Shown one piece after another: positions 1-64,000 of a stretch of 64,000 nt of DNA. The notes beneath the pieces were generated by a model. It was not told the origin of the DNA, searched no databases, and worked only from the letters and a program-made list of their open reading frames with translations. This DNA is from a virus: positions 1-64,000 of IMG/VR virus record IMGVR_UViG_3300030508_000015. One strand, given 5' to 3'. The translations under genes were made by a program, and so were the position numbers. Positions within the stretch are counted from its first letter, which is position 1, and each line of letters opens with the position of its first letter.

Positions 1-2
1 TT

Positions 3-1841
3 AAAGCCCAACTAGTAGATTTGGAAGTTGTTACTGATACTAACGAAGTTCTGCTAGGTCAAAGTACAAATATATTTGCCTCCAACTCTATTCCTTTTAA
101 TGCTGCAGTAAATGCTAGTAGCCCTACAATTGTGACTAATTTTACCTTTATTTCACCGATGCAATATGGTGCAGTTGGTAACGGTATAGCAAATGATACT
201 TTGGCTTTGAGCAATTCAGTTACCGCCATGAACGCGGGCAACATCCTGGTATGGGATGGGCAGGGGCAGACGTATTATATCACCTCTGGAGTTGCTTGGA
301 CTAGGGGACATATTGAAATTAGGAATGCAACCATAGTAGTCCCTAGTAATTTCGTTGGGTCTGTGTTTATACACAGCCAATCAATACAAGGACAGTTAGG
401 CAATGGAGCTTATTATCACGGTCTAACAATTGAGAGACAAGGAACAAATGCCCCCGATCCATCCGTTGTAGGTATCCAAAATGGGGTATTAGGATTTAGC
501 TATTTCGAAGATTTAAAAACAGAATTTGTTCACTTTTCAAACCTCTGGAGGAATGTAGAGATTATTAATACACCGCAATTCGATATTAGACATTGTATGA
601 TGGGTAACTGTTGGAGCAACAAGGTTTATGTGGCCCAGTCGGTTGCACAATCGCAGACGTCGAGCGAGGGCGGTGACGAGAGCATAATCACGCTGAACGA
701 CATGAACACCCTGGATGACAATAACTCGTCACCGACCAGCGTTGTTGATTCACAGCGTCATAATTGCATCGACATCCAGCTAGATGCGTACTGCATCCAT
801 CTAGAGGTCAGCTACAATAACGGCGGCAGCGATAAGCAAGCTTTCAAAGTGTCGCCCTGGGTGGGTGGATCAACGATCTTTTTCCGGGGTGGCGAATATG
901 AAGGGATGTTTGCGAGCTATCCCACAAATCTGTGCCAGTTCGAAATCTGGAACTCAGTAGTGCACTTCGAGGATTGCCACATTGCGGGGAACGGTGTCTT
1001 TGGAACAAGTAATTATCTTGCCGCAATTGGTTTGTACGCGACGAACGGTCAGCATATCTCTTTCCGGTCGGACACGTTTACCGGCCAGCTGCCGAATGAG
1101 ACGAACGTATTCGATATTTGGACGGCAGACGGATTCATGGGCAACATTGATTTTTTGCAATATCCGCAATATTTATCTGCAAACACATGTGGTTTTACGT
1201 GGCATACAAACTTGAATGATGTAGGGGTAAATTATCCGATTCAAGGGACGGTGCCGGCAGTAATTAGCGGGACAAATACGGTAGTTTGGGCGCCAGGCCA
1301 AGGCACGGTAACAATTGGGGCGGCAGGATGTATGGTTGCAGTGAATGAAAACGGCGTAGGACAATATTGCACGTTTGGCAATTCAGCGAATTTTAATAAC
1401 GGTTTTTTGTCGCTTGGGAATGCTTATTTTAATAACGGAGTCACGGAAAACGGAGGAAGACCAGACATGTCGGTCAATGCTCCTTATTCTCACGTCTTAG
1501 ACTTTTTTGTGCAATCATCAGGTTTATCAGATTCACACTGGGTTAACGGGACAAATTGGGTAGCAGATGTTGTTGATTATACCAATCAAGCTAATGTATT
1601 TGCTGGTTCAATCGGAATATTAGGTACTAATCAAGCAACTATGACCTCTACCGGTTATACTAACAATAATACCTATGATGTTAGAGTATTCAATCTTCAA
1701 GGTACAACTATCATATTTAGTAATAACGTTAGTACCGCCAATGCTATTATAGGTACGATTGCTGTTAATAATGATTTCCTTACTCTACATCCTCACGAAA
1801 TGTTATATGGTACTGGTATGACTGGTAGTATCATACAATAA
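3..1841 (+). CDS. Tailspike / tail fibre, beta-helix type (5' truncated)
   Basis: The frame is open to the left edge, so the true start lies upstream and the TTG at 21 is not a convincing start. About 613 residues are visible. Near residue 49 there is YGAVGNGIANDT, the N-terminal signature of pectate-lyase-like right-handed beta-helix tailspikes (F/YGAxGDGxxDDT). A long Asn/Gly/Thr-rich region with short strand-turn periodicity follows. Such proteins bind, and often cleave, host surface polysaccharide at the tail tip. It lies on the + strand, opposite the long late operon. Base composition changes inside the gene: about 57% G+C by hand count in 661-720 against about 32% in 1681-1740, with the tail end again like the rest of the window. 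This suggests a swapped receptor-binding segment. No catalytic residues were assigned. Confidence 0.75.
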   Translation, partial: KAQLVDLEVVTDTNEVLLGQSTNIFASNSIPFNAAVNASSPTIVTNFTFISPMQYGAVGNGIANDTLALSNSVTAMNAGNILVWDGQGQTYYITSGVAWTRGHIEIRNATIVVPSNFVGSVFIHSQSIQGQLGNGAYYHGLTIERQGTNAPDPSVVGIQNGVLGFSYFEDLKTEFVHFSNLWRNVEIINTPQFDIRHCMMGNCWSNKVYVAQSVAQSQTSSEGGDESIITLNDMNTLDDNNSSPTSVVDSQRHNCIDIQLDAYCIHLEVSYNNGGSDKQAFKVSPWVGGSTIFFRGGEYEGMFASYPTNLCQFEIWNSVVHFEDCHIAGNGVFGTSNYLAAIGLYATNGQHISFRSDTFTGQLPNETNVFDIWTADGFMGNIDFLQYPQYLSANTCGFTWHTNLNDVGVNYPIQGTVPAVISGTNTVVWAPGQGTVTIGAAGCMVAVNENGVGQYCTFGNSANFNNGFLSLGNAYFNNGVTENGGRPDMSVNAPYSHVLDFFVQSSGLSDSHWVNGTNWVADVVDYTNQANVFAGSIGILGTNQATMTSTGYTNNNTYDVRVFNLQGTTIIFSNNVSTANAIIGTIAVNNDFLTLHPHEMLYGTGMTGSIIQ

Positions 1842-1842
1842 G

Positions 1843-1947
1843 ATGTTCAATCTAGTTCATCAGTATATGAGGTATGATGGTAGCCTTAATTGGTGGGAGC
1901 ATGCCTGGTTTATTGAATGGAAAAGACTGGCTAATATCTCTTCTTGA
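1843..1947 (+). CDS. Small ORF, 34 aa, unknown
   Basis: ATG begins one base after the tailspike stop (TAA, then G, then ATG). It encodes a 34-residue aromatic-rich peptide containing LNWWEHAWFIEWKRL and ends in TGA at 1945-1947. The tight spacing suggests translational coupling to the tailspike. The Trp-rich helix could be amphipathic, but no family is recognised. It could be a chance ORF. Confidence 0.35.
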   Translation: MFNLVHQYMRYDGSLNWWEHAWFIEWKRLANISS

Positions 1948-1972
1948 CTAGTTCTTTATTTCATCATAGTAT
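1944..1972 (+). promoter_or_regulatory. Sigma70-like promoter, near-leaderless
   Basis: TTGACT at 1944-1949, a 17-nt spacer, then TAGTAT at 1967-1972. The -10 ends 7 nt before ATG 1980, so the predicted transcript starts at or next to the start codon. The same geometry occurs at several other genes in the window. Confidence 0.45.
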
Positions 1973-1979
1973 TTCAATT

Positions 1980-2213
1980 ATGAATAAAGGATATTTACTT
2001 ACAATACCGGAAGAGGTCACATTAACTCCAGAAGTGTTTAAGCAGATGATGAATCAATATAAACATTATAGGAGTGTTTCATATACATTTAGTAAGAAAC
2101 ATACTAATGATATTCTCAATTATAGGAAGTCTTCAGGAAAGAGTAATATAATCCCTGGTAATGTATATAATCTGCCTATTACTTATAACGCAGATATTAC
2201 TGGCGTTAAATAG
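1980..2213 (+). CDS. Hypothetical protein, 77 aa
   Basis: The frame also allows a TTG at 1944. I chose ATG 1980 because a promoter-like pair (TTGACT-N17-TAGTAT) ends 7 nt upstream of it. The product begins MNKGYLLTIPEEVTLTPEVF and is a small soluble protein with no signal peptide or membrane segment; no family is recognised. Its end overlaps by 8 nt the convergent end of the minus-strand gene at 2206-2472, so this is the border between the + strand tailspike block and the late minus operon. Confidence 0.45.
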   Translation: MNKGYLLTIPEEVTLTPEVFKQMMNQYKHYRSVSYTFSKKHTNDILNYRKSSGKSNIIPGNVYNLPITYNADITGVK

Positions 2214-2472
2214 GAAGATAAATCGGCCTTCTAGTCATTCTGGCATTACAGTTATAACTAACTTTATTAGTTTGTGTAAAGCCAGAAGTATTAATTATCC
2301 TGGCATGACTACGATAACAATGCTCAGAAGTTTTATATACCAAGGTATTCTCTCTCCAAACCGGTTGCCCTAACTCACACAATCCTAGAATACCAGGCAT
2401 TACAGGATTAATAGGTGGTATTATAGCTGGACTACCTAATTCCGGCTCGCCATATTCAATAGTTCCTATCAT
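2206..2472 (-). CDS. Hypothetical protein, 88 aa, last gene of late operon
   Basis: Starts 1 nt after the stop of the 123-aa gene upstream, which supports it as a real operon member. Pro/Gly-rich N-terminus (IGTIEYGEPELGSPAIIPPI), two Cys in the middle, basic C-terminus. No recognised family. It ends convergently with the small + strand gene. The alternative + strand frame at 2161-2373 is less likely because it has no operon context. Confidence 0.45.
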   Translation of the reverse strand: MIGTIEYGEPELGSPAIIPPINPVMPGILGLCELGQPVWRENTLVYKTSEHCYRSHARIINTSGFTQTNKVSYNCNARMTRRPIYLPI

Positions 2473-2473
2473 A

Positions 2474-2845
2474 TTAGTTATTGAACATTTTAGGGAATTT
2501 ATCGAATTGGGTAGGAACGTTTAACTTCACCTTATTATCTAACAATCTTTCATTAAAGAAGGTAGATATATTACTCCCTCTAGGTCTCATATTTTTAGAT
2601 AGAATAGAAGCAAGAATAAGTCTAGGTCTATTAACTACTCCTCCTACTACCTTATAAGCAGCATAGCCTAGTAAATTCTGTCTCGGGTCTCTAATATTGC
2701 TATAATAGTTCTTTCCAGTAAGTTTCTTATACCCACCAGAATACCACATCTTATCAGCAGCTCTTTGTAAAGCACTGACAGATTCTGGACTGAGGTTTAG
2801 TCTTTCTTTGCCTCTCTCCTCTGCATGATAAGGTTTAATATTCAT
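2474..2845 (-). CDS. Hypothetical protein, 123 aa
   Basis: Basic protein starting MNIKPYHAEERGKERLNLSP. It overlaps the end of the preceding gene by 4 nt (ATGA-type coupling). The N-terminal helix (HAEERGKERL, then SVSALQRAADKMWYSGG) and the basic centre suggest a nucleic-acid or protein-binding role. No family is recognised. It sits at the distal end of the tail-fibre block. Confidence 0.6.
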   Translation of the reverse strand: MNIKPYHAEERGKERLNLSPESVSALQRAADKMWYSGGYKKLTGKNYYSNIRDPRQNLLGYAAYKVVGGVVNRPRLILASILSKNMRPRGSNISTFFNERLLDNKVKLNVPTQFDKFPKMFNN

Positions 2846-3309
2846 CCTGCACTAAAATATTGAATACCTACATAATTAGGTATTGGTCTACCTACATCAT
2901 TATTACAGTATCTATTATTGATATTGATATTAAAGTAATTACTACTAGCTGCAGGAGTGATCGAAAATACTAGCTGTGTCAAAACATGTCTAGTATTAAC
3001 ATCTCGATCTGTAGAGCCGGCTAGCGTTAAATAGTATATACCTGGCAGAAAGGTTTGTGCAGTACTAGCTCTTATCTTTATAATAACAAATCCATCTTCT
3101 AATACTATGCCATCATCTCTAGAACCTTCCCAGACTAGACCCGGACCATCTAATTCAGCTTTAAGATATGCATGTAATGTATATTTAGCAGTATCTATCA
3201 GTTCAAAAATAGGAATAATAATATTATCTCCTTGATAGTGGTTAGGAGCTTCTTGTTTCACACCATACATTTCAAATTGGGTTGGCAAGTAATTTGGTAA
3301 CTCTTTCAT
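2842..3309 (-). CDS. Probable structural beta-sandwich protein, 155 aa
   Basis: Mostly short beta strands, including a segment resembling Ig-like or baseplate-upper-protein N-terminal folds (IIIPIFELIDTAKYTLHAYL, then FLPGIYYLTLAGS). The pattern is strand-rich with no signal peptide. It has its own promoter-like sequence directly upstream (CTTCAA/ATTATA on the + strand, 3315-3342) placed for a near-leaderless transcript. Position after the receptor-region paralogues suggests a tail appendage. Function is inferred only. Confidence 0.55.
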   Translation of the reverse strand: MKELPNYLPTQFEMYGVKQEAPNHYQGDNIIIPIFELIDTAKYTLHAYLKAELDGPGLVWEGSRDDGIVLEDGFVIIKIRASTAQTFLPGIYYLTLAGSTDRDVNTRHVLTQLVFSITPAASSNYFNININNRYCNNDVGRPIPNYVGIQYFSAG

Positions 3310-3314
3310 AATTC

Positions 3315-3342
3315 ATTATAGCTTAATCTAGATACACTTCAA
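3315..3342 (-). promoter_or_regulatory. Sigma70-like promoter with perfect TATAAT
   Basis: On the minus strand TTGAAG (3342-3337), 16-nt spacer, TATAAT (3320-3315), then 5 nt to ATG 3309. It lies over the stop codon of the upstream gene. Predicted transcription starts at about the start codon. Confidence 0.5.
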
Positions 3343-3639
3343 AGTAGTTTTACCAGAGCTATCTCTAGTATAATAACAGATTTTATCCACTTTTAATATA
3401 GTTTTTGCAACTATATGATCACCCTGGCTTAACATATCTAGACTGCGTTCAAAGGTGTTCTTATTAGCAGCATAGACTGGTCCAGCACTACAACCACAAC
3501 CACTCTTCTTTACTGCATCCTGGGCTTTCTTAGCTATGTCTTTAATAGGAGTAAGACTAGATAAGGCCATTAATTGAGGATATTGGCTTAATAGTCTTAT
3601 TACATGGTCTATTCCACTTATAGTATAACTGTTACTCAT
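3328..3639 (-). CDS. Hypothetical protein, 103 aa, ends in TAG
   Basis: Helical N-terminal half (HVIRLLSQYPQLMALSSL), a GCGCS cysteine cluster near residue 48, and a basic C-terminus (YYTRDSSGKTTLKC). It ends with TAG, showing that TAG is a stop in this genome. It overlaps the previous gene by 4 nt. No family is recognised. The context is the tail-fibre block. Confidence 0.6.
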   Translation of the reverse strand: MSNSYTISGIDHVIRLLSQYPQLMALSSLTPIKDIAKKAQDAVKKSGCGCSAGPVYAANKNTFERSLDMLSQGDHIVAKTILKVDKICYYTRDSSGKTTLKCI

Positions 3640-4385
3640 ATTGTAGGAGGGTTAGGTAGGGTTGTAGGAAGTATATCTGTAATGTTAAAATCCAACCCAA
3701 TATAAACACGACTATTGTTAATATCATCGTATACTTTAAAGTGATTCCCTGCTTTTATATAGATTGGGTTGCCAGTATTTGAGGGACTAGCTCCATTAAC
3801 CGTACTAACTATGCTGCTACAATCATTTACTACACCTTTAATATTGATACAAGGTAGTGGATGTCCTTCATTTCTACCCACTTCTATACTTAATTCTTGT
3901 TTTTCTGGTAATAAAGTTAATTGATATCCATCACTTAAACTCACATTTCCAGTAAGATTATTCCCATTTATATTAAGATTAGTCAGACCTAAAGTGTTGG
4001 GGTAAATCTCTATCAAAGTAGTAGGTTCAAATACAGCATTGACATTAAAGGTAAGATTATTTGATATGTGGGTTGCATCTCCTACTACTAATAAACTATT
4101 ACTACTATTTCTTACATAATAAGGATAAGTTGCAGTAAGATAGTTAGGTATCGTAAATACAGGTTGTCCAGTTATGTTTATGGATAATGCAGTAGTTGTA
4201 ATTATGGTATTTAAAGTAACCGAACTAGGCACACTACTATAGAATAAGCAGGCATCAAGTATCAATGGTTTAATATATATTGTAGTACTCCCTGTAGTGA
4301 TTGAATAAGGACTATTTGCTACTAAAGGATAATCCCTTAAAGCATTTTCATTCAGCCACTCTAATATTGTTGAACTATTACTCAT
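3636..4385 (-). CDS. Receptor-region structural protein of the RxYP family (249 aa)
   Basis: Member of a five-gene paralogous set. The N-terminus carries LNENALRDYPL, then a strand-rich Thr/Asn-rich body, an HPLPCINIKGVVND segment, and the tail-fibre-type motif TVNGASPSNTGNPIYI near residue 200. The hINGhxPxxxGNhxh motif is common in phage fibre proteins. It is the smallest full-length member apart from its neighbour at 5813. It overlaps the upstream gene by 8 nt. Likely a baseplate-attached fibre or adhesin; no enzymatic motif seen. Confidence 0.65.
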   Translation of the reverse strand: MSNSSTILEWLNENALRDYPLVANSPYSITTGSTTIYIKPLILDACLFYSSVPSSVTLNTIITTTALSINITGQPVFTIPNYLTATYPYYVRNSSNSLLVVGDATHISNNLTFNVNAVFEPTTLIEIYPNTLGLTNLNINGNNLTGNVSLSDGYQLTLLPEKQELSIEVGRNEGHPLPCINIKGVVNDCSSIVSTVNGASPSNTGNPIYIKAGNHFKVYDDINNSRVYIGLDFNITDILPTTLPNPPTI

Positions 4386-5811
4386 AAACTACAGACCTGG
4401 CTACATTTAAGTTACTGTCTTTAATAGGTATATTCAAGGTTAAAGTATTTCCAGTAGTTTGAGCGATGGACATTACTGCATCACCTGTAATAGTAATTTG
4501 ATTATTATATGGTGATACTCCATTAATAGTTTTTAAAGGTATAATGCTATTCAATGTAATAGTAGGTCCTCCAATAAATACAGTGTTTATATTATTCGAT
4601 AAGTTGTAAGTTGATTGAAAATAAGGAGTTATATAAAGTGTATTAGTGTTGATATTGTATATATTAAAACTAGTACTATACATATTCCAACCATACAATG
4701 CATTATTATAGATGAATATCCCTCCTAACCAAGGAACATGTTGATTAGCAGTATAATGTATAGAGTTATTTATAGTTGGATCTACTAGAGGGCCTAATAA
4801 TGTAGAAGTAGCAGTAAGACCACTAACTGTAACAGTATAAATAAAGCTGCTAAAATATACAATACTCGGCAATGTACTATAATCTTGTGGACCATTAGTA
4901 AAGGTATAAAAAGTACTATTTAGATAAGTTAGTCCTAGAGTATTAGTTATCCCAGTATCGATTCCAGTATTATTAACGGTATATGGATAATGACCATAGT
5001 TATAAAGACTATTGTTTATTAATACCCAAAGATTAGAAGCATTATCTGTAGTGATACCAGTTATATTTCCAGTTATATTAGTTAATAATGGTGTAGCTGG
5101 AATACTGGATAAATCATAGATGGTAGCTTTATTATATTCATTTAATACTCCAATTAAATGAGAACTTTCATCATAGATAATATCATACACCTTATCTAAT
5201 GTAGTTTGAGGGGAAAGCGTATTATTTACAGTATTTGCTAGAATGAGTTCCTGGCTAGAGTTAAAAAGGTATGCTTGGTTAGCAGATAATTCTAAAGTTT
5301 GTAGATTTGTAGGTAGACTAGCAGCACTGATGGTAGGGTAGCCGAAGTAGGAGCTAGTGTTATATATTAGATTGTTATCGAAAGCTATACTTACATTCCC
5401 TAATAAGCCATTAATACTATATACTCCATTAGTAGAGGTAATTGTCCTTACCGTATTATTATTGAAAGCGGCATTTAAAGTAATTATATTACTGTATTTC
5501 TTAGCTATTATATCAGATATTAACTGGCCAAATACTAGACATCCGTAGCTTCTATTAATAGTCCTTAGTCTAACTGATACACCTTCAGACAAAGTAGATA
5601 ATGCATAAGCAAAATCATAAGCTCCATCATCCATTAATATATTTAGTATAAGCTCAGTTTCAGTAATGGTAATAGTATTTAATGTAGGTACAAAATTATC
5701 ATAGCTAATAAATGATGCATCACAGAATACTCCATTTAATCCTCCAGCATTGACTAGAGGATATTCAGTATTATTTATATTTTGCCAGTTAGTTATTCCT
5801 ATTCCTTGCAT
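4378..5811 (-). CDS. Receptor-region structural protein of the RxYP family (477 aa)
   Basis: Paralogue with a diverged N-terminus (WQNINNTEYPLVNAGG). The central region (residues about 180-400) shows repeated strand-turn units with YDIIYDESSHLIGVLNEYN and NLWVLINNSLYNY, resembling beta-propeller blades. The C-terminal motif is LKTINGVSPYNNQITITGD. The propeller-like insert is unique within the family and may bind carbohydrate. Start ATG 5811 follows the upstream stop by 1 nt. Confidence 0.65.
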   Translation of the reverse strand: MQGIGITNWQNINNTEYPLVNAGGLNGVFCDASFISYDNFVPTLNTITITETELILNILMDDGAYDFAYALSTLSEGVSVRLRTINRSYGCLVFGQLISDIIAKKYSNIITLNAAFNNNTVRTITSTNGVYSINGLLGNVSIAFDNNLIYNTSSYFGYPTISAASLPTNLQTLELSANQAYLFNSSQELILANTVNNTLSPQTTLDKVYDIIYDESSHLIGVLNEYNKATIYDLSSIPATPLLTNITGNITGITTDNASNLWVLINNSLYNYGHYPYTVNNTGIDTGITNTLGLTYLNSTFYTFTNGPQDYSTLPSIVYFSSFIYTVTVSGLTATSTLLGPLVDPTINNSIHYTANQHVPWLGGIFIYNNALYGWNMYSTSFNIYNINTNTLYITPYFQSTYNLSNNINTVFIGGPTITLNSIIPLKTINGVSPYNNQITITGDAVMSIAQTTGNTLTLNIPIKDSNLNVARSVVYE

Positions 5812-5812
5812 A

Positions 5813-6634
5813 TTAAGAGTATTGTGGCCAGGTACTATATTCTGGATTAACTATGGTATTAATAGGCTCATAGCTAGTCTGGGATGGGTTAATAGGAGGT
5901 AGATTGATAGGAACACAAACATTAGACAAGGTTATTCCAGGTGTAGTTATAATTAGTTGAGTAACTCCATCTACTACACCAGTACTTATTACTAATGGAG
6001 ATATGGCATAGATATCAATATTTCCATTAAGGTTAGGTATTACAGTATTTATACCAGATATTACAAAGTTATTGCAAGATAACTGGGTTGAACTTAAATC
6101 CCCTCTAGATAATATATTAACTGGATAAAGGACAGATAGATTTAGTTCTGAACCTGTATTTATACCAAGACTAGTACTGGTCAATGTAATAGCACCCGTC
6201 ATAGTTGTACCTTTGATAGTTATACCAGTTACTAGAGGTGGTGAGATAATCGTAATAGTGCTTCCTTCAATCAATCCATTAGTATTGTTAAACGAGAATG
6301 TTTGCTTAGGCATGATTCTGGCACTATTCCCTATCGTAACATTTCCTATCACTCCTTCATTAAAGTTATAGATGATTAAGTTTTGATTATTTGTAGTAAT
6401 TACACTATTAGCATAACCTATTGGACCATTATTACCTGCAAATGTAATCCCTATATTCCCATTATCAGTTACAATCTTGTTAATATATAAATCTAAATCT
6501 GATAATAGACAACTTATCTTTAAACCTACTATAATATCGGTAGGTAATTTATTATTATAAGAATCAAATCCACCGTTAAAATTCCTAAACGGATATTGTC
6601 TTAACCAATTGCTCTGTATAAAATTTAATTCCAT
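5813..6634 (-). CDS. Receptor-region structural protein of the RxYP family (273 aa)
   Basis: N-terminus MELNFIQSNWLRQYPFRNF carries the family LRxYP signature, followed by DIIVGLKISCLL (the hydrophobic strand that follows in paralogues). Motifs GTTMTGAITLTS and SGINTVIPNLNGNIDIYA match the second family motif. The body is Asn/Thr/Ile-rich beta structure. Tandem with paralogues at 1-3 nt spacing. Likely an adhesin or fibre subunit. Confidence 0.65.
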   Translation of the reverse strand: MELNFIQSNWLRQYPFRNFNGGFDSYNNKLPTDIIVGLKISCLLSDLDLYINKIVTDNGNIGITFAGNNGPIGYANSVITTNNQNLIIYNFNEGVIGNVTIGNSARIMPKQTFSFNNTNGLIEGSTITIISPPLVTGITIKGTTMTGAITLTSTSLGINTGSELNLSVLYPVNILSRGDLSSTQLSCNNFVISGINTVIPNLNGNIDIYAISPLVISTGVVDGVTQLIITTPGITLSNVCVPINLPPINPSQTSYEPINTIVNPEYSTWPQYS

Positions 6635-6635
6635 A

Positions 6636-8312
6636 TTAAATTAGCACTATATTCACAGTCTTGCTAGCACTTCCTACTCCAGAAGTAGTAAAAGTTATGG
6701 GATATGTACCACTTAAAGTTGCAGCACAGGTTAGAGTTAAGTAATAATGATTACTATTTACAGGATTAATACTTAAACTAGTAAATCCAGAACCACTATG
6801 ACTAGCTGTAACTCCATCAAATATAGTCTGATTAAGAGTTACTGTACCTACTATTCCTGAAACTGCCAAGCTTAAATTTCCAGTAGTATTAGTTGGATCT
6901 AGAAAACCTAAATCAAATGATACTACTTGATAAGCTATAGGTGATAATATGTTACCTGGAACTGAATAGATGTATTGAACTACATAAGCTAGTGTGAAGT
7001 TAAAATTACTTGGGTTTAAAGGCAAAACAAATCCACTTATCCCAACACTACTAGTAGTTAATAAAAAGGTTGCATCATATAAAGCAGTTCCTTGATTTAA
7101 ATGGGACATGCCTGATACTGCCGCTTCTTGTAAAGTCAGTCCAGCTAATGTAGTAGTGGCACAATTAAATGAAGTATTGAATAATGGAGCAGTACTGGAT
7201 GAAAATACTGGGGTAGGCTGAACCTTCTTAGTATTATCTTCCACTAAATAATAAGTTCCACTTACTATAGTAAACTCAGAGGTATTTAAAGATAGTGATA
7301 ATGAAGTAGTTATAGCTGAATTAGTAGAATAATACACACCTACAACGATGGTATGATATTGATTAACTATATTAGTAATACTGTTGGCCTGAGCTAATAT
7401 ATATGGAGTAGATGGTTGTAGCTGTGCATTTTGAGTTATAGTATAGTTAGTAAGCCAGGTATTATAATTGGTATTAGTTGTATTAGCATAACCAGCCATC
7501 TGAGTTGTTAAATCTGTAACTCTATTATAGTAGTCAGCAAAATTGATTATATTAGCTGCAGTACATTCGGGGTTACATATATTTTGTAGATGTAATCCAC
7601 TTATTCCTGCATAAGAAGAATAGCAGCCATCATTAGTTAACACAAAATTTCCCGTACTATCAGCTTCAACCTCATTAATAGTTAAGATTGCACTACTAGC
7701 AGGACAATTATCATATTGTCCTTGGCCTAACCCTTGATTAACATCAAAAGTACAAGTATTAGGTGTAGTGGTAAAGCCAAGATTTGTTCCTTCACTCAAA
7801 GCCAATCCAGTTCCAGGTACTAGTATAGCTCCGGTATCATATATAGTAGTTATTCCTAAACTAGTAGTATTAATCAAAGCTATTCTAGTTATATTAGGAG
7901 GTAGTAGTTTTACACAAGATAAACAGATTGAACAACTACCATCAAAGGTATAAGTTCCGTAAGATAATCCAGTAAAATAAGTTGTTAATGCAGTAACGTT
8001 AATATCTACATATAATACTTTAGTAGAAGTACTTATATTAAATGTACTTATACAGGCAGGACTAGGTATAGGTACCGTTATTGATAAGCTTGCTGAACCA
8101 GTGAAATTAAATATCCAGGAAATAGAACTATACACTATTGTTGTTAAGGATAGTGAGGAAAATACACTATCCAGAGCTATTAATTGAGCATCGACAATAA
8201 CATTATTAGGCAGAACTCCACTATTACCGCCACTACTCCATATTAATGTAGCTGTATCCCGGAATGGATAGCGAATTTGGCTACATTCATTTTGATATTC
8301 TAAAACCTGCAT
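6636..8312 (-). CDS. Receptor-region structural protein of the RxYP family, large (558 aa)
   Basis: N-terminus CSQIRYPFRDTATLIW then NNVIVDAQLIAL. It contains a CSICLSC cysteine pair near residue 130. At about residue 245 NICNPECTAANIINFADYY begins a helical, probably coiled-coil, stretch with repeated Asn/Thr. The C-terminal 130 residues look like an Ig-like or BIG-type domain (GNLSLAVSGIVGTVTLNQT; HYYLTLTCAATLSGTYPITF). Such domains are common surface decorations on phage fibres. Largest of the five paralogues. Inferred tail adhesin. Confidence 0.65.
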   Translation of the reverse strand: MQVLEYQNECSQIRYPFRDTATLIWSSGGNSGVLPNNVIVDAQLIALDSVFSSLSLTTIVYSSISWIFNFTGSASLSITVPIPSPACISTFNISTSTKVLYVDINVTALTTYFTGLSYGTYTFDGSCSICLSCVKLLPPNITRIALINTTSLGITTIYDTGAILVPGTGLALSEGTNLGFTTTPNTCTFDVNQGLGQGQYDNCPASSAILTINEVEADSTGNFVLTNDGCYSSYAGISGLHLQNICNPECTAANIINFADYYNRVTDLTTQMAGYANTTNTNYNTWLTNYTITQNAQLQPSTPYILAQANSITNIVNQYHTIVVGVYYSTNSAITTSLSLSLNTSEFTIVSGTYYLVEDNTKKVQPTPVFSSSTAPLFNTSFNCATTTLAGLTLQEAAVSGMSHLNQGTALYDATFLLTTSSVGISGFVLPLNPSNFNFTLAYVVQYIYSVPGNILSPIAYQVVSFDLGFLDPTNTTGNLSLAVSGIVGTVTLNQTIFDGVTASHSGSGFTSLSINPVNSNHYYLTLTCAATLSGTYPITFTTSGVGSASKTVNIVLI

Positions 8313-8315
8313 AGA

Positions 8316-9194
8316 TTAGCACTGACATTGGTAGTTCAGTAATGTTGTTGCTTGAGTAATAGCAGCTTGCAGGTTATTTGTAAAGTTTCTTATATTGATC
8401 ACACTAGTCTCCAAGCTATTTACTTGAGTAGTTAGTGTTTCTATAGCTGTACAACCCAAACAAGTCTGGCCACAATTATCAGCAATAGATAAACCGAATT
8501 GTGCAGTTGTTAATGCTACACATTGCTCAGGAATTAGCGTAAAATTACCATCTGAATTAGGAGGCACCCCATTAATAGTAGTAATAGGGATTTGATTGGA
8601 AACACAAATTTTATTTAGTCCTAAATCTTCACCAGCATCTATATAGACTACCCCACTACCTAGTCTGAATTGGATGTTACTATGACCATCAATTTGTACA
8701 TAGCCAGTTTGAGTTGAGGTATTGCCTTTAACATCACTAAATGATATCCAGCTAAGTCCTGGATTACTAGGACTATAAACTCTCATTAATAAAGTTGTAG
8801 CAGTATAACTAAAGATAAAGTTTCCTGATACTAAATCTACTAAATCATCTCCTGAACCAATAGTAATATTCCCAGTAGCTGAGGGGAAGTTTGAACCAGG
8901 AATCAAAGATAAATCAGTATTATAGTTAGTTAGTGGTAATGTAGTTTGAAATACCCCCATTTCTCCTAAAGTTTGATCAGATATTTCAATAGATAAATTT
9001 GTAGGAGAGACAGATACAGCAGAAATATAAAGGCTTAAACTCACTGTACCTGGATTACATAATACCAAATCTACAATTAAACTGTTCGGAATAGTAAACA
9101 ATCCATCCACAGAAGTTCTAGAGCAACCATCCTTAATAGGGTAGTTACGTAGTGAATTCGTGTTAAGATAATCTAATGTTACCATATTATGCAA
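8316..9194 (-). CDS. Receptor-region structural protein of the RxYP family (292 aa)
   Basis: The clearest family member: LNTNSLRNYPIKDG at the N-terminus, NSLIVDLVLC following, then GEDLGLNKICVSN and ITTINGVPPNSDGNFTL. After the motif come NCGQTCLGC and a short coiled coil (LTTQVNSLETSVINIRNF), ending in CQC. The coiled coil suggests trimerisation. It overlaps the upstream fibre gene by 8 nt. Confidence 0.7.
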   Translation of the reverse strand: MHNMVTLDYLNTNSLRNYPIKDGCSRTSVDGLFTIPNSLIVDLVLCNPGTVSLSLYISAVSVSPTNLSIEISDQTLGEMGVFQTTLPLTNYNTDLSLIPGSNFPSATGNITIGSGDDLVDLVSGNFIFSYTATTLLMRVYSPSNPGLSWISFSDVKGNTSTQTGYVQIDGHSNIQFRLGSGVVYIDAGEDLGLNKICVSNQIPITTINGVPPNSDGNFTLIPEQCVALTTAQFGLSIADNCGQTCLGCTAIETLTTQVNSLETSVINIRNFTNNLQAAITQATTLLNYQCQC

Positions 9195-11382
9195 TTATCC
9201 AAAGAACACCAAGTATACCTATGGAATTACTATAGTTAGAATTCACTCTAGCTATTCTGAAGTTTACATATGACCCTCCTGAGAACGCAGAGGCTGGAAT
9301 AGTGAAATAAGGATTATTGTTTGAATCAGTATAAATAGTAGTCTGAGTTAAACTAGGGAATAGTGAACCAGGTATACTTACATTAGATAATACTGTAGCA
9401 CTTGATATGGAAGAGGTATTATAGCTTACTGCATATTCAAATGTAAAGGCAGCCGTACCAGAACCAACCGTATTATTATCAGTAAAGCATACTAATTGAA
9501 TAGAGATTGGCGTATTACTTGGTATAGTAGCAGGCACCATAAACTTGCCTACAAACCCCAGCTTTTGATTAACTATAGGATTCTTTAGTCTAAGATATGC
9601 ATTAAGTCCTTTATATATAAAATCTGCCTCTTCTGGCTCAATATCGGCAACTTCTCCGGTTAATGAGAAATTACTAAGTGAAAGGACTAATTGACCTGGT
9701 ATATTCTGCGTAACTACTAATCCAGGTCCTACCACTACACTATTTATTACTGGTGCAGTTTGTGTAGTAGTTAATCCAGTAGAAGTATTATAAGCTATAC
9801 TTTGTAGTGCAGTTCCATTACCAGTACTTCCTATATTAGTAATAGGAAGTTGTAGCTGTATATTTAAATTCCCTACCGTAGCAGGTTGACCGGCAGGATT
9901 AGTTATGGTTAAAGCTGAGTTAGTCGGTGTTAGACTAGTAACTACACTATCACTAAAGTTAGGATTAAGCTTGGTTATAAGCAATTGCAAATCTACTGGA
10001 CCTGGACTTCCTGACCAAGGTACATAATTGATTTGATTTTGAGTCCACCATAATCCATTCTCATCTATAATATAAGCTCCGTTAGGGTGGTCAGTATCAT
10101 TTAAGGTCTGTAATATACCATTCATGAAAACCATGGTATAAGCTACTGGATAAGCTGGTAAAGCATTCAACAATTCCAAAGCATTATCTTTTTGCAGAGC
10201 TGTCAAATAATAGGGTTGAGTATTATCTTCTGTAGTTGCAATAATTACTGCAGCAGTAGGAAGATTATAATAGAATTGAGCATTAGTAGGCGGTGTGATT
10301 AATAGTACTGATTGAGCATCTGAAGCATTAACCCAACCTACTTTATTAGTCATGTCAGTAGTAGCATTTGGATTATGAATAATAGTCCAAACATTAGTAT
10401 TAACTGAGGTTGTAAGCCAGGCTAGTTGGGGAGGAGCACCAATAGCTTCAATAGTATAGTTTAGATTAGTAGTTGTATTATTCCATACCATCACTGCTCC
10501 GTTATTAGTATTGGGAGAACCGGTTAGTACCCAAGCTAGTTGGGGTGGGTTATTGACACAGCTAATAGTATAATTAAGTCCATTAGTAGGATCGGTCCAG
10601 ATTAAACCTGCTCCATTATTGTTAGCATTAATAGCAGTAGCGGTAACAACCCAGGCTAGTTGGGGTGGGTTATTAACACTACTAATAGTATAATTAAGAC
10701 CAGTAGTAGTATTATGCCATACAAATAAAGAACCATTGTCAGCACTAGGTAATGACGGTGTACCAGCTACTAGAGGAGGGACTTCTATTCTATAATTAAA
10801 ATATAGTTGATTTAAAGAATCAATGTTAGGAGCTAGTACCAGGCTTTCTGAACCAATATAATAACCTACAAATATACCAGCACCACTAGGATAGATGGTT
10901 AATTTACCAGGCTCATTACTAGAGAGATAAAGTGGTCCAGGTTGTAAAGTCCCTTCAGCTAAACTTGCAGTATCTAGTACCTGACTAAAATCAATACCAC
11001 TTATCAATCCTCTTACATAAATATCACCATATACTACAGGACCGGTTTGCCCTTCATATATATCATCTACTATACCAAATATAAAGGCAGAGGTAGCAGG
11101 AATTAGATGACCGGTACTATCAGGTGAATATCCAGCTTGCGCAGGATATAAGACTGCCTGCCCACTAGAGTTATTAAAGTAAACTGGTGTGCCTGGAGCT
11201 AGGTTACCATAAATAGGTTGGTTATAACTGATTAATACAGTCTTATCTGACTTATTATTCAGCATTTCAAATAGATATTGATCTCTATTAGCTAGTGCAG
11301 TAACTACAGGATTAACCGTAGCTTGATTCAATATACTAACACCGTCTGTAAATAACGGCACATTTGCAGTCCATGTACTCAT
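9187..11382 (-). CDS. Tail fibre / baseplate appendage protein, 731 aa, with internal repeats
   Basis: N-terminus WTANVPLFTDGVSILNQATVNPVVTALANRDQ is typical of phage fibre proteins that anchor to the baseplate. Residues about 213-325 hold three tandem repeats of about 40 residues around GLNYTIxxVNNPPQLAWV. A helical or loop region and a C-terminal beta domain (IEPEEADFIYKGLNAYLRL to the end) follow. No enzyme motif seen. It lies between the baseplate genes and the RxYP paralogues, so it may connect them. Start ATG 11382 lies 3 nt after the upstream stop. Confidence 0.65.
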   Translation of the reverse strand: MSTWTANVPLFTDGVSILNQATVNPVVTALANRDQYLFEMLNNKSDKTVLISYNQPIYGNLAPGTPVYFNNSSGQAVLYPAQAGYSPDSTGHLIPATSAFIFGIVDDIYEGQTGPVVYGDIYVRGLISGIDFSQVLDTASLAEGTLQPGPLYLSSNEPGKLTIYPSGAGIFVGYYIGSESLVLAPNIDSLNQLYFNYRIEVPPLVAGTPSLPSADNGSLFVWHNTTTGLNYTISSVNNPPQLAWVVTATAINANNNGAGLIWTDPTNGLNYTISCVNNPPQLAWVLTGSPNTNNGAVMVWNNTTTNLNYTIEAIGAPPQLAWLTTSVNTNVWTIIHNPNATTDMTNKVGWVNASDAQSVLLITPPTNAQFYYNLPTAAVIIATTEDNTQPYYLTALQKDNALELLNALPAYPVAYTMVFMNGILQTLNDTDHPNGAYIIDENGLWWTQNQINYVPWSGSPGPVDLQLLITKLNPNFSDSVVTSLTPTNSALTITNPAGQPATVGNLNIQLQLPITNIGSTGNGTALQSIAYNTSTGLTTTQTAPVINSVVVGPGLVVTQNIPGQLVLSLSNFSLTGEVADIEPEEADFIYKGLNAYLRLKNPIVNQKLGFVGKFMVPATIPSNTPISIQLVCFTDNNTVGSGTAAFTFEYAVSYNTSSISSATVLSNVSIPGSLFPSLTQTTIYTDSNNNPYFTIPASAFSGGSYVNFRIARVNSNYSNSIGILGVLWIIA
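10408..10745 (-). repeat. Three tandem ~115-125 bp coding repeats
   Basis: On the + strand the string GCTAGTTGGGGTGGGTTATT or a close variant appears near 10650, 10530 and 10420. It encodes the PPQLAW repeats of the 731-aa fibre protein. The near-identity suggests recent duplication or unequal recombination. Confidence 0.75.
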
Positions 11383-11385
11383 ATT

Positions 11386-11910
11386 TTAAGAAGCACGAAA
11401 AGTTAATCCCCAAGTAATTACTAATCCTTGAGTACTATTATATGTAATAGGGCTAAAAGCAATTCTAGAAAATAGCTTATCACCAGAAGAGCTACTCGGA
11501 ACACTAGCATTGACAAGACCCAAACTAGTAATAAAATTTCCATTAGGTATTGTAGAACCTGTAATATACACACTAAAATAGACCAGATTTGATGTATAAC
11601 CTGCTTCATTTGAATAGTTGGGTGAAAATGTTAATGGTATTCTAGTAAATGTACTACCAAAACTAGTTACCGTATCATTGACTGTTACTGTAGGAATAGC
11701 CCCTACATTATCATTAGCTACATACATATGAGTAATACCAGTATTAGGTAATCCACTCAATGCTTTGGCTGTAATGTCTGCTCCACCTAAAACAATAGTG
11801 TTCTGTTGTTCAAGTATCAGTTCTTTACTACCTTCAGGATTAACACGCCATATCCGAACTCTACCAAATGCATCTTTATTTACAGTATAGGCTTTATCTA
11901 AATAGTCCAT
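11386..11910 (-). CDS. Tail-associated structural protein, 174 aa
   Basis: N-terminus MDYLDKAYTVNKDAFGRVRI followed by WRVNPEGSKELILEQQN, then a beta-rich body with MYVANDN and a C-terminal strand WGLTFRAS. This short beta-rich type often sits beside fibre genes and may be a fibre base or collar; I do not recognise a named family. It has its own promoter-like sequence (11918-11946) directed at its ATG. Confidence 0.55.
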   Translation of the reverse strand: MDYLDKAYTVNKDAFGRVRIWRVNPEGSKELILEQQNTIVLGGADITAKALSGLPNTGITHMYVANDNVGAIPTVTVNDTVTSFGSTFTRIPLTFSPNYSNEAGYTSNLVYFSVYITGSTIPNGNFITSLGLVNASVPSSSSGDKLFSRIAFSPITYNSTQGLVITWGLTFRAS

Positions 11911-11917
11911 AATAATG

Positions 11918-11946
11918 ATAATAACAGTTTTATTCTAGCATCTCAA
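11918..11946 (-). promoter_or_regulatory. Sigma70-like promoter, near-leaderless
   Basis: Minus strand TTGAGA (11946-11941), 17-nt spacer, TATTAT (11923-11918), 7 nt to ATG 11910. The -35 5' end is 36 nt before the start codon, as at other such sites here. Confidence 0.5.
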
Positions 11947-11950
11947 TGTT

Positions 11951-13621
11951 TTAAGATGCAATAGTTAAGCTCACACCAGTAATTGGTGAAATAGGATTAG
12001 TTACAATAACCCGGCTCGGACTCATATCTTTAATCAGCAATCCTGAACCTGAGTTAAATGATACTAAATCGTTAGTCTTTTGTAGTGGTTGATAAGTCCT
12101 CATTCCATCATCGATCACTTCAGTATTCATCTGGTAAATTTCATCTCCAACATTACCAATATCACATAAAACTATCAAGAATATATTAGGAGGCAGCATA
12201 TCCTTTACTGCTTCGAAATATTGTTGAAATGCTGCAACTTGGTCAGTAGTAAAGAACTTTATCCTTAATAGAGCGGCACAACTCTTTAATATGCAATTAA
12301 ATATGAAATTTACTGGATTAATTACATTAACTGGATTTGAATTGGATAGAGGTGGGGATATTTGAGTATTAACCAAGTTTAAAAATGCTGTATTTTTTAA
12401 TGATGCTTGATAGTTAGCTACGTCAGTTGGATTGCCTATTACTGGGAAGATAGGAAATCCATTATTATCCAAAGAGATTGGTTCCAGATCATTATTGAAT
12501 TGAACTGAATAATTAGCAGAGACTAATATCATACTAGCAGGTAATACTAAAGGAACCAGAGATAATCCAGTAACAGGTACTAATAATCCTGATTGATGTG
12601 TAGGGTCAATTACATATCTAGTTGTAGGCGTAGATATATTAATACCTAATTGTGTCTGCCACCAATTAGCAGTATTTACTTCATCATATACTTCTACTAC
12701 TTCTACTGGAACATCACCTATATTCAATACAGAACTTACAATTATACCAGGTTTGATGGTATATGTATTTGGATATCTATAAGCTCCAGTATTAGTTACA
12801 AATACATTATATCCATTATCACTTAATATGGATTGGATAGTTGATTGCTGAGTAATGACCGGCAAGCCTAGACTACTAAGAGCAATTGCTTTTAGATCAT
12901 TTATGGTAGGTCCATTAGTAAACATTTGTACTACACTTGCTAATACTTGTTTACCTAGTTCTGAATGAGGGACATCAAGGCCGAATAAATAACCTATATT
13001 GTATTTTAAACTCTCACTATCTATGGCCGCATTATAACACCATAGAGTAAGTAATCTATCTCCAGAATCTGTACCGTCAGAATTATAGATGATAGTTGGA
13101 GTTACCCCAGGTATGGTAAAAGGGTTTCCATAAAAGAATAACCTTTCATTTATTAATTGAAAGTTCTGACCATTAACCCATACATAGTTAGGATTGATTA
13201 TCTGATCTACTATAATAGAAGTTAACATCAAGCTATTAGGTAGAATTACACTATAAACATTGGTATCTTCAGGTATGGGGGCTCCGAATAAATACGGATT
13301 CCCCATCACTTCAGCTCCAAACAATACATTTTCACCAAATAATAAGGTGTTATTATCCATTGCCGATAAATATATGTAAATAGGATACCAATTTTGATGA
13401 TCAAATATACTTATCTGTTTACTACTATAACTATTAATCAATTCAAGCATGTTAGTATATGCTTGTTGTGCTGCCGCTGCTTGCCCAGAAGTCAACCCAG
13501 TAATAACTTGTTGCTCACTAAATACTCGCTGCCAGAAATAGCCTAGAGAATTGAACAAATATCTACTATCGGTAGCATTGTTACCAGGATAAATATCTTG
13601 ATTGTAACTTAAGAAGCTCAT
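11951..13621 (-). CDS. Baseplate-associated structural protein, 556 aa
   Basis: Translationally coupled (4-nt overlap) to the baseplate J-like gene. N-terminus MSFLSYNQDIYPGNNATDSR, then a helical region with GLTSGQAAAAQQAYTNM and a mixed beta/alpha body without recognisable catalytic motifs. Conserved order directly after baseplate J suggests a wedge or peripheral baseplate component. Family not recognised with certainty. Confidence 0.6.
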   Translation of the reverse strand: MSFLSYNQDIYPGNNATDSRYLFNSLGYFWQRVFSEQQVITGLTSGQAAAAQQAYTNMLELINSYSSKQISIFDHQNWYPIYIYLSAMDNNTLLFGENVLFGAEVMGNPYLFGAPIPEDTNVYSVILPNSLMLTSIIVDQIINPNYVWVNGQNFQLINERLFFYGNPFTIPGVTPTIIYNSDGTDSGDRLLTLWCYNAAIDSESLKYNIGYLFGLDVPHSELGKQVLASVVQMFTNGPTINDLKAIALSSLGLPVITQQSTIQSILSDNGYNVFVTNTGAYRYPNTYTIKPGIIVSSVLNIGDVPVEVVEVYDEVNTANWWQTQLGINISTPTTRYVIDPTHQSGLLVPVTGLSLVPLVLPASMILVSANYSVQFNNDLEPISLDNNGFPIFPVIGNPTDVANYQASLKNTAFLNLVNTQISPPLSNSNPVNVINPVNFIFNCILKSCAALLRIKFFTTDQVAAFQQYFEAVKDMLPPNIFLIVLCDIGNVGDEIYQMNTEVIDDGMRTYQPLQKTNDLVSFNSGSGLLIKDMSPSRVIVTNPISPITGVSLTIAS

Positions 13622-15192
13622 TTAACAGTTATATTAATATTTTGTGTCCCAGAATCATTATAATAGCTTAAGAAGAACATTGTATTTGCTGGAGAGACAC
13701 CATATTGAGTTAATGTAGTAGGTATCTCTAAGAAGTCATTTCCTTCAATTATAATATTTTCATCAGTAGCGTTTTGATTTGCATCATAAGGAGCTAGTAT
13801 TTGTCCATTTAACAATATAGGTAAATCTACTCTAGCTATATTAAACTGATGACAAATACTGACTATTTGACTTACTGCTACTGAACTTCCGATAGGCAGG
13901 CTATTGACATAATTAAATATGGCAGATTGGATAGCAGATACATTAATTACATCAGTTACATTATTTCTTACAATAGAAATAGACATGCTAACATTACAAG
14001 GAATAATACCTTTAGCTAGATAATCGGTACAAGGAATCCTATTATTATTGTTTAAAAACAGTGCTTGGGTAGGACTTAGATTAAATGGAGCAATAGCTGT
14101 TATATTGAATGTAAACGGCTGACTCATTACAGGAGGTACATAAGTAATAGCTAAAGTTGCGGTCTGATAAATGGAATATCTAGCTTGAGCAGGTGTGGTT
14201 ATCTGACTAGGAGTAGTATTATCATAACCATAAGTAACTGTAAATGGTAAATAAGCTAAGTTTGTAGCTGCTGCATCCTGTACATTAACTATTCTATAAA
14301 ATCCAGGAGCTTGAGTAGCTGGAATAGTAACATCCCAGACTGCATTGATTGAATCATAAGAACCAACTATTTGGAAGCTTGTTTGTGGAATAGTAATGTC
14401 ATTTTTAACATATACATCTACACAACCAGGTACTTTTATATTTAGAAGGTTATTTTGACTTCTTATATTTACTGGAGAAGTTGTATCTGCTAAATATGCC
14501 CCTCTAAAGCTGGGATATAACTGAGTTAATTGATTATTAATACTAGCAGCAGTTAATAGATTTGTTGTAGCCAGCCCAGTTCTGAATCTAGTAATAAGTT
14601 GTTGGTCTGTTTCTTGATTAATACCTTGTGAGAAAGTGCCATAAGCCACTGAATTTACATAGTTTGGAATAGCACTAGTAGCATTTAGTATGAATGGAGC
14701 TAGATTAGATACTGCAGTTTGAATACCTATCGTAGTAGCATAAACAGGTATGATAAAGTAATACAAACCATTTTGAAGTATGAATGAACCAGAATTTAAG
14801 GTTATCGGACTAGTAGTTTGATAAGTATAGCCTAGAGCTGGTTGGGTAAACGAAGTCCCACTAGGTAAAACATAAGTGTTGGCATTTTGTGCAGAAGTGA
14901 ATACTTTAATATTACCAGCAGCTGCCGCTCCTTGAATTCTAGTTACATTATAATTACTAGCAATTTGATCTATTATAGAGCTGTAAGTAGGTGTTAAGCT
15001 ATTGATGACTTGACTAATAGCTTGTTCTGTAGATATAGCATCAATATCATTATATACCTGATTCTGTATTTGAGATTCCAAACCTAGTATTAGCTCACTA
15101 AATACTGAACCTGGAGATAAATCAAGAGTAGGTGCTGATGATTGTATAAATGCAGTCAATCTAGCTAAAGTCTGGGCAATTGTTTCTGACAT
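13618..15192 (-). CDS. Baseplate J-like wedge protein, 524 aa
   Basis: The N-terminus has LTAFIQSSAPTLDLSPGS, a common baseplate J opening (x-G-S-x-x-x-x-L), followed by a helix pair. GINQETDQQLITRFR near residue 195 matches the conserved ExDxxLxxRxx element of Mu gp47 / P2 gpJ / T4 gp6-type proteins. GSSVAVSQIVSICHQFNIARV near residue 440 resembles the conserved C-terminal strand-helix. These proteins form the inner baseplate wedge ring. Flanked by a gp25-like gene upstream and the 556-aa protein downstream. Confidence 0.85.
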   Translation of the reverse strand: MSETIAQTLARLTAFIQSSAPTLDLSPGSVFSELILGLESQIQNQVYNDIDAISTEQAISQVINSLTPTYSSIIDQIASNYNVTRIQGAAAAGNIKVFTSAQNANTYVLPSGTSFTQPALGYTYQTTSPITLNSGSFILQNGLYYFIIPVYATTIGIQTAVSNLAPFILNATSAIPNYVNSVAYGTFSQGINQETDQQLITRFRTGLATTNLLTAASINNQLTQLYPSFRGAYLADTTSPVNIRSQNNLLNIKVPGCVDVYVKNDITIPQTSFQIVGSYDSINAVWDVTIPATQAPGFYRIVNVQDAAATNLAYLPFTVTYGYDNTTPSQITTPAQARYSIYQTATLAITYVPPVMSQPFTFNITAIAPFNLSPTQALFLNNNNRIPCTDYLAKGIIPCNVSMSISIVRNNVTDVINVSAIQSAIFNYVNSLPIGSSVAVSQIVSICHQFNIARVDLPILLNGQILAPYDANQNATDENIIIEGNDFLEIPTTLTQYGVSPANTMFFLSYYNDSGTQNINITVK

Positions 15193-15195
15193 AAA

Positions 15196-15639
15196 TTAAA
15201 GTGGTAAAGGTAATAAAACTGTAACTGTGGTACCTGCTTGAGTAGTTAAAGTCATGGAATAATTTACATATGTCCCAGTACTGGTCACGTTATTTAGTTG
15301 CACTGTGCTTAACTGTTCATCCAAGAATAAAGAGGGTGTTTGACTATTCTGATAACTCTTAAAGTTTTGAATAACAATAGCATTATAGTTGTTAAATAAA
15401 TTCTTGGCAGTCTGTATATTATTACTGGATAACCCTATCAAATCTTCAACAAATCCTGAATTTATAAGACTTATAATATAACGTTGTATTAACTTTTGTA
15501 CCCCAGCTATATATTGAGTAGGATAGCCAAATGAATAAGTAATATTCTGAGTAGCGGTACTTAATGGATTTAAAGTACCAGAAATATACATATCAACTAG
15601 TCTACCACTATAATCTACTGATGTTCCTGAGACTGGCAT
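15196..15639 (-). CDS. Probable gp25-like baseplate wedge protein, 147 aa
   Basis: Small protein directly before baseplate J, the position of gp25/gpW in contractile phages. The pattern GVQKLIQRYIISLINSGFVE followed by a C-terminal strand pair (TQAGTTVTVLLPLPL) fits the gp25 plan of a central helix then two strands, but the classical EPR motif is not evident. Assignment relies mostly on synteny and size. Confidence 0.5.
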   Translation of the reverse strand: MPVSGTSVDYSGRLVDMYISGTLNPLSTATQNITYSFGYPTQYIAGVQKLIQRYIISLINSGFVEDLIGLSSNNIQTAKNLFNNYNAIVIQNFKSYQNSQTPSLFLDEQLSTVQLNNVTSTGTYVNYSMTLTTQAGTTVTVLLPLPL

Positions 15640-16052
15640 TAAGTACCTTTCATTATTGCTTGTAACAAATTATATCTACCTAAACTTATTGCTATGGATG
15701 TTGAGGTTCTAATATCTTTATTCTCAATATCATCCCGATAATTTCTCAGCCTAGGTTGATGTCTATACACCATTGATTTAGCTAGACTATATATATTATC
15801 TGCTTCTAGTTGTAGTTGGGCTACTGGTACATTGGTTAATGTTTTAGCTTGTGCCACAGCTGCTACTTGGGCATCAAATGCTTTATTAGGGACACTTGAA
15901 TCAAAATAAGTATCTATATTGCTTGGTGTAAGTATATCAGTTATTCCTAGTAAACACCACTGTCTTTCAGTAGGATCAGTATACATTGAAGTATATGTAT
16001 CACTTAACCAAGTTCTAATAGATTCTGCTAATTGTGTATATGTTTGAGGCAT
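15639..16052 (-). CDS. Hypothetical baseplate-region protein, 137 aa
   Basis: Mostly helical: QLAESIRTWLSDTYTSMYTD, then NKAFDAQVAAVAQAKTL and a basic segment (YRHQPRLRNYRDDIENKD). Overlaps the neighbour's start by one base and the sigma-factor stop by one base. It could be an adaptor between hub and wedge. No family recognised. Confidence 0.55.
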   Translation of the reverse strand: MPQTYTQLAESIRTWLSDTYTSMYTDPTERQWCLLGITDILTPSNIDTYFDSSVPNKAFDAQVAAVAQAKTLTNVPVAQLQLEADNIYSLAKSMVYRHQPRLRNYRDDIENKDIRTSTSIAISLGRYNLLQAIMKGT

Positions 16053-16693
16053 TATTCATCATCCTCCCAACCAGATTTAACTTTATCTCCTATAACTTTT
16101 ACCCTACTTATTACAGTATTGGTAGAGATATTCAATTTTTTAGCTATCTCTTCGTTATTTAATGTAGGTTTATTATTAAAACCAGTTTTATATTCAAATA
16201 TTACTCTATCTAAATCTGATAAATCATGGTATACAAAATGAAGCCAATCATCATTTTGATTAGTTAAAAAGACTGGAGTATGTGTTAAACTACTTAGATT
16301 AACTTCATTGGCTTTGTTTTGTTTTATCTTATTTACATGAACCAATGGTATATGTGTATACTCACTTACTTCCATAGCTGATGGTTCTCTACCTAATTCA
16401 TCTTTTAGATATAGTTCCGCCTCATTAATGTGCTGTGATTTAAATTGTTTATTTTCAGGCAATCTCACTGCAGCACCATATAAAGTTGATATTCTACTAA
16501 GCTTCTTCAATTGATTAGTAAGATGAGTACTGAATTTAATATTCTTAGAAGGATCAAATGACTCAGCTGCTTTATGAGCTAACTTATATGCCTCAGCCAA
16601 TACTACTTCATAAGGAATTAACTTACTATATTTTCCAGCTTCATATTTTATCATTTTATCGTAGTCAGCTAAAAGTTTTTTAATATCGTTCAT
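16052..16693 (-). CDS. Sigma70-family RNA polymerase sigma factor, 213 aa
   Basis: Residues about 45-85 (FDPSKNIKFSTHLTNQLKKL, then RLPENKQ) match sigma region 2 / early region 3 of FliA-WhiG-like sigmas. Residues 98-115 (ELGREPSAMEVSEYTHIP) match region 3. Residues about 157-205 (LSDLDRVIF, NEEIAKKLNISTNTVISRV) form a region 4 helix-turn-helix. It is embedded in the baseplate operon with 1-nt spacing or overlap on either side. A phage late sigma could redirect host or phage RNAP to late promoters. The acidic N-terminal region 1.1 is absent. Confidence 0.8.
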   Translation of the reverse strand: MNDIKKLLADYDKMIKYEAGKYSKLIPYEVVLAEAYKLAHKAAESFDPSKNIKFSTHLTNQLKKLSRISTLYGAAVRLPENKQFKSQHINEAELYLKDELGREPSAMEVSEYTHIPLVHVNKIKQNKANEVNLSSLTHTPVFLTNQNDDWLHFVYHDLSDLDRVIFEYKTGFNNKPTLNNEEIAKKLNISTNTVISRVKVIGDKVKSGWEDDE

Positions 16694-16694
16694 A

Positions 16695-18368
16695 TTAACT
16701 AGGAGATATATCAGTTACAAAATGGTTACAAAAATCCTGACTATTAGCATATGTATAATTATATAGAGGCACAGAAGTTAAGCCAGAACTAATTGATTTA
16801 CCAGGTCTTCCCCCGTTAAAGTTTACATTGGTTGATGCATTACCACTGCCAGGAGTTACTTGAAATGAATGACTTACTTCAGTTACGTAAAAGTGAACCC
16901 AAGTACCAGGATGATTAGTATATGCAGCCCCAGGAGCACCAGGAGTCCAATTATTGTTAAATGGCATTGATATCGAACCAACTCTATCGCCATACTTTAT
17001 TCTACAATATTCACCTTGAGCCCAGGCATTTAAGAATGATAAAATATTATCCCGTTCAGCCAGTATCTGGCTCTTATTAGCCATGAAATTATCAGTAGCT
17101 TCTTCAGTTTCCACTTTTTTAGTTATCAAATTATCTCCATTTTTTATATTTGTCTGAATAGCCATACTACCTTGAGTAACTATCCTACTAACGTATGATT
17201 CCGCTAACTGAGGTAGTGTTTTTACTACAATATTACCTAAGGTATTAGGAGCAGGATCTATATAATAACCATTTAATACATTAACCCCTCCAACTGCCCA
17301 AGTTCCTTGCAAACCTACTGTATCTGGTACTACATATACGCCTTTAATCGTATTCTCTCCATTATCATTAAAGTTAAAAGAATCATAATCAGCAGGGTAA
17401 GCCACATTTCTTTGTATTGACCTTTTATTGACTAGTAGTGAAGGATCTATAGTAACTTGTAGATATGCCGCTTCAGGAACAACAAAGGCAGTTTTATTAC
17501 CAACTACAAATGTCGAACCATATTGTCCTATAAAGCGTATCATTGAATTAAGTACTGTATCATCCAGACCAGACATGGCACTTATGATGGAACAGGCGAT
17601 GGTCGGACTACCAGCACTTAATAAGGTATTACTAGCTTGTAATACCTCATTTGAAGTATAACTTGTATTAATTTGATTTAAGAGATTCTTAACAACTGGT
17701 AATAGATTATTGGCATTTATTTGTTGGGCTTCGATAACCTTGCCTAAAGCATTTTGTATGTTTAAATAACTGTTAGCTACTTGTAGAACACCAGTAGTTG
17801 CTTGATATACTACTACAATTTTAAATAATTGAATAATAAATGGAATAATAGGTAATGTCAGGTCAGGTGTAAATTGTGGTCCACTAAATATGCCATATAA
17901 AGGTAAATCACTGGTCAAGAATTGAGTATTGGCTGAAGCTGGTCCAAATTGATTAGGTTCATAAGTTACTGGTTGTTGGACCGTAAACATATTAGCAGTA
18001 CCGGCGTTGAGTCCTAATATTCTAGGATAAATTTCATTCAACAATACAAACTTATGCTTGATTATTAAAGCCGAAGATAAGCTACCAGGATGTTGGGATA
18101 TATTAACACCATCCAACCAGCCATTAAATTGTAAGCAACCAGGATCATAGGATAACCCACCAGTCTTTATAGTTACCGTAAGATCTCTTCTACGGTAGTT
18201 ATCAAAGTCACAGAAAGTTTGCAGTCCTGATGGATCTACATCTACTTGAGCTACAGGCAACCTATTTATTCCATAAGATATAGAAGCTCCTAATACCTTT
18301 AAGTTTGGGATAATAGCAGTTATAATCGGGTCGGTGCTGCTCAAAGTTATCTGTACATTTGTATTCAT
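16695..18368 (-). CDS. Baseplate hub / gpD-like tail protein, 557 aa
   Basis: The N-terminus has LKVLGASISYGINRLPVAQV, typical of gp27/gpD-like hub domains that open with a strand pair and an 'xxRxPxAxV' turn. The C-terminal third carries GEYCRIKYGDRVGSIS and WVHFYVTEVSHSFQVTPG, matching the conserved hub barrel near the C-terminus. Hub proteins form the trimeric ring at the tube tip and hold the spike. Followed by the sigma gene 1 nt away. Confidence 0.7.
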   Translation of the reverse strand: MNTNVQITLSSTDPIITAIIPNLKVLGASISYGINRLPVAQVDVDPSGLQTFCDFDNYRRRDLTVTIKTGGLSYDPGCLQFNGWLDGVNISQHPGSLSSALIIKHKFVLLNEIYPRILGLNAGTANMFTVQQPVTYEPNQFGPASANTQFLTSDLPLYGIFSGPQFTPDLTLPIIPFIIQLFKIVVVYQATTGVLQVANSYLNIQNALGKVIEAQQINANNLLPVVKNLLNQINTSYTSNEVLQASNTLLSAGSPTIACSIISAMSGLDDTVLNSMIRFIGQYGSTFVVGNKTAFVVPEAAYLQVTIDPSLLVNKRSIQRNVAYPADYDSFNFNDNGENTIKGVYVVPDTVGLQGTWAVGGVNVLNGYYIDPAPNTLGNIVVKTLPQLAESYVSRIVTQGSMAIQTNIKNGDNLITKKVETEEATDNFMANKSQILAERDNILSFLNAWAQGEYCRIKYGDRVGSISMPFNNNWTPGAPGAAYTNHPGTWVHFYVTEVSHSFQVTPGSGNASTNVNFNGGRPGKSISSGLTSVPLYNYTYANSQDFCNHFVTDISPS

Positions 18369-18370
18369 CT

Positions 18371-18820
18371 TTAACCTAATTTATATGAATAATTACAGAT
18401 TAGCCCAGCCAATTTTTGCAAATTAGTAGTGCCATTTTCATATATATCCAAATATAAAGGATAGTTGGTATTGTAATTTAACATATTGGTAGTAGTTATA
18501 TTACCAATGACACTTGAAGCCACACTTATTAAATTTGGCGGAGTAGTTTGAAACACTGCTAAATCTTGTAATGTATAGGCTATTCTAGGATCTACTTGTT
18601 TAAAAACCTGATCTAATTTACAAGCAACTATTAACTGAGTATAAGCATTAGTTCTGGTAAGAATATCAGTCTCTGTATTGGATGGATACAATAAACTATA
18701 GAAGCTGCTTAATTGTGTAGGTAAAGTTATGGTTGTAAAGGTTGAATCAATATATTCTCCAGCTATATTAGTGGGAGTAATATTCATCAATCTAGTTCTA
18801 AAATTATTAATGTATGACAT
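18371..18820 (-). CDS. Hypothetical tail protein, 149 aa
   Basis: A small protein between tape-measure and hub genes with N-terminus MSYINNFRTRLMNITPTNI and a helical middle (RTNAYTQLIVACKLDQVFKQ). Position fits a tail-tip or hub-completion role. Family not recognised. Confidence 0.55.
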   Translation of the reverse strand: MSYINNFRTRLMNITPTNIAGEYIDSTFTTITLPTQLSSFYSLLYPSNTETDILTRTNAYTQLIVACKLDQVFKQVDPRIAYTLQDLAVFQTTPPNLISVASSVIGNITTTNMLNYNTNYPLYLDIYENGTTNLQKLAGLICNYSYKLG

Positions 18821-18821
18821 A

Positions 18822-19340
18822 TTAACAGTTTGAAATAAATACTGGTGATGGCAAAGTATGATCTACAATCTCGAATTGCAGGTTATACTCTACAAAGTTT
18901 ATGGCTGAAGACTCGGATGAAGCCTTAAAAGAGAAACTGGATAATACACACCAGAATGTAGTATTTCCAAAGGTTATCTGTTGTGACTTGCCTCTTAATT
19001 GATTTCCTATTACATTCATTAACTGATCTACTCCAGGATAGTTTGTAGGTCCATTATAACTGAATTGTGAAGAAGAAGTTAAACAGGAACCAGCAATTAA
19101 CCCACTAATAGACAAACTACCCAATCCTTTACCGAAATAAAAGAAGGTAACCAAATCATTGAAGGTTAAAAAGTATTGTACCGTATCTTTATTCTGAATG
19201 CTTACTTCACAAACTATTAACATAGCATCTGGATTAATAAGATTGGTGAGAAATGGTATATGAACAGAGTTATTTACAGTTATTCCTCCTTGAAAGACAC
19301 TGTTACCATTATCAGGGATTGTATAAAATATAGCAGCCAT
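18822..19340 (-). CDS. Hypothetical tail-tip / baseplate protein, 172 aa
   Basis: Beta-rich protein starting MAAIFYTIPDNGNSVFQGG with a hydrophobic GKGLGSLSISGLIAGSC centre and C-terminal VEYNLQFEIVDH. The C-terminal strand pattern resembles tube-like or LysM-less tail-tip proteins that cap the tube below the tape measure. Inferred from position; no named family. Confidence 0.5.
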   Translation of the reverse strand: MAAIFYTIPDNGNSVFQGGITVNNSVHIPFLTNLINPDAMLIVCEVSIQNKDTVQYFLTFNDLVTFFYFGKGLGSLSISGLIAGSCLTSSSQFSYNGPTNYPGVDQLMNVIGNQLRGKSQQITFGNTTFWCVLSSFSFKASSESSAINFVEYNLQFEIVDHTLPSPVFISNC

Positions 19341-19347
19341 ATTACGT

Positions 19348-22056
19348 TTACATGTTGGTTAAGGTACTGTTTATTTGTTGTAATTGCGTGACTAAACTAG
19401 CAATACCATTTTTTATACCATCCATATCACTTGCTTGTTTCACAGCACTATCCTTAATTGCCTGACTATCTGCATCAGCTTGGGTCTTTTCTCCTACTAA
19501 TCCTGTTACAGTAGAATTAGAACCAGCTATGGCTTGTACGGTTTCAGCAGCTTTTTTAGCCGCATCTTCTGAATCAAATTCTTTCCCCCAATCTTTACCT
19601 ATGCCCAAGCCAAACTTTAATGTGTCTCCAGTTAATACATATTTACCATTTTTATTTTTTTCATAACCCATTCCAGCCTCACTCTGTATACCATTTAATA
19701 CATCCCAAGCATTACTACCAAGGCTACTAATAGCCTTACCTAACTGACCACCTTCCCCACCACCTTTTTGAAGGTCTGAAGCCCAACCCATCAACATATC
19801 ATTGAAACCTTTATTCCTTTGAGCTGTATTCCCTAACGCATCTACCGTAGCTCCAACTAAAGGTTGTTTTAAGAAATCAGCAATACTACCTTGAGAAAAA
19901 TCTCCAACATAACCTGATAACGTTCCACCATTAACCATATGTTGGGTAGCGGTGAATAATTGCTGAGCTGAAGCTGAATCCATATTAGCAGGATTAGCTA
20001 CTAGTTTTTTCAATGCATCAGCACTTGGCCCAGCCTTTAATATGTCTTGTATAGCACTGGATTTTATTCCAAATTTCTGAGCTAAAGCTGCAAAAGTAGC
20101 TACATTTTTAGCAGCTGGTCCTTTAGCTCCAGATACAAGCATTAAATTCTCTATAGAATTAGCACCTGTTAACTTCTGTATCTGGTCTACATTTTTCATT
20201 ATACCAGCAGTTACAGTATTATCTTTTGAGAATCCCAAACTTTCAAACATGGATGAAATACCCTTATCTTTCAAATCACCACTAAACAAAGACTGAATCA
20301 TTCTTTGCATAGTAGGGGCATTCATTTTACCCATATGATAAGATACAGTTTTATCTAATAATATAGTAGATTGTACTCTATTTCTTAACAATGCATCTTG
20401 TTTAGCAAATGTACTATTATTAGCTACCGCATAATCATAAAGATACCCTTTAGATAAAGCATCTTCCCAAGCCGGTCCAAATTCCCCTTGATTTAATCTT
20501 CTATCAGTTAACAATTGCTTAAAATTACCACTTCTAATCAAACCAGCAGCATATTTACCATAACTATTATTACCATAGAATAAGTTTATACCTTGTAGTA
20601 AACCTTGTACTTGAGCTTGTCCACCAGCTTTTAATATTTCCGGAGCATCTTGAAAACCATATCTAGTAGCAGCAGGATTGTATTGGGTATATCTCTGCAT
20701 ATCCACAGCATTTACACCAGTTGCTCTAGCTATACTTTCTTGAAATGCCTGCCAACCACCAGCAGTCTTATTACCAGATACGGCATAATTTCTTATTGCT
20801 TGTTGCACAGTTCCATTACCTTGAAAGTAAGTGTGCATAGCGGCTAATTGAGTAGATATACCTTGTCCAGCACTACTTAAATTCCCCTCAATAGTACTTC
20901 TAAACATATTAGCAGTACCACCTAAATAACGAACATCTTGCCCAGTCATACCAGAAGCCATCACCATAGTCCTTAAAGCTGCCTCACTAGCCATGGGTCC
21001 TAATTCAGCACCACCTAAATGAGATAATAGAGGATTACTTCCTGCTACTCCTTGTGCCTGACCTATAACATTCAGCATAGTATCGTAACTAATACCAGTT
21101 ACTCTAGCAGTGGCTTTTAAAGTACGTAGATTATTCTCTAATGCTGTCTGACCAGCTGTAGTATTGAGATTGTAATTACTGTATCCTACAAATGAGCTTA
21201 ATCTATCTGCTAATTGCTTGCCACTTAAGTCATTACCAAAAGCAGATCTAGCAGCATCTAATAACTTGGGTATTCCGGCATTATTACTCCCACCAAATTG
21301 TTCACTTATCTTTATTAAATCAGTAAATCCCTTTCCACCTACCAGACCATTTCTAATCATCTCATCTCTAGCACCCATCAAATTCTCATAACTAAAGCCC
21401 AAAGTATTAGTATAATTTACACCTCTAGTAATCTTAAAAGAATCTTCCGTACCTTTAGATATGCCAGCTTTAGCACCCTTCTCCACAGCATCAGTAATTT
21501 GCTTAAGGCTGTCTGGGGCTAGTTTAATACCAGTATTCTGTTGATTATAGAAGTACTTCTCAAAAGCGTCTGCAGCCCCTCTAAGCTCTCCAATACTAGT
21601 ACCAGTGACTTTACCTAACCCTGCAGCTCCAATGCCTTGTAGGTTAGCGAAAGCGGCCATTTGAGCTTGTATAGGGTTACCTCCTAAGAAAGGCTTCATT
21701 AAAGTAGCAGCAATACCATCTGGATTGCTCATCATACTAGTAGCTACCGTACTTAGTAGACTATTTTGATTTAAACCGCCTAAATTCTGAAATGGCCTCC
21801 AACTAGCAACAGTATTTCTAGCTATCTGCATCATCTGAATACTCTGCTGCCTTTGAGCCATAGCATCATATATACCTTCAGGAGTACCCGGAGAAGGTAT
21901 AGGAGCCATCATATTACCCATTAAGGCTGTAAGCAAGCTACCACTACCAAAAGATAGTCTATCTCCGTAACCTGCCCCAGTAGAATAGGAATGAAGCCCT
22001 GCAAATTGAGCTAGACTTGCAGGTTGTTCACCAGGTAAATATATAAAATGTCCCAT
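19348..22056 (-). CDS. Tail tape-measure protein, 902 aa
   Basis: A long Ala/Gly/Gln-rich, mainly helical protein directly after the tail-chaperone pair, the canonical tape-measure position. It contains hydrophobic helices (GIGAAGLGKVTGTSIGELRG; AVANNSTFAKQ) and a helical C-terminus ending QLQQINSTLTNM. By the rough rule of 1.5 angstrom per residue it predicts a tail of about 135 nm. No lysozyme or peptidase motif was seen inside. Its start overlaps the chaperone stop by 1 nt. Confidence 0.8.
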   Translation of the reverse strand: MGHFIYLPGEQPASLAQFAGLHSYSTGAGYGDRLSFGSGSLLTALMGNMMAPIPSPGTPEGIYDAMAQRQQSIQMMQIARNTVASWRPFQNLGGLNQNSLLSTVATSMMSNPDGIAATLMKPFLGGNPIQAQMAAFANLQGIGAAGLGKVTGTSIGELRGAADAFEKYFYNQQNTGIKLAPDSLKQITDAVEKGAKAGISKGTEDSFKITRGVNYTNTLGFSYENLMGARDEMIRNGLVGGKGFTDLIKISEQFGGSNNAGIPKLLDAARSAFGNDLSGKQLADRLSSFVGYSNYNLNTTAGQTALENNLRTLKATARVTGISYDTMLNVIGQAQGVAGSNPLLSHLGGAELGPMASEAALRTMVMASGMTGQDVRYLGGTANMFRSTIEGNLSSAGQGISTQLAAMHTYFQGNGTVQQAIRNYAVSGNKTAGGWQAFQESIARATGVNAVDMQRYTQYNPAATRYGFQDAPEILKAGGQAQVQGLLQGINLFYGNNSYGKYAAGLIRSGNFKQLLTDRRLNQGEFGPAWEDALSKGYLYDYAVANNSTFAKQDALLRNRVQSTILLDKTVSYHMGKMNAPTMQRMIQSLFSGDLKDKGISSMFESLGFSKDNTVTAGIMKNVDQIQKLTGANSIENLMLVSGAKGPAAKNVATFAALAQKFGIKSSAIQDILKAGPSADALKKLVANPANMDSASAQQLFTATQHMVNGGTLSGYVGDFSQGSIADFLKQPLVGATVDALGNTAQRNKGFNDMLMGWASDLQKGGGEGGQLGKAISSLGSNAWDVLNGIQSEAGMGYEKNKNGKYVLTGDTLKFGLGIGKDWGKEFDSEDAAKKAAETVQAIAGSNSTVTGLVGEKTQADADSQAIKDSAVKQASDMDGIKNGIASLVTQLQQINSTLTNM

Positions 22057-22454
22057 TAAGGTTTAGGAGGTTTCTTTGTTAACTTCTTATTAGTTACTGC
22101 TTTAGGTTGCTGCATTAACTTCTTCATAGCTGCCAAGTTATCTTTGATTGCTTTAATTTCAGTCTTAGGTATATCCTTAATATTAGCCAATTTTTTGTTG
22201 TTGGGCAAAACTATTCCACAATAAGCTTCATACTTATCAAACACATTCTTAGCTATATCTTTGGATTTACCTGAAAGAGGGAGAAGACTAGACAACATTA
22301 ATGCCTGAACCTTTAACAATTCAGCCACTACTTGATTTTCTAGATAATTTACTAGGTAATCCTCCCTAAGCCGGCTAAACGGCATGGGATATTCAAAACT
22401 AGTCAAGCCGCCAACATACCCTCTAGTTATAGCTATGGCGCGACGGCTATTTAA
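22056..22454 (-). CDS. Tail assembly chaperone, frameshift extension (T part)
   Basis: A -1 frame open from 22454 with no stop until 22056, giving 132 residues after slippage. The apparent TTG start at 22406 is therefore not needed, although it remains possible. The sequence includes RLREDYLVNYLENQVVAELL and ends in a Lys/Pro-rich tail (KLTKKPPKP). With the upstream 166-aa frame it forms a 298-residue G-T-type fusion, as in lambda gpG-GT and many contractile-tail phages. The T part recruits tail-tube subunits to tape-measure protein in those systems; here that is inferred. Confidence 0.75.
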   Translation of the reverse strand, partial: LNSRRAIAITRGYVGGLTSFEYPMPFSRLREDYLVNYLENQVVAELLKVQALMLSSLLPLSGKSKDIAKNVFDKYEAYCGIVLPNNKKLANIKDIPKTEIKAIKDNLAAMKKLMQQPKAVTNKKLTKKPPKP

Positions 22455-22460
22455 AAATTT
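22406..22460 (-). promoter_or_regulatory. Programmed -1 frameshift signal: A-AAT-TTT heptamer plus stem
   Basis: In transcript sense the heptamer AAATTTT lies at 22460-22454 in the X-XXY-YYZ frame, directly before the TAA stop. Five bases later an 8-bp stem forms: AGCCGTCG (22448-22441) with TGGCGGCT (22413-22406), two G-T pairs, 27-nt loop. Its G+C-rich arms stand out in this AT-rich region. Spacing and geometry fit -1 frameshift stimulators. Confidence 0.75.
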
Positions 22461-22951
22461 TCTTTGAAACTTTCCTCAGTCAATGCCCTGACTTTCTTCT
22501 CAAAGCTCTGGAAAGCTGCTGTTATACCACTAATTTTGAAAGTAGGCCAGTTATCCATTATCTTGAGTTTTTCAATCAAATAAGTTGTGCCAGTTTTAAG
22601 GTCAGTTGGATTGCTGGTTTCATTTATACCAGCGTTAAATGGCTTTTTATCTAATTCTATTAAACTAGCTGCTATTCTATATTGAATAACTTTAATAAGG
22701 TAAGCATCATTATCCTTGGCTGTACCATTTTCTTTGTCTAGTTGCATTTGTAGCATGACTAGATTGCTTTCAGCCATATTCAATGTCTTAAACTTGGCTG
22801 TTAGTTTTCCATTAAAAAGAGTTTCCTCTGCTACATAAGGTTTATCTGCTAAGAAAGCTTTAAAGAATTGCTCCTTCTCCGCTTCAGTTAACTTCTCTTT
22901 TACTTCTTTTAATTGATCTGTCTGTGTATTAGGTAATATTAGGTCTTCCAT
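22451..22951 (-). CDS. Tail assembly chaperone, short form (G part), 166 aa
   Basis: Acidic helical protein (DQLKEVKEKLTEAEKEQFF) directly before the tape-measure locus. It ends ESFKENF at a slippery AAATTTT; slippage by -1 continues into the next frame. Size and placement match the G component of tail chaperones. It starts 2 nt after the spike gene stop. Confidence 0.75.
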   Translation of the reverse strand: MEDLILPNTQTDQLKEVKEKLTEAEKEQFFKAFLADKPYVAEETLFNGKLTAKFKTLNMAESNLVMLQMQLDKENGTAKDNDAYLIKVIQYRIAASLIELDKKPFNAGINETSNPTDLKTGTTYLIEKLKIMDNWPTFKISGITAAFQSFEKKVRALTEESFKENF

Positions 22952-22953
22952 AT

Positions 22954-25296
22954 TTAAAATGATTTATAATCTGTGAATATATTTTTAACGGCGAAAGGTT
23001 GTTCTTGGGAGATTAATCCCACTGCTTTGTTTGCTAGATCGGTATTTGATATATTACTTAAAGGTATGGTGATATAGGTTTGAGCATTATCATTACCTGG
23101 ATAAGGATAAGTATTATTTACCGGGGTTTCAATCCAATTATTTAAGTTTTCATTTAACAAGGCATCAATTTGCTGGGATACGGTTTGAGGAATAACATCA
23201 GAAGCTTCCAACTCATAATAACTGCTAGGTAGAAATTGAAATTTGATAGTATTGTATTGTGTAGGAGTGCTAAATACATCTAGTAGTTTAGCTGTGTTTG
23301 TAGCCTCTAATTGAGTTACCACTGCTTGTACCTGGGTTATGAACTTGTTAGATTGAGGTAATAATCCTTCTACTGGAATTTCTCCACCACCAAAGTTAGC
23401 TGCCCCAAAGTATTGTCCTTTAATACCAACTAAACTTTGAGACAATCCTATCATTACATTTGACCCATTACTAAAGCTTATTATTTCCTGGTCTGCAAAT
23501 ACACCAGTTACATTACTAGATAGATATAAGCTTTGATCACTTAATAGTAGTAGATCATTGGTAGTTTGAATAATTGCGTCCGGAGAAGTAGCTATGAGTG
23601 AATTGCTGGCATTTAATCCTATTTGACTAGCGTTAGCACTTATTGATGAATTGGGAGCATTTATTACAATACCAGATACACTAGATATTACAGTTGAGTT
23701 AGGATAAGTAGATACATTGTTGGTAAAGTCCTGACCATCTGTATGTAATACTATCCCGCCTTGGCTACTATATAGATATTGTGCCAAGTTTGTCTTTACT
23801 CTCATACCACCAGAAGTACTGCTTAAATCTATATCTTGTTGAGCTGCAATACTTATATTACCACCAACCTTACCTATAATATTTCGATTAGGTTGAACTA
23901 TTAAATCCTTGGCTGGTTGAATATAGATGTTGCCACCTTCCATATTAATAGCACTACCCCAACTATCAGAAAGACTTATTCCACCATTCTTCATTAAAGC
24001 TATGCAACTCTTATTCTTTTTAAAACTAGAACCAGTTAATGGATCTACAAAGGTGATATTATTTAACTCTGTCTCTTTAGTAATATCATCATTAACATAG
24101 AAATCCTTGGTCTGGGCTTTAAAATTAGCATAACCTATCTCTTCATTGATATAAGCTAGATAATCTTTCAGCTGTAGATAATAAAGAAAAGCTGTGTCAT
24201 TGTAATTTGCATCTAGTGCAGTATAAGTATCAGTAAATGTATAATCTTCGGTAGTAGGATAATCTAATAGATCACCAGCATCACCAGTAGGGTCTTCTGG
24301 AGTTCTAATTCTATGTGGTACTCTAATCCAATCAGTTTTCTCCAAATATATACCATTGGCACTTCTAAGAATGAGTGTACCGTCTAATCCTGCTTTAACT
24401 TGTAGCAAACCGGTATCTGGTGTTTTAGGTACAGTTCCGTCCAAAGTGTGAGGTATATTAGCAGGTTTAACTATTAAAAAGTTCACAAATTGCCCTAATT
24501 TACCTACAAATACTTTCATTCTTTCCAACATATTTAATTGGTCAGAAGATAATTTATAGAATCTTGATAAATTAGATTCGGTTTGTGGATCGGTAGGTGA
24601 TATAGCAGGATTGACGGAATTCCCCATACTTTCATCTGGATCATGAGTAGCGCCAATTTCAAGATGGATTCCTTGTCCATCATGAAATACTCTTAACTCA
24701 CCCAAAGCTGTATAATGTTGAAAGTTATGACTAATAATTCTAACCAAATCATCCAGAAAGTGACATTGAATTTGTGATAGTTCAGAAGCTTTGAGATTAG
24801 CAAATAACTTAAATAAACCCATCATTACACCAAATTCATTGGCAATAACTTTCTCACCCTGCACAGTATCAGTAGGTAGATTATTATTTAATACTGCACC
24901 TTTAGTTATATGAGAGGCATAACCAGTTTTATGAACTGAATCATGTACCGGCTCCCTACTAGCCAGGATTGCTTTATTAGCTAAAACTGAGGAAGCTAAA
25001 ACACCATTGGATTCAGGACTAGGAATAGTGCCAATTAATATTGTACTATCACCACTTCTACCTTGACACAATACTCTAGAACCAACTCCAGGTAAGATAG
25101 TTTCATTAAATCCCATAGCTGCACTGTAAGTAGCACAAAGGGGATGTGCTTGATAAGTCATAAATCCAGACTCACCATCAGGAGAGACAATTATACAATG
25201 AGTAGCCGGATCACAACTAACTACAGTGGCATTAAAAATATCACTATTAAGATAGGGGGCGAAATTTTTACTCAGTTCTTGTTGACTTAGAGACAT
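22954..25296 (-). CDS. Central tail spike / gp5-like protein, 780 aa
   Basis: The N-terminal domain (residues about 20-110) has an OB-fold pattern: DIFNATVVSCDPATHCIIV, GVGSRVLCQGRSGDSTILIG. The middle is helical. Residues about 440-620 carry strand-turn repeats such as GNISIAAQQDIDLSS, GGMRVKT and ADQEII, like the triple-stranded beta-helix of T4 gp5 / VgrG / gpV spikes. It probably forms the membrane-piercing spike. No lysozyme insert was recognised. Its position between tube and chaperone genes, far from the hub, is unusual. A terminator-like hairpin lies just upstream. Confidence 0.7.
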   Translation of the reverse strand: MSLSQQELSKNFAPYLNSDIFNATVVSCDPATHCIIVSPDGESGFMTYQAHPLCATYSAAMGFNETILPGVGSRVLCQGRSGDSTILIGTIPSPESNGVLASSVLANKAILASREPVHDSVHKTGYASHITKGAVLNNNLPTDTVQGEKVIANEFGVMMGLFKLFANLKASELSQIQCHFLDDLVRIISHNFQHYTALGELRVFHDGQGIHLEIGATHDPDESMGNSVNPAISPTDPQTESNLSRFYKLSSDQLNMLERMKVFVGKLGQFVNFLIVKPANIPHTLDGTVPKTPDTGLLQVKAGLDGTLILRSANGIYLEKTDWIRVPHRIRTPEDPTGDAGDLLDYPTTEDYTFTDTYTALDANYNDTAFLYYLQLKDYLAYINEEIGYANFKAQTKDFYVNDDITKETELNNITFVDPLTGSSFKKNKSCIALMKNGGISLSDSWGSAINMEGGNIYIQPAKDLIVQPNRNIIGKVGGNISIAAQQDIDLSSTSGGMRVKTNLAQYLYSSQGGIVLHTDGQDFTNNVSTYPNSTVISSVSGIVINAPNSSISANASQIGLNASNSLIATSPDAIIQTTNDLLLLSDQSLYLSSNVTGVFADQEIISFSNGSNVMIGLSQSLVGIKGQYFGAANFGGGEIPVEGLLPQSNKFITQVQAVVTQLEATNTAKLLDVFSTPTQYNTIKFQFLPSSYYELEASDVIPQTVSQQIDALLNENLNNWIETPVNNTYPYPGNDNAQTYITIPLSNISNTDLANKAVGLISQEQPFAVKNIFTDYKSF

Positions 25297-25305
25297 AAAT
25301 GATAA

Positions 25306-25345
25306 AACCTAGTTTAGCTATTAAAGGATAAAGCCAAACTAGGTT
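25306..25345 (-). terminator. Rho-independent-type terminator after the tube gene
   Basis: Arms AACCTAGTTT (25306-25315) and AAACTAGGTT (25336-25345) pair over 10 bp, with two more G-C pairs inside. In transcript sense the stem is followed by TTATC. It would reduce read-through from the abundant sheath/tube transcript into the spike gene. Confidence 0.7.
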
Positions 25346-25364
25346 GTTGTCAAATTTCTTATTA

Positions 25365-25901
25365 TTAGCTAGGACCAGTAGGAGGAAAGTTAGGATCTTG
25401 GGAAACATTAATAGGAGACCAGCCAGATGTAAGTAGTTGCAAGAATTCAATAGTAATATTATCAACTACTTGTAGGTCATCAGCGTTACCTTGGAATGAG
25501 TAAGCAGTGACGTAACAACCAGCTAATTGAAAAGCACCAGTAGAAGTAGAACAATCAGTAGCATTTGCACCACTAAGATTAATATGAATGGTTGCTGGGT
25601 TTAAACAGACATTCCAACCTAGCAATGTAGTAAAAATATCTTGCTGAGTACCAACAAATAAACGGCCAATCGTCATGGTACCTATAGGACGACCTGGAAT
25701 TATAACTGCTTGATTCTGTTGGCTAGAAAGTGTGTATCTACGAGACACTGATTGCTGATATTGAAGCTGCACATTAGTAGCTTGATAAATATCATCAAAA
25801 CTACCATCCACACCTTCCCATTGTATATAAATCTGGTCAGCTGTAATTGGATGGGTGATTCCAAATTGTGGCTTGCCAAAGATGTCTTGGTTTGTTGCCA
25901 T
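25365..25901 (-). CDS. Tail tube protein, 178 aa
   Basis: Size and placement after the sheath fit a gp19-like tube. Features: GTMTIGRLFVGTQQDIF and AGCYVTAYSFQGNADDLQVV, then VDNITIEFLQL, the alternating strand pattern closing the tube barrel. An AGGA ribosome-binding site lies upstream of ATG 25901, and a strong terminator follows the gene, consistent with high expression. Tube subunits stack as hexamers around the tape-measure protein. Confidence 0.75.
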   Translation of the reverse strand: MATNQDIFGKPQFGITHPITADQIYIQWEGVDGSFDDIYQATNVQLQYQQSVSRRYTLSSQQNQAVIIPGRPIGTMTIGRLFVGTQQDIFTTLLGWNVCLNPATIHINLSGANATDCSTSTGAFQLAGCYVTAYSFQGNADDLQVVDNITIEFLQLLTSGWSPINVSQDPNFPPTGPS

Positions 25902-25926
25902 ATATTATTATCCTGTAAATATTTTG

Positions 25927-26127
25927 TTAAATTAAGCCTAAATCAGCTGCTACTTCACTAAAATTCTTATCTTCACCTTTAGTAAATCTTATCCAACCTT
26001 TACCAGTATCTTGAATTTTATAGATTACGTTTGGTCTGCCTTCGTCATCAGCTATCAATAATGCTGTGGCCTCAGTTGTATCTAGTAATACTGGGTTTTT
26101 AAGCCCACCTGCTACTAAAATTCTCAT
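25927..26127 (-). CDS. Small protein between sheath and tube, 66 aa
   Basis: Starts by overlapping the sheath stop by one base. MRILVAGGLKNPVLLDTTEA, then a charged C-terminus (GWIRFTKGEDKNFSEVAADL). It looks like a compact beta/alpha protein. No family recognised. Location suggests a role in sheath or tube assembly. Confidence 0.55.
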   Translation of the reverse strand: MRILVAGGLKNPVLLDTTEATALLIADDEGRPNVIYKIQDTGKGWIRFTKGEDKNFSEVAADLGLI

Positions 26128-27785
26128 TAAACACTCAGAGACAAGGTGATAAAGTTCATTGGGTATGGAACCTGCAATGTAACTACAATATCAATCTGGT
26201 CTAGATAAGTTGGGTCTTGCTGAATACTATTAATAGTATATCCGATTAATTGATTACCAGCTCTTTCAGTAAAGGTTTCCAACATGTAAAATTGCAATAC
26301 TGAATTGATAGCAGCTTTAACTCCAAGAACCGTAGCTGGTGTAATGTTGTAAATACCTATGAATGGAGTTAGAGCAGCTTGTAGTGCATAGCTAATACTA
26401 TCTACGTTAGCTGTAATACTATCTTCTGAGAAATTAAGATTAGTATTATCACCAGTTAATTGCTGTCTAGTATAGGCTGTAGCACCTTTACCTACCTGTG
26501 TTACAATCCAGACACCAGCCGCAGCTAATTGATTGAGTTGTGTATCAGTAAAAGTAGACAAAGGTTTATCTAGATAGTAAGGTCCAAGAACCTGAGTATT
26601 GGTTAAACTCTGATTAGGAGCAGCACCAGACCTCGTAGCAGCTAATGAAGCAGCTAAGTAATATCCAGAAACATTAGTACTAGGTCCAATATAATAAGTA
26701 TCAGGGAAAACATAGTGTATTCTACGAGGACCAGTATTAATGTTAATATTCTCAGCTAATCCGTCTGGAAGAGCTGCAATATATGCATTAATTTGTGTTT
26801 GTAAACTACCAATACCAGAAAGTGAGGGAGACAACCAACAAGTACGCCATTTAGCATTGGCTGGTGTACTCATAGAGTTTATATGACTAATAACGGCAGC
26901 ACTGATTCCAGAAATAGTTGCATCATTAGTTAACGGTACAATACCATAGTAATTATTTGATTTAGCAGCCAAGGCTAAAATAGCATTGTAGCCAGCCAAG
27001 TTATTAGTAGGAACTGCACCATAATAAACAGTATTGTTATTACTATTTAATACTGCACAATAAAGACCATAAGCTAAAGGATTTGCACTAGGATTAGCAG
27101 TAGGATTACCAAACAAATTTTCGATATCTGTTATTGTGTTGACCGAGCCAATAGCAGAACTATAAGCAGTATTAAGAACAGGTGAAGAACTTATAGTAAC
27201 AGTGCCAGGAACTGCATTTACACCACTACCATTAGAATCAGTAACCACCAGAACTGGTGTAAGATAACTATTACCACCATTTACAACAGTATAACTAGTA
27301 ATAGCACCAGTAGATAGAGTTGCAGCACCAGGAACAGCGTTATGCCCAGTAGAATCTCCAGGAGCATTAGTTACTGTGATAACTGGAGAAGTATAATTAA
27401 ATCCACCAGAAACTACAGTATATGAACCAACTGCATTACCACTTAAATTTGATGTGATTACTGCACCATAACCAGTAGGATCAGCAATTGAAACTATAGG
27501 TGGAAGAGTATACAAAGAACCAGCAGTACCCAGAGCTACAGCAGTAATTGCACCTACTGGAACACAATTAGCTGTAATAATTGCACCAGCACCAGAACCG
27601 GTTGAATCAGTTACTGCAACTACTGGGGCTGTGTAACCAGTACCAGCAGTACCCAGAGCTACAGCAGTAATAGAATTATTAGTGTAAGCGGGACCAATTA
27701 TCAAGGCAGAAAGTGGGCTTACTACAGAAGTTGGCGTATTAGTAAATTGCTGACTAATCTGTAGTTGGGGGACTGTATATGCCAT
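26127..27785 (-). CDS. Tail sheath protein, 552 aa, with inserted beta repeats
   Basis: Start MAYTVPQLQISQQFTNTP and end YPMNFITLSLSV fit the ends of contractile sheath proteins. The C-terminal half contains AAGVWIVTQVGKGATAYTRQ and QLIGYTINSIQQDPTYLDQI, which match the conserved sheath core. Residues 39-200 are four repeats of about 41 residues (ITAVALGTAGTGYTAP-type). They are inserted after the first sheath strands, probably as a surface domain. It has its own promoter (27830-27858). Sheath contraction drives the tube into the cell. Confidence 0.8.
   Translation of the reverse strand: MAYTVPQLQISQQFTNTPTSVVSPLSALIIGPAYTNNSITAVALGTAGTGYTAPVVAVTDSTGSGAGAIITANCVPVGAITAVALGTAGSLYTLPPIVSIADPTGYGAVITSNLSGNAVGSYTVVSGGFNYTSPVITVTNAPGDSTGHNAVPGAATLSTGAITSYTVVNGGNSYLTPVLVVTDSNGSGVNAVPGTVTISSSPVLNTAYSSAIGSVNTITDIENLFGNPTANPSANPLAYGLYCAVLNSNNNTVYYGAVPTNNLAGYNAILALAAKSNNYYGIVPLTNDATISGISAAVISHINSMSTPANAKWRTCWLSPSLSGIGSLQTQINAYIAALPDGLAENININTGPRRIHYVFPDTYYIGPSTNVSGYYLAASLAATRSGAAPNQSLTNTQVLGPYYLDKPLSTFTDTQLNQLAAAGVWIVTQVGKGATAYTRQQLTGDNTNLNFSEDSITANVDSISYALQAALTPFIGIYNITPATVLGVKAAINSVLQFYMLETFTERAGNQLIGYTINSIQQDPTYLDQIDIVVTLQVPYPMNFITLSLSV
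27519..27671 (-). repeat. Two identical 30-bp direct repeats in the sheath gene
   Basis: The string at 27519-27548 recurs exactly at 27642-27671, 123 bp (41 codons) apart. It encodes the AITAVALGTAG element of the first two sheath repeats. Such identity indicates recent duplication or gene conversion of the repeat unit. Confidence 0.8.
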
Positions 27786-27829
27786 AAAATTATTTATCTC
27801 TTGTTAGATTACTTAAATGTCTTACTATA

Positions 27830-27858
27830 ATATTATCTTGTTATACTGGCTTAGGCAA
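27830..27858 (-). promoter_or_regulatory. Promoter for sheath-tube genes
   Basis: Minus strand TTGCCT (27858-27853), 17-nt spacer, TAATAT (27835-27830), in an 80-nt gap upstream of the sheath gene. The leader is about 40 nt. Confidence 0.45.
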
Positions 27859-27865
27859 CTACTTT

Positions 27866-28549
27866 TTATAACGAAATCTCTTCTATTAAGTCCTGCACTG
27901 CATTATAAATCTCAATAGATATATGCTTCATTTTCAGTGAGTTTCTAGTAATAGACCAACTATCATTATAAGTTACATTAAGCATTAATTGGATGGAAAA
28001 GTTGTTTTTACCTTCTTTTAAGAGTTCAGGAGCTGACATCTTTTCTAGTTCAAATGTTCTAATACCGAAATCTTGTTGAATAGTACGTCTAAAATATAAT
28101 AGTGGTTGTTTAACGTATTCAGCTAAGTTTTCAACTACCTCTACTGGTTCGGCTGCTACACAAGTAATGATGACTGGTAATTTAACAAATACATCTCTAA
28201 TCTCTAATCCATCTGGTTGATTACCTGCTATAGCCTGTCTCAGTACTTTGGCCTGAAAATCTGCCTCACCTCTTTGAACATAGATAGCTGGAACCTTACT
28301 CATCGTCTTAGGTTTCCAATCATAACCAATAGCTAATAGAATGTCACTCTCAGCTTCTATCGCACTATATTTTTGAGCTAGCCTGACACCTACATCACAA
28401 GGTTTATTAGTGAGCATATACCTCTTTATTATTTCATATACTATTCTAGGTATGGTGATAGTATTTAAAAATAATCTATCATGTTCACATACTTCAAGTC
28501 CATGTCTTTGACTAGGGGTAAGTGCAGTTGAGGTAATATTGTAGCTCAT
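27866..28549 (-). CDS. Neck / tail-terminator-region protein, 227 aa
   Basis: Helical N-terminus (PSQRHGLEVCEHDRLFLNTI) followed by beta strands (FVKLPVIITCVAAEPVEVV) and a C-terminal helix (SIEIYNAVQDLIEEISL). It is the last gene before the sheath in a head-to-tail gene order, where tail terminator or sheath-completion proteins usually sit. No named family recognised. Overlaps the upstream gene by 4 nt. Confidence 0.5.
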   Translation of the reverse strand: MSYNITSTALTPSQRHGLEVCEHDRLFLNTITIPRIVYEIIKRYMLTNKPCDVGVRLAQKYSAIEAESDILLAIGYDWKPKTMSKVPAIYVQRGEADFQAKVLRQAIAGNQPDGLEIRDVFVKLPVIITCVAAEPVEVVENLAEYVKQPLLYFRRTIQQDFGIRTFELEKMSAPELLKEGKNNFSIQLMLNVTYNDSWSITRNSLKMKHISIEIYNAVQDLIEEISL

Positions 28550-29346
28550 AGAACTGGAAATGGAGGAACTTGAATGCTTTGTGTAGTATCAGTACTTGGT
28601 ATTAATCTTAGTGTAGGAGATTGTAGTAATATCATAGTAGTACCAGGAAAGTATTTATTTGCCGGGTCTATTACTATGAATCTCTTACCATCTCTCATTA
28701 CTATTATATCATGTTGATCTATATATGGGAACCCTGCACTTCTAATTAACAACATTTCTGAAAATTGTGTCCCTCGACCCGCAGCATCATAATCTTCTTT
28801 AACTTCCCTGTTCTCAATACTTATCCTAGTCAATACTGGTTCATAATATCCACCTACCACACCAGTACCGAAAGTCTTAACTGTATCTAGCATAGGTTCC
28901 CCAGTTATAGGATCTGTTTCTGCTATACAGTCAGTCGCATAGTTCTTTCGCTTTAATAAGTAAACATATAGTCCAGCATAGTTAAATCTTACCTGTTCCC
29001 TTCTAGTAATTTCCGAAGCTAATAGATAGTGATGTTGAGTTACTGAATCTGAAGGATGCCAGCCAAAGAAATTGCTATAATAACATTTCTTATTTAAATC
29101 TGTTAACCTTAGTTTGTAGAAGAATCCAGGTAGTTGATTCTGCCTAATATTAGTATTATCTATTACAAAGAAAGTAGTACTAGGGATACAATATAGTGTA
29201 GTTTTAAATGATTCATCTTCAAATGCTAGTAGTTCAAAAGTATAAGGTGCCCTGCCATTAAATAAAGGGTCAATGTCATATTGTACCGTAATGACATTTC
29301 CAACTATACTTAATTGTATATTAATGAATGGATTAGTGTTTAACAT
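28546..29346 (-). CDS. Neck-region structural protein, 266 aa
   Basis: The N-terminal beta domain (NIQLSIVGNVITVQYDID, then TFELLAFEDESF) resembles a fibronectin-like sandwich. The middle has LLASEITRREQVRFNYAGLY and LKRKNYATDC. A C-terminal strand set (DIIVMRDGKRFIVIDPANKY) follows. Its position between head-completion and sheath genes suggests a collar or head-tail joining role. Not assignable to a family by eye. Confidence 0.5.
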   Translation of the reverse strand: MLNTNPFINIQLSIVGNVITVQYDIDPLFNGRAPYTFELLAFEDESFKTTLYCIPSTTFFVIDNTNIRQNQLPGFFYKLRLTDLNKKCYYSNFFGWHPSDSVTQHHYLLASEITRREQVRFNYAGLYVYLLKRKNYATDCIAETDPITGEPMLDTVKTFGTGVVGGYYEPVLTRISIENREVKEDYDAAGRGTQFSEMLLIRSAGFPYIDQHDIIVMRDGKRFIVIDPANKYFPGTTMILLQSPTLRLIPSTDTTQSIQVPPFPVL

Positions 29347-29635
29347 TTAGTCTAGTAAATTTATCGTAGTATTCTTTAGTAATATTCCAGGCAGTTTTCC
29401 CCTTACTTCTACCACTCATAAATAGGTTAGGATTATTCATTATCTTATCGTGAATCATTTTCTGTATTTGATCCTGAGCCACAACCTTACTACCAGACAG
29501 TCTCTTTAATGATGATTTAATCTTCTTCTCACAACACCACTGCCTTAAGTTCAATGCAAACTTCTTATCACCTAGTATTTGATTAGTGGTAGGTCCACTT
29601 TTAGCATTATCTACTATCTTATCGTATTCAGCCAT
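29333..29635 (-). CDS. Hypothetical protein, 100 aa
   Basis: Small basic helical protein (LNLRQWCCEKKIKSSLKRLS, QDQIQKMIHDKIMNNPNLF). It overlaps the downstream gene by 14 nt and starts 1 nt after the upstream stop. It lies in the neck block. Family unknown. Confidence 0.55.
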   Translation of the reverse strand: MAEYDKIVDNAKSGPTTNQILGDKKFALNLRQWCCEKKIKSSLKRLSGSKVVAQDQIQKMIHDKIMNNPNLFMSGRSKGKTAWNITKEYYDKFTRLNVKH

Positions 29636-29636
29636 A

Positions 29637-30077
29637 TCATCTAGCTACATAGATCAACTCTGAAGGCATAGTTCCAAATGCATTAGCTACATTGATAGTG
29701 ATCTTTATATTAACTACCTTATCTTTAAACTCTTCCCAGAATTGATTACCTATACTAGCAAAAATCTGTGCCTTATTCTTATCTTGAACAGTTACCCCAT
29801 CCGCAGAATAGTCTAATTGATTGCTAGCTTCATTTATACTAGCACTTCTTAATAGATGCCCTGCCACACCTATAAGAAGTGTGTATCTATAAGGAAAGGT
29901 TTGAGGAGTAAATGATACTACAAAAGGTGCAGTTTCATTAAAAAAATCCGTACAGCGATTCAAGGCATTATCTATATCTTCAGTAGACCATCTAACCCCA
30001 CGTAAGAGAGAGTTAAGTTCTTTACGGTCCATGCAGAAGGTTCTTATATCAGTTTCTGTAATTTGAGCTATTGCCAT
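29637..30077 (-). CDS. Head-completion / connector-like protein, 146 aa
   Basis: Helical protein with ITETDIRTFCMDRKELNSLL, a STEDIDNALNRCTDFFNETA helix and a C-terminal NQFWEEFKDKVVNIKITINV. The all-helical start and size fit HK97 gp6-type adaptors that bind the portal. It is the first structural gene after the homing-nuclease cassette, 3' of the capsid genes. A short upstream minigene (MKEECLN) precedes it. Confidence 0.5.
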   Translation of the reverse strand: MAIAQITETDIRTFCMDRKELNSLLRGVRWSTEDIDNALNRCTDFFNETAPFVVSFTPQTFPYRYTLLIGVAGHLLRSASINEASNQLDYSADGVTVQDKNKAQIFASIGNQFWEEFKDKVVNIKITINVANAFGTMPSELIYVAR

Positions 30078-30099
30078 ATTATTATTGTAGTTAATTCAA

Positions 30100-30114
30100 G
30101 CACTCTTCTTTCAT
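30100..30114 (-). repeat. ATGAAAGAAGA element, copy g
   Basis: Minus-strand copy reading ATGAAAGAAGAGTGC, 23 nt upstream of ATG 30077. It could encode the 7-residue minigene MKEECLN (stop TAA at 30091-30093). Lies between the Vsr-like nuclease gene and the neck gene. Confidence 0.6.
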
Positions 30115-30162
30115 TTTATATAAATCTAGTAATTGTAACATTATTTATATTCTATTCTTATA

Positions 30163-31305
30163 TTACTGTATTTTATCAGCTTCAGCAATCTTCTTATAAA
30201 CCCAGCGTAATTTGCCCACATCCCAGATTCTATATAAACCATTCTGAATGCTCCATTGTTTCTCAGTCAATCCTGCAGGGCAATTTGTATTTCCCTTTTT
30301 CTGTGACTGCTTCGATAATCTAACTATCTTACTACTATTAATATTAACATAGCTGTAGTCTGCATCCAAACTATCTTCTAGTACAAACCCAAGCTTAGGA
30401 TATACTCCACCCGAGAACCACCTACAATCAGACCAGCTAATCAACTCAGTAATTCCAGTATGATTCAACAAGAACTTAAATAATTTCGAAGCCCCACCAG
30501 TAACATTAACATCATATTTAAAGCACAGTCTATCTAATACAAACTTACCTATGTCTCTATGATGCTTGCCAAAACTCATAACTCCTAGCAACTCATTGTT
30601 AAAATACAGACCCGCAAATACAAAGCTCAAAAAGCTCTTCCCTTGTATATGGTTTTCGTCATAAAATGCATTACCCATATCTTTGGAGATAATCCGTACT
30701 TCACATTTCCTAGCATAGAATATCCGGGAGTTCTTACCTAGCATGGATAAGATAGCACCTTTTACCTGCTTATTTCTATTTATCCATTCATCTTCAAAAA
30801 TAGTAATTAGATGTATATTGTTATTCTTACAGTTAGTATATTTAGTGTAGTTATACTTTTGCCCACATCCTTTAGATTCATTGCAATCCTTTAATATGCA
30901 GTAGTTTATACCTACTTTAAGGTCATCATTATATAGATCTGCGTCTTTAGTAGAGGTAAAGGTCAAACTAGTTATCTCTTCCAGCCAAGTTTTAATAGGT
31001 AGTATAGGGTTCAAGGTTCTATTCCTTTTAGGTATATTGTTCTCTCTTAATAGCTTTAATAGTGTAGGATTAGTTATATTATGTTTACTCCATATATCAG
31101 CTACCTTCATTCCAGTATTATAATCGTTAATTAGTTCAGTTATATTTACTTTAGCTTTTTGACGATTAAGATTACCTAGTTTCTTAGCTTTATCCTTTAT
31201 CCTAGGCCAGGTCGTGTTAAATAAGGCTTCCAGATCTTCTTGAGGGGCAAATCTATATAGGTCTTTTAGTTGTAGTTCTTCTTCCAGAGTCCAGAGTTTA
31301 TTCAT
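30163..31305 (-). CDS. Homing endonuclease, Vsr-like with Myb-type N-terminus, 380 aa
   Basis: The N-terminal 45 residues (LWTLEEELQLKDLYRFAPQE, then WPRIKDKAKKLG) look like a SANT/Myb-type DNA-binding helix set, followed by an HTH-like NITNPTLLKLLRENNIPKR. The central part resembles the Vsr/EDxHD nuclease fold of phage homing enzymes: DADLYNDDLKVGINYC, then ITIFEDEW and FYARKCEVRII. The C-terminal part (FYDENHIQGKSF, LLGVMSFGKHH, GGASKLFKFLLNHTG) is the acetyltransferase-like domain commonly fused to these enzymes, ending YRIWDVGKLRWVY. It overlaps the HNH gene start and probably spreads as a selfish element. No role for the phage itself is implied. Confidence 0.75.
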   Translation of the reverse strand: MNKLWTLEEELQLKDLYRFAPQEDLEALFNTTWPRIKDKAKKLGNLNRQKAKVNITELINDYNTGMKVADIWSKHNITNPTLLKLLRENNIPKRNRTLNPILPIKTWLEEITSLTFTSTKDADLYNDDLKVGINYCILKDCNESKGCGQKYNYTKYTNCKNNNIHLITIFEDEWINRNKQVKGAILSMLGKNSRIFYARKCEVRIISKDMGNAFYDENHIQGKSFLSFVFAGLYFNNELLGVMSFGKHHRDIGKFVLDRLCFKYDVNVTGGASKLFKFLLNHTGITELISWSDCRWFSGGVYPKLGFVLEDSLDADYSYVNINSSKIVRLSKQSQKKGNTNCPAGLTEKQWSIQNGLYRIWDVGKLRWVYKKIAEADKIQ

Positions 31306-31735
31306 GTTTTTGGAGATAGGTTATAGCGTTATTTAGATTAGTTATACTGTCTTTGAATTGCCCAAGCCCAAAATTACAGTCAATATAGAGCAAACCTCTT
31401 ACTTTATTAGTAGTGTGGTTATGATCAACACTTAGATTAACTTTAAAAGTAGAAGCATCTTTACCACATATAGCACACTTATTATTTTGCAATTGTAGTA
31501 TGTCATTATATTTTTCTAATGTTATATTAAATTTTCTTTTTAAATCTCTTCTTCTATCATAATCAGGATTTTTCTCTTTCCATTTAGCTATAGTAGTATA
31601 TTTATGAGCTATTCTGTATTGTTTATCACATAGTATACAACTAGCTCTAGGTTTGCCTTTACGTATTCCTTTCTTTCTAATATAGAATGCTGATATATCT
31701 TTAGTTAATTTACACTGAGTACACTGTTTATTCAT
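31298..31735 (-). CDS. HNH homing endonuclease, Endo VII type, 145 aa
   Basis: N-terminal zinc-finger-like CTQCKLTKDISAFY and ASCILCD. The C-terminal Endo VII-type HNH core is CAICGKDASTF followed by LSVDHNHTTNKVRGLLYIDCN. The two CxxC pairs hold zinc and the DH..H residues form the active site. It has its own promoter-like TTGACA 35 nt before its ATG and sits just outside the capsid-gene terminator. This fits a self-expressed mobile gene rather than a T4 gp49 resolvase. Confidence 0.8.
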   Translation of the reverse strand: MNKQCTQCKLTKDISAFYIRKKGIRKGKPRASCILCDKQYRIAHKYTTIAKWKEKNPDYDRRRDLKRKFNITLEKYNDILQLQNNKCAICGKDASTFKVNLSVDHNHTTNKVRGLLYIDCNFGLGQFKDSITNLNNAITYLQKHE

Positions 31736-31742
31736 GTTTACT

Positions 31743-31770
31743 ACCTTATCAGAAAGAAATAAATTGTCAA
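31743..31770 (-). promoter_or_regulatory. Promoter of the HNH/Vsr cassette, near-leaderless
   Basis: TTGACA (31770-31765), 16-nt spacer, weak -10 TAAGGT (31748-31743), 7 nt to ATG 31735. It lies just past the capsid-operon terminator in the transcript direction. Confidence 0.45.
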
Positions 31771-31777
31771 GTAAGAA

Positions 31778-31792
31778 ATGAAAGAAGAAGGC
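31778..31792 (+). repeat. ATGAAAGAAGA element, copy a
   Basis: Plus-strand copy ATGAAAGAAGAAGGC overlapping the foot of the terminator after the major capsid gene. In the minus-strand RNA it reads as the pyrimidine tract CTTCTTCTTTC following the stem. Confidence 0.65.
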
Positions 31793-31818
31793 CTCCTACT
31801 AGTGAAAGTAGAAGGCCT
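31789..31818 (-). terminator. Terminator after the major capsid gene
   Basis: AGGCCT-C-CTACT (31789-31800) pairs with AGTAG-A-AGGCCT (31807-31818): 11 base pairs with one mismatch and a 6-nt loop. In transcript sense TCTTCTTTC follows. Located 31 nt beyond the capsid stop codon. Confidence 0.75.
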
Positions 31819-31849
31819 ATGAAACCCTTAATTTTAAAGGGAATTATTA

Positions 31850-32809
31850 TTATACAAAATCAACACGGAAAGCACCTTTTGGTCCACCTATACTCATGCC
31901 CACGTTCAAGTACTGGAAGAACTGTAGGAAAAACGCCTTAGTCTCCATAAATACTGTTAACGGTTGGAGACGGAAGTATTTGCCTAGAAATTCCTCAGAA
32001 CTGAAGAAGTAGATAGTACCATCAGGAACCAATTCACGTTTAATAGTCATGATAGTCTTGATACCGAGAATAGAAGGAGGAGGAGTACCCTCTAAATAAG
32101 CACGTTCAGCTTCATCACCACCAACTTCACTACGTTCAAACTTCAAGAAGTCAGCCATAGTTACGTTGTTAGCAAGCATAACACCCTTACTAGAAGCACC
32201 ATCAGGTTGGAGCGGTCCGAAGGGAACGCGCAATCTCTGGAACGCTTTAACTGCTTCAATAAAGTTTGTTCTAGTAATACCACCACTCAAGGTAATATAG
32301 CTAGGCAGACCAGTAGCAGTAAAGGAGTTAGCAGTATTAGCTACACCAAGGATACTGTTAACCTTTTCCAAGAGCTTACTATCAAGTTCAGTAGCCAAGT
32401 CTTTAGTACTGTTTTCAAGCAAGATTTGGCGAATATCGTAATCATAACCACGAAGTTTATCAATATCTTTCTGGAACACAGGACTCATCAACCTAGAGAA
32501 GTAAACTGGATAACGAGTACCAGCGAATTGGTAACCATCTGGAACGTTACCTAGTGGGACTGTAACTGCCGGAGGTTGATCAGGTTCACGATCACACCAT
32601 TTCACATGCAATTCAGGATTCTCACTCTTATCAAGTTCATCATTAGCGATGTCAATAGGAGTAAGGATCTTCTCTGCAAATGAATTTTCACGGAGTTTAT
32701 TACGAGTAAAGGTAAGAGCAGATTGAGCTGCTTTCTTTTCATTTCCACCCTCTAACATATCAACAAAAGTATTATTGAATACTTTAATATCAGCAATTTT
32801 TTCTAACAT
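31850..32809 (-). CDS. Major capsid protein, 319 aa
   Basis: Helical N-terminus (FTRNKLRENSFAEKILTPID), then the characteristic central block (KWCDREPDQPPAVTVPLGNV, DGYQFAGTRYPVYF), a long helix (YDIRQILLENSTKDLATELD) and a C-terminal beta part (YFFSSEEFLGKYFRLQPLTV). The order and length fit an HK97-fold capsid protein. It has a good ribosome-binding site (AAAGGA, 32819-32824) and follows the decoration gene by 19 nt. Ends with a strong terminator. About 319 residues is short for a T4-like capsid protein; no propeptide cleavage site was located by eye. Confidence 0.8.
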   Translation of the reverse strand: MLEKIADIKVFNNTFVDMLEGGNEKKAAQSALTFTRNKLRENSFAEKILTPIDIANDELDKSENPELHVKWCDREPDQPPAVTVPLGNVPDGYQFAGTRYPVYFSRLMSPVFQKDIDKLRGYDYDIRQILLENSTKDLATELDSKLLEKVNSILGVANTANSFTATGLPSYITLSGGITRTNFIEAVKAFQRLRVPFGPLQPDGASSKGVMLANNVTMADFLKFERSEVGGDEAERAYLEGTPPPSILGIKTIMTIKRELVPDGTIYFFSSEEFLGKYFRLQPLTVFMETKAFFLQFFQYLNVGMSIGGPKGAFRVDFV

Positions 32810-32818
32810 ATAATTATT

Positions 32819-32824
32819 TCCTTT
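32819..32824 (-). promoter_or_regulatory. Strong ribosome-binding site of the capsid gene
   Basis: AAAGGA on the minus strand, 9 nt before ATG 32809. Most genes here lack such a clear Shine-Dalgarno, so it marks a highly translated gene. A similar AAAAGGA precedes the decoration gene. Confidence 0.65.
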
Positions 32825-32828
32825 AAGG

Positions 32829-33449
32829 TTAGACGGTAGCAGCGAGCTTAATCGTCAGAACAGGGACATTAATTTGGGCCTTGTAAGTGTTTGATTTAGT
32901 AGTAGGTGTATAAGCTGGAAAAGCTGTATTACCTGATGCATTAGAAGCAGCATAGTCAGCAGCTTCAGTAGCAGATGTATAGTTCTGTGTAAGTGAAGAA
33001 CCGGCACCAGCAATAGGAGGACCAAGTGAGCTGGGGGTTGACAATTGCAAGAACCGAACGTCTCTAACCCATCCAACCAAAGTACCAGTAGAGGTTTTCT
33101 GTACTAGACCAGGGTTATTAGTACTACCATAAATAGCAGTACCGACAGGGTAGTTAGTGAGTGAAATGACAGAAACGCTGTCAGTAGCAATATCTACTTG
33201 GTCGGTTTCAAGAATAGTATTTCCATCCAAAGAATAGAGGGCGATTTTCTGACTCTCAATAACATCACCATCTGTAGAGTTATTGATAGCAAAACCACGA
33301 ATACCATTTGAACCTGAGCCACCAGCAGTAATACTACCAGTAGTTGAATCGATGCGGCATAACATTCCAGCATAAATGCCTGAAGTAGCTGGGCCAATAA
33401 GATCGGCTTGTGCTAGCGAATGACTTGTACCTTTTCTTACGTTAATCAT
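32829..33449 (-). CDS. Capsid decoration / head-stabilisation protein, 206 aa
   Basis: Beta-rich protein with the layout GIYAGMLCRIDSTTGSITAG, NGIRGFAINNSTDGD, then a Ser/Thr/Ala-rich linker and a C-terminal strand (AQINVPVLTIKLAATV). This resembles phage decoration proteins encoded just before the capsid gene. It begins with a strong ribosome-binding site, and its promoter at 33541-33569 heads the capsid transcript. Confidence 0.65.
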   Translation of the reverse strand: MINVRKGTSHSLAQADLIGPATSGIYAGMLCRIDSTTGSITAGGSGSNGIRGFAINNSTDGDVIESQKIALYSLDGNTILETDQVDIATDSVSVISLTNYPVGTAIYGSTNNPGLVQKTSTGTLVGWVRDVRFLQLSTPSSLGPPIAGAGSSLTQNYTSATEAADYAASNASGNTAFPAYTPTTKSNTYKAQINVPVLTIKLAATV

Positions 33450-33496
33450 ATAAAAATCCTTTTATAAGGTTTAAAATTGTTCTCTTTTGATGAGTA

Positions 33497-33518
33497 GGTT
33501 ATGCTGGTCAAGATAACC
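33497..33518 (-). other. Hairpin in the capsid-transcript leader
   Basis: GGTTAT (33497-33502) pairs with ATAACC (33513-33518). An overlapping alternative stem TGGTC/GACCA is also possible on the same segment. It lies between the promoter at 33541-33569 and the decoration gene, so it may affect mRNA stability. Weak evidence. Confidence 0.35.
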
Positions 33519-33540
33519 GACCACTTACTAGATTAATATT

Positions 33541-33569
33541 ATTTTAAGGTAATTATATAGTTATGTCAA
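33541..33569 (-). promoter_or_regulatory. Promoter of the decoration/capsid operon
   Basis: Minus strand TTGACA (33569-33564), 17-nt spacer, TAAAAT (33546-33541). This is the best consensus match in the window, with a leader of about 85 nt. The sequence TTGACATAACTATATAATTA is nearly repeated upstream of the HNH gene at 34470. Confidence 0.7.
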
Positions 33570-33590
33570 TTAATTATATAATAAGTACTA

Positions 33591-33983
33591 TTATGAAAGA
33601 AGAAGACTTGGAGAATGCTTTTGTAGATATTTTATAGCATTTGTGAGGGTGTTAATATTCTCATCAGCCCTACTTAGTATATAATTGCAGTTGTTATGCA
33701 CAATACCTCTAACCTTGCCTGTCTTGTGTGAATGATCTAAATGAATACTTTTTAATATTGTAAAGTCTAAAGGTTTATTACATATAGGACAAATATTTTT
33801 CTGTTTAATTAATATATTATTATATTCTTCTAGTGTGATATTATACAGTCTTTTTAACCTACTATTTCTATACTGTAGTTTAATTTCAGGCCGGTTTCTA
33901 TATTCTTTACCTCTAGCTGCAATTCTTAGTTTAACTTCAGGCCTGCTTCTATATATTTTATTCCAAATAGGGTTATTACTCAT
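33591..33983 (-). CDS. HNH homing endonuclease, Endo VII type, ~130 aa
   Basis: I chose ATG 33983 (MSNNPIWNKIYRSRP) because it overlaps the upstream HNH stop in an ATGAGTAA arrangement; the longer frame starts at 34007. The core is ICPICNKPLDF, then IHLDHSHKTGKVRGIVHNNCN. It lacks the N-terminal zinc finger of its neighbour. The C-terminus SPSLLLS is encoded by an ATGAAAGAAGA-element copy read on the opposite strand, so the gene seems to have run into that element. Likely a free-standing mobile nuclease. Confidence 0.75.
   Translation of the reverse strand: MSNNPIWNKIYRSRPEVKLRIAARGKEYRNRPEIKLQYRNSRLKRLYNITLEEYNNILIKQKNICPICNKPLDFTILKSIHLDHSHKTGKVRGIVHNNCNYILSRADENINTLTNAIKYLQKHSPSLLLS
33593..33605 (+). 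repeat. ATGAAAGAAGA element, copy b
   Basis: Exact 13-mer ATGAAAGAAGAAG, overlapping the 3' end of the HNH gene and lying 24 nt upstream (transcript sense) of the decoration/capsid promoter. Confidence 0.65.
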
Positions 33984-34470
33984 TATCTTGTAAATATTTA
34001 ATAGCATTTAATAACGTTTGTGGATTTTCATAAGCAAATCCTAATAAGTGATTACATTTACTATGCAAAACACCACGTATTTTGCTGGTTATGTGGTCAT
34101 GATCTAGATGGGTATGCCTAGTATTAACAAGATCTAATGGTTGTTCACAAATAGGACATTTATTATCTTGTGCTTTAAGTAGACTATTATATTCTTCTAG
34201 CGTAATACCAAATCTTCTTTTTAGATCATTATTCCTACGTCTTAATTTATTTTCAGGTTTAGCATCATAGTCTATATTATAATGTGTTATACAGAGACCT
34301 AAATGTTTAACTGGGAAATTACAACCTGCTCTTATACATACTTTTGGTTTTTCTGGTTTTATAGGTAATTCTAGTGTTCCGTGTTTCTTAAGTCTATAGT
34401 AATGTTTTTGGCAATATCCATTACTATTTACATTTTTATCACAGTCTTCAACCTTACATTTGCTTGGCAT
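33976..34470 (-). CDS. HNH homing endonuclease with zinc fingers, Endo VII type, 164 aa
   Basis: The N-terminal half has two Cys/His groups (CKVEDCDKNVNSNGYCQKHY; CIRAGCNFPVKHLGLCITHY), typical of fused zinc-binding modules in homing nucleases. The C-terminal core is CPICEQPLDL and HLDHDHITSKIRGVLHSKCN. C-terminus LLNAIKYLQDNE matches the ends of the other two HNH genes (NAITYLQKHE, NAIKYLQKHS), so all three are paralogues. Its promoter (34479-34506) lies directly upstream. It is inserted between the scaffold-operon terminator and the capsid promoter. Confidence 0.8.
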   Translation of the reverse strand: MPSKCKVEDCDKNVNSNGYCQKHYYRLKKHGTLELPIKPEKPKVCIRAGCNFPVKHLGLCITHYNIDYDAKPENKLRRRNNDLKRRFGITLEEYNSLLKAQDNKCPICEQPLDLVNTRHTHLDHDHITSKIRGVLHSKCNHLLGFAYENPQTLLNAIKYLQDNE

Positions 34471-34478
34471 AATTCTCT

Positions 34479-34506
34479 AATATATCTAATTATATAATTA
34501 AGTCAA
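34479..34506 (-). promoter_or_regulatory. Promoter of the tandem HNH pair, near-leaderless
   Basis: TTGACT (34506-34501), 16-nt spacer, TATATT (34484-34479), 8 nt to ATG 34470. TTGAC-T-TAATTATATAATTA is a near copy of the decoration/capsid promoter region. Confidence 0.55.
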
Positions 34507-34514
34507 ATAATATA

Positions 34515-34529
34515 ATGAAAGAAGAAGGC
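34515..34529 (+). repeat. ATGAAAGAAGA element, copy c
   Basis: Exact ATGAAAGAAGAAGGC between the scaffold-operon terminator and the HNH promoter. Confidence 0.65.
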
Positions 34530-34561
34530 TTTGAAATTAATACTAATACCTAAAAATAAGA

Positions 34562-34589
34562 AGGGTGGTTAAACTTAATTAACCACCCT
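34562..34589 (-). terminator. Terminator after the scaffold operon
   Basis: AGGGTGGTTAA (34562-34572) pairs with TTAACCACCCT (34579-34589): an 11-bp perfect stem with a 6-nt loop, followed in transcript sense by TCTTATTTTTA. One of the clearest intrinsic terminators in the window. Confidence 0.85.
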
Positions 34590-34616
34590 CAATATATGAA
34601 TAATCAATCAACCAAC

Positions 34617-35012
34617 CTATTCGTCAACCAAAGTTCTAGCACTATAACCGAAAGCAGCTTCCATTACGGGGTCGTAGGATTCAGCAGTTTTAGGTCTAGC
34701 CGCAATTCTAGCAGGTTTACCTATTTGCGCCACATCACTAGCAGCACAAACCTTTTCGAGTGTCCTTATTATATAGATAGGATCTTCCATAGCTTTTTTA
34801 ACAAAGCTTCTCTTCTCATGTTCCCCACTCAAAAAATCACTATCATATAAAACATCAGCAACCTTATTCAAAGCCATCTTATATTTTTCTTTATTTAATT
34901 CTTGAACGGTAGCAGCTTTTATTTGATTCAACAATCTATCTTGCAAATCTTCATTTACTTCTATAGCTAACTTAATAAAGGATGCCGCTTGATGTAAAAA
35001 ATTATTATCCAT
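34617..35012 (-). CDS. Head-assembly-region protein, 131 aa
   Basis: Helical, charged protein. The N-terminus (NNFLHQAASFIKLAIEVNED) contains a degenerate form of the FxxGFIKxA tag seen in other proteins here. The C-terminal part (SFVKKAMEDPIYIIRTLEKV) is helical. It is the last gene of the scaffold operon before a terminator. Possibly a minor scaffold or internal protein; function inferred from position. Confidence 0.55.
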   Translation of the reverse strand: MDNNFLHQAASFIKLAIEVNEDLQDRLLNQIKAATVQELNKEKYKMALNKVADVLYDSDFLSGEHEKRSFVKKAMEDPIYIIRTLEKVCAASDVAQIGKPARIAARPKTAESYDPVMEAAFGYSARTLVDE

Positions 35013-35169
35013 TAGCTTGTTTAGATAGATGTTTTACTGCACTTATATAATCGATTACCTTTAACTTTTCTTTATCTGGGAGTTTATCCAGACTATTGCT
35101 ATTAACTTTGCTAGAAGTAGGTTTATTTACTTCTAGCTTAGTCTGAAGTTTATTTAACAGAGAAGGCAT
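35005..35169 (-). CDS. Small protein, 54 aa
   Basis: ATG 35169 overlaps the upstream stop by one base (TAATG). The protein MPSLLNKLQTKLEVNKPTSS is Lys/Ser-rich and helical; its stop lies inside the next start (ATGGATAA). The tight coupling on both sides supports a real gene. Function unknown. Confidence 0.6.
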   Translation of the reverse strand: MPSLLNKLQTKLEVNKPTSSKVNSNSLDKLPDKEKLKVIDYISAVKHLSKQANG

Positions 35170-36335
35170 TATTTAGCAGACTCAGTCTTAAGTCTAGCAA
35201 TAACTTCTTCCACTACTCTACCACCCCAGGAAGCAAATTTAGCATCAAGTTTAGCTTCTTCTGCCTGCTTCTCAATAGTAGTTTCATAATGAGCTACCTT
35301 GTCAGCCAGTTCTTTAGCTTTCTTTTCAGCTGCATACTTCTCATTAGTCAAAGCATTAACCTTCTGTTCAAATGCAGCCTTGATTTGATTAGCTTGTTCT
35401 TCTTCCTGTGCCTGCTTCAAAAGAGCATAGAACGCTTGGGCACCGGCTTCTTCTGCCTGCTTAACTTGCTGTTCTTCTGCCTGTTTCTGGAGTTGAGCAT
35501 CATTAACATTAGCTTGCTTAGTAACAGGTTTAGGAGCAACTACTTTATTCTCATTTTCTAGTTCAGCCGCAGCAGTAGCAATAAGAGCTTCGAAGTCTCT
35601 CCTACCCGCTTCCTTATAGATATTAGCATCTACACTAGCAGTCTTACTCTTCAAGAATTCACGAGCAAACTGTCTACCCAACTCAAAGCTAGCTTCCTTA
35701 TCCAATTCAAGTTCTTCAGCATTCTTAATAGCCTTGTCATTACCTTTTTCCTGCTTAAATTCTTGAGGATTGTGTTCGGGATGACCTTCCTTATTCTTAT
35801 TAACCTTCTCAGTCTCTTTACTAACAGAGACGTAATGTGTATCAGCAGAGGGTTTACCGGTAGCCTTACCAGCTTCACCTGACTTCTGCATCTCATTAAT
35901 AGTATCTAACAATTGCTGACCTAACTGAGCCAACTTTTCATTAGCGCCAGATTCAGCAGCCATTTTCTTACCTTCATGTTGCATAATTGTAGTAGGAGCT
36001 TCTTCTTTAGCTACTTCAGCAGGCTTAGTATTAGGAACCGCACATTCTTCTTTCTTGGCTTCCTTGGCAATTTCCGCTACTTTTTCAGGTTCAGGAGTAG
36101 GAGTGGCTTCAGCATTCTTAATAGCCTTGTCATTACCCATCTCTTGTTTAAACTCTTGAGGATTATGTTCGGGGTGACCTTCTTTATTCTTGTCTACCTT
36201 TTCATGTTCCTTGCTTACTTCTGTATAATGTGTATCAGCTCCAGGCTTACCTGTAGCTACTCCTGCAGTGGCTTCTTTCTTGATCATAGTATTAAGTTGT
36301 TCTAGAAAGGCTGCATTCTTAGTAATTTTACCCAT
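35169..36335 (-). CDS. Scaffold / prohead core protein, 388 aa, with internal duplication
   Basis: Highly charged, Lys/Glu/Gln-rich, largely helical and coiled-coil (residues about 270-380), with no membrane segment. This fits a prohead scaffold placed between the protease and the capsid gene. A segment of about 50 residues (ATGKPGADTHY, KNKEGHPEHNPQEFKQE, GNDKAIKNAE) occurs twice, near residues 27-76 and 157-206. The middle has ASFELGRQFAREFLKSKTA, similar to the tag module. Expected to be removed or cleaved during maturation. Confidence 0.65.
   Translation of the reverse strand: MGKITKNAAFLEQLNTMIKKEATAGVATGKPGADTHYTEVSKEHEKVDKNKEGHPEHNPQEFKQEMGNDKAIKNAEATPTPEPEKVAEIAKEAKKEECAVPNTKPAEVAKEEAPTTIMQHEGKKMAAESGANEKLAQLGQQLLDTINEMQKSGEAGKATGKPSADTHYVSVSKETEKVNKNKEGHPEHNPQEFKQEKGNDKAIKNAEELELDKEASFELGRQFAREFLKSKTASVDANIYKEAGRRDFEALIATAAAELENENKVVAPKPVTKQANVNDAQLQKQAEEQQVKQAEEAGAQAFYALLKQAQEEEQANQIKAAFEQKVNALTNEKYAAEKKAKELADKVAHYETTIEKQAEEAKLDAKFASWGGRVVEEVIARLKTESAK
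35729..36255 (-). repeat. Direct duplication in the scaffold gene
   Basis: Two similar blocks of about 135 bp lie at roughly 36119-36255 and 35729-35865, 390 bp (130 codons) apart. Both encode the GKPxADTHY...NKEGHPEHNPQEFKQE segment. Confidence 0.75.
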
Positions 36336-36377
36336 AATTATTATTGGTTAGTGGTTATTAGTTATTATCTAGCTTTA

Positions 36378-37178
36378 TTAGGAGGGACCTTGGGGACCAG
36401 CTGGCATTGGAGGCATTGCACCAGGACCTCCTGGGGGTGCTCCGGCAGGACCTGCTCCGGCTGGACTTGGTCCACCACCTTGGCCACTAATTGCAGCTAA
36501 AAGACTTTGAATTATTTGTTGCTGTTCTTCAGGAGGCAAGCTTTGAAGCATCTGCATAATTTGTGCAGTTTCAGCATCAGCACCTGGAGCACCTTGGCTA
36601 GGATCACTACCAGGACCACTAGGACCACCAGGACTTGGAGGTGCACCAGCAGAAGGATCACTAGGAGGAGCACCGGCACCAGCATCAGGAGGTTGCTTAA
36701 ACATTCCGGTACTATCATCTGAACCATGTGCTTGCTTCTCTCTATCAACAACATCAACTAAAAGTGAAACAGCTTCATCTTGACTTAGACCAGCTTGTTT
36801 AGCCATACCAATAAACCCTTCAGCATATTGGCTGAGTCTTGGGTCATTAGCGATGGCATTAACCTTAGACATAAATGCCAACTTAGTATTGGTGGCATCT
36901 AGAGCAGTCTTGGTGAATTGCAAAGCTTGGGCAACATTAGCACCATTCATAAATGCTTCATTAAGAATACCATTTACATAACTAATCGAAGAAGCATTCT
37001 TTTCCATTCCAGCATTCTTAAGTAAACTATCTACAATATCTAGTTTAGGAGCAGCTGCAGTTTTTGTTTGTCTACTAGCAATTTGAGAGGCCTTGTTTAG
37101 AAGGGCGGCAATGTTTTGTTGAGGTACACCATTAGCCAAAGCTTGCTTAGTGAACTCTTGGACGTATAAATTATTCAT
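36378..37178 (-). CDS. Tag-repeat protein with Pro/Gly-rich tail, 266 aa
   Basis: The N-terminal 150 residues hold three copies of a helical module: YVQEFTKQALANGVPQQNI (residues 5-23), YVNGILNEAFMNGANVAQAL, and YAEGFIGMAKQAGLSQDEAV. Each has the F/Y-x-x-G-F/I...A...G pattern of the tag. Residues about 160-210 and 235-266 are Pro/Gly/Ala/Ser-rich, separated by a Gln-rich helix (AQIMQMLQSLPPEEQQQIIQ). Probably a scaffold-associated or internal head protein. It has its own promoter. Confidence 0.6.
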   Translation of the reverse strand: MNNLYVQEFTKQALANGVPQQNIAALLNKASQIASRQTKTAAAPKLDIVDSLLKNAGMEKNASSISYVNGILNEAFMNGANVAQALQFTKTALDATNTKLAFMSKVNAIANDPRLSQYAEGFIGMAKQAGLSQDEAVSLLVDVVDREKQAHGSDDSTGMFKQPPDAGAGAPPSDPSAGAPPSPGGPSGPGSDPSQGAPGADAETAQIMQMLQSLPPEEQQQIIQSLLAAISGQGGGPSPAGAGPAGAPPGGPGAMPPMPAGPQGPS

Positions 37179-37200
37179 GATATCCTGTGTTGTTATAATT

Positions 37201-37229
37201 ATAATATGTTAAATTGATTAAATCGTCAA
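37201..37229 (-). promoter_or_regulatory. Promoter of scaffold operon segment
   Basis: TTGACG (37229-37224), 17-nt spacer, TATTAT (37206-37201), a leader of about 22 nt with an AGGA site before ATG 37178. Confidence 0.6.
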
Positions 37230-37241
37230 CTATTTAGTATC

Positions 37242-38114
37242 TTAAGGACCGTGGTTTATAGCACCATTAATTACGTTAGTTTCATCTTGATTAGGCTTTG
37301 GTGCATTGAATGCTCCATCAGTTAAGGCAGACAAAGGACCATGACTACCACCAGGAGCACTAGAAGGTAATTCTTGTTGGCCTAATAGTTTAGCTAGTAC
37401 ATGTGGGTCAATTGAAGCACCACCTAATCCACCCAAACCAGCTCCAGTCAATCCACCTAGTAAAGCTCCACTACCTCTATGTTCTTTCCCACCAGCCATA
37501 GCTCCTAAACTAGCTCCACCCAATCCACCACCTATAGCACCAGCAGCTTCAGGGTGTTGAGCTATTAATTGTTGTAATTGATGCATATCAAAGGCGTGCT
37601 TCAATAATTTAACAGCTAATAGAGGTTGTACTCCGTTAGTCAGTGCAGTCTTTATAAATCCTCTATCAAATGCTTCTTTGTTCATGTCTTTAAGTGCTTC
37701 AGGTTTAACTATCTCTTTAATTAGTTTCTTATCTTCTTGTTCATCTCCATGTCCGATACACTCAGGACATTTACCACATTCACAACTACCTCGCTTAACA
37801 TCAATACCGGTCATGTCTTTGAATTTTTCTGGAGAATAGTGCCCATTAATATTGTTGATGTTATTACGATATTCTTCATACCAGCCTGCTCGCTTTTCTT
37901 TATTCATCTGTTTCTTAATAGTTTTAAGTATTTCTGCTCTTTTAGGCAGTGATTTATCTATATGTCCTCTTCCCATAAAATGTTCTACAGAGCTTGGTTT
38001 CAGTTCGTGCGCAACTTCTTCTACTTTAGGATAGCCTTTACCACTAGCTTCACCCTTTTGAACTGCATGCACAAAATTAAAGAACTTTTCTTGTTTCTGA
38101 CTAGTACTAGGCAT
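37242..38114 (-). CDS. Tagged glycine-zipper protein with zinc finger, 290 aa
   Basis: The N-terminus MPSTSQKQEKFFNFVHAVQK resembles a small domain found at the start of several phage head proteins. Residues 111-119 (CECGKCPEC) are a zinc-knuckle-like CxCxxCxxC. Residue 144 (MNKEAFDRGFIKTALTNGV) begins an internal copy of the tag, in the same form that starts other proteins, so the gene looks like a fusion. Residues about 190-235 (GGGLGGASLGAMAGG, LLGGLTGAGLGGLGGAS) form glycine zippers, typical of membrane-spanning virion proteins. Role inferred. Confidence 0.6.
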   Translation of the reverse strand: MPSTSQKQEKFFNFVHAVQKGEASGKGYPKVEEVAHELKPSSVEHFMGRGHIDKSLPKRAEILKTIKKQMNKEKRAGWYEEYRNNINNINGHYSPEKFKDMTGIDVKRGSCECGKCPECIGHGDEQEDKKLIKEIVKPEALKDMNKEAFDRGFIKTALTNGVQPLLAVKLLKHAFDMHQLQQLIAQHPEAAGAIGGGLGGASLGAMAGGKEHRGSGALLGGLTGAGLGGLGGASIDPHVLAKLLGQQELPSSAPGGSHGPLSALTDGAFNAPKPNQDETNVINGAINHGP

Positions 38115-38155
38115 ATTGTTAATTGTAAGTGATATCTTTAATCATTTTAACTTAT

Positions 38156-38566
38156 TTATATATTATTACAAGCTGATAAATGTGTTAATATATCTTCTGC
38201 AACTTTATCAAACTCTTTTAGTATGGCAGAACCTTTATATCTTAGAACAATATAATTTAACTTTTGTAATCTACTATTTATCCTGGCATCACGAAATCTT
38301 CTTTTAGCTCCTGAATGCCATCTATCTCCATCACAATAAATCAATACATTATTATCTAAAACAAAGTCAGGAACAGAAATATTCTTTATACTTACTTGAG
38401 ATTTAAAGTTTATATTTTGTTTCTCCAACCATTCTCTCATCTTCTTCTCTATATCAGTTTCATGGTGATGGCTAGCTATGTAGAATAGAGAACCACATTT
38501 TCTAGAACAGTAGTTTTTCCATCTACCTTTTAATACTTTACCACAATTTTTACATTTAAGTTCCAT
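38156..38566 (-). CDS. Vsr/DUF559-like endonuclease with zinc finger, ~136 aa
   Basis: I chose ATG 38566 (MELKCKNCGKVLKGRWKNY), right after the ligase stop; an upstream ATG at 38581 is possible. The zinc finger is CKNCGK...CSRKC. The nuclease core SVPDFVLDNNVLIYCDGDRW followed by H and RRFRDARINSRLQKLNYIVL matches Vsr-like/DUF559 PD-(D/E)xK enzymes. Likely a mobile nuclease; no partner seen. Confidence 0.7.
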   Translation of the reverse strand: MELKCKNCGKVLKGRWKNYCSRKCGSLFYIASHHHETDIEKKMREWLEKQNINFKSQVSIKNISVPDFVLDNNVLIYCDGDRWHSGAKRRFRDARINSRLQKLNYIVLRYKGSAILKEFDKVAEDILTHLSACNNI

Positions 38567-38567
38567 A

Positions 38568-39968
38568 TTACTTCGATTCATGCCAGGCTAGGAATGAGGG
38601 TTGGAATAAGGCCCCACTTCTCATCTGCTTACTATATCTTACATTAGCTACTCGTCCTAAATAATCTTTAGGATTGTTGTATATATCTTTTCTAGTAGCA
38701 TCAGTCAATCCACTCGCAACCTCACCTACTACTTTACTTTTAGGTGTTAAAGAATATTTAACTGCACCCACTCCTTTATTCTTCAATCTACCCTTACCTT
38801 CAGAAAATCCTCTAGCATATACATCTCTTTCAATAAAGTTCTTCAATTTAAAAGGCTCATTATTTTTTCTAGACCAGGCTACCACACCCTCACTAGTCAA
38901 CTTATTCTTACCTTTAGCTATATCCTGTATCTTCTTAACTACATTTTCTCTATCTAGATACGGTACTTCTTCAAATTTATCTTTAGGTAGGTGTTGTAGT
39001 ATCTCTTGTATTTTAGCTCTTCTATTATCTGGGCCACCTTTAAATCCTACTATATCAAATATGGCAGCTTTAAGTTTTATCTTTTCCTTCTTCTGTGTAT
39101 TTAATGACTTCTCAGTACTAGAATTAAGCAGCCCACCTAAAGTTTGTTCAGGTATAGCTTCACCATTTCTAATACCATATAGTTCACCTCTCAATATAGT
39201 ACCAACCAATTCATCTGGTATATCCAAGTCTTGTTTATCTAGTCCGAACATTTTAAGAGTATGTATTATAGGCCTCCCAGTCTTACTAACTCTATAAGAT
39301 ACTACATCTACACTATTTTTATTAAGTCTAAACAAGTTCGAAGCCCCACTCAATTTAGCTGAGATTAGATGTGTCTTAGATAGTTCTTTTAAGTCTGGAT
39401 TAGTTAGAGACTTCATTTTTAATTTATTCAATGCTTCTGGATTCTTAATATACTTCTTAGCATTGGTAGGACTTGTATTTAATGCCAACCAGTTTTTACC
39501 TTTAGTATTGATTAAGGAGAACTGTTCAGGAAACTTTCTATGTAATAAGGTGAAGTTAATCTTTTTAGGTTCAGCTTTAGTTACAATAGCACTGCCTGAT
39601 TCATTGGTGGTTACTTTTCCAGCCCCATATCCACTTTTAATCTCTCCTCGAAAATCTGCATATTCTCTAGTATGTAAAGGTTGTTGGATAAATAACCTCT
39701 TCTCTCCAGGTTTAGGTAGTCCATGTTTAGATACAAAACTATGGAGTTCTTTATCTCCTAATCTAATATCATGGTGAAATCCAGCCTTCCTAGCATAATG
39801 ATTTTGAACAACGAACTTAAGCTTTTTATAGAGTGGAATATCTTTTACATTTCCATAGTTGTTTCTATCTTTAATTCCAGGAGCAAAATCAGCTAGCTTA
39901 GTATAAAGAGGAACTCCACCAAATTTGGTGGAGTTCTTTATTATATCTCTTAGTACTTCAAAACTCAT
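38568..39968 (-). CDS. 3'-phosphoesterase - ATP-dependent DNA ligase fusion, 466 aa
   Basis: Residues about 50-150 match the LigD-type 3'-phosphoesterase domain: VVQNHYARKAGFHHDIRL, then RLFIQQPLHTREYADF. The metal and catalytic residues of that family appear as H57, H65, D67, R69, H99 and Y103. The remainder is an ATP-dependent ligase: motif I-like SAKLSGAS with the lysine kept but KxDG altered to KLSG, RGELYG (motif III), EGVVAWSR (motif IV), and an OB-type C-terminus (KVVGEVASGLTDATRK, YLGRVANVRY). No LigD polymerase domain. It may heal ends and seal breaks in DNA. The altered motif I leaves activity uncertain. Confidence 0.8.
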   Translation of the reverse strand: MSFEVLRDIIKNSTKFGGVPLYTKLADFAPGIKDRNNYGNVKDIPLYKKLKFVVQNHYARKAGFHHDIRLGDKELHSFVSKHGLPKPGEKRLFIQQPLHTREYADFRGEIKSGYGAGKVTTNESGSAIVTKAEPKKINFTLLHRKFPEQFSLINTKGKNWLALNTSPTNAKKYIKNPEALNKLKMKSLTNPDLKELSKTHLISAKLSGASNLFRLNKNSVDVVSYRVSKTGRPIIHTLKMFGLDKQDLDIPDELVGTILRGELYGIRNGEAIPEQTLGGLLNSSTEKSLNTQKKEKIKLKAAIFDIVGFKGGPDNRRAKIQEILQHLPKDKFEEVPYLDRENVVKKIQDIAKGKNKLTSEGVVAWSRKNNEPFKLKNFIERDVYARGFSEGKGRLKNKGVGAVKYSLTPKSKVVGEVASGLTDATRKDIYNNPKDYLGRVANVRYSKQMRSGALFQPSFLAWHESK

Positions 39969-40111
39969 TTAATATATTGTTTAAGCCAACCAGCCCTCTT
40001 ATTATATAGTTTGTTAGTGAAGTTATTATCTATACCTAATTCTGCAGCAGCTTTGAAGAAACCAGCTTTGAATGCTATTTTTATTTTATTTTCTTTAACT
40101 GACTTATTCAT
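39965..40111 (-). CDS. Small tagged protein, 48 aa
   Basis: Found by reading the minus strand; the ligase ATG overlaps its TGA stop (ATGA-type). MNKSVKENKIKIAFKAGFFK then AAAELGIDNN carries a tag form (A-F-K-A-G-F-F-K-A-A) at residues 13-22, with a basic C-terminus (NKLYNKRAGWLKQYIK). It starts 5 nt after the next upstream stop. Little more than a bare tag. Confidence 0.65.
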   Translation of the reverse strand: MNKSVKENKIKIAFKAGFFKAAAELGIDNNFTNKLYNKRAGWLKQYIK

Positions 40112-40116
40112 AGAGT

Positions 40117-40779
40117 TTAACCCATCCTTGCACCAATCATATCACCAAAAGGCAAAGCAGTGAGATAAGGATGTTCATTCTTCATTTTAAGTGCCCTATG
40201 TTGTGATTCATTAGTAGTATTATTTGTAATATATTTGTTTATTGCACCACCCAAACCTCCGCCCAAACCTCCAACCAAACCTCCAACACCAGTACCAATT
40301 AAGGCTCCTACTCCACCATTCATTAGCATTTCTTTTGTGTTTAGTATTTCGGGGTCAGGCCCAACGTGGCTACCTGCATATCCACCAATAGCAGCACCAG
40401 CAAGACCACCTAATAGTGCCATAGGTTTTGCCCATTGTTTAGCACTATGCCATGTATTTTCACCCGTTGTCCTTGCCTTCATATCTTGCAAACTTTGATT
40501 CATCCTTTTCCCTCGTTCATCTTTTTTACCTAAGAAACGGCTGGCGAACATTTCTGGGGTACCTAACAAACTAACATAAGGAACAGAACCTAACATCATA
40601 CCAGGAACTGATCTAGCTGGATTATCTACATATGTTTGCGCAGCTATAGCTTTTTGGGCAAAGTATCTACCTAACCCAGAAGATTCAGCTAATTTGAGTA
40701 GTTCTCCTGTCTGTAATAGATTTAATCCATTATCGATAGCAGCTTTAATGAAACCGTATTTAAAAGATTCTTCATTCAT
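40117..40779 (-). CDS. Tagged glycine-zipper protein, 220 aa
   Basis: Begins MNEESFKYGFIKAAIDNGLN, the tag in its N-terminal form. Later LLGGLAGAAIGGYAGSHVG and GALIGTGVGGLVGGLGGGLG are two glycine-zipper, probably membrane-spanning, segments. This pattern is common in phage internal and ejection proteins. It starts 3 nt after the protease gene stop. Function inferred. Confidence 0.65.
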   Translation of the reverse strand: MNEESFKYGFIKAAIDNGLNLLQTGELLKLAESSGLGRYFAQKAIAAQTYVDNPARSVPGMMLGSVPYVSLLGTPEMFASRFLGKKDERGKRMNQSLQDMKARTTGENTWHSAKQWAKPMALLGGLAGAAIGGYAGSHVGPDPEILNTKEMLMNGGVGALIGTGVGGLVGGLGGGLGGAINKYITNNTTNESQHRALKMKNEHPYLTALPFGDMIGARMG

Positions 40780-40782
40780 AAC

Positions 40783-43341
40783 TTACTGATTCATTAAAAT
40801 AGTATTAAGTAGAATATCATCAGTTAGCTTACCTTGTTCATTAATGTAGTTTAAACTAGCTAGCTGATACTCCGCATACTTCTTTGCAAATTCCAGGTCA
40901 CATGCTTCTTTAGTAGGTTCTTGTTCTTCTCTCTTAATATTCCCACTACCACAAATTACAATCATTAGTCTTCTAACTACTGGACCTTCTTTCAAACTAT
41001 GCCCTTCCTCCAAACCTTTAACCGTCTTATCCAAATCATGAGGAGTATGAGTATGCAGGCTAGGATCAAATGTTTCAGAGTTTACAGCCTTATCATTATC
41101 CAGCTTATTATAGATATGAGGTAAATGTGTCTTCATTCCTTCTACTCGCTCAGGCTTAACCTTATCATCAAACACATATCTACTAAAATCCTCAGGCTTT
41201 AAAACTATTCCATGATCTGCCAATGTCTTCAATACAGTACCTGGATCTAGTTTACGTAATGAATCTATGCTATTACTATCTATATTAGGAGTATGCTTAA
41301 GTTTATGTCCATGTTCCTTAATAAACTTATCCTTACTAGTAACTGGATTACCTTTAGTTACAGCATCCACATACTTTTCTAATTCTGCTAATTTCGTTAG
41401 TAATTCCCTTTTATCCGAAGCTTTCTTACTAATCATTAATTCATCAGGTATATAAATATCACTGTATAGATTAAGGAAGTGAGAGGGAGGAAGTGGTTTA
41501 TAAGTTAAATCTGACGCTAGTTTGGATAAGCTCATACCAATCCTGTCAGCAGGTCTACGTACATAACTAATCTCAAACCATCTAGGGTCCGGAGTATTAA
41601 TCATTCGGCACATTTCACCCTCTTTATTAATTTCTCCTAAATGATTCTTAACGCAATCACATCTATCATTCTCTGTTTTAGCTCTATGACCACACCAAGA
41701 GCATAGGTCAGAGGCCATTTTTGCAGCCATACTCCAATTCGTATTACCTGTTCGTTCTTGCTCATCTAGAATATCTGCACATTTATCTCTATCCAATCCT
41801 ACTACTAATTCTATTCTACGCATCTTGTCATTATAAGCTGAAGCTTTTATAGTTCCATACTTAGGATCATTTGGTTTATTTTGATGATGCCTATGCACAG
41901 CTCTTTTACTATCAGAGAAATAATGATGATTTTTGATACAATCCTTCTCTAAAAAGCAATCGCCGTTGCGATTGCTATTATGTACTTGGATGTCCACTAC
42001 ATATGTATTATCTTCTTCAACTTCTAGATTATACTTTATTGTATCTTCTATTTCAGATAGTTCAACCAGTCCAACTTGTAATACTAAATGATTACTACTA
42101 ATCCAAGATCTACCTGCAAGATATTTTGGTTGTTTACTTGATGGAGCTAGTCGAAGAGTATATTGTAGTATTTTATTCGAATGACAACTCCCAACCCCTA
42201 CAGTATAAATAACATGGTCAGTTTTTCCAAAGCATCCATTAGAGTGTTTATTCATTCCTTTATAAACATTCGAAGTTATACCACAAGAAGCCAATAACCG
42301 ATGTAAATCATAAGCTAGATTTCTAGAAGCTGTGGAGGCTGACATTGAACCTATATATCTGGCTGCTCCATTTGAATCAGGTCCTATAACATGTCCATCA
42401 CCATCAAAATAAGCAGCTAAGAACTTAAGTTTCCACTCAATAGATTGCTGGAATATTATAGGTGATAAGAATTTTATAGTGGAATGACAACCAAATAGTT
42501 TTAGGCATTGTTGGGCTTTTTCATAATTTTGGAACGAAAATCTTCTGCCATATTCACTAGTAAATGATTTTTGAATACTAGTTTCGGCCCCATTCAGTTT
42601 CTTTATAATAGATTGGATCTTATCAATACAAGGCTGATCCCCAACCGCCATAGTAAACAGGATTTTTGTATACTCACCACAATGACTTCTATCTTCTCTA
42701 TATTCTTTCGCCAAACATCCTTCAGCTAAGTAATAACCAAACAAATAAGCATCATCTTCAGAAAATACTTCTTTTTTATCTTCATTATCTATATTAATAG
42801 GAGTTAATACATAATCTCCAGGTTTAATCTCACTAGCTGGAATATAGGGGGCTTTGCTTATAATATCATCCAATACATCTTTGGGATTCACACCATCATC
42901 TAATAATGAAGGACAGCGATGTTTAGTTCTAAAATCTACAGCTTTAATTACTTGTATAGGATGATTATCAGTGCATTCTATTCTATCACACAGACTAACA
43001 ATATCTAATGATACTTTAACTCCACTAAAATCATTTTCGTAGGTTTTTAGCACTTTTCTATATCTGCCTTTATGTGTAAGTACTAAATCTCCAACTTTTA
43101 TATCTTCTATAGGTTTTATACCATTGATAGTTTGTACTGGTGCTCCTTTAAAGAAACATCCTGTACCTTCATATGATCCTACAGCAATTATATGCAAATC
43201 CTCTTGATTTGGAGTCTTTTCGTACTTCAATAATGATTTAGCAGAAGCCCTCTTCTTTAACTCTTTGCCTGAGTCTTTTAAAAGCACCACACTTTCACAA
43301 TCAAAATCAAAGTCATTATTACCAGTAAATTTAAGAATCAT
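40783..43341 (-). CDS. Prohead (head maturation) protease interrupted by an intein, 852 aa precursor
   Basis: Removing residues 62-455 (the intein) leaves a 458-aa protein. The mature sequence GSYEGTG|SNRNGDCF begins the protease core. VHRHHQNKPNDPKYG provides the His pair, and TNWSMAAKM supplies a Ser in the usual xSMx position. It is followed by a zinc-ribbon CSWCGHRAKT...CDC and RWFEISYVRRPADR, typical of jumbo-phage prohead proteases of the herpesvirus-protease fold. The long C-terminus is uncharacterised. It would process scaffold and capsid proteins. The intein must leave before activity. Confidence 0.75.
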   Translation of the reverse strand: MILKFTGNNDFDFDCESVVLLKDSGKELKKRASAKSLLKYEKTPNQEDLHIIAVGSYEGTGCFFKGAPVQTINGIKPIEDIKVGDLVLTHKGRYRKVLKTYENDFSGVKVSLDIVSLCDRIECTDNHPIQVIKAVDFRTKHRCPSLLDDGVNPKDVLDDIISKAPYIPASEIKPGDYVLTPINIDNEDKKEVFSEDDAYLFGYYLAEGCLAKEYREDRSHCGEYTKILFTMAVGDQPCIDKIQSIIKKLNGAETSIQKSFTSEYGRRFSFQNYEKAQQCLKLFGCHSTIKFLSPIIFQQSIEWKLKFLAAYFDGDGHVIGPDSNGAARYIGSMSASTASRNLAYDLHRLLASCGITSNVYKGMNKHSNGCFGKTDHVIYTVGVGSCHSNKILQYTLRLAPSSKQPKYLAGRSWISSNHLVLQVGLVELSEIEDTIKYNLEVEEDNTYVVDIQVHNSNRNGDCFLEKDCIKNHHYFSDSKRAVHRHHQNKPNDPKYGTIKASAYNDKMRRIELVVGLDRDKCADILDEQERTGNTNWSMAAKMASDLCSWCGHRAKTENDRCDCVKNHLGEINKEGEMCRMINTPDPRWFEISYVRRPADRIGMSLSKLASDLTYKPLPPSHFLNLYSDIYIPDELMISKKASDKRELLTKLAELEKYVDAVTKGNPVTSKDKFIKEHGHKLKHTPNIDSNSIDSLRKLDPGTVLKTLADHGIVLKPEDFSRYVFDDKVKPERVEGMKTHLPHIYNKLDNDKAVNSETFDPSLHTHTPHDLDKTVKGLEEGHSLKEGPVVRRLMIVICGSGNIKREEQEPTKEACDLEFAKKYAEYQLASLNYINEQGKLTDDILLNTILMNQ
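41977..43158 (-). mobile_element. Intein with LAGLIDADG endonuclease in the protease (394 aa)
   Basis: Starts at Cys62 (CFFKGAPVQTINGIKPIEDI), matching block A, and ends NTYVVDIQVHN before Ser, the +1 residue. The endonuclease motifs are YLFGYYLAEGCLA and LKFLAAYFDGDGHV. A complete, probably active splicing element with a homing nuclease. The insertion site is next to the conserved SNRNGD motif of the protease. Confidence 0.85.
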
Positions 43342-43345
43342 GATA

Positions 43346-43969
43346 TTACTTTAAATTAGCTGCATTCTCTCTTACCGCATTAAGATTGTTAACATCGTTA
43401 TATCTTTCATCTTGCAGCCCATATTCATGTAGCCCACTAGATAATCCATAACCTAAACCTGCACCTAACAAACCTTTAAATGATAACGTCTTTGTAGGAT
43501 ACTTGCCAAATTTGAGTTCTGGAGGAGCACCTTTATATTTGGCATACCAATGATCTGGATATTTTTCTGTATCTATTTGTTTTCTAGCATATTGTGATAG
43601 TCCAGGTAACACTGCCCCTCCACCCAATGAACTTAGTCCTGGATGTCCTGCCACCCAATCTAAACCACTATGTATCATGCCTTTCTGTTCTGTAGGTTTA
43701 GGAGTAGAAGCAGGGTTAAGCAAATCACCTAACCCAGCAGAAGGATCATGTGATGCTTCTGGATCTAAATAATCTTTGGCAGCGCGCATACCTCCACCAG
43801 TAACACCACCTAAAGCACCACCTAATAGCATACTCTTTAACAAACTTCTTTTCTTGTGTTCTTCTGGAGATAGTAGATTAGCAGCACCCATACCAACTGC
43901 TCCAATTCCAGCACCTACACCTGCACTACTACCCAAACCTTTAAGTAAATCGATTGTTTGTTGGTCCAT
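43346..43969 (-). CDS. Glycine-zipper membrane protein, 207 aa
   Basis: Residues about 13-32 (SSAGVGAGIGAVGMGAANLL) and 48-60 (LLGGALGGVTGGG) are glycine-zipper segments; another is near residue 168 (GLLGAGLGYGLSSGLH). N-terminal MDQQTIDLLKGLG lacks the tag. It starts 4 nt after the upstream stop. Similar membrane-active proteins cluster across this region, so a virion ejection role is plausible. Confidence 0.55.
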   Translation of the reverse strand: MDQQTIDLLKGLGSSAGVGAGIGAVGMGAANLLSPEEHKKRSLLKSMLLGGALGGVTGGGMRAAKDYLDPEASHDPSAGLGDLLNPASTPKPTEQKGMIHSGLDWVAGHPGLSSLGGGAVLPGLSQYARKQIDTEKYPDHWYAKYKGAPPELKFGKYPTKTLSFKGLLGAGLGYGLSSGLHEYGLQDERYNDVNNLNAVRENAANLK

Positions 43970-43973
43970 AAAA

Positions 43974-44339
43974 TTAAATTACAGTAATAAATTCATTGCT
44001 GAAGTTATCTGTGGTAGATCTCAATGTAGTTATAGCACTAGTAATTCTAGTAACCATTGTAGTTCTATATAAGTCTAGATTAGCCTCTACAGTAACATCA
44101 AATGGTACAGTTCCTGAGAATGAAATACAGACTGGGAAATCGTTAGGGAAGTCATAGTAATTACTAGGCATAGTATACATTTGAGTTCCATTAGTAAAAG
44201 AGCCACCAAAATCTATACTAGGTTGCCCAAATTTCCTGACTAACAAATAATCTGTATCACTAATGCTTTCAGGATCAATAGTGAATAGAAACTTAAAGTT
44301 ATCATTTACTATTTGTTGTTGTACTCTTAGTTTAGCCAT
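43974..44339 (-). CDS. Hypothetical structural protein, 121 aa
   Basis: Beta-rich protein (MAKLRVQQQIVNDNFKFLFT, then TDYLLVRKFGQPSIDFGGSF, and a C-terminal helix DLYRTTMVTRITSAI). No family recognised. A minigene of the MKEE type (copy f) precedes it. Confidence 0.5.
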   Translation of the reverse strand: MAKLRVQQQIVNDNFKFLFTIDPESISDTDYLLVRKFGQPSIDFGGSFTNGTQMYTMPSNYYDFPNDFPVCISFSGTVPFDVTVEANLDLYRTTMVTRITSAITTLRSTTDNFSNEFITVI

Positions 44340-44361
44340 AAATTTGTTATATAGTTAAGAA

Positions 44362-44376
44362 GCACTCTTCTTTCAT
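44362..44376 (-). repeat. ATGAAAGAAGA element, copy f
   Basis: ATGAAAGAAGAGTGC overlapping the stop of the upstream gene (TAATG). The 9-residue minigene MKEECFLTI would end 7 nt before the next ATG. It also contains the hairpin-like AAGAAG-AGTG-CTTCTT. Confidence 0.65.
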
Positions 44377-45767
44377 TATTCCCCTGCTACTGGATTAGGA
44401 GGCGGTTGTAGTCCTCTTTGTAGTTGATGTTGCTTAAATAAACCTGTATTCGCCTTAATTAAGTCAGCTGCCTCAAATGGTGAAATGGCCTGACTCGCAC
44501 CAGCTTGTCTAAGGAATGCTCTAGTAATTTCCTTCTCACTACTTAATTCTGGAGCAATTCTAAGCATTTGTTGGTAAGCATCTACTACATGATGAGTAGG
44601 AAACTTACTTATAATAGGATCAGTAGCTACAAGTTCTTGTAGTAATAATGCTCTATCCCTGTTCGCTTCAGGAGTATTAGTACTGGCACTCAATTCTGGT
44701 TTACCTTGTTTATCCTTATAACCTGAAAAGCTTTTAGTTATATTCATGAGGTCAATTGCAGACTTAATTCTACTATCAAACTCCTCCTCTACCGCAGCTT
44801 TCTTTTCAGCAATACAAGTCATAACCGGATCTTCAGGGTCAGCCTTGGCAATCTTACTTCTTTCTGCCTTGATAGATGCATCGACCTGGGCTAACAAAGA
44901 ATCAGTATCTGCTATCTTTTCTATATCTTGTTTAAACAATCCTTTAAAATAACTCTGTTCAAAATTAAGGTTATAGGCTGCATCTTCTGACTTTACGGTA
45001 GCTTCTTTAAGATATGTTACACTATTAATAAACTTATCATATAGTTCAGTTTCATTACATAGTGCAGCTAATTTAATGTTGGAATCATGAACACCTCTTT
45101 CTTCTTTTAGATTAGAGGTTTTATATAACAAATCCAAATATCCATTACTAGCATTACCATACTTACTAAATACGCTAGTTTCAAATTCATGCCAGGCAGA
45201 TCTACAATCATTACTCTCAGCGAATTTTCTAAGTATATTGCAGAAGTTTTTATTTACTTCAAATTCAGCATCTAATCTATCTGCTTCAGCATCATAGGCT
45301 TGTTTTTGTAATTTACTAATATATTTTACACTCTTATCATAAGCACCAGATTTACTTAATTCATTTTTACCTACATCTTCAGTAAGTATTAGTTTAGCAT
45401 AAGCTTCTTTATAAGGTCCTGGCTCCAAATATCTTGCAAATTTAGGAGCAGTTTCTTGGATTTGAAAAGAAGAGAATAGTTCTGATTCCAATTCTGAGGC
45501 AGTCTTTTCTTTTCCGCTATATATATCTTCAGCAACTTTGGCTGCATCAACTATGGGAAAATCATCAGCTTTTGAGTCTGGATGCTTCTTAAAGTGATCA
45601 TAGTGCAAAGCTACATTAATAGCTTCACAACTACGCTTAATAAAGTTATGATTAAGTTCCAGTGATTTAGCAACCTTAGTAGCTGCTTCTTGAGGTGGAG
45701 TACCAGTATTTATCTCAGTAACTATCTCATGGACTGCAAATTTTACCAATTCTTCAGGTGTGCGCAT
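44376..45767 (-). CDS. Helical protein of the virion region, 463 aa
   Basis: Almost entirely helical with acidic and basic stretches (FAVHEIVTEINTGTPPQEAA; SNLKEERGVHDSNIKLAALC). The C-terminal segment (FPTHHVVDAYQQMLRIAPEL) resembles a conserved block in proteins of large phages, but I cannot name the family. It is neither portal-like nor terminase-like by eye. A promoter (45787-45815) precedes it. Possible internal head protein. Confidence 0.5.
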   Translation of the reverse strand: MRTPEELVKFAVHEIVTEINTGTPPQEAATKVAKSLELNHNFIKRSCEAINVALHYDHFKKHPDSKADDFPIVDAAKVAEDIYSGKEKTASELESELFSSFQIQETAPKFARYLEPGPYKEAYAKLILTEDVGKNELSKSGAYDKSVKYISKLQKQAYDAEADRLDAEFEVNKNFCNILRKFAESNDCRSAWHEFETSVFSKYGNASNGYLDLLYKTSNLKEERGVHDSNIKLAALCNETELYDKFINSVTYLKEATVKSEDAAYNLNFEQSYFKGLFKQDIEKIADTDSLLAQVDASIKAERSKIAKADPEDPVMTCIAEKKAAVEEEFDSRIKSAIDLMNITKSFSGYKDKQGKPELSASTNTPEANRDRALLLQELVATDPIISKFPTHHVVDAYQQMLRIAPELSSEKEITRAFLRQAGASQAISPFEAADLIKANTGLFKQHQLQRGLQPPPNPVAGE

Positions 45768-45786
45768 AAAAGTGTTTGTTATATCT

Positions 45787-45815
45787 ATATTAATATGTTA
45801 TATAATTCTAGTCAA
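45787..45815 (-). promoter_or_regulatory. Promoter before the 463-aa gene
   Basis: TTGACT (45815-45810), 17-nt spacer, TAATAT (45792-45787), about 19 nt to ATG 45767. Confidence 0.55.
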
Positions 45816-45819
45816 TTCA

Positions 45820-46890
45820 TTAAGGCTTTACCTCCAACACATCTACATATGAAGGATATTTGCCTGGATTCTCTAATAACATCATTTCTCTTAAGTTTTC
45901 CATTAAAGTATTATCTTCTACGGTAAGACTTACAGTTTCATTGATACCCAACTCTTTTTCTATTCTTTGAGCATTCAACCTCATTACTGCAGCCCTTTGT
46001 TCAAGTTCAAGTCTGTGTAGATTAGCATTAACATAACCTACTACAGAATTATTAAAGATAACTGATTCTTTAAGACTAGTTATGGCAAATCTCTGATCCA
46101 TTAAGTTATCCACACCTGCTCCAGCTAAATAAGACTTAACCTCATCCCTTTCATCTTCAGTTAATACTTGATGTCCCAATATACTTCTTAAACCCAGTTC
46201 TCCTAAATCATAAATACGCTTAAATGCATGATAATCAGCATCATCTATCTCTTTATTATTGGCTAATTGTCTTAAGCAACTATATTGAACTAACTTATCT
46301 TTAGGCCAGCCAGAATAGTCAAAGAATATTAATCTTAAAGCTTCTATGAATTTAACTGGCTTATACCATTGTTTAGCTAGTTCTATATCTGTTTTATTAC
46401 CATATATACTATAATTTAACCATTTACAATTAGTCTCATTAGTCTTGGTTTTATAGAACTTTATAGCTTCTGAAATATACTCATTAGCTTCATAGTTATA
46501 GCAATGAAAGATAAGTTTTTGAACATAATCGTCATTAATCTTTTTAACCTTATTAATGTTCCAGTTAATCATCCCTGCCCGGTTATTATTGAAAGTAACT
46601 TTTCTAACCCTATTATTAAAGTATCTTTTATCCCAAACTTTTATAAGTTGTTGATAAAGTAAGGCTGGAAGCTTGTTATATAATTGTTTAATATATATAG
46701 GTAGATCATAAGAATCTACAGGAACGATACCATTAGAAATTAAACGCTTTAAATTGCCTGAGTTAACACCGGGCTGGGAACAGAACTTTTCAAATCCAAA
46801 TCGTTCAGGGTAAAAAGCTAATTGATATCTCCAGGAAGGGGATTGAAACTGAGTCCCCATCTTGCTGATTGGAACTATAGGTAAAAGCAT
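45820..46890 (-). CDS. Hypothetical protein, 356 aa
   Basis: Mixed helical protein (KLPALLYQQLIKVWDKRYFN, FIEALRLIFFDYSGWPKDKL, RAAVMRLNAQRIEKELGINE), rich in Asn/Lys/Tyr. No catalytic motif seen. It lies between a tag-bearing protein and the 463-aa protein in the head-assembly region, so a head or neck role is possible but unproven. Confidence 0.45.
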   Translation of the reverse strand: MLLPIVPISKMGTQFQSPSWRYQLAFYPERFGFEKFCSQPGVNSGNLKRLISNGIVPVDSYDLPIYIKQLYNKLPALLYQQLIKVWDKRYFNNRVRKVTFNNNRAGMINWNINKVKKINDDYVQKLIFHCYNYEANEYISEAIKFYKTKTNETNCKWLNYSIYGNKTDIELAKQWYKPVKFIEALRLIFFDYSGWPKDKLVQYSCLRQLANNKEIDDADYHAFKRIYDLGELGLRSILGHQVLTEDERDEVKSYLAGAGVDNLMDQRFAITSLKESVIFNNSVVGYVNANLHRLELEQRAAVMRLNAQRIEKELGINETVSLTVEDNTLMENLREMMLLENPGKYPSYVDVLEVKP

Positions 46891-46913
46891 GATTACTATC
46901 TGATTCCATCTAA

Positions 46914-47201
46914 TTAAATACTAAATGGTTTATTATTTAGATTTGGAACTACTCCCGGTACTTGAGATATTGGATTTTGTTGTCTGAACTGGGAGAGTAA
47001 TTGGTAGAAAGGGAGTTGTTGTGCTCCTGATTGATTTTGTGGTTGTGAAGGTTGAGCTGGTCTAGTAGCTTGAGGTCCTGGTTGATTCATTGCAGGGTTA
47101 GGTTGTGACATATTACTCATTGCACCTAAAGCCGGAATTTGACCACCTTCTCCTAACGCTGCTTTTATAAAACCATTAATATATGCATCTTCTATTGTCA
47201 T
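46914..47201 (-). CDS. Small tagged Pro/Gln-rich protein, 95 aa
   Basis: I chose ATG 47201, directly after the upstream stop (TAA-T-ATG). It begins MTIEDAYINGFIKAALGEGG, the tag in near-consensus form, followed by a low-complexity Pro/Gln/Asn tail (NQPGPQATRPAQPSQPQNQ). Disordered apart from the tag. Same layout as the protein at 60426: tag plus proline-rich linker. Confidence 0.6.
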   Translation of the reverse strand: MTIEDAYINGFIKAALGEGGQIPALGAMSNMSQPNPAMNQPGPQATRPAQPSQPQNQSGAQQLPFYQLLSQFRQQNPISQVPGVVPNLNNKPFSI

Positions 47202-47202
47202 A

Positions 47203-49446
47203 TTATATATCATTTTTAGATTGGTCATTAGAATTGATATCCATATTTGGCATCTGTTTTTTTAGGAAGATTACCAGATCTCCTAAATTATTAAATACAT
47301 TTTTAACTAATTCAATTAGTTCTGGAAGTTGATCTTTGCCGAACAATTCATCAAATTCATCAGTATTCCAATAAGTTAAAAACAACATTTTACCAAGTTT
47401 ATCTAGAGCCGATACAAAGTTAGGCACGTATTCCTGTATTTTATCTCCAGAATTAGTATATTTAGCCAATGCACCAATAGTCTGGGTATCGAATATTTCT
47501 TTTTGTCCTTGTTGAGCTAATTGAACTGCATGATTGATTGTACCGTCTAATTGTGCTTCATCAGGCTTAACCCCCAAACCTTGCTGTGTAGGATCTTTGG
47601 TATACCCATCACTACAATCATGCTGGTCTACCCAAGGAATGCCATAATAAGTAGGTTGCCCAGCTTCATTACTTTCCGGAGTTTCATCTTGTAGAGTTAA
47701 AGTATGGTCACCTAACACAGATATTTTAACCATTCCTTCTCTTTTCTTATTAGGAATTAGGTCAGCCAAAACTGCCTCTGCATCCTTTTCTCTCAATCCA
47801 ATATCAGTAACCATTGCAATTTTAGCTTCAAGTGGATTTGCATAAGTTACTTTTGCGCCAGCTACATTAAGGAAGAAGTCACTACCATTTGTGTGTAAAG
47901 TTAACGGGAAAGTATTGTTCTCTCTAAGGAAACTAGTTAGATAACATAGACCACCAGGTTTGCCAGACTTGATTTCAGACTGCTGTTTCTGACCCTCCAT
48001 TCTCTGTTTATCTTGTTGTGTCTTGGAAGCAGAATAATCTATGTCAGGACGATAATAAGAACTTAAATGTATTTTAAGCAATTTGAATCCTTTAGGAACA
48101 TAGACAGCCTTATTACGATGTTCTAGTTTATCCCCTGGTTTTTTAGTAAGTACCAATATTGTTTCGCCATTGTCTTTCTTCCTAGGTTCACCACAGTTAT
48201 AAGCTTTTTTAGCTTCATTATACCAGGTAGGTTCAATTTTAAGCCTTCTAATACCAGAACCATCTTTATAGTTCTCAATGATTCTAAAAGGTTCAGTAGC
48301 TTTAAGATTCTCATTCAATAATACATAGTCATCATAGCTAGGCAAGGCTTCAGCTAATTCCTCCAAATTCTTCATAGCCTCACTTATATCTTTAACTACT
48401 ATTTGGTCCTTAATAAATATATCCTTTACATTGCAATCATAGGCCTGTCCCGGTCTAGCTGCTTGTAAATCTATAACCAAGGCTTTATCATGACCATAAC
48501 CAGGTATTAATGATTCAACACTAGTTAATACTAACCCATATCTAATAGTACCTAACTCAGTTATATATGGATAAAAACCAGTTTGTACAGGGTTGCTAAA
48601 CTGCTCAGTAAACTTAAAGATACCAACTTCAGATATCTCTTCCTTCATTCTATTATCTACAATAGAAATTCCTTTAGTAACCAGTTCTTTCTTAGTATGT
48701 TCAGACAAATCTTTAAAGTTAGTTTCGGTATCAAAGTCTATTACCTTTAATTTCTTAGGTTTAGCTTCTTTTACAATAGCTGGAACAGTCAAAGCTTCAG
48801 CAATTGCATTATCAGAATAGAATGTCCTGACAGCATCAGTAAATTCAGCATTCTTATTCATAACGTCCCAAAATGCTTCTTTAACTGAATTATCCGAGTT
48901 TTTTATATAATCTAATAAAGAAGGGATAGGGAGAAAATCTTTTTTATCTAACAAGCTCTCAGCAACCTTATCAAATACTTCTGAATTCTTTTCTTCCAAA
49001 TCTTTAGCTTCAGCATAACTAATACGTCCAGTACGAGGAGGCCAGATCACATTACGCATACTAGGAGCAACAATATCTTTTTGCACATCCTCTTTACGTT
49101 GATTGCTTACACTTCCCATCCCAGTTACATCATCTTTTAAGAATAGTTCTGCAAAATCTTCAGTAAGTGGGTACATTTGTTGATTGTTCTTACTATATAG
49201 TATGTCCAAGTCTTTAATTTTTCCATCAACAAAGAAAGCAGGGACAAACATGATTTGTCCATTATTACTCTTAAATCCAAAAACACCCACAGCTTTGGTA
49301 TCGTTATCACTCTTTTTAATTAGCTGGAAGCCTACTAAGAATGGTACTAGGTTACTTAGTTTGCCTTGTAACTTATCATATGCAAGAGTAAAGAACGCTT
49401 TCTCAAAATCATCCTCAGAACTCGCTAATTTAGTTGAACTATTCAT
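47203..49446 (-). CDS. Large uncharacterised virion-region protein, 747 aa
   Basis: The start carries an acidic/helical mix (DDFEKAFFTLAYDKLQGKLS); then MFVPAFFVDGKIKDLDILYS and VKISVLGDHTLTLQDETPES, giving a mixed alpha/beta protein with conserved-looking blocks. No clear portal or terminase motif and no NTP-binding loop. Conserved position between the RNAP genes and the protease suggests a virion-associated protein. An ATGAAAGAAGA-type element immediately precedes ATG 49446, and a promoter lies further up. Confidence 0.45.
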   Translation of the reverse strand: MNSSTKLASSEDDFEKAFFTLAYDKLQGKLSNLVPFLVGFQLIKKSDNDTKAVGVFGFKSNNGQIMFVPAFFVDGKIKDLDILYSKNNQQMYPLTEDFAELFLKDDVTGMGSVSNQRKEDVQKDIVAPSMRNVIWPPRTGRISYAEAKDLEEKNSEVFDKVAESLLDKKDFLPIPSLLDYIKNSDNSVKEAFWDVMNKNAEFTDAVRTFYSDNAIAEALTVPAIVKEAKPKKLKVIDFDTETNFKDLSEHTKKELVTKGISIVDNRMKEEISEVGIFKFTEQFSNPVQTGFYPYITELGTIRYGLVLTSVESLIPGYGHDKALVIDLQAARPGQAYDCNVKDIFIKDQIVVKDISEAMKNLEELAEALPSYDDYVLLNENLKATEPFRIIENYKDGSGIRRLKIEPTWYNEAKKAYNCGEPRKKDNGETILVLTKKPGDKLEHRNKAVYVPKGFKLLKIHLSSYYRPDIDYSASKTQQDKQRMEGQKQQSEIKSGKPGGLCYLTSFLRENNTFPLTLHTNGSDFFLNVAGAKVTYANPLEAKIAMVTDIGLREKDAEAVLADLIPNKKREGMVKISVLGDHTLTLQDETPESNEAGQPTYYGIPWVDQHDCSDGYTKDPTQQGLGVKPDEAQLDGTINHAVQLAQQGQKEIFDTQTIGALAKYTNSGDKIQEYVPNFVSALDKLGKMLFLTYWNTDEFDELFGKDQLPELIELVKNVFNNLGDLVIFLKKQMPNMDINSNDQSKNDI

Positions 49447-49449
49447 AAA

Positions 49450-49463
49450 TTGAAAGAAGAAGG
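49450..49463 (+). repeat. ATGAAAGAAGA element, copy d (variant TTGAAAG)
   Basis: TTGAAAGAAGAAGG on the + strand, immediately upstream of ATG 49446 of the minus-strand gene, so it falls in that gene's ribosome-binding region. Confidence 0.55.
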
Positions 49464-49495
49464 CTTCTTATATATACTCATCTTCACTTATTATT

Positions 49496-49524
49496 ATCAT
49501 ATTAGGAAAGTTATAGTTAAGCAA
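49496..49524 (-). promoter_or_regulatory. Promoter before the 747-aa gene
   Basis: TTGCTT (49524-49519), 17-nt spacer, TATGAT (49501-49496), about 49 nt of leader to ATG 49446. Confidence 0.45.
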
Positions 49525-49530
49525 TGTCTA

Positions 49531-50814
49531 TTATACATTAGCTAATTCACTCCTAACTTTATTTTGCATCATTTTATTCTCATTATTCAAGTTGTCTATG
49601 TCTTTATTATGATAATGATTATAAGCACCTATAGCAGCTGTAGGGGCTCCAATAATACCACCAGCTACTAGATATGGTTTTAAAGCTTCCCATCCCGTAG
49701 CAGGCTTAGAAGGTGCTACGGGTAAGCCAGGTTTAAAACTATCATTAATATTCTGTCCTATCTGCTTAATCTTTTGAACTGAGTTGGATTTGTCAAAGTT
49801 AATATTCTCAGCACCAGCACCTTCAATACCTTCAATAAGATTAGCTGGAGTCTTAAATACATTACTGCCTAATCGTGTTAATGCTTTTGGAAGAGTATCA
49901 AAGTTACCACTATTATCATTTTGTCTTTCAGCTATAGTCTCTGCACTACCTAATATAGCTGAAGGAATCATTAAACTCTTGACTGGATTCCTAGTAATAA
50001 AATTGTTTAACAGAGTATTAGGATGATTTACATTCTTTTGTAATATGTTTAGAGGAACTGCATTATCTTTAGCATTACTTATCAGTTCTTGTAATTTATC
50101 AACTCCAATATTAGATGGTCGGTTTATATATTTTTTAAACAGAGGGTTGTCTACTATTCTATCCAATACTGATGCTTGTTTATGAGTAAGCATCTGTAAT
50201 AAAGCATTTGTTCTTTCAGCTTCTTCTTTTCTATGCTTCCTAGTAATGGCATCATAAGCCATAACCGGGCCAGCAGAAAGAGCGGTAGCCCCTAATATGC
50301 TTTTAACTGGATGATTCGCCATATCTTGCATAGTACTAGAGAATATGCCTTTACCAAATTCCTTGCCTGCCTCATTATAAAGAGGACCCATTTTCTCATT
50401 AGCCTTGTCTATTAATGCTTCAGCAAATTCATTTCTAGTAGTAGGATTAGTTATATTAGATAGTGAATCCAATACTTTCTGAGCATTAGGATTTTTATCT
50501 ACACTATTTAATACACTATCAGAAGCAGAACCAAGAGCAGGACCAGCACCAGTAGCATTAAGTATTGCACTAGTTAGATGGCCTACTTGTCTACCAGTCC
50601 AAGGAGCACCACCCATTTCTAGATGACCGTGTAAAGCATTATTAATAGTCCTTCCACCTGATTCTAGAGTTGCTGAGGCTAACCCTGCTCCCAAACCTAG
50701 ACCGGCAGCACCTTTCAAACCAGCTCTACTATAATCAAATATACGTCCTAATTGAGATAATACGTTAGCTTTCTTATCAATGAAATTAGTCAAAGCTTTA
50801 GTATTGGCATTCAT
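49531..50814 (-). CDS. Hydrophobic/glycine-rich protein, 427 aa
   Basis: I chose ATG 50814 (MNANTKALTNFIDKKANVLS), just after the RNAP stop, over a longer frame from 50886. Glycine-rich segments AGLKGAAGLGLGAGLASATL (about residues 30-50) and PYLVAGGIIGAPTAAIGAYN (near the C-terminus) suggest membrane association. The middle is helical and polar. No tag at the N-terminus. Probable virion or ejection protein by similarity of layout. Confidence 0.5.
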   Translation of the reverse strand: MNANTKALTNFIDKKANVLSQLGRIFDYSRAGLKGAAGLGLGAGLASATLESGGRTINNALHGHLEMGGAPWTGRQVGHLTSAILNATGAGPALGSASDSVLNSVDKNPNAQKVLDSLSNITNPTTRNEFAEALIDKANEKMGPLYNEAGKEFGKGIFSSTMQDMANHPVKSILGATALSAGPVMAYDAITRKHRKEEAERTNALLQMLTHKQASVLDRIVDNPLFKKYINRPSNIGVDKLQELISNAKDNAVPLNILQKNVNHPNTLLNNFITRNPVKSLMIPSAILGSAETIAERQNDNSGNFDTLPKALTRLGSNVFKTPANLIEGIEGAGAENINFDKSNSVQKIKQIGQNINDSFKPGLPVAPSKPATGWEALKPYLVAGGIIGAPTAAIGAYNHYHNKDIDNLNNENKMMQNKVRSELANV

Positions 50815-50815
50815 A

Positions 50816-53155
50816 TTACTCAAATGATAACTGCTCTTCCAGTTCTTCTGCAAATTTATGGGTCCCAAATCCTTTGGCATATGCAAGCCCTGGTATTGGA
50901 GATGGTCCCTCCAAACTACTAGAAGCTCCAGTATTGACAGCCTTTATTAATCTACGTTCCAGATTAGTACTATATAAGGTATGCATCCAGTCATGTTCAT
51001 GTGCTGGGACATCTAATAATCTTTGCATTTCTGGTTCAAATTCAGGTTTTGTCTCATTTACCGTAACATAATCGATATTATGTTTCTTCAACTCATTAAT
51101 TACAGTACTGGTGATTCTAGTTCCTATTGTATAGTGTAATTCAGGTATTTCCAAGTATAAACCTTGAGCCATATCAGTTCTGACCTTCTTACTATTAGTT
51201 CTAGGAGAATAGGCTTTCTCCAGTGTATGATAATTTACTATACTGTCTGGCAAGTTATTCCCTAAGCCTTTAGGATTGGTTATTTTAACATGAGTAATTA
51301 AACCTTTACTTATAATATCAAAATTACGTTTATTTATTCCACCTAATTGACTAGTTTCAAATGTATCTTTAATAGCTTTGGAGAAATACCTTCTACCTTC
51401 TCCAATACCTTTATGCTTTGTTATTTTAGCTGGATTAGGTATACCATCACTTAACACATCACCTTCTTCAACTAGCTGGCCTGATTTAACCAATACTTTC
51501 AAATCTGGGTGTACATAATATTCTTCAAGTTTTCCATTATCATGCTTAATAACTATATAATGACCTCCTTGTGGTGCTACTCTTACTTCTTCTATCTTAC
51601 CATCAGAGTCAGCTATTGGGGCTTCATGGACAAATGAATCCGGGATATTAAATAATTGATTGATGTATTTAAAGCCACCAAATTGATTAGAACCAGTTGC
51701 ACTACCTCCCTTGTGCTTACTATTATGTACTATTAAGCCATTCGCTAATACAAATAAAGCATCTTTACTATCTACTTCAATATCCCAACATTGTATTAAT
51801 CCTAGATACTCTGGTTTATTGTATAGTACTACCCAATAATCATTTGTAGTAACTACATCTATAGTTTCATCAATATCTTTTAGAGGCATTTCTGTTAATA
51901 CATTACTACATTCCAGGGTTTCACAAAGTATCTTATGATTCTCTGTAGCATATAGTTCAATTACTTTATCTTTATTATCTATAAATATATATTTATTAAC
52001 AGGTTGTAATCCTTGATTGAATAACCTTAGAACTTTGACTGGAGAGGTTTGACCAGCGTTATCAGAGCCAAGCACCATATCTCCGACCTTTATATCTTGA
52101 ATAGCTTTAATAGAATAATCTGCCATTCTTACTAGTGTTCCTTCAGCTAAACAGTTTAACGCCCCTTGTGCTACTGGTTCTGCTGCTGAAGTACCGGCAA
52201 CAACTCCAATAAAAGAATTAAGTTCAGACAAGCCTTTACCTCTGATACCCACACATAATTGACAAAGAGCACTAGAAGTTCCATCATGACTAGCTTCACA
52301 AGTTATAGGATTTCTAACTACAATCTCTTCTATGCCTTTGCTTTTTAGAATACCCAGCATACTAGAGGTAACTTCATTATTATAGTGATATTTGTCTATA
52401 GGATGAGCTAAGAACGAACCGATGTAATCATTATCATTTGTTTTTACAGGTATTCCATTATGAGTACCACAATCATGTTCTTCTATCACCATTGTCATGT
52501 TTGCTCTAGCTAATTGCTTGCCTAAAAACCCACCTTCTGCCACTGATAATTTTGTGGCCGCGCTGGCTTGTCTCGCACCAAAAGTATGTGCCAAATATTG
52601 GGGCAAGGTTAATCCTTCAGCAAAAGATCTATCAATAATAAAATCAGTTAGAATACCGCCTTTATTATCGTTAACGGCTACTGGGGAGAAAATAGTTTGA
52701 CGATATTGTTCGGGACTCCCTCTCGCTCCGGCTTTAACTACCTTGGCTAGAGTCTTATTATCTTTAAGGCCTTCTTCTATTATTTCCTTATTTGCAGTGT
52801 CAGAAAACTTGTTGAGCAAATTTGTTAGTTCATCATCTTCTTTCTTTTTAGGTAACTTTTTATCCTTTATGCTCTTAATCTCTTTATTGAGTTCTTTAAA
52901 TCTCTCATCTTTAAAGGAGGGTGGAAGCAAGTCACCTAGTCTGACAGTACTACCCAACCTAGTAGCTGATTCAAACCCAAGTCTAGTTAAATCTGATACT
53001 ACTTTCTTATAACTATCTTCATTATGCTCTGCTAAATTAGAGAAGAAAGCACCTATATTCTTCTTATCCAAATCTTTGCTTTCTATAAATGAATGAGAGT
53101 TAGCAGGAGAGTAATGCTTAAGCAGGATTTTGCCTACTGTTGTTACCTCAGACAT
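50816..53155 (-). CDS. RNA polymerase beta' C-terminal subunit with intein, 779 aa precursor
   Basis: N-terminal TTVGKILLKHYSPANS and LGFESATRLGSTVRLGDLL match the beta' segment after the active site. HTFGARQASAATKLSV and FLGKQLARAN, VIEEHDCGT match the beta' bridge helix. VGVVAGTSAAEPVAQ-type sequence (here IGVVAGTSAAEPVAQGALN) then SKHKGG is the trigger-loop helix, interrupted by a 144-residue intein. A long C-terminal part follows. The spliced product is about 635 residues. With the 57238-59991 and 55485-57206 genes it covers beta C-half to beta' C-half. The beta N-half is not in the window. Confidence 0.85.
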   Translation of the reverse strand: MSEVTTVGKILLKHYSPANSHSFIESKDLDKKNIGAFFSNLAEHNEDSYKKVVSDLTRLGFESATRLGSTVRLGDLLPPSFKDERFKELNKEIKSIKDKKLPKKKEDDELTNLLNKFSDTANKEIIEEGLKDNKTLAKVVKAGARGSPEQYRQTIFSPVAVNDNKGGILTDFIIDRSFAEGLTLPQYLAHTFGARQASAATKLSVAEGGFLGKQLARANMTMVIEEHDCGTHNGIPVKTNDNDYIGSFLAHPIDKYHYNNEVTSSMLGILKSKGIEEIVVRNPITCEASHDGTSSALCQLCVGIRGKGLSELNSFIGVVAGTSAAEPVAQGALNCLAEGTLVRMADYSIKAIQDIKVGDMVLGSDNAGQTSPVKVLRLFNQGLQPVNKYIFIDNKDKVIELYATENHKILCETLECSNVLTEMPLKDIDETIDVVTTNDYWVVLYNKPEYLGLIQCWDIEVDSKDALFVLANGLIVHNSKHKGGSATGSNQFGGFKYINQLFNIPDSFVHEAPIADSDGKIEEVRVAPQGGHYIVIKHDNGKLEEYYVHPDLKVLVKSGQLVEEGDVLSDGIPNPAKITKHKGIGEGRRYFSKAIKDTFETSQLGGINKRNFDIISKGLITHVKITNPKGLGNNLPDSIVNYHTLEKAYSPRTNSKKVRTDMAQGLYLEIPELHYTIGTRITSTVINELKKHNIDYVTVNETKPEFEPEMQRLLDVPAHEHDWMHTLYSTNLERRLIKAVNTGASSSLEGPSPIPGLAYAKGFGTHKFAEELEEQLSFE
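51722..52153 (-). mobile_element. Mini-intein in the RNAP trigger loop (144 aa)
   Basis: Starts CLAEGTLVRMADYSIKAIQD, contains IELYATENHKILCE (block B-like), and ends ALFVLANGLIVHN with Ser as +1. There is no LAGLIDADG endonuclease. It sits after ...VAQGALN in the trigger-loop helix, one residue before the conserved KHKGG (equivalent of TFHxGG). Confidence 0.9.
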
Positions 53156-53157
53156 AA

Positions 53158-53829
53158 TTAGTGATTGCTATATAGTTCAAATAGAGAAGATTTCTTTACT
53201 ATTTGAAATCTAGCAGGTGTAAGATCTAATACTTTAAGACTGCAAGAAATACCTAATATATCCGCCATAGCTAAGTGATGATGTCCGTCAAGGATACTAT
53301 CATTGAGTAACAATATATACTTATTATTATTCTTGGCTTGAAATTTATCGGCTAAAGCTTTCTTACCTAGTTTAGTCATTTCTTTCTTTATATGAGATTT
53401 AGCAGATTCGTAGTTATGTATATCTACTTTAGGTAATAGCTCACTAGTTGTCATACCATAAAGTACGAGTTTGGTATCTTTATCAGCTCCAGGAGCAAAT
53501 TTTAATACATCTGCTTGAGTATCTTTGGGTAGGCTATTTACTGTAATATCAGCTACATAAGCAGAAGCAACCTTGCCAAATTCAGACTTATTCGGTTCAG
53601 GTTTAGCTATATCAGGCATCCATTTATCAATTTTTTGGTCAACCTCATCTTTAGTACGATTTGTTAGTGGCTGATTCTGTTCCTGGGCATGTAAAGCTGG
53701 TTGTTCGATTTCTTCTGTTTCTTCAGCATTAACTAGCTGGTCTAGTAAGGATGAAGCAGCCTTCTTTACTTTTACATCCTTGGACTCTGCTGACTTTTCA
53801 AGAAATGATTGGATAACATTAAAGTTCAT
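53158..53829 (-). CDS. Protein with ParB-like domain, 223 aa
   Basis: N-terminal helix MNFNVIQSFLEKSAESKDVK is a degenerate tag-like sequence. The C-terminal part (NKYILLLNDSILDGHHHLAM, ADILGISCSLKVLDLTP) follows the ParB/sulfiredoxin-like pattern D-G-H-H/R-x-x-A. Such domains are often fused to nuclease or CTP-binding parts. Between the RNAP genes; its partner is unknown. Confidence 0.5.
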   Translation of the reverse strand: MNFNVIQSFLEKSAESKDVKVKKAASSLLDQLVNAEETEEIEQPALHAQEQNQPLTNRTKDEVDQKIDKWMPDIAKPEPNKSEFGKVASAYVADITVNSLPKDTQADVLKFAPGADKDTKLVLYGMTTSELLPKVDIHNYESAKSHIKKEMTKLGKKALADKFQAKNNNKYILLLNDSILDGHHHLAMADILGISCSLKVLDLTPARFQIVKKSSLFELYSNH

Positions 53830-53831
53830 TG

Positions 53832-54533
53832 TTAGATTTCTGGATTTCCGCCTGGTTCATCTTCACCATTATCATATTCACTATCTTCTGATTTTCTATG
53901 CTTGCTATATAGATAAGCCCCTAAACCACCTAAACCTGCAGCGCCCAAACCTAATTCATAAGGAACTTTGTTGTTACTAATATGATTGGATAATACTTCA
54001 AATAAAGATTGGGGAGAAATATCATTCTTATGTAAAGCTTGTTCTGCTCCAGTTATAGCTCCATGTATACTAGGTTTAATAGTAGTATTAGCATTTACAT
54101 TATTAAATACATTACCTAATCCTTGACCAGCATAATGAGCACCTATGCCTCCACCTACTCCAAGTCCGGCAGCAGTACCTAGTCCCATGTCACCAACTGA
54201 TTTACTTTTGAATAGTTTACTCAATACGGATTTGGCATCAATATTAGCTGGTTCTGGTTTACTATTTAATTTAAGTTGATTTCCTCCAAAGCCATCTAAT
54301 TTAATCTTATTACTTATAGAACCTAGATTAAGTTTACTAGATGGAAAGTCAGAACTAGAAGGAGCTTTAGGTATAGCTAAATTAGAAACAGCTGCCTCTG
54401 GTATAGAAGCACCAGTAGCCTCAGTAGCACCAGTAACTTCAGGTTTAAGTACATTAGCCAATTCTTCAAATGACTTAATAGGATTTGCAGAAGCTTTAAT
54501 AAATCCGTTAATAAATGCGTTATTTAGATTCAT
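53832..54533 (-). CDS. Tagged glycine-zipper protein, 233 aa
   Basis: Starts MNLNNAFINGFIKASANPIK, a near-perfect tag. Residues about 120-145 (GLGTAAGLGVGGGIGAHYAG) and 200-215 (LGLGAAGLGGLGAYLYS) are glycine-zipper segments. ATGA overlap with the upstream Gln-rich gene. Likely virion or ejection protein. Confidence 0.65.
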   Translation of the reverse strand: MNLNNAFINGFIKASANPIKSFEELANVLKPEVTGATEATGASIPEAAVSNLAIPKAPSSSDFPSSKLNLGSISNKIKLDGFGGNQLKLNSKPEPANIDAKSVLSKLFKSKSVGDMGLGTAAGLGVGGGIGAHYAGQGLGNVFNNVNANTTIKPSIHGAITGAEQALHKNDISPQSLFEVLSNHISNNKVPYELGLGAAGLGGLGAYLYSKHRKSEDSEYDNGEDEPGGNPEI

Positions 54534-55183
54534 ATACCTAGACCTTGTTGGGGTTGGGCTGATTGTGCTGGTTGGGTTGGTTGTGCAGGATTACTACCAT
54601 CCATCGGCCCACTACCATAAATACCTCCACCCATCATACCTTGTTGTTGCTGTTGTTGCATCATTTGTTCTTGTTGTTGCTTCTGCTGTTCTTCTCTCTG
54701 CTTCTGTTGCTCTTCCCTATGCATCTTAGCACGTTCATATTGATGCTTTTCTTTTAATTGTTCAGTCTTCAAATGACTCTGTGTTGCCTTCCCGCCACTA
54801 TGTAAATCTAATAGATCAGCTACACTTAATGTAACTGTAGTATCTTTTAACCCTCTAGACTGTTGTTTTGGGGCTAAATCATCACTTTGTCCTGGTTGTG
54901 GCTGACCTCCCTGACTCAGATCTTGCTGAGGTTGACCCTGGCCTTCTTGTTGCATTCCTTGGCCTTGACCCATTTGTTGAGCTAATTGAGCCATCTGTTG
55001 TGGGTCTGGTTGTTGACCTGATCCACCTTGACTTGGTTGTGGAGATTGTGAAGATTGTGGAGGTTGAGGTTGTTGCCCAGGTAAACCTCCTTGTTGTTGA
55101 GCAGCAGTACTATTAGGTGATGGTATAAATGCTTGTTTATGCATCATACTACCTATTTCTTCTAAGATTTGTCTGTAAGTCAT
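54530..55183 (-). CDS. Gln/Pro-rich disordered protein, 217 aa
   Basis: After MTYRQILEEIGSMMHKQAFI, long stretches of Gln, Pro, Ser and Gly (residues 25-100 and 160-217). The middle (DTTVTLSVADLLDLHSGGKA, then helix LKTEQLKEKHQYERAKMHRE) is the only folded-looking part. Low-complexity proteins of this kind accompany virion RNAP genes in large phages. Function unknown. Confidence 0.5.
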   Translation of the reverse strand: MTYRQILEEIGSMMHKQAFIPSPNSTAAQQQGGLPGQQPQPPQSSQSPQPSQGGSGQQPDPQQMAQLAQQMGQGQGMQQEGQGQPQQDLSQGGQPQPGQSDDLAPKQQSRGLKDTTVTLSVADLLDLHSGGKATQSHLKTEQLKEKHQYERAKMHREEQQKQREEQQKQQQEQMMQQQQQQGMMGGGIYGSGPMDGSNPAQPTQPAQSAQPQQGLGI

Positions 55184-55246
55184 ATTAAAATTGGTATTAT
55201 CTCTATTTCAAAGTTCTATCTATTATGGAGATTGATGGTAGTTATA

Positions 55247-55468
55247 TTAATGATACTTTTGTAATAGTTTCTCACTTTCCCAGGCCACAGCTTCATCAAT
55301 AATAAATTCTTCCAAGGATTTTTTAACATTAGCTAATCTACCTTGGTCTATTCTACCCTTTAATTTACTTTTAGGCAAATCAATATCTCTTAGTTGAGTT
55401 AGAGCTTCTATCAACTTATCTAATTTCTGTTGTTCGTTCAATACTAACCATACATCTCTAGTTATCAT
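55247..55468 (-). CDS. Small helical protein, 73 aa
   Basis: MITRDVWLVLNEQQKLDKLI, then RQIDLPKSK-like linker and VKKSLEEFIIDEAVAWESEK. Two helices; the start codon overlaps the stop of an upstream minigene (ATGA). Located directly after the RNAP C-intein gene. Could be an RNAP-associated factor or unrelated. Confidence 0.5.
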   Translation of the reverse strand: MITRDVWLVLNEQQKLDKLIEALTQLRDIDLPKSKLKGRIDQGRLANVKKSLEEFIIDEAVAWESEKLLQKYH

Positions 55469-55473
55469 ATAAG

Positions 55474-55488
55474 GTCTTCTTCTTTCAT
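55474..55488 (-). repeat. ATGAAAGAAGA element, copy e
   Basis: ATGAAAGAAGAAGAC whose ATG overlaps the TGA stop of the RNAP C-intein gene. The 7-residue frame MKEEDLI ends in TGA, which overlaps ATG 55468 of the next gene. Two ATGA couplings make it look like a coupled minigene. Confidence 0.65.
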
Positions 55489-57206
55489 TTCTCTATTTCT
55501 ATGTTGTCTCCTGGCTCTAAATCACCTCTGTTATATGCAGCAACTACTTCTTGTTCAGTTTTATATTTTTTAGGAGTGTTATGTTTGTTTTCTGTACTTA
55601 GTCCATAAAGGCCCAAAGCTGCTTCATTACTAGGGATTAATACAGGTTGAAAAGATTTAACAGATAATAAATTTTTGCTAGGCATCATTTTAGCTATAAC
55701 TTCTTTACGTGCTTCTTCAGTGCCTGGAATATGGACATTAAGTTGGTCTCCGTCGGAATTTTTTGTATATCCTCCTATAGTTAAGAAACTTCCGTAGTTT
55801 GGTATTTCCAAATCGTAAGCAGTATTAGATTGTAACTTAGTTACTCTTTTAACTTTCTTCCATTTTAAACTACCATTATACACCTTACCTAAATATGATA
55901 TCCATTGTTCATTATTCTTTAACTCAACTAGAAGTATTTCAATTATTTCTTTTAAAGTGCTTTTACGAAATCTATCTGTTTTAAATTCCTGGCTTAATCT
56001 ATATTTTAAATTATAAAGTTCCTTATTCTTTTGTAATTTATATTTATTATTAATAGCTGTAATTATATTTTTTTTAACAGTTTCTGAAGGAAGTGGTACT
56101 AAGTCATTAAAGTTATCACCTATACCTGTTATATCTTTTAAGCTATTCTCTAATTTTTCCTTCTTCAACTCATGACTTATTCTAAATTTTGTTCTTTCAA
56201 CTAACTTTTTAAATGTCCCAGTATGAAATCTGAAGGAGAAATTATCTTTACTACTCAGCCTAGATGCCCCTTTATATACTCCATAATTTAAATTTAACCG
56301 TTTACTCATATATCTTAAACCGTTAATTAAATGAATTGATGATGTGCAGATACTTATATTTATAACTGTTTTATTAGAAGAACTGACACTTACTGTTCCA
56401 TCAGTTGAGATTAACCCATCTAATATACCTAGTAGATGTTCTTCAGGACCGTTTAAACTAAAAGTAGGTATTTTCTTATTAAAAGCTCCACTCCCTATCT
56501 GCTCTTTTAACCACTTATTAAACCAGGCACAAGAAGCTCTAGTTTTACCTCTAGAAGTAAATTGCCCCATCATATTCTCACTAACTCTATCTATTTCTTT
56601 AACTCCATTTTCATAAGGAAGATATTCACTATTACATAAATCAGCAAATACTTTTCTATTCATTAATTTTTCTTTGGTAGAACCGGCTAAGAAAAGTTGA
56701 TTAGCATTATCTACCCAACCATCACCTAAAACCATTCCTATAAAAAGTCCGGTTTTATAATTAAGTTGCAAGTTAAATGAATTTTTAACAAATCCTTTTC
56801 CTCGTATTCCTTTCATTCCTCTAGTACCCATCATACCTTCAGCTAATACACTTGATTGAATATTGGGTGCTATAGTTGTAACATCACTAGGACAATACCT
56901 ACCTACTGCCTCTTCGGTATCAACTTCTTCAATACCACTATCAGTATAAGCTAATAAACTATGATCTTTGGCTGCAAATATAAAATCCCCATCTATAAAT
57001 TGTACCAAATATAAAGGTACATTAGGATGAATCGAGAATGTCTTTGGATTTACCCAATCTACTTCACCAGTTATAAGGTTTAATGATTTTACTTCTACAT
57101 TACTAGGTACATCATAAAGGATATTACCATTTATAGTAGTAGTGGCTGAATTTTCTATTCTAGGGAAATCTGAAATAGGTACTAGTGTATATTTATAATT
57201 AATCAT
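55485..57206 (-). CDS. Split-intein C-part plus RNAP beta' catalytic-region C-extein, 573 aa
   Basis: Residues 1-483 are intein: NVEVKSLNLITGEVDWVNPK, FIFAAKDHSLLAY (block B), LAGLIDADG motifs LFIGMVLGDGWVD and LLGILDGLISTDGTV, ending FLTIGGYTKN. The extein then begins SDGDQLNVHIPGTEEARKEV and NLLSVKSFQPVLIPSNEAAL, GLYGL, the beta' segment that follows the NADFDGD catalytic motif. Joined to the upstream GYGAD end it gives GADSDGD, keeping all three aspartates. A promoter-like pair lies 35 nt before its ATG. Confidence 0.85.
   Translation of the reverse strand: MINYKYTLVPISDFPRIENSATTTINGNILYDVPSNVEVKSLNLITGEVDWVNPKTFSIHPNVPLYLVQFIDGDFIFAAKDHSLLAYTDSGIEEVDTEEAVGRYCPSDVTTIAPNIQSSVLAEGMMGTRGMKGIRGKGFVKNSFNLQLNYKTGLFIGMVLGDGWVDNANQLFLAGSTKEKLMNRKVFADLCNSEYLPYENGVKEIDRVSENMMGQFTSRGKTRASCAWFNKWLKEQIGSGAFNKKIPTFSLNGPEEHLLGILDGLISTDGTVSVSSSNKTVINISICTSSIHLINGLRYMSKRLNLNYGVYKGASRLSSKDNFSFRFHTGTFKKLVERTKFRISHELKKEKLENSLKDITGIGDNFNDLVPLPSETVKKNIITAINNKYKLQKNKELYNLKYRLSQEFKTDRFRKSTLKEIIEILLVELKNNEQWISYLGKVYNGSLKWKKVKRVTKLQSNTAYDLEIPNYGSFLTIGGYTKNSDGDQLNVHIPGTEEARKEVIAKMMPSKNLLSVKSFQPVLIPSNEAALGLYGLSTENKHNTPKKYKTEQEVVAAYNRGDLEPGDNIEIEK
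55758..57206 (-). mobile_element. C-fragment of split intein, with LAGLIDADG nuclease (483 aa)
   Basis: Lacks block A (present at the end of the upstream gene as SIVDYIIYREKIN) but holds block B, two LAGLIDADG motifs and the C-terminal Asn with +1 Ser. The residue before the Asn is Lys (TKN), not the usual His. Trans-splicing with the N-fragment is predicted, not shown. Confidence 0.8.
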
Positions 57207-57212
57207 ATAGAC

Positions 57213-57241
57213 ACAATACGGTGACTAGTTGAACTTGTCAA
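57213..57241 (-). promoter_or_regulatory. Possible promoter between the split-intein halves
   Basis: TTGACA (57241-57236), 17-nt spacer, TATTGT (57218-57213), 6 nt to ATG 57206. It overlaps the TGA stop of the upstream gene. It could allow the C-part to be made separately. Confidence 0.45.
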
Positions 57242-59991
57242 TTAATTTTCTCTCTATAAATAATATAATCTACAATACTATCCGCACCATACCCCTTAAA
57301 TACTAATGGATTCATTTTAATAGTTTTATCTTTAGAATTTGGATTAGCAATTAAATTAAACCCTAATAGATTATATTTATGCCAGGCTGGATCTCGCGTT
57401 ATAATACCAGGTCTTACTGCCATCTCTTCCTTTAATGCCATAACTGCTAATGGACTATGTTTTTTAACATAATCAACCGCACTAATAGCTGGTACACCCT
57501 TCATAACCAACCTTCTAATAACAAAAGGTTTATATATCTGCCACAGCATATCTTGAGGTACACTAGCCTGGTCTACATCCAATCTAGTATCTGGAGTTAA
57601 CACAGCTCTTCCCACCAAATCCAGACTCTTATTAACCACCTTACTCTGAAACATTGTACTTTTAGCCGTTCCACCCTTTAATCCAAACATAGTAGCTAAT
57701 ATACCTTTAACATTCTTATCCTGGTGTTTCTTATTAATTGGATCACCCAAACCAAAGGCAGCTTTTACTCCATCATATTCATTTTGTTTTAATTTCCTAA
57801 CTACTTCGTCCGGCACATTCTCAGTATTTTTAAGTGCATTGTTATTTAGTATGAGGTCTTTATATAGATTATTAACATCACTAGTTAATACTACATCACC
57901 CATCTTACTAGCAGGTCTGTATTGGGCTGGTAGAATAGGTACTTTATGCAACATCAAATCTTTAGGATGTAACTTATGTTCTTTTAGTGTAGTGAGAAAT
58001 TCTAACAATTTAACGGCATCATCTCTTCTAGTCTTCTTCTCACTACCTATATACTTCTTCATTTCTTCTATCTTCTTATCCAGATCTATATTATTAAGGG
58101 CTTTTTCCATTTCCCCATCCACTACCATATCATTAAACTTAAACTTGGTAACTCCTAACAACTTTCTGAGATAATCCTCACTAATAGGATTAGGTATGGG
58201 ATGATTAAGATTTATGTGATTAAACTTGTCACCTAATATGCCTATTATATTAGGATCAAATAGTCCGCCAGGTTCATGTATTAGTTCTTCTTGATGTGGC
58301 TTGAATAATGAAGGTTTCTTAATTTCACCATTACTCAAAGCAGTAGTATCCTTATCTGTTAAAGGTAGGATATTAAAGGTATTACCAACTCTATCTACAT
58401 TAATACCGGCAGCTTTTAAACTATCTATGAACTTGTTAAAGATGAATGGAACTTTAGGGCTGGGTGGGGTTTGGCCCAATTTAATAGCACGCCAGAATTC
58501 ATCATTCTGAGTACCTTTAACAGTACCTATATCCTCCAATACATGTCTGACATCATGACTTAGCAAAGCTGTAGTACCTAAATTTCCTATTCTCTTTGAT
58601 GAACCACCTTCCACTGCTGACTTACTTGGTTGCCGGTCGAAACTGTATCCGGACCCCTGACTTCTAGTACTTAGTTTATCTTCACTAATATGAGTTAACC
58701 TACTATAGAATAATGGACCTACAACTGCTTCAATATTTCTACCAGTAATTGGATCATATAGTTGTTCAGTATCATTTATATTATTCTTCTTTAATACATT
58801 AATTACATTCTTAATAGATGAATCCTTTCTAAACTGATCCATTTTAATAGTCTTACCAGTCTTCTCAGCTAATTTACCAAGGCCTAGAGTTATGGCTAAG
58901 GCTGGTGCAACTCTTGACGTGATGGACATGGAGTTAAGCATGATATCAACTGGCTTCCCATTAGGTAGTAGTGGAGCTTGTGAGTCTGATACAATCTTCG
59001 TTACACCCTTAGCTCCAAAGTAATTAGAAATCTTATCACCAGGTAATAGACTTCTTACCGTCTTGATATGTACTGTAATAAGTGGGCCATGTTTGGTTAC
59101 ATCCACTACTTCTCCATCATGTTCGTAGTCCCAGGCTTCTGAATTATCTTTGAATGCATGTTTTAATACTTTACTCAGCTTACCTAATGCCAAATCTGTA
59201 CTCTTTAATGCTCTGGGTGAGTAAGCCAGGATTACCGGGTCTCCAGCTTTCAATCTAGACCCTACTATAACCACTCCATCTGAATCTATATTTTTAATTT
59301 GATTATTCGTATATTTATTAGGAAATAGTGCTACAAATTTATCCTTGCCTGCCTCTACTCCAAATTTCTCTTCAATACTAAAATTGATCATTTGTTCTGC
59401 TGCCAACTTTTTAGCACCACTTTCAGTCACTGCAAAAGCATCCTCAAAGTTGTCTGAGCGGTACGGGATTATAGCAGTAGTAAGGTTAGTTCCCATCGCC
59501 ATATTACCTTCTTTATCATTATAATTACTGTAAGCTATTACTTCATTAGTTTTAACTTTATCACCAACCTTCACTTTAGGGGTATGAGTAATAAAGCTTT
59601 TCCTGCCTAAATGAAAGTTATTATATAGTTGATAGGTAGACTTGGTTTTATCTGTATTATCTACTTTAATATGATTTTCAGTAACTTCAGTAACAGTACC
59701 AGGTTTAGTTGCAGTTACAGATAAATAATGTTTACCATATAGTTCTTGAGTACTTTCTTTGTTAGTGTCATCTGAACTTTCTACTAACGGACGTTCAGGA
59801 TTTACTAAAGGTATAGCTTGGAGAGAAGCCTTGGCTCCTAGTAACACACGCCCGCCGGAAACTGAATTTAGCCCAGTAATCATGTTAGTAGGTAAAGCAA
59901 ATAAATCCCTACTCGAAGGCATGGATATATGATCTTCATTTAGTTTGTCCACCTTCTCAAAATTTCCCTTATTAAGTACAGTATAACTCAT
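57238..59991 (-). CDS. RNA polymerase beta C-half / beta' N-half fusion, 917 aa
   Basis: I chose ATG 59991 (MSYTVLNKGNFEKVDKLNED) over a TTG at 60033. LLGAKASLQAIPLVNPERPL matches beta near the rifampicin-region end; FHLGRKSFITHTPKVKVGDK, AMGTNLTTAIIPYRSDNFED and LLPGDKISNYFGAKGVTKIV, KPVDIMLNSMSITSRVAPAL are beta catalytic-side blocks; GTTALLSHDVRHVLEDIGTV is the beta C-terminus. Then come beta' blocks: HKVPILPAQYRPASKMGDVV, GGTAKSTMFQSKVVNKSLDL, VGRAVL, and WHKYNLLGFNLIANPNS, ending NPLVFKGYGAD before the 13-residue N-intein. So beta C and beta' N are one polypeptide. Confidence 0.85.
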   Translation of the reverse strand: MSYTVLNKGNFEKVDKLNEDHISMPSSRDLFALPTNMITGLNSVSGGRVLLGAKASLQAIPLVNPERPLVESSDDTNKESTQELYGKHYLSVTATKPGTVTEVTENHIKVDNTDKTKSTYQLYNNFHLGRKSFITHTPKVKVGDKVKTNEVIAYSNYNDKEGNMAMGTNLTTAIIPYRSDNFEDAFAVTESGAKKLAAEQMINFSIEEKFGVEAGKDKFVALFPNKYTNNQIKNIDSDGVVIVGSRLKAGDPVILAYSPRALKSTDLALGKLSKVLKHAFKDNSEAWDYEHDGEVVDVTKHGPLITVHIKTVRSLLPGDKISNYFGAKGVTKIVSDSQAPLLPNGKPVDIMLNSMSITSRVAPALAITLGLGKLAEKTGKTIKMDQFRKDSSIKNVINVLKKNNINDTEQLYDPITGRNIEAVVGPLFYSRLTHISEDKLSTRSQGSGYSFDRQPSKSAVEGGSSKRIGNLGTTALLSHDVRHVLEDIGTVKGTQNDEFWRAIKLGQTPPSPKVPFIFNKFIDSLKAAGINVDRVGNTFNILPLTDKDTTALSNGEIKKPSLFKPHQEELIHEPGGLFDPNIIGILGDKFNHINLNHPIPNPISEDYLRKLLGVTKFKFNDMVVDGEMEKALNNIDLDKKIEEMKKYIGSEKKTRRDDAVKLLEFLTTLKEHKLHPKDLMLHKVPILPAQYRPASKMGDVVLTSDVNNLYKDLILNNNALKNTENVPDEVVRKLKQNEYDGVKAAFGLGDPINKKHQDKNVKGILATMFGLKGGTAKSTMFQSKVVNKSLDLVGRAVLTPDTRLDVDQASVPQDMLWQIYKPFVIRRLVMKGVPAISAVDYVKKHSPLAVMALKEEMAVRPGIITRDPAWHKYNLLGFNLIANPNSKDKTIKMNPLVFKGYGADSIVDYIIYREKIN
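57241..57279 (-). mobile_element. 13-residue N-fragment of split intein
   Basis: After ...FKGYGAD the frame reads SIVDYIIYREKIN, then TGA. The serine start and D-x-I-I-Y-x pattern match block A of DNA/RNA-polymerase inteins. The rest of the intein starts 31 nt downstream in another frame. Confidence 0.8.
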
Positions 59992-59997
59992 ATTTTG

Positions 59998-60027
59998 ATT
60001 ATATACTCTTATTATTGATTTCCACAA
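59998..60027 (-). promoter_or_regulatory. Promoter for the RNAP fusion gene, near-leaderless
   Basis: TTGTGG (60027-60022), 18-nt spacer, perfect TATAAT (60003-59998), 6 nt to ATG 59991. It is the first promoter of the minus-strand operon and lies in the 91-nt divergent gap before the + operon at 60083. Confidence 0.55.
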
Positions 60028-60082
60028 CCTCAAACTTTAGTCTTTAATTAACCTGGAATATACATTAAACTAGGTTAGATTT

Positions 60083-60433
60083 ATGAAGAGTTGGATTATT
60101 ATTGTATTTAGCTTGATTAGTATTAGTATTGAAGCACAACAATTAAATAAAGTCTATCTAAATCACTTATTAGACGCTATTTATCTAGCTGAGGGTGGGG
60201 CTAATACTAAATATCCTTATGGAGTGATTGGAGATTTTAAAAAGAGTCCAAGAATTATAGCTGCCAATACTATAAAACATAATTACAATAACTGGTTAAA
60301 TAGTAGTTCTAAAACAGATTTCTTAAGATATCTACAACAACACTATTGTCCTATAAATGCTAAAAATGACCCTAATCATTTAAATGATAACTGGTATAAG
60401 AATGTATCTTTAATAATGAAACAGTATGAATAA
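60083..60433 (+). CDS. Secreted lysozyme/transglycosylase-like protein, 116 aa
   Basis: Residues 1-19 are a signal peptide (MKSWIIIVFSLISISIEA, cut near EAQ). The mature part has LLDAIYLAEGGANTKYPYGV with a candidate catalytic Glu, then AANTIKHNYNNW, DFLRYLQQHYCP, and LNDNWYKNV. The order E ... W ... YCP ... LNxxWxxNV is a layout I associate with small phage cell-wall hydrolases. First gene of the + strand operon; translation of the next gene is coupled (8-nt overlap). Function inferred. Confidence 0.5.
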   Translation: MKSWIIIVFSLISISIEAQQLNKVYLNHLLDAIYLAEGGANTKYPYGVIGDFKKSPRIIAANTIKHNYNNWLNSSSKTDFLRYLQQHYCPINAKNDPNHLNDNWYKNVSLIMKQYE

Positions 60434-61103
60434 GTTAGATGCATTTATTAATGGTTTTATCAAGGCTGCTGGCCCACTCCCTCCACCTCCTCCACCTCCT
60501 ACACCTCCTACACCTCCAAAAATTCCGATGATTTCATTACCACACAATGCTTATACTGTTGGTGGTCTCCCTCCAAATATGCATAATTTTGTTAATAAAG
60601 GTGGTAATACCCTTAATATAAATGCTCACGGTGGTCCTGATAGTGCTATTAATGGAGAATATGCATTTCAAAGTGATTCTAATAATTCTAAAAACTTGCT
60701 TTATAACAATGAACCACTAACTTATACTCCTCAAACATTGGCTAAACTTATTGGTCCAGCTACTAACAATATCAATAATATTTATACTACTGCTTGTAAT
60801 GGTGGGGATTGCTCCAATACTAATGTGAGTCCAAACGAAGTGCTTAAAGGGTTTGCTACTCCAGCTATGTACCGTAAATTATTCCCTAATCTTACTAACG
60901 TTGTTCAAATCCCTCCCAGGCATTATGGTCCATTAATTCCAAGTCAATTTAAGACTAATGAATACCCAGACGTAGTGAATATAATAAATAGAATTATTAA
61001 AGATAGGAATCCTAATGATCCAATAACTACAAGCTTGCCTCATCAATATAATCTACAAGGTGGTACTAATTGGGTGGATAAAGGGACTTACTATAATTAC
61101 TGA
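60426..61103 (+). CDS. Tagged proline-linker protein with caspase-like domain, 225 aa
   Basis: The start MNKLDAFINGFIKAAG carries the tag; a proline-rich linker follows (LPPPPPPPTPPTPPKIP). The folded domain has NTLNINAHGGPDSAI and, about 70 residues later, NIYTTACNGGDCS, giving a His-Gly and Ala-Cys pair placed like the catalytic dyad of clan CD (caspase/clostripain/C80) peptidases. No recognised substrate. The coupled start (ATGAATAA) follows the lysozyme-like gene. Confidence 0.55.
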   Translation: MNKLDAFINGFIKAAGPLPPPPPPPTPPTPPKIPMISLPHNAYTVGGLPPNMHNFVNKGGNTLNINAHGGPDSAINGEYAFQSDSNNSKNLLYNNEPLTYTPQTLAKLIGPATNNINNIYTTACNGGDCSNTNVSPNEVLKGFATPAMYRKLFPNLTNVVQIPPRHYGPLIPSQFKTNEYPDVVNIINRIIKDRNPNDPITTSLPHQYNLQGGTNWVDKGTYYNY

Positions 61104-61104
61104 T

Positions 61105-63960
61105 ATGACAGACCGACACAATGTATATGTAGTTGAATTGGATAAGGAGGTCTTAGCTAAAAAAAAGTTTTTAAAGTTGAATCCTAACTACAATCCAGAA
61201 CTACCTCCACTTTATGTAGGAGAGACTGGTTTGAGTCCTGAAGCTAGATTCGAGAAACATAAAACTGGACTAAAAGCCAATATCTGGGTAAAGAATCATG
61301 GGCTTAGACTTAGGCCTGAACATTATAAAGATTTAAATCCCATGCCATTTCATAAAGCTGAAAGAACCGAGGAATGGTTGGCAAAGAAGTTAAGGGCTGA
61401 GGGTTATCCAGTAGTAGGTGGGAATCCTAGAACCGTACCTTTGAAGAAGGAGGCTGGTGAAGAAGCGTTACAACCTCAACAAGCTAGAGTAATTAAGAAG
61501 ATTCAAGATAAGAATACTTCAGGGTTAGTGCTTTATCATGGGATGGGTAGTGGAAAAGGATTGGTTATAGGCTCAAAGATATTAACACCTACAGGGTGGA
61601 TAAATATAGAAGATATAAAACAAAACACAGAAGTGATTTCTGTTAATGGTGTGAAAGCTAATGTGACTGGAGTCTATCCTCAAGGGTATAAAGATGTGTA
61701 TAAAATTACTTTTAGGGATGGTGCTACTATAGAATGTGATGATTCTCATTTATGGTTCACTCAATCTAGATGTGAACGTAAAAATTACGTTAAAAGCAAG
61801 GATCAATTTAAATATAGGTGGGTAGGTAAAGTCAGGAGTACAAGCGAAATTAAAGATACAGTATTATCTAATGATAATAGTTTAAATTATACTATTCCTA
61901 TTGTGAAACCTATTCATTTTAAATATAGAAAACTTCCACTAGACCCGTATTTTGTTGGTTTGATTTTAGGAGATGGTAGTATTTGTGGAGGTGGCTGTGC
62001 GATAACAACAGCAGATGACGAAATTCTGCAATCAATTAAGTCTTTATTTCCAAATTTTACTCTTAAAAAATATTCTAAATATACTTATGGATTAGGTAAA
62101 CCAAAAGGATATAACAGTTACATTGTTCAAGCATTTAAAGAATTAAAATTACAAGGTATGAATTGTTTTACAAAATTTATACCTGATATTTATATGTTTA
62201 ACACAGTGAAATCTCGCATAGCATTATTACAAGGGTTAATGGATACTGATGGTACTGTAAGTAAAGATGGTATGGCTATAGTTTATGAGTCCGTCTCAAA
62301 ACAGTTAGCAGATGGTGTGCAATTCCTTGTTGAATCACTAGGAGGTTTAGCAAAGATAACAACTAGAATTCCAACATATTCATATAAAGGAGAAAAAAAG
62401 AAAGGAGCTTTATGTTATAGGGTTTGGTTAAGTTTACCACCAAATATCAATCCATTTAGATTACACAGAAAAGCAATTCAAGTAATTCCTAAGACTAAAT
62501 ATAAACCAACTAGATATATAAAAAGTATAGAATATGTTGGAAAAAAAGAGACAATCTGTATTGCAATCGATGACCCTTCTCATCTATATATTACTGAACA
62601 TTGTATAGTTACGCACAATACACGCGAAAGTATTGAATCCTGGAAAGCATTAGGATTACCTAAGACTGATATCATTGTTCCAGCTTCATTAAAATCCAAC
62701 TATCGTAAAGAGTTGCAGAGATGGTATGGCAATTCTAATCCTTCTAATATCAACTTAATTAGTCAACAAAGATTTGCTAATTCTAAGTTAAATACTCCAA
62801 TATACAATACTGGTTTGCAGATAGTAGATGAAGCTCAAAAAGCTAAAAATAGTAATAGTGAATTATATCAAGCATTGGTTAAAACGAATCCAGCCAAGCG
62901 CCTTCTCCTTTCAGGAACTCCAATTCTAAATGATCCTACTGAATTAAGTAATCTTGTTAACTTAGTAGCAAAGAAACAAGTATTACCTAATAATTTATCT
63001 GAGTTTAAAAAACAATATTTTAAACAGGAAGAAGTTAAACCTGGATTTTTTGGTAGATTAATGGGAGTTTCTCCAGGCATTCAATATAAGCTACAGAATA
63101 AAGCTCAACTATCTAAGATTCTGGATAAGTATGTTGACTACTATAAACCTACTCAAGAAGGATATCCTACTGTGACGGAGCAAGAAGTTAATGTTCCTAT
63201 GGGTGCTAAACAACAAGAGATATATGATACAATACTCGGAAAGACACCATTTTGGACACGTTATCGAATTAAACATAATTTACCTCCTGGACGTGGTGAA
63301 TTAGAAGGTATGCGAGCATTTTTAAGTGGACCTAGACAAGTAAGCAATTCAACTGCTGGATTTACTAAAAATTTAAGAGACGTGGAATCCCCTAAAATAG
63401 ATGCAGCTTTTAAGTTTTTACAAATACAATTAAAACAAGATCCAAACTATAAAGCTCTAGTATATAGTAATTATCTTAATAATGGTCTTAGACCTTATGA
63501 ATCATTATTAAGAAAGAATAATATACCATTTGGAGAGTTTAGTGGAGCTGTAACACCTACTATAAGAGACCAGGCAGTTAAAGATTATAATGCTAATAAA
63601 TTAAGAGCATTATTAGTATCAGGAGCTGGGGCTGAAGGATTGGATTTGAAGGCTACAAATTTGACACAACTTTTGGAACCTTTTTGGAACCTTCCTAAAG
63701 AGAGACAAGTTATCGGAAGATCAGTACGTTTCCATAGTCATGATAGTTTGCCTCCAGAAAAGAGAAAGGTTTTAGTGCAACGTTATTTTGCCACACCAAA
63801 ACCTAGTTTATTGGATAAACTTACATTCAATCCCAAACCTACTGGTACAGATTCATATATTAGAAATTCAATCAGTAAACCAAAAGATAATCTTAATCAA
63901 GAAATAACTAATTTAATAGCCAAGAATCAAGAACCTAAATCTTGGCTTAACTACAATTAA
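61105..63960 (+). CDS. GIY-YIG - SNF2-type helicase with intein in Walker A, 952 aa precursor
   Basis: I chose ATG 61105 (MTDRHNVYVVELDKEVLAKK), 1 nt after the preceding stop. The N-terminal 110 residues (VYVVEL, PPLYVGETGLSPEARFEKHK, AERTEEWLAKKLRAEGYPV) are a GIY-YIG-like nuclease fold. The helicase core has YHGMGSGK (Walker A, cut by the intein), then TRESIESWKALGLP, IVDEAQKAKN (motif II), LLLSGTPILND (III), and ERQVIGRSVRFHSH (VI). After intein removal the protein is about 598 residues. Probably acts on DNA recombination or replication; no exonuclease motif seen. Confidence 0.75.
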   Translation: MTDRHNVYVVELDKEVLAKKKFLKLNPNYNPELPPLYVGETGLSPEARFEKHKTGLKANIWVKNHGLRLRPEHYKDLNPMPFHKAERTEEWLAKKLRAEGYPVVGGNPRTVPLKKEAGEEALQPQQARVIKKIQDKNTSGLVLYHGMGSGKGLVIGSKILTPTGWINIEDIKQNTEVISVNGVKANVTGVYPQGYKDVYKITFRDGATIECDDSHLWFTQSRCERKNYVKSKDQFKYRWVGKVRSTSEIKDTVLSNDNSLNYTIPIVKPIHFKYRKLPLDPYFVGLILGDGSICGGGCAITTADDEILQSIKSLFPNFTLKKYSKYTYGLGKPKGYNSYIVQAFKELKLQGMNCFTKFIPDIYMFNTVKSRIALLQGLMDTDGTVSKDGMAIVYESVSKQLADGVQFLVESLGGLAKITTRIPTYSYKGEKKKGALCYRVWLSLPPNINPFRLHRKAIQVIPKTKYKPTRYIKSIEYVGKKETICIAIDDPSHLYITEHCIVTHNTRESIESWKALGLPKTDIIVPASLKSNYRKELQRWYGNSNPSNINLISQQRFANSKLNTPIYNTGLQIVDEAQKAKNSNSELYQALVKTNPAKRLLLSGTPILNDPTELSNLVNLVAKKQVLPNNLSEFKKQYFKQEEVKPGFFGRLMGVSPGIQYKLQNKAQLSKILDKYVDYYKPTQEGYPTVTEQEVNVPMGAKQQEIYDTILGKTPFWTRYRIKHNLPPGRGELEGMRAFLSGPRQVSNSTAGFTKNLRDVESPKIDAAFKFLQIQLKQDPNYKALVYSNYLNNGLRPYESLLRKNNIPFGEFSGAVTPTIRDQAVKDYNANKLRALLVSGAGAEGLDLKATNLTQLLEPFWNLPKERQVIGRSVRFHSHDSLPPEKRKVLVQRYFATPKPSLLDKLTFNPKPTGTDSYIRNSISKPKDNLNQEITNLIAKNQEPKSWLNYN
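61558..62619 (+). mobile_element. Intein with LAGLIDADG nuclease in the P-loop (354 aa)
   Basis: Lies between GMGSGK and T, splitting Walker A before the conserved Thr. It starts GLVIGSKILTPTGWINIEDI, ends HLYITEHCIVTHN, with +1 Thr. The endonuclease motifs are YFVGLILGDGSIC and LLQGLMDTDGTVS. The first residue is Gly rather than the usual Cys/Ser. Confidence 0.85.
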
Positions 63961-64000
63961 GCTTTCTCTTCCTTTTCCTGCTCCTTAGCTAATTGCAGTA
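63957..64000 (-). CDS. 3' end of a minus-strand gene (partial)
   Basis: On the minus strand the end reads LQLAKEQEKEEKA then TAA at 63959-63957, overlapping the convergent helicase stop. Highly charged C-terminus; identity unknown because only 13 residues are visible. Confidence 0.4.
   Translation of the reverse strand, partial: LQLAKEQEKEEKA

What the first reader, a model, noticed from the sequence alone, without database searches (positions are those of the whole stretch)
55485..57279. Naturally split intein cuts the RNA polymerase catalytic aspartate motif
Seen: the beta C/beta' N fusion ends NPLVFKGYGAD followed by the 13-residue block-A sequence SIVDYIIYREKIN and TGA. Thirty-one nt later, in another frame, a second ORF carries the rest of an intein (block B FIFAAKDHSLLAY, two LAGLIDADG motifs, end TKN) and then SDGDQLNVHIP. 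Joining the exteins gives GADSDGD, the NADFDGD motif with all three metal-binding aspartates. Established: atypical natural split inteins with N-fragments of about 15-25 residues exist, mostly in phage genes. Inference: this RNAP becomes active only after trans-splicing. A 13-residue N-part in the active site of a polymerase, with an intact homing nuclease in the C-part, is unusual.
Basis: partly seen in the sequence, partly recalled or inferred. Interest (0 to 1): 0.93.

Follow-up and report, generated by a model that had tools for sequence, protein, structure and literature searches.

The report
Split intein inside phage RNA polymerase
In an environmental phage, the RNA polymerase gene is cut in the middle of its catalytic metal-binding motif by a self-splicing protein element that is itself broken into two separate genes, so the enzyme most likely becomes complete only after two proteins find each other and are spliced together.

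Summary
A beta-C/beta'-N ORF (57238-59991, - strand) ends GYGAD + 13 residues SIVDYIIYREKIN + TGA. After 31 nt, a second ORF (55485-57206) in another frame gives 483 intein residues (block B, two LAGLIDADG motifs, C-terminal Asn), then SDGDQLNVHIP. Relatives carry this motif uninterrupted (L025, 78% identical: GADNDGD; Arash: AADYDGD). The gap is base-identical in three other contigs, and no single frameshift bridges it. Best reading: an atypical, Ser1/Ser+1, naturally split intein that rebuilds the catalytic Asp loop by protein trans-splicing. Its N-part is shorter than the 15 residues that the papers seen call the record, and its C-part holds a LAGLIDADG domain. New detail: the break looks like a 43-nt insertion flanked by ATTAATT repeats; without it the intein would be one frame. 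That leaves a T4 gene 60-like ribosomal bypass as a live rival (matched AAT codons, TGA right after the first). An ATG exactly at the start of the C-part favours two polypeptides. Splicing is not shown. Against: block A is degenerate, an intein HMM gives the 13-mer no weight, Arg/Lys before the NX His is missing, the penultimate residue is Lys, and one phage population alone was found to carry it.

The parts
57280..59991 (-). N-extein: C-terminal part of RNAP beta fused to N-terminal part of beta', ending GYGAD (first Asp of the catalytic motif)
   Evidence: start taken as ATG 59991 by comparison with L025
57241..57279 (-). Intein N-part, 13 residues SIVDYIIYREKIN (Ser1)
   Evidence: pairwise test for it, HMM test gives no support
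57238..57240 (-). TGA stop of the N-part ORF, directly after codon AAT
57207..57237 (-). 31-nt spacer; TTGACA-17-TATTGT match at 57241-57213 (not counted as evidence of a promoter)
57240..57246 (-). ATTAATT, first copy of the 7-nt repeat flanking the putative 43-nt insertion
57197..57203 (-). ATTAATT, second copy, directly after the ATG of the C-part
55758..57206 (-). Intein C-part, 483 residues (M-INYKYT...GGYTKN), splicing blocks plus LAGLIDADG domain
57018..57038 (-). FSIHPNV: His60 of the C-part, aligned with the NX-motif His of Ser1 inteins (preceded by Ile, not Arg/Lys)
56952..56984 (-). Block B (N3) FIFAAKDHSLL with the conserved His
56715..56747 (-). LAGLIDADG motif 1, LFIGMVLGDGW
56397..56435 (-). 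LAGLIDADG motif 2, LLGILDGLISTDG
55755..55817 (-). C-terminal blocks YDLEIPNYGSFLTIGG-YTKN / Ser+1
55485..55757 (-). C-extein: SDGDQLNVHIP... rest of the catalytic motif and 90 residues of beta' in all, with stop
50816..53155 (-). beta' C-terminal ORF (separate gene), interrupted by its own contiguous 144-residue mini-intein at 51722-52153

Best explanation
An atypical, naturally split, class 1 Ser1/Ser+1 intein sits between the first Asp and the next residue of the RNAP beta' D-x-D-G-D loop. The phage makes two polypeptides: beta-C/beta'-N with a 13-residue intein N-part, and a 483-residue intein C-part (with its LAGLIDADG domain) carrying the next 90 residues of beta'. They associate, the intein fold is completed, Ser1 and Ser+1 form oxyester intermediates, the C-terminal Asn cyclises, and the exteins are joined as GYGAD-SDGDQLNVHIP, rebuilding all three metal-binding aspartates. 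Because both halves lie within 1,522 bp of contiguous DNA, the LAGLIDADG nuclease could still copy the whole split unit into empty RNAP genes. Shown: anatomy, exact placement, uninterrupted site in relatives, Ser1, block B His, C-terminal Asn and Ser+1 present, one catalytic beta' locus in the held record. Inferred: translation of both parts, association, splicing, dependence of the RNAP on it, and homing.
For: Extein homology on both sides stops exactly at the junctions Asp|Ser1 and Asn483|Ser+1: L025 (78%) reads GFGADNDGDQLN, Arash GYAADYDGD, L026 GFGADFDGD, all contiguous. The motif is contiguous in 16 of the 20 related viral loci other than the three identical contigs; in the other 4 it was not seen. 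LAGLIDADG and, below its cut-off, Intein_splicing match the C-part; an intein-bearing archaeal RNAP A'' model matches residues 17-479, E=7.8e-15. Joined halves align over their N-terminal 115 residues with 7 Ser1 phage inteins, NX His and block B DHS in register. By pairwise score against their N-ends, 4 of 905 13-mers of the N ORF, 8 of 560 of the C ORF and 10 of 2,000 shuffles reach the real 13-mer. Stop, spacer and ATG unchanged in 3 further contigs. ATG lies directly before the residues that continue the intein; a missing Shine-Dalgarno is normal in this phage (10 of 87 predicted starts have one). One Rpb1_2 locus in the 151-kb record. An artificially split M86 intein with an 11-aa N-part is cited as working (PMC13014065 passages), so 13 is feasible.
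Against: No splicing data. Block A is degenerate (SIV-DYII: one residue short, Tyr where Ser1 inteins have Thr/Ser); block B has Ala in the usual Thr place; the NX His lacks the Arg/Lys that Pasch et al. call invariant and that all 7 references have; the penultimate residue is Lys. A profile HMM of the 7 Ser1 inteins gives the 13-mer no weight: 93 of 905 N-ORF 13-mers, 212 of 500 shuffles and 113 of 300 Ser-fixed shuffles score as high, and the C-part alone scores slightly higher, 15.9 against 15.5 bits. Even in the pairwise test the best control 13-mer scores well above the real one (9.4 against 3.6). Adding the 13-mer does not raise Pfam or NCBIfam scores. All four records are one population without differences in the stretches compared, so there is no evolutionary proof that the split form is maintained. 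The matched flanking repeat is also what a bypass would need.
Confidence: 0.68

Rival explanations
1. Programmed ribosomal bypassing: the intein is one polypeptide. Ribosomes stop at codon AAT before TGA, hop 43 nt, re-pair at the second AAT and continue with TAT AAA TAT, giving a contiguous intein ...YREKINYKYTLVPI... that splices in cis, as T4 topoisomerase gene 60 is read over its 50-nt gap.
For: A 7-nt repeat ATTAATT places matched AAT codons on both sides, with TGA immediately after the first; gap of similar size to gene 60; hopping gives the right frame and an intein N-terminus that aligns with Ser1 inteins. Placement of the repeat directly against stop and start occurred in a fraction 0.0002 of 5,000 simulated flanks, although a repeat of 7 nt or more somewhere in the flanks occurs in 0.41 of them. 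Gene 60 features seen in passages of PMC5009743.
Against: An in-frame ATG stands directly before the landing site, which a bypass does not need. RNA structure of the gap is not exceptional (z -1.16; 29 of 200 shuffles fold as well). I see no Shine-Dalgarno-like element before the landing codon. The Lys-rich stretch about 30 residues upstream is RNAP sequence also present in L025. In the passages seen, gene 60 and a candidate in phage Hau3 are the phage cases; 81 cases are told for one yeast mitochondrion.
Confidence: 0.13
2. Decay: a once contiguous intein was broken by a 43-nt insertion, splicing is lost, and this RNAP is dying or dispensable, the phage using host RNAP.
For: Degenerate blocks A and B and penultimate Lys; one population only; no contiguous allele found by one pattern scan of IMG/VR.
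Against: The other RNAP ORFs found are open; the C ORF is open for 573 codons and starts with ATG at exactly the right place; RNAP exteins are conserved against L025 (pN 0.145 and 0.200, pS 0.81 and 0.89), though much of that divergence may precede the insertion.
Confidence: 0.15
3. Assembly or sequencing error created stop and frame change.
For: Metagenomic source; no reads available.
Against: At least two single-base slips needed; same bases in three other contigs, though these may share a sampling site.
Confidence: 0.02
4. The two halves assemble without splicing, as other fragmented phage RNAP subunits do.
For: beta is split into three ORFs in this phage, in which I saw no intein sequence.
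Against: Here the break is inside the catalytic Asp loop and the C-part would carry 483 intein residues on the active-site strand.
Confidence: 0.02

Closest known systems
PolB16 OarG split intein (Pasch et al. 2023, PMC10189870)
   Same: Naturally split close to the N-terminus, Ser1 and Ser+1, short N-part (15 aa), metagenomic, in a polymerase gene (PolB-type DNA polymerase)
   Different: 13-aa N-part; C-part 483 aa with LAGLIDADG domain against 168 aa; host protein is RNAP beta'; NX His not preceded by Arg/Lys
VidaL and AceL-TerL atypically split inteins (as cited in PMC13014065)
   Same: Short N-part (16 and 25 aa), natural split near the N-terminus
   Different: Cysteine-dependent as described there; their own papers were not seen
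Ser1 DNA-polymerase inteins of phages (Campylobacter CC_R7, Salicola SCTP-2, Pseudomonas Cassandra, Klebsiella KP13-7)
   Same: Ser1, NX His, block B DHS in register
   Different: No break near the N-terminus; in Cassandra and KP13-7 the CDS ends about 117-125 residues into the intein
Intein-bearing archaeal RNAP subunit A'' (NCBIfam NF011491)
   Same: Best NCBIfam match of the intein, E=7.8e-15 over residues 17-479, far below the model's whole-protein cut-off
   Different: Another part of the largest subunit; contiguous as far as recalled. An intein in M. jannaschii A' is mentioned in PMC1635734; its site was not checked here
T4 topoisomerase gene 60 bypass (PMC5009743, passages)
   Same: Short out-of-frame gap, stop right after the take-off codon, matched landing codon
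   Different: Here an ATG precedes the landing codon; no strong hairpin or Shine-Dalgarno-like element

Membership tests
Class 1 inteins, Ser1/Ser+1 subgroup | Ser at intein position 1 and Ser/Thr at +1, Asn at the intein C-end | tested here: met
   Asp|S...TKN|S
Class 1 inteins, Ser1/Ser+1 subgroup | Block B (N3) histidine | tested here: met
   DHS in 7 of 7 reference inteins and here
Class 1 inteins, Ser1/Ser+1 subgroup | NX-motif histidine preceded by Arg/Lys | tested here: inconclusive
   His in register but preceded by Ile; Arg/Lys-His in 7 of 7 references
Class 1 inteins, Ser1/Ser+1 subgroup | Curated profile score | tested here: inconclusive
   Intein_splicing 27.7 bits against cut-off 35.8, E=2.7e-06
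Class 1 inteins, Ser1/Ser+1 subgroup | Recognisable block A at the N-end | tested here: inconclusive
   pairwise: 4 of 905 controls as high; HMM: 93 of 905
Naturally split inteins, atypical (short N-part) | Two separate ORFs, each with one extein | tested here: met
Naturally split inteins, atypical (short N-part) | Protein trans-splicing | not testable with these tools
   needs bench work
LAGLIDADG homing endonuclease | Two LAGLIDADG motifs with acidic residues | tested here: met
   GDG and TDG motifs, PF14528 E=8.4e-08
LAGLIDADG homing endonuclease | Cleavage of the empty site | not testable with these tools
   L025 offers an empty site
[quoted passage not shown]
   AAT TGA ... AAT
Programmed ribosomal bypass (T4 gene 60) | Structured gap | tested here: not met
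   z -1.16, 29 of 200 shuffles fold as well
Programmed ribosomal bypass (T4 gene 60) | Nascent-peptide signal | tested here: inconclusive
   Lys-rich stretch about 30 residues upstream, but it is RNAP sequence shared with L025

The most novel reading that the evidence does not exclude
The 43-nt insert is a programmed translational bypass element inside an intein gene: ribosomes hop from AAT-TGA to the matched AAT and make a cis-splicing intein, and the ATG in the same gap may also yield a separate C-part, so that one locus could feed both a cis-spliced and a trans-spliced RNAP.
Probability: 0.13. Interest if true: 0.93.

Novelty: new variant of a known kind. Interest (0 to 1): 0.74.

Why it matters
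If it splices, its N-part would be shorter than the 15 residues that two papers call the record (PMC10189870, PMC13014065). It would be an atypically split intein that keeps a LAGLIDADG domain in its C-part, and it would sit inside the metal-binding loop of a multisubunit RNA polymerase, so polymerase assembly would depend on a bond-making reaction between two proteins. It also shows a plausible first step from contiguous to split intein: one short insertion that brings a stop and a start. A short, Ser-based N-part is of direct use for protein labelling.

Tried and rejected
Sequencing or assembly error: rejected on two needed slips and three further contigs with the same bases. Recoded stop: reading TGA through leads to another stop in the N frame before the C frame is reached, so it cannot join the parts.

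Promoter in the gap (TTGACA-17-TATTGT, +1 on the ATG, leaderless message): not used as evidence. The gap holds one of the two exact matches to TTGACA-N17-TATNNT in the window, but 18 sites with up to one mismatch were found against 12.4 expected, and 8 of 100 shuffles had as many; the scan of 54000-61500 found fewer promoter-like sites than shuffles (18 against 32.5); TANNNT at that distance is seen in 17 of 87 predicted starts, this one included.

Origin of the insert: no other copy in the record at up to 3 mismatches, and none in IMG/VR beyond the same three contigs by exact match. Contiguous allele: one degenerate pattern scan of IMG/VR gave two hits, both unrelated on translation; records very near the window may be left out by that tool.

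Relatives of the intein: none in genome contigs with the N ORF or the intein and none but itself in IMG/VR; single-protein queries there find close relatives only. tblastn of the C ORF against phages gave 24 records: weak matches to the intein or nuclease part (lowest E among those listed 5e-5, Xanthomonas phage LucasX helicase) and matches to the C-extein (4 records not listed). The intein is in 3 of 18 records behind my loci, all the same population. PDB by sequence found RNAP for the C-extein (60 of 89 shown) and nothing meaningful for the intein. Structure prediction of the intein C-part from one sequence failed (mean pLDDT 34) and was not used. The whole-record search with the Intein_splicing family gave no match at its E limit (0 of 1), although hmmscan of the C ORF alone gives 2.7e-06.

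The HMM test of the 13-mer gave no support and is reported beside the pairwise test that did; the pairwise test was designed after the HMM test had failed.

Full report
Observation. The window is bases 1-64000 of a 151,189-base virus record. On the - strand an ORF homologous to the C-terminal part of RNAP beta fused to the N-terminal part of beta' ends ...NPLVFKGYGAD, then SIVDYIIYREKIN and TGA at 57240-57238. After 31 nt an ORF in another frame starts at ATG 57206. It gives 483 residues with LAGLIDADG_3 and, below its cut-off, Intein_splicing matches, ends GGYTKN, and goes on SDGDQLNVHIP, 90 extein residues in all. The C-extein matches cellular beta' by sequence, best E=3.1e-09.

Is the break real? 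At least two single-base slips are needed to get from the N frame to the C frame without a stop. Three other IMG/VR contigs hold the same gap; the loci I hold of them match the window without a mismatch over 14,760, 14,760 and 7,979 nt. They are one population, possibly from one site, so this rules out random assembly error, not a shared allele.

Site. In L025, a phage 78% identical in this ORF, the gene is one ORF reading GFGADNDGDQLN; its record has no match to the intein, nor the mini-intein of the downstream beta' gene, whose match there breaks at residues 334/478. Salmonella phage Arash and Vibrio phages D69 and D181 read AADYDGD without interruption. Of 23 viral loci with this RNAP, 3 are the identical intein contigs, 16 show an uninterrupted motif (in L040, L042 and L044 upstream of the matched part, so in another gene order), and in 4 (L031, L036, L041, L043) none was seen; several of the 16 are close kin of each other. 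The intein thus interrupts the loop after the first Asp, and the required nucleophile at +1 is Ser where relatives have Asn, Phe or Tyr.

What kind of intein. Ser1 and Ser+1 place it with the oxyester, cysteine-independent class 1 inteins; the C-part has four Cys, none at a junction. As references I took 7 Ser1 inteins: 6 of the 24 phage records, chosen to differ (two of them, CC_R7 and CP21, are near-identical), and 1 of the 2 loci. Joined at the repeat (the C-part without its first three residues), the two halves align with them over the N-terminal 115 residues, with the block B His and the NX His in register, one residue missing in block A and a few extra in the first hairpin (a global alignment, so the N-end is placed by construction). 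Pasch et al. (PMC10189870; passages and sections 6 and 9 read) describe the NX His as critical in the Ser1 inteins they tested and invariably preceded by Arg or Lys; here Ile precedes it. Block A has Tyr for Thr/Ser; block B has Ala for Thr; the penultimate residue is Lys. Gly-Asn in place of His-Asn is noted for another RNAP intein (PMC1635734, passages). The nearest NCBIfam model is the intein-bearing archaeal RNAP A'' (E=7.8e-15).

Does the 13-mer look like an intein N-terminus? By mean pairwise score against the 7 reference N-ends, 4 of 905 13-mers from the N ORF, 8 of 560 from the C ORF, 10 of 2,000 shuffles and 73 of 2,000 Ser-fixed shuffles reach it; the best control scores 9.4 against 3.6; with the following strand added, 3 of 905 reach it. 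By a profile HMM of the same references it earns nothing: 93 of 905 N-ORF 13-mers, 212 of 500 shuffles and 113 of 300 Ser-fixed shuffles score as high, and the C-part alone scores 15.9 against 15.5 bits. So the placement of Ser1 at the extein boundary, not the score, carries the argument.

The gap. The repeat ATTAATT stands at 57246-57240 and at 57203-57197. Taking one copy and the 36 nt between as an insertion of 43 nt, the intein would be one frame (...REKINYKYTLVPI...). The insertion supplies both the TGA (made at its left edge) and the ATG (directly before the second repeat). A repeat of 7 nt or more somewhere in the flanks is not rare (0.41 of 5,000 simulations), its exact abutment to stop and start is (0.0002), with the caution that the placement was noticed before it was tested. 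I read this as the footprint of the event that split a contiguous intein.

How it works. Most likely both parts are translated. Absence of a Shine-Dalgarno is usual in this phage: 10 of 87 predicted starts (first ATG of mechanical ORFs) have one, and the C-part start is not among them. The parts associate and trans-splice. By the alignment the N-part may hold only the first strand of the intein fold, with YKYTLVPI in the C-part forming the second; that is inference without a structure. The record holds one Rpb1_2 locus, its two matches being the two sides of this break, and one set of beta/beta' pieces, so a phage RNAP without splicing would lack its catalytic loop; the record may be incomplete (several relatives' records are 172-187 kb). 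The other breaks in this RNAP (beta in three ORFs; beta' C-part separate) show no intein at the break, so gene fission as such is ordinary here and only the break in the active site is served by an intein. The intein DNA remains contiguous (55758-57279), so homing of the whole unit by its LAGLIDADG domain is possible; this is inference.

Rival. T4 gene 60 is read over a 50-nt gap with matched GGA codons and a stop after the first (PMC5009743, passages). The same signs are met here with AAT, but the gap is not well structured and an ATG directly precedes the landing site. I give bypass 0.13 and decay 0.15.

Comparison with print. PMC13014065 (passages and introduction read) gives 15-37 aa for natural short N-parts and calls PolB16 (15 aa) record-short; the abstract and passages of PMC10189870 call its 15 aa the shortest characterised. 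Of PMC7090010, PMC7481178, PMC12363816, PMC7891396 and PMC7765530 I saw passages. Ten searches of the open-access library listed no paper that I recognised as describing a split intein in RNAP beta' or a short-N-part split intein with an endonuclease domain in its C-part; of most papers listed I saw the listing only, and subscription papers are mostly not held.

Noticed in passing
window 51722-52153 (-): Contiguous 144-residue Cys1 mini-intein (CLAEGTLV...GLIVHN|S) in the beta' C-terminal gene, between GALN and SKHKGG; the matches in the records of L025 and L026 break there, at residues 334/478.
   Followed up: partly
window 61558-62619 (+): 354-residue LAGLIDADG intein in a SNF2-like helicase, inserted in the Walker A motif GSGK|G...HN|T. 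First residue Gly, with W after the block B His, Cys in the C-terminal block and Thr before the final HN: looks like a class 3 (WCT) intein as described in PMC7891396.
   Followed up: partly
L018:1402-2100 (+), L018:15586-16272 (-), window 57238-59991 (-): RNAP beta is split over three distant ORFs on both strands, while Arash has beta and beta'-N in one gene.
   Followed up: partly
L009:11345-11962: In Vibrio phage D181 an annotated homing endonuclease gene lies between two pieces of the beta gene that is one CDS in D69.
   Followed up: no
L018:2394-3092 (-): Free-standing ORF with an endonuclease-like look (YTLGFIWADGS) close behind the first beta fragment.
   Followed up: no
window, L018 and L019: Only 10 of 87 predicted starts have a Shine-Dalgarno-like site, as recalled for Bacteroidota; host not established.
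   Followed up: no
L019:7434-7799 and L019:8260-8649 (-): Two ORFs made largely of Thr-Leu/Thr-Met repeats, so probably a simple DNA repeat tract and not genes; not examined.
   Followed up: no
L058 1-3339 and L059 1-3330: Phage DNA-polymerase Ser1 inteins in Cassandra and KP13-7 whose CDS ends about 117-125 residues into the intein, followed by another gene (annotated homing endonuclease in Cassandra): possibly canonical split inteins.
   Followed up: no
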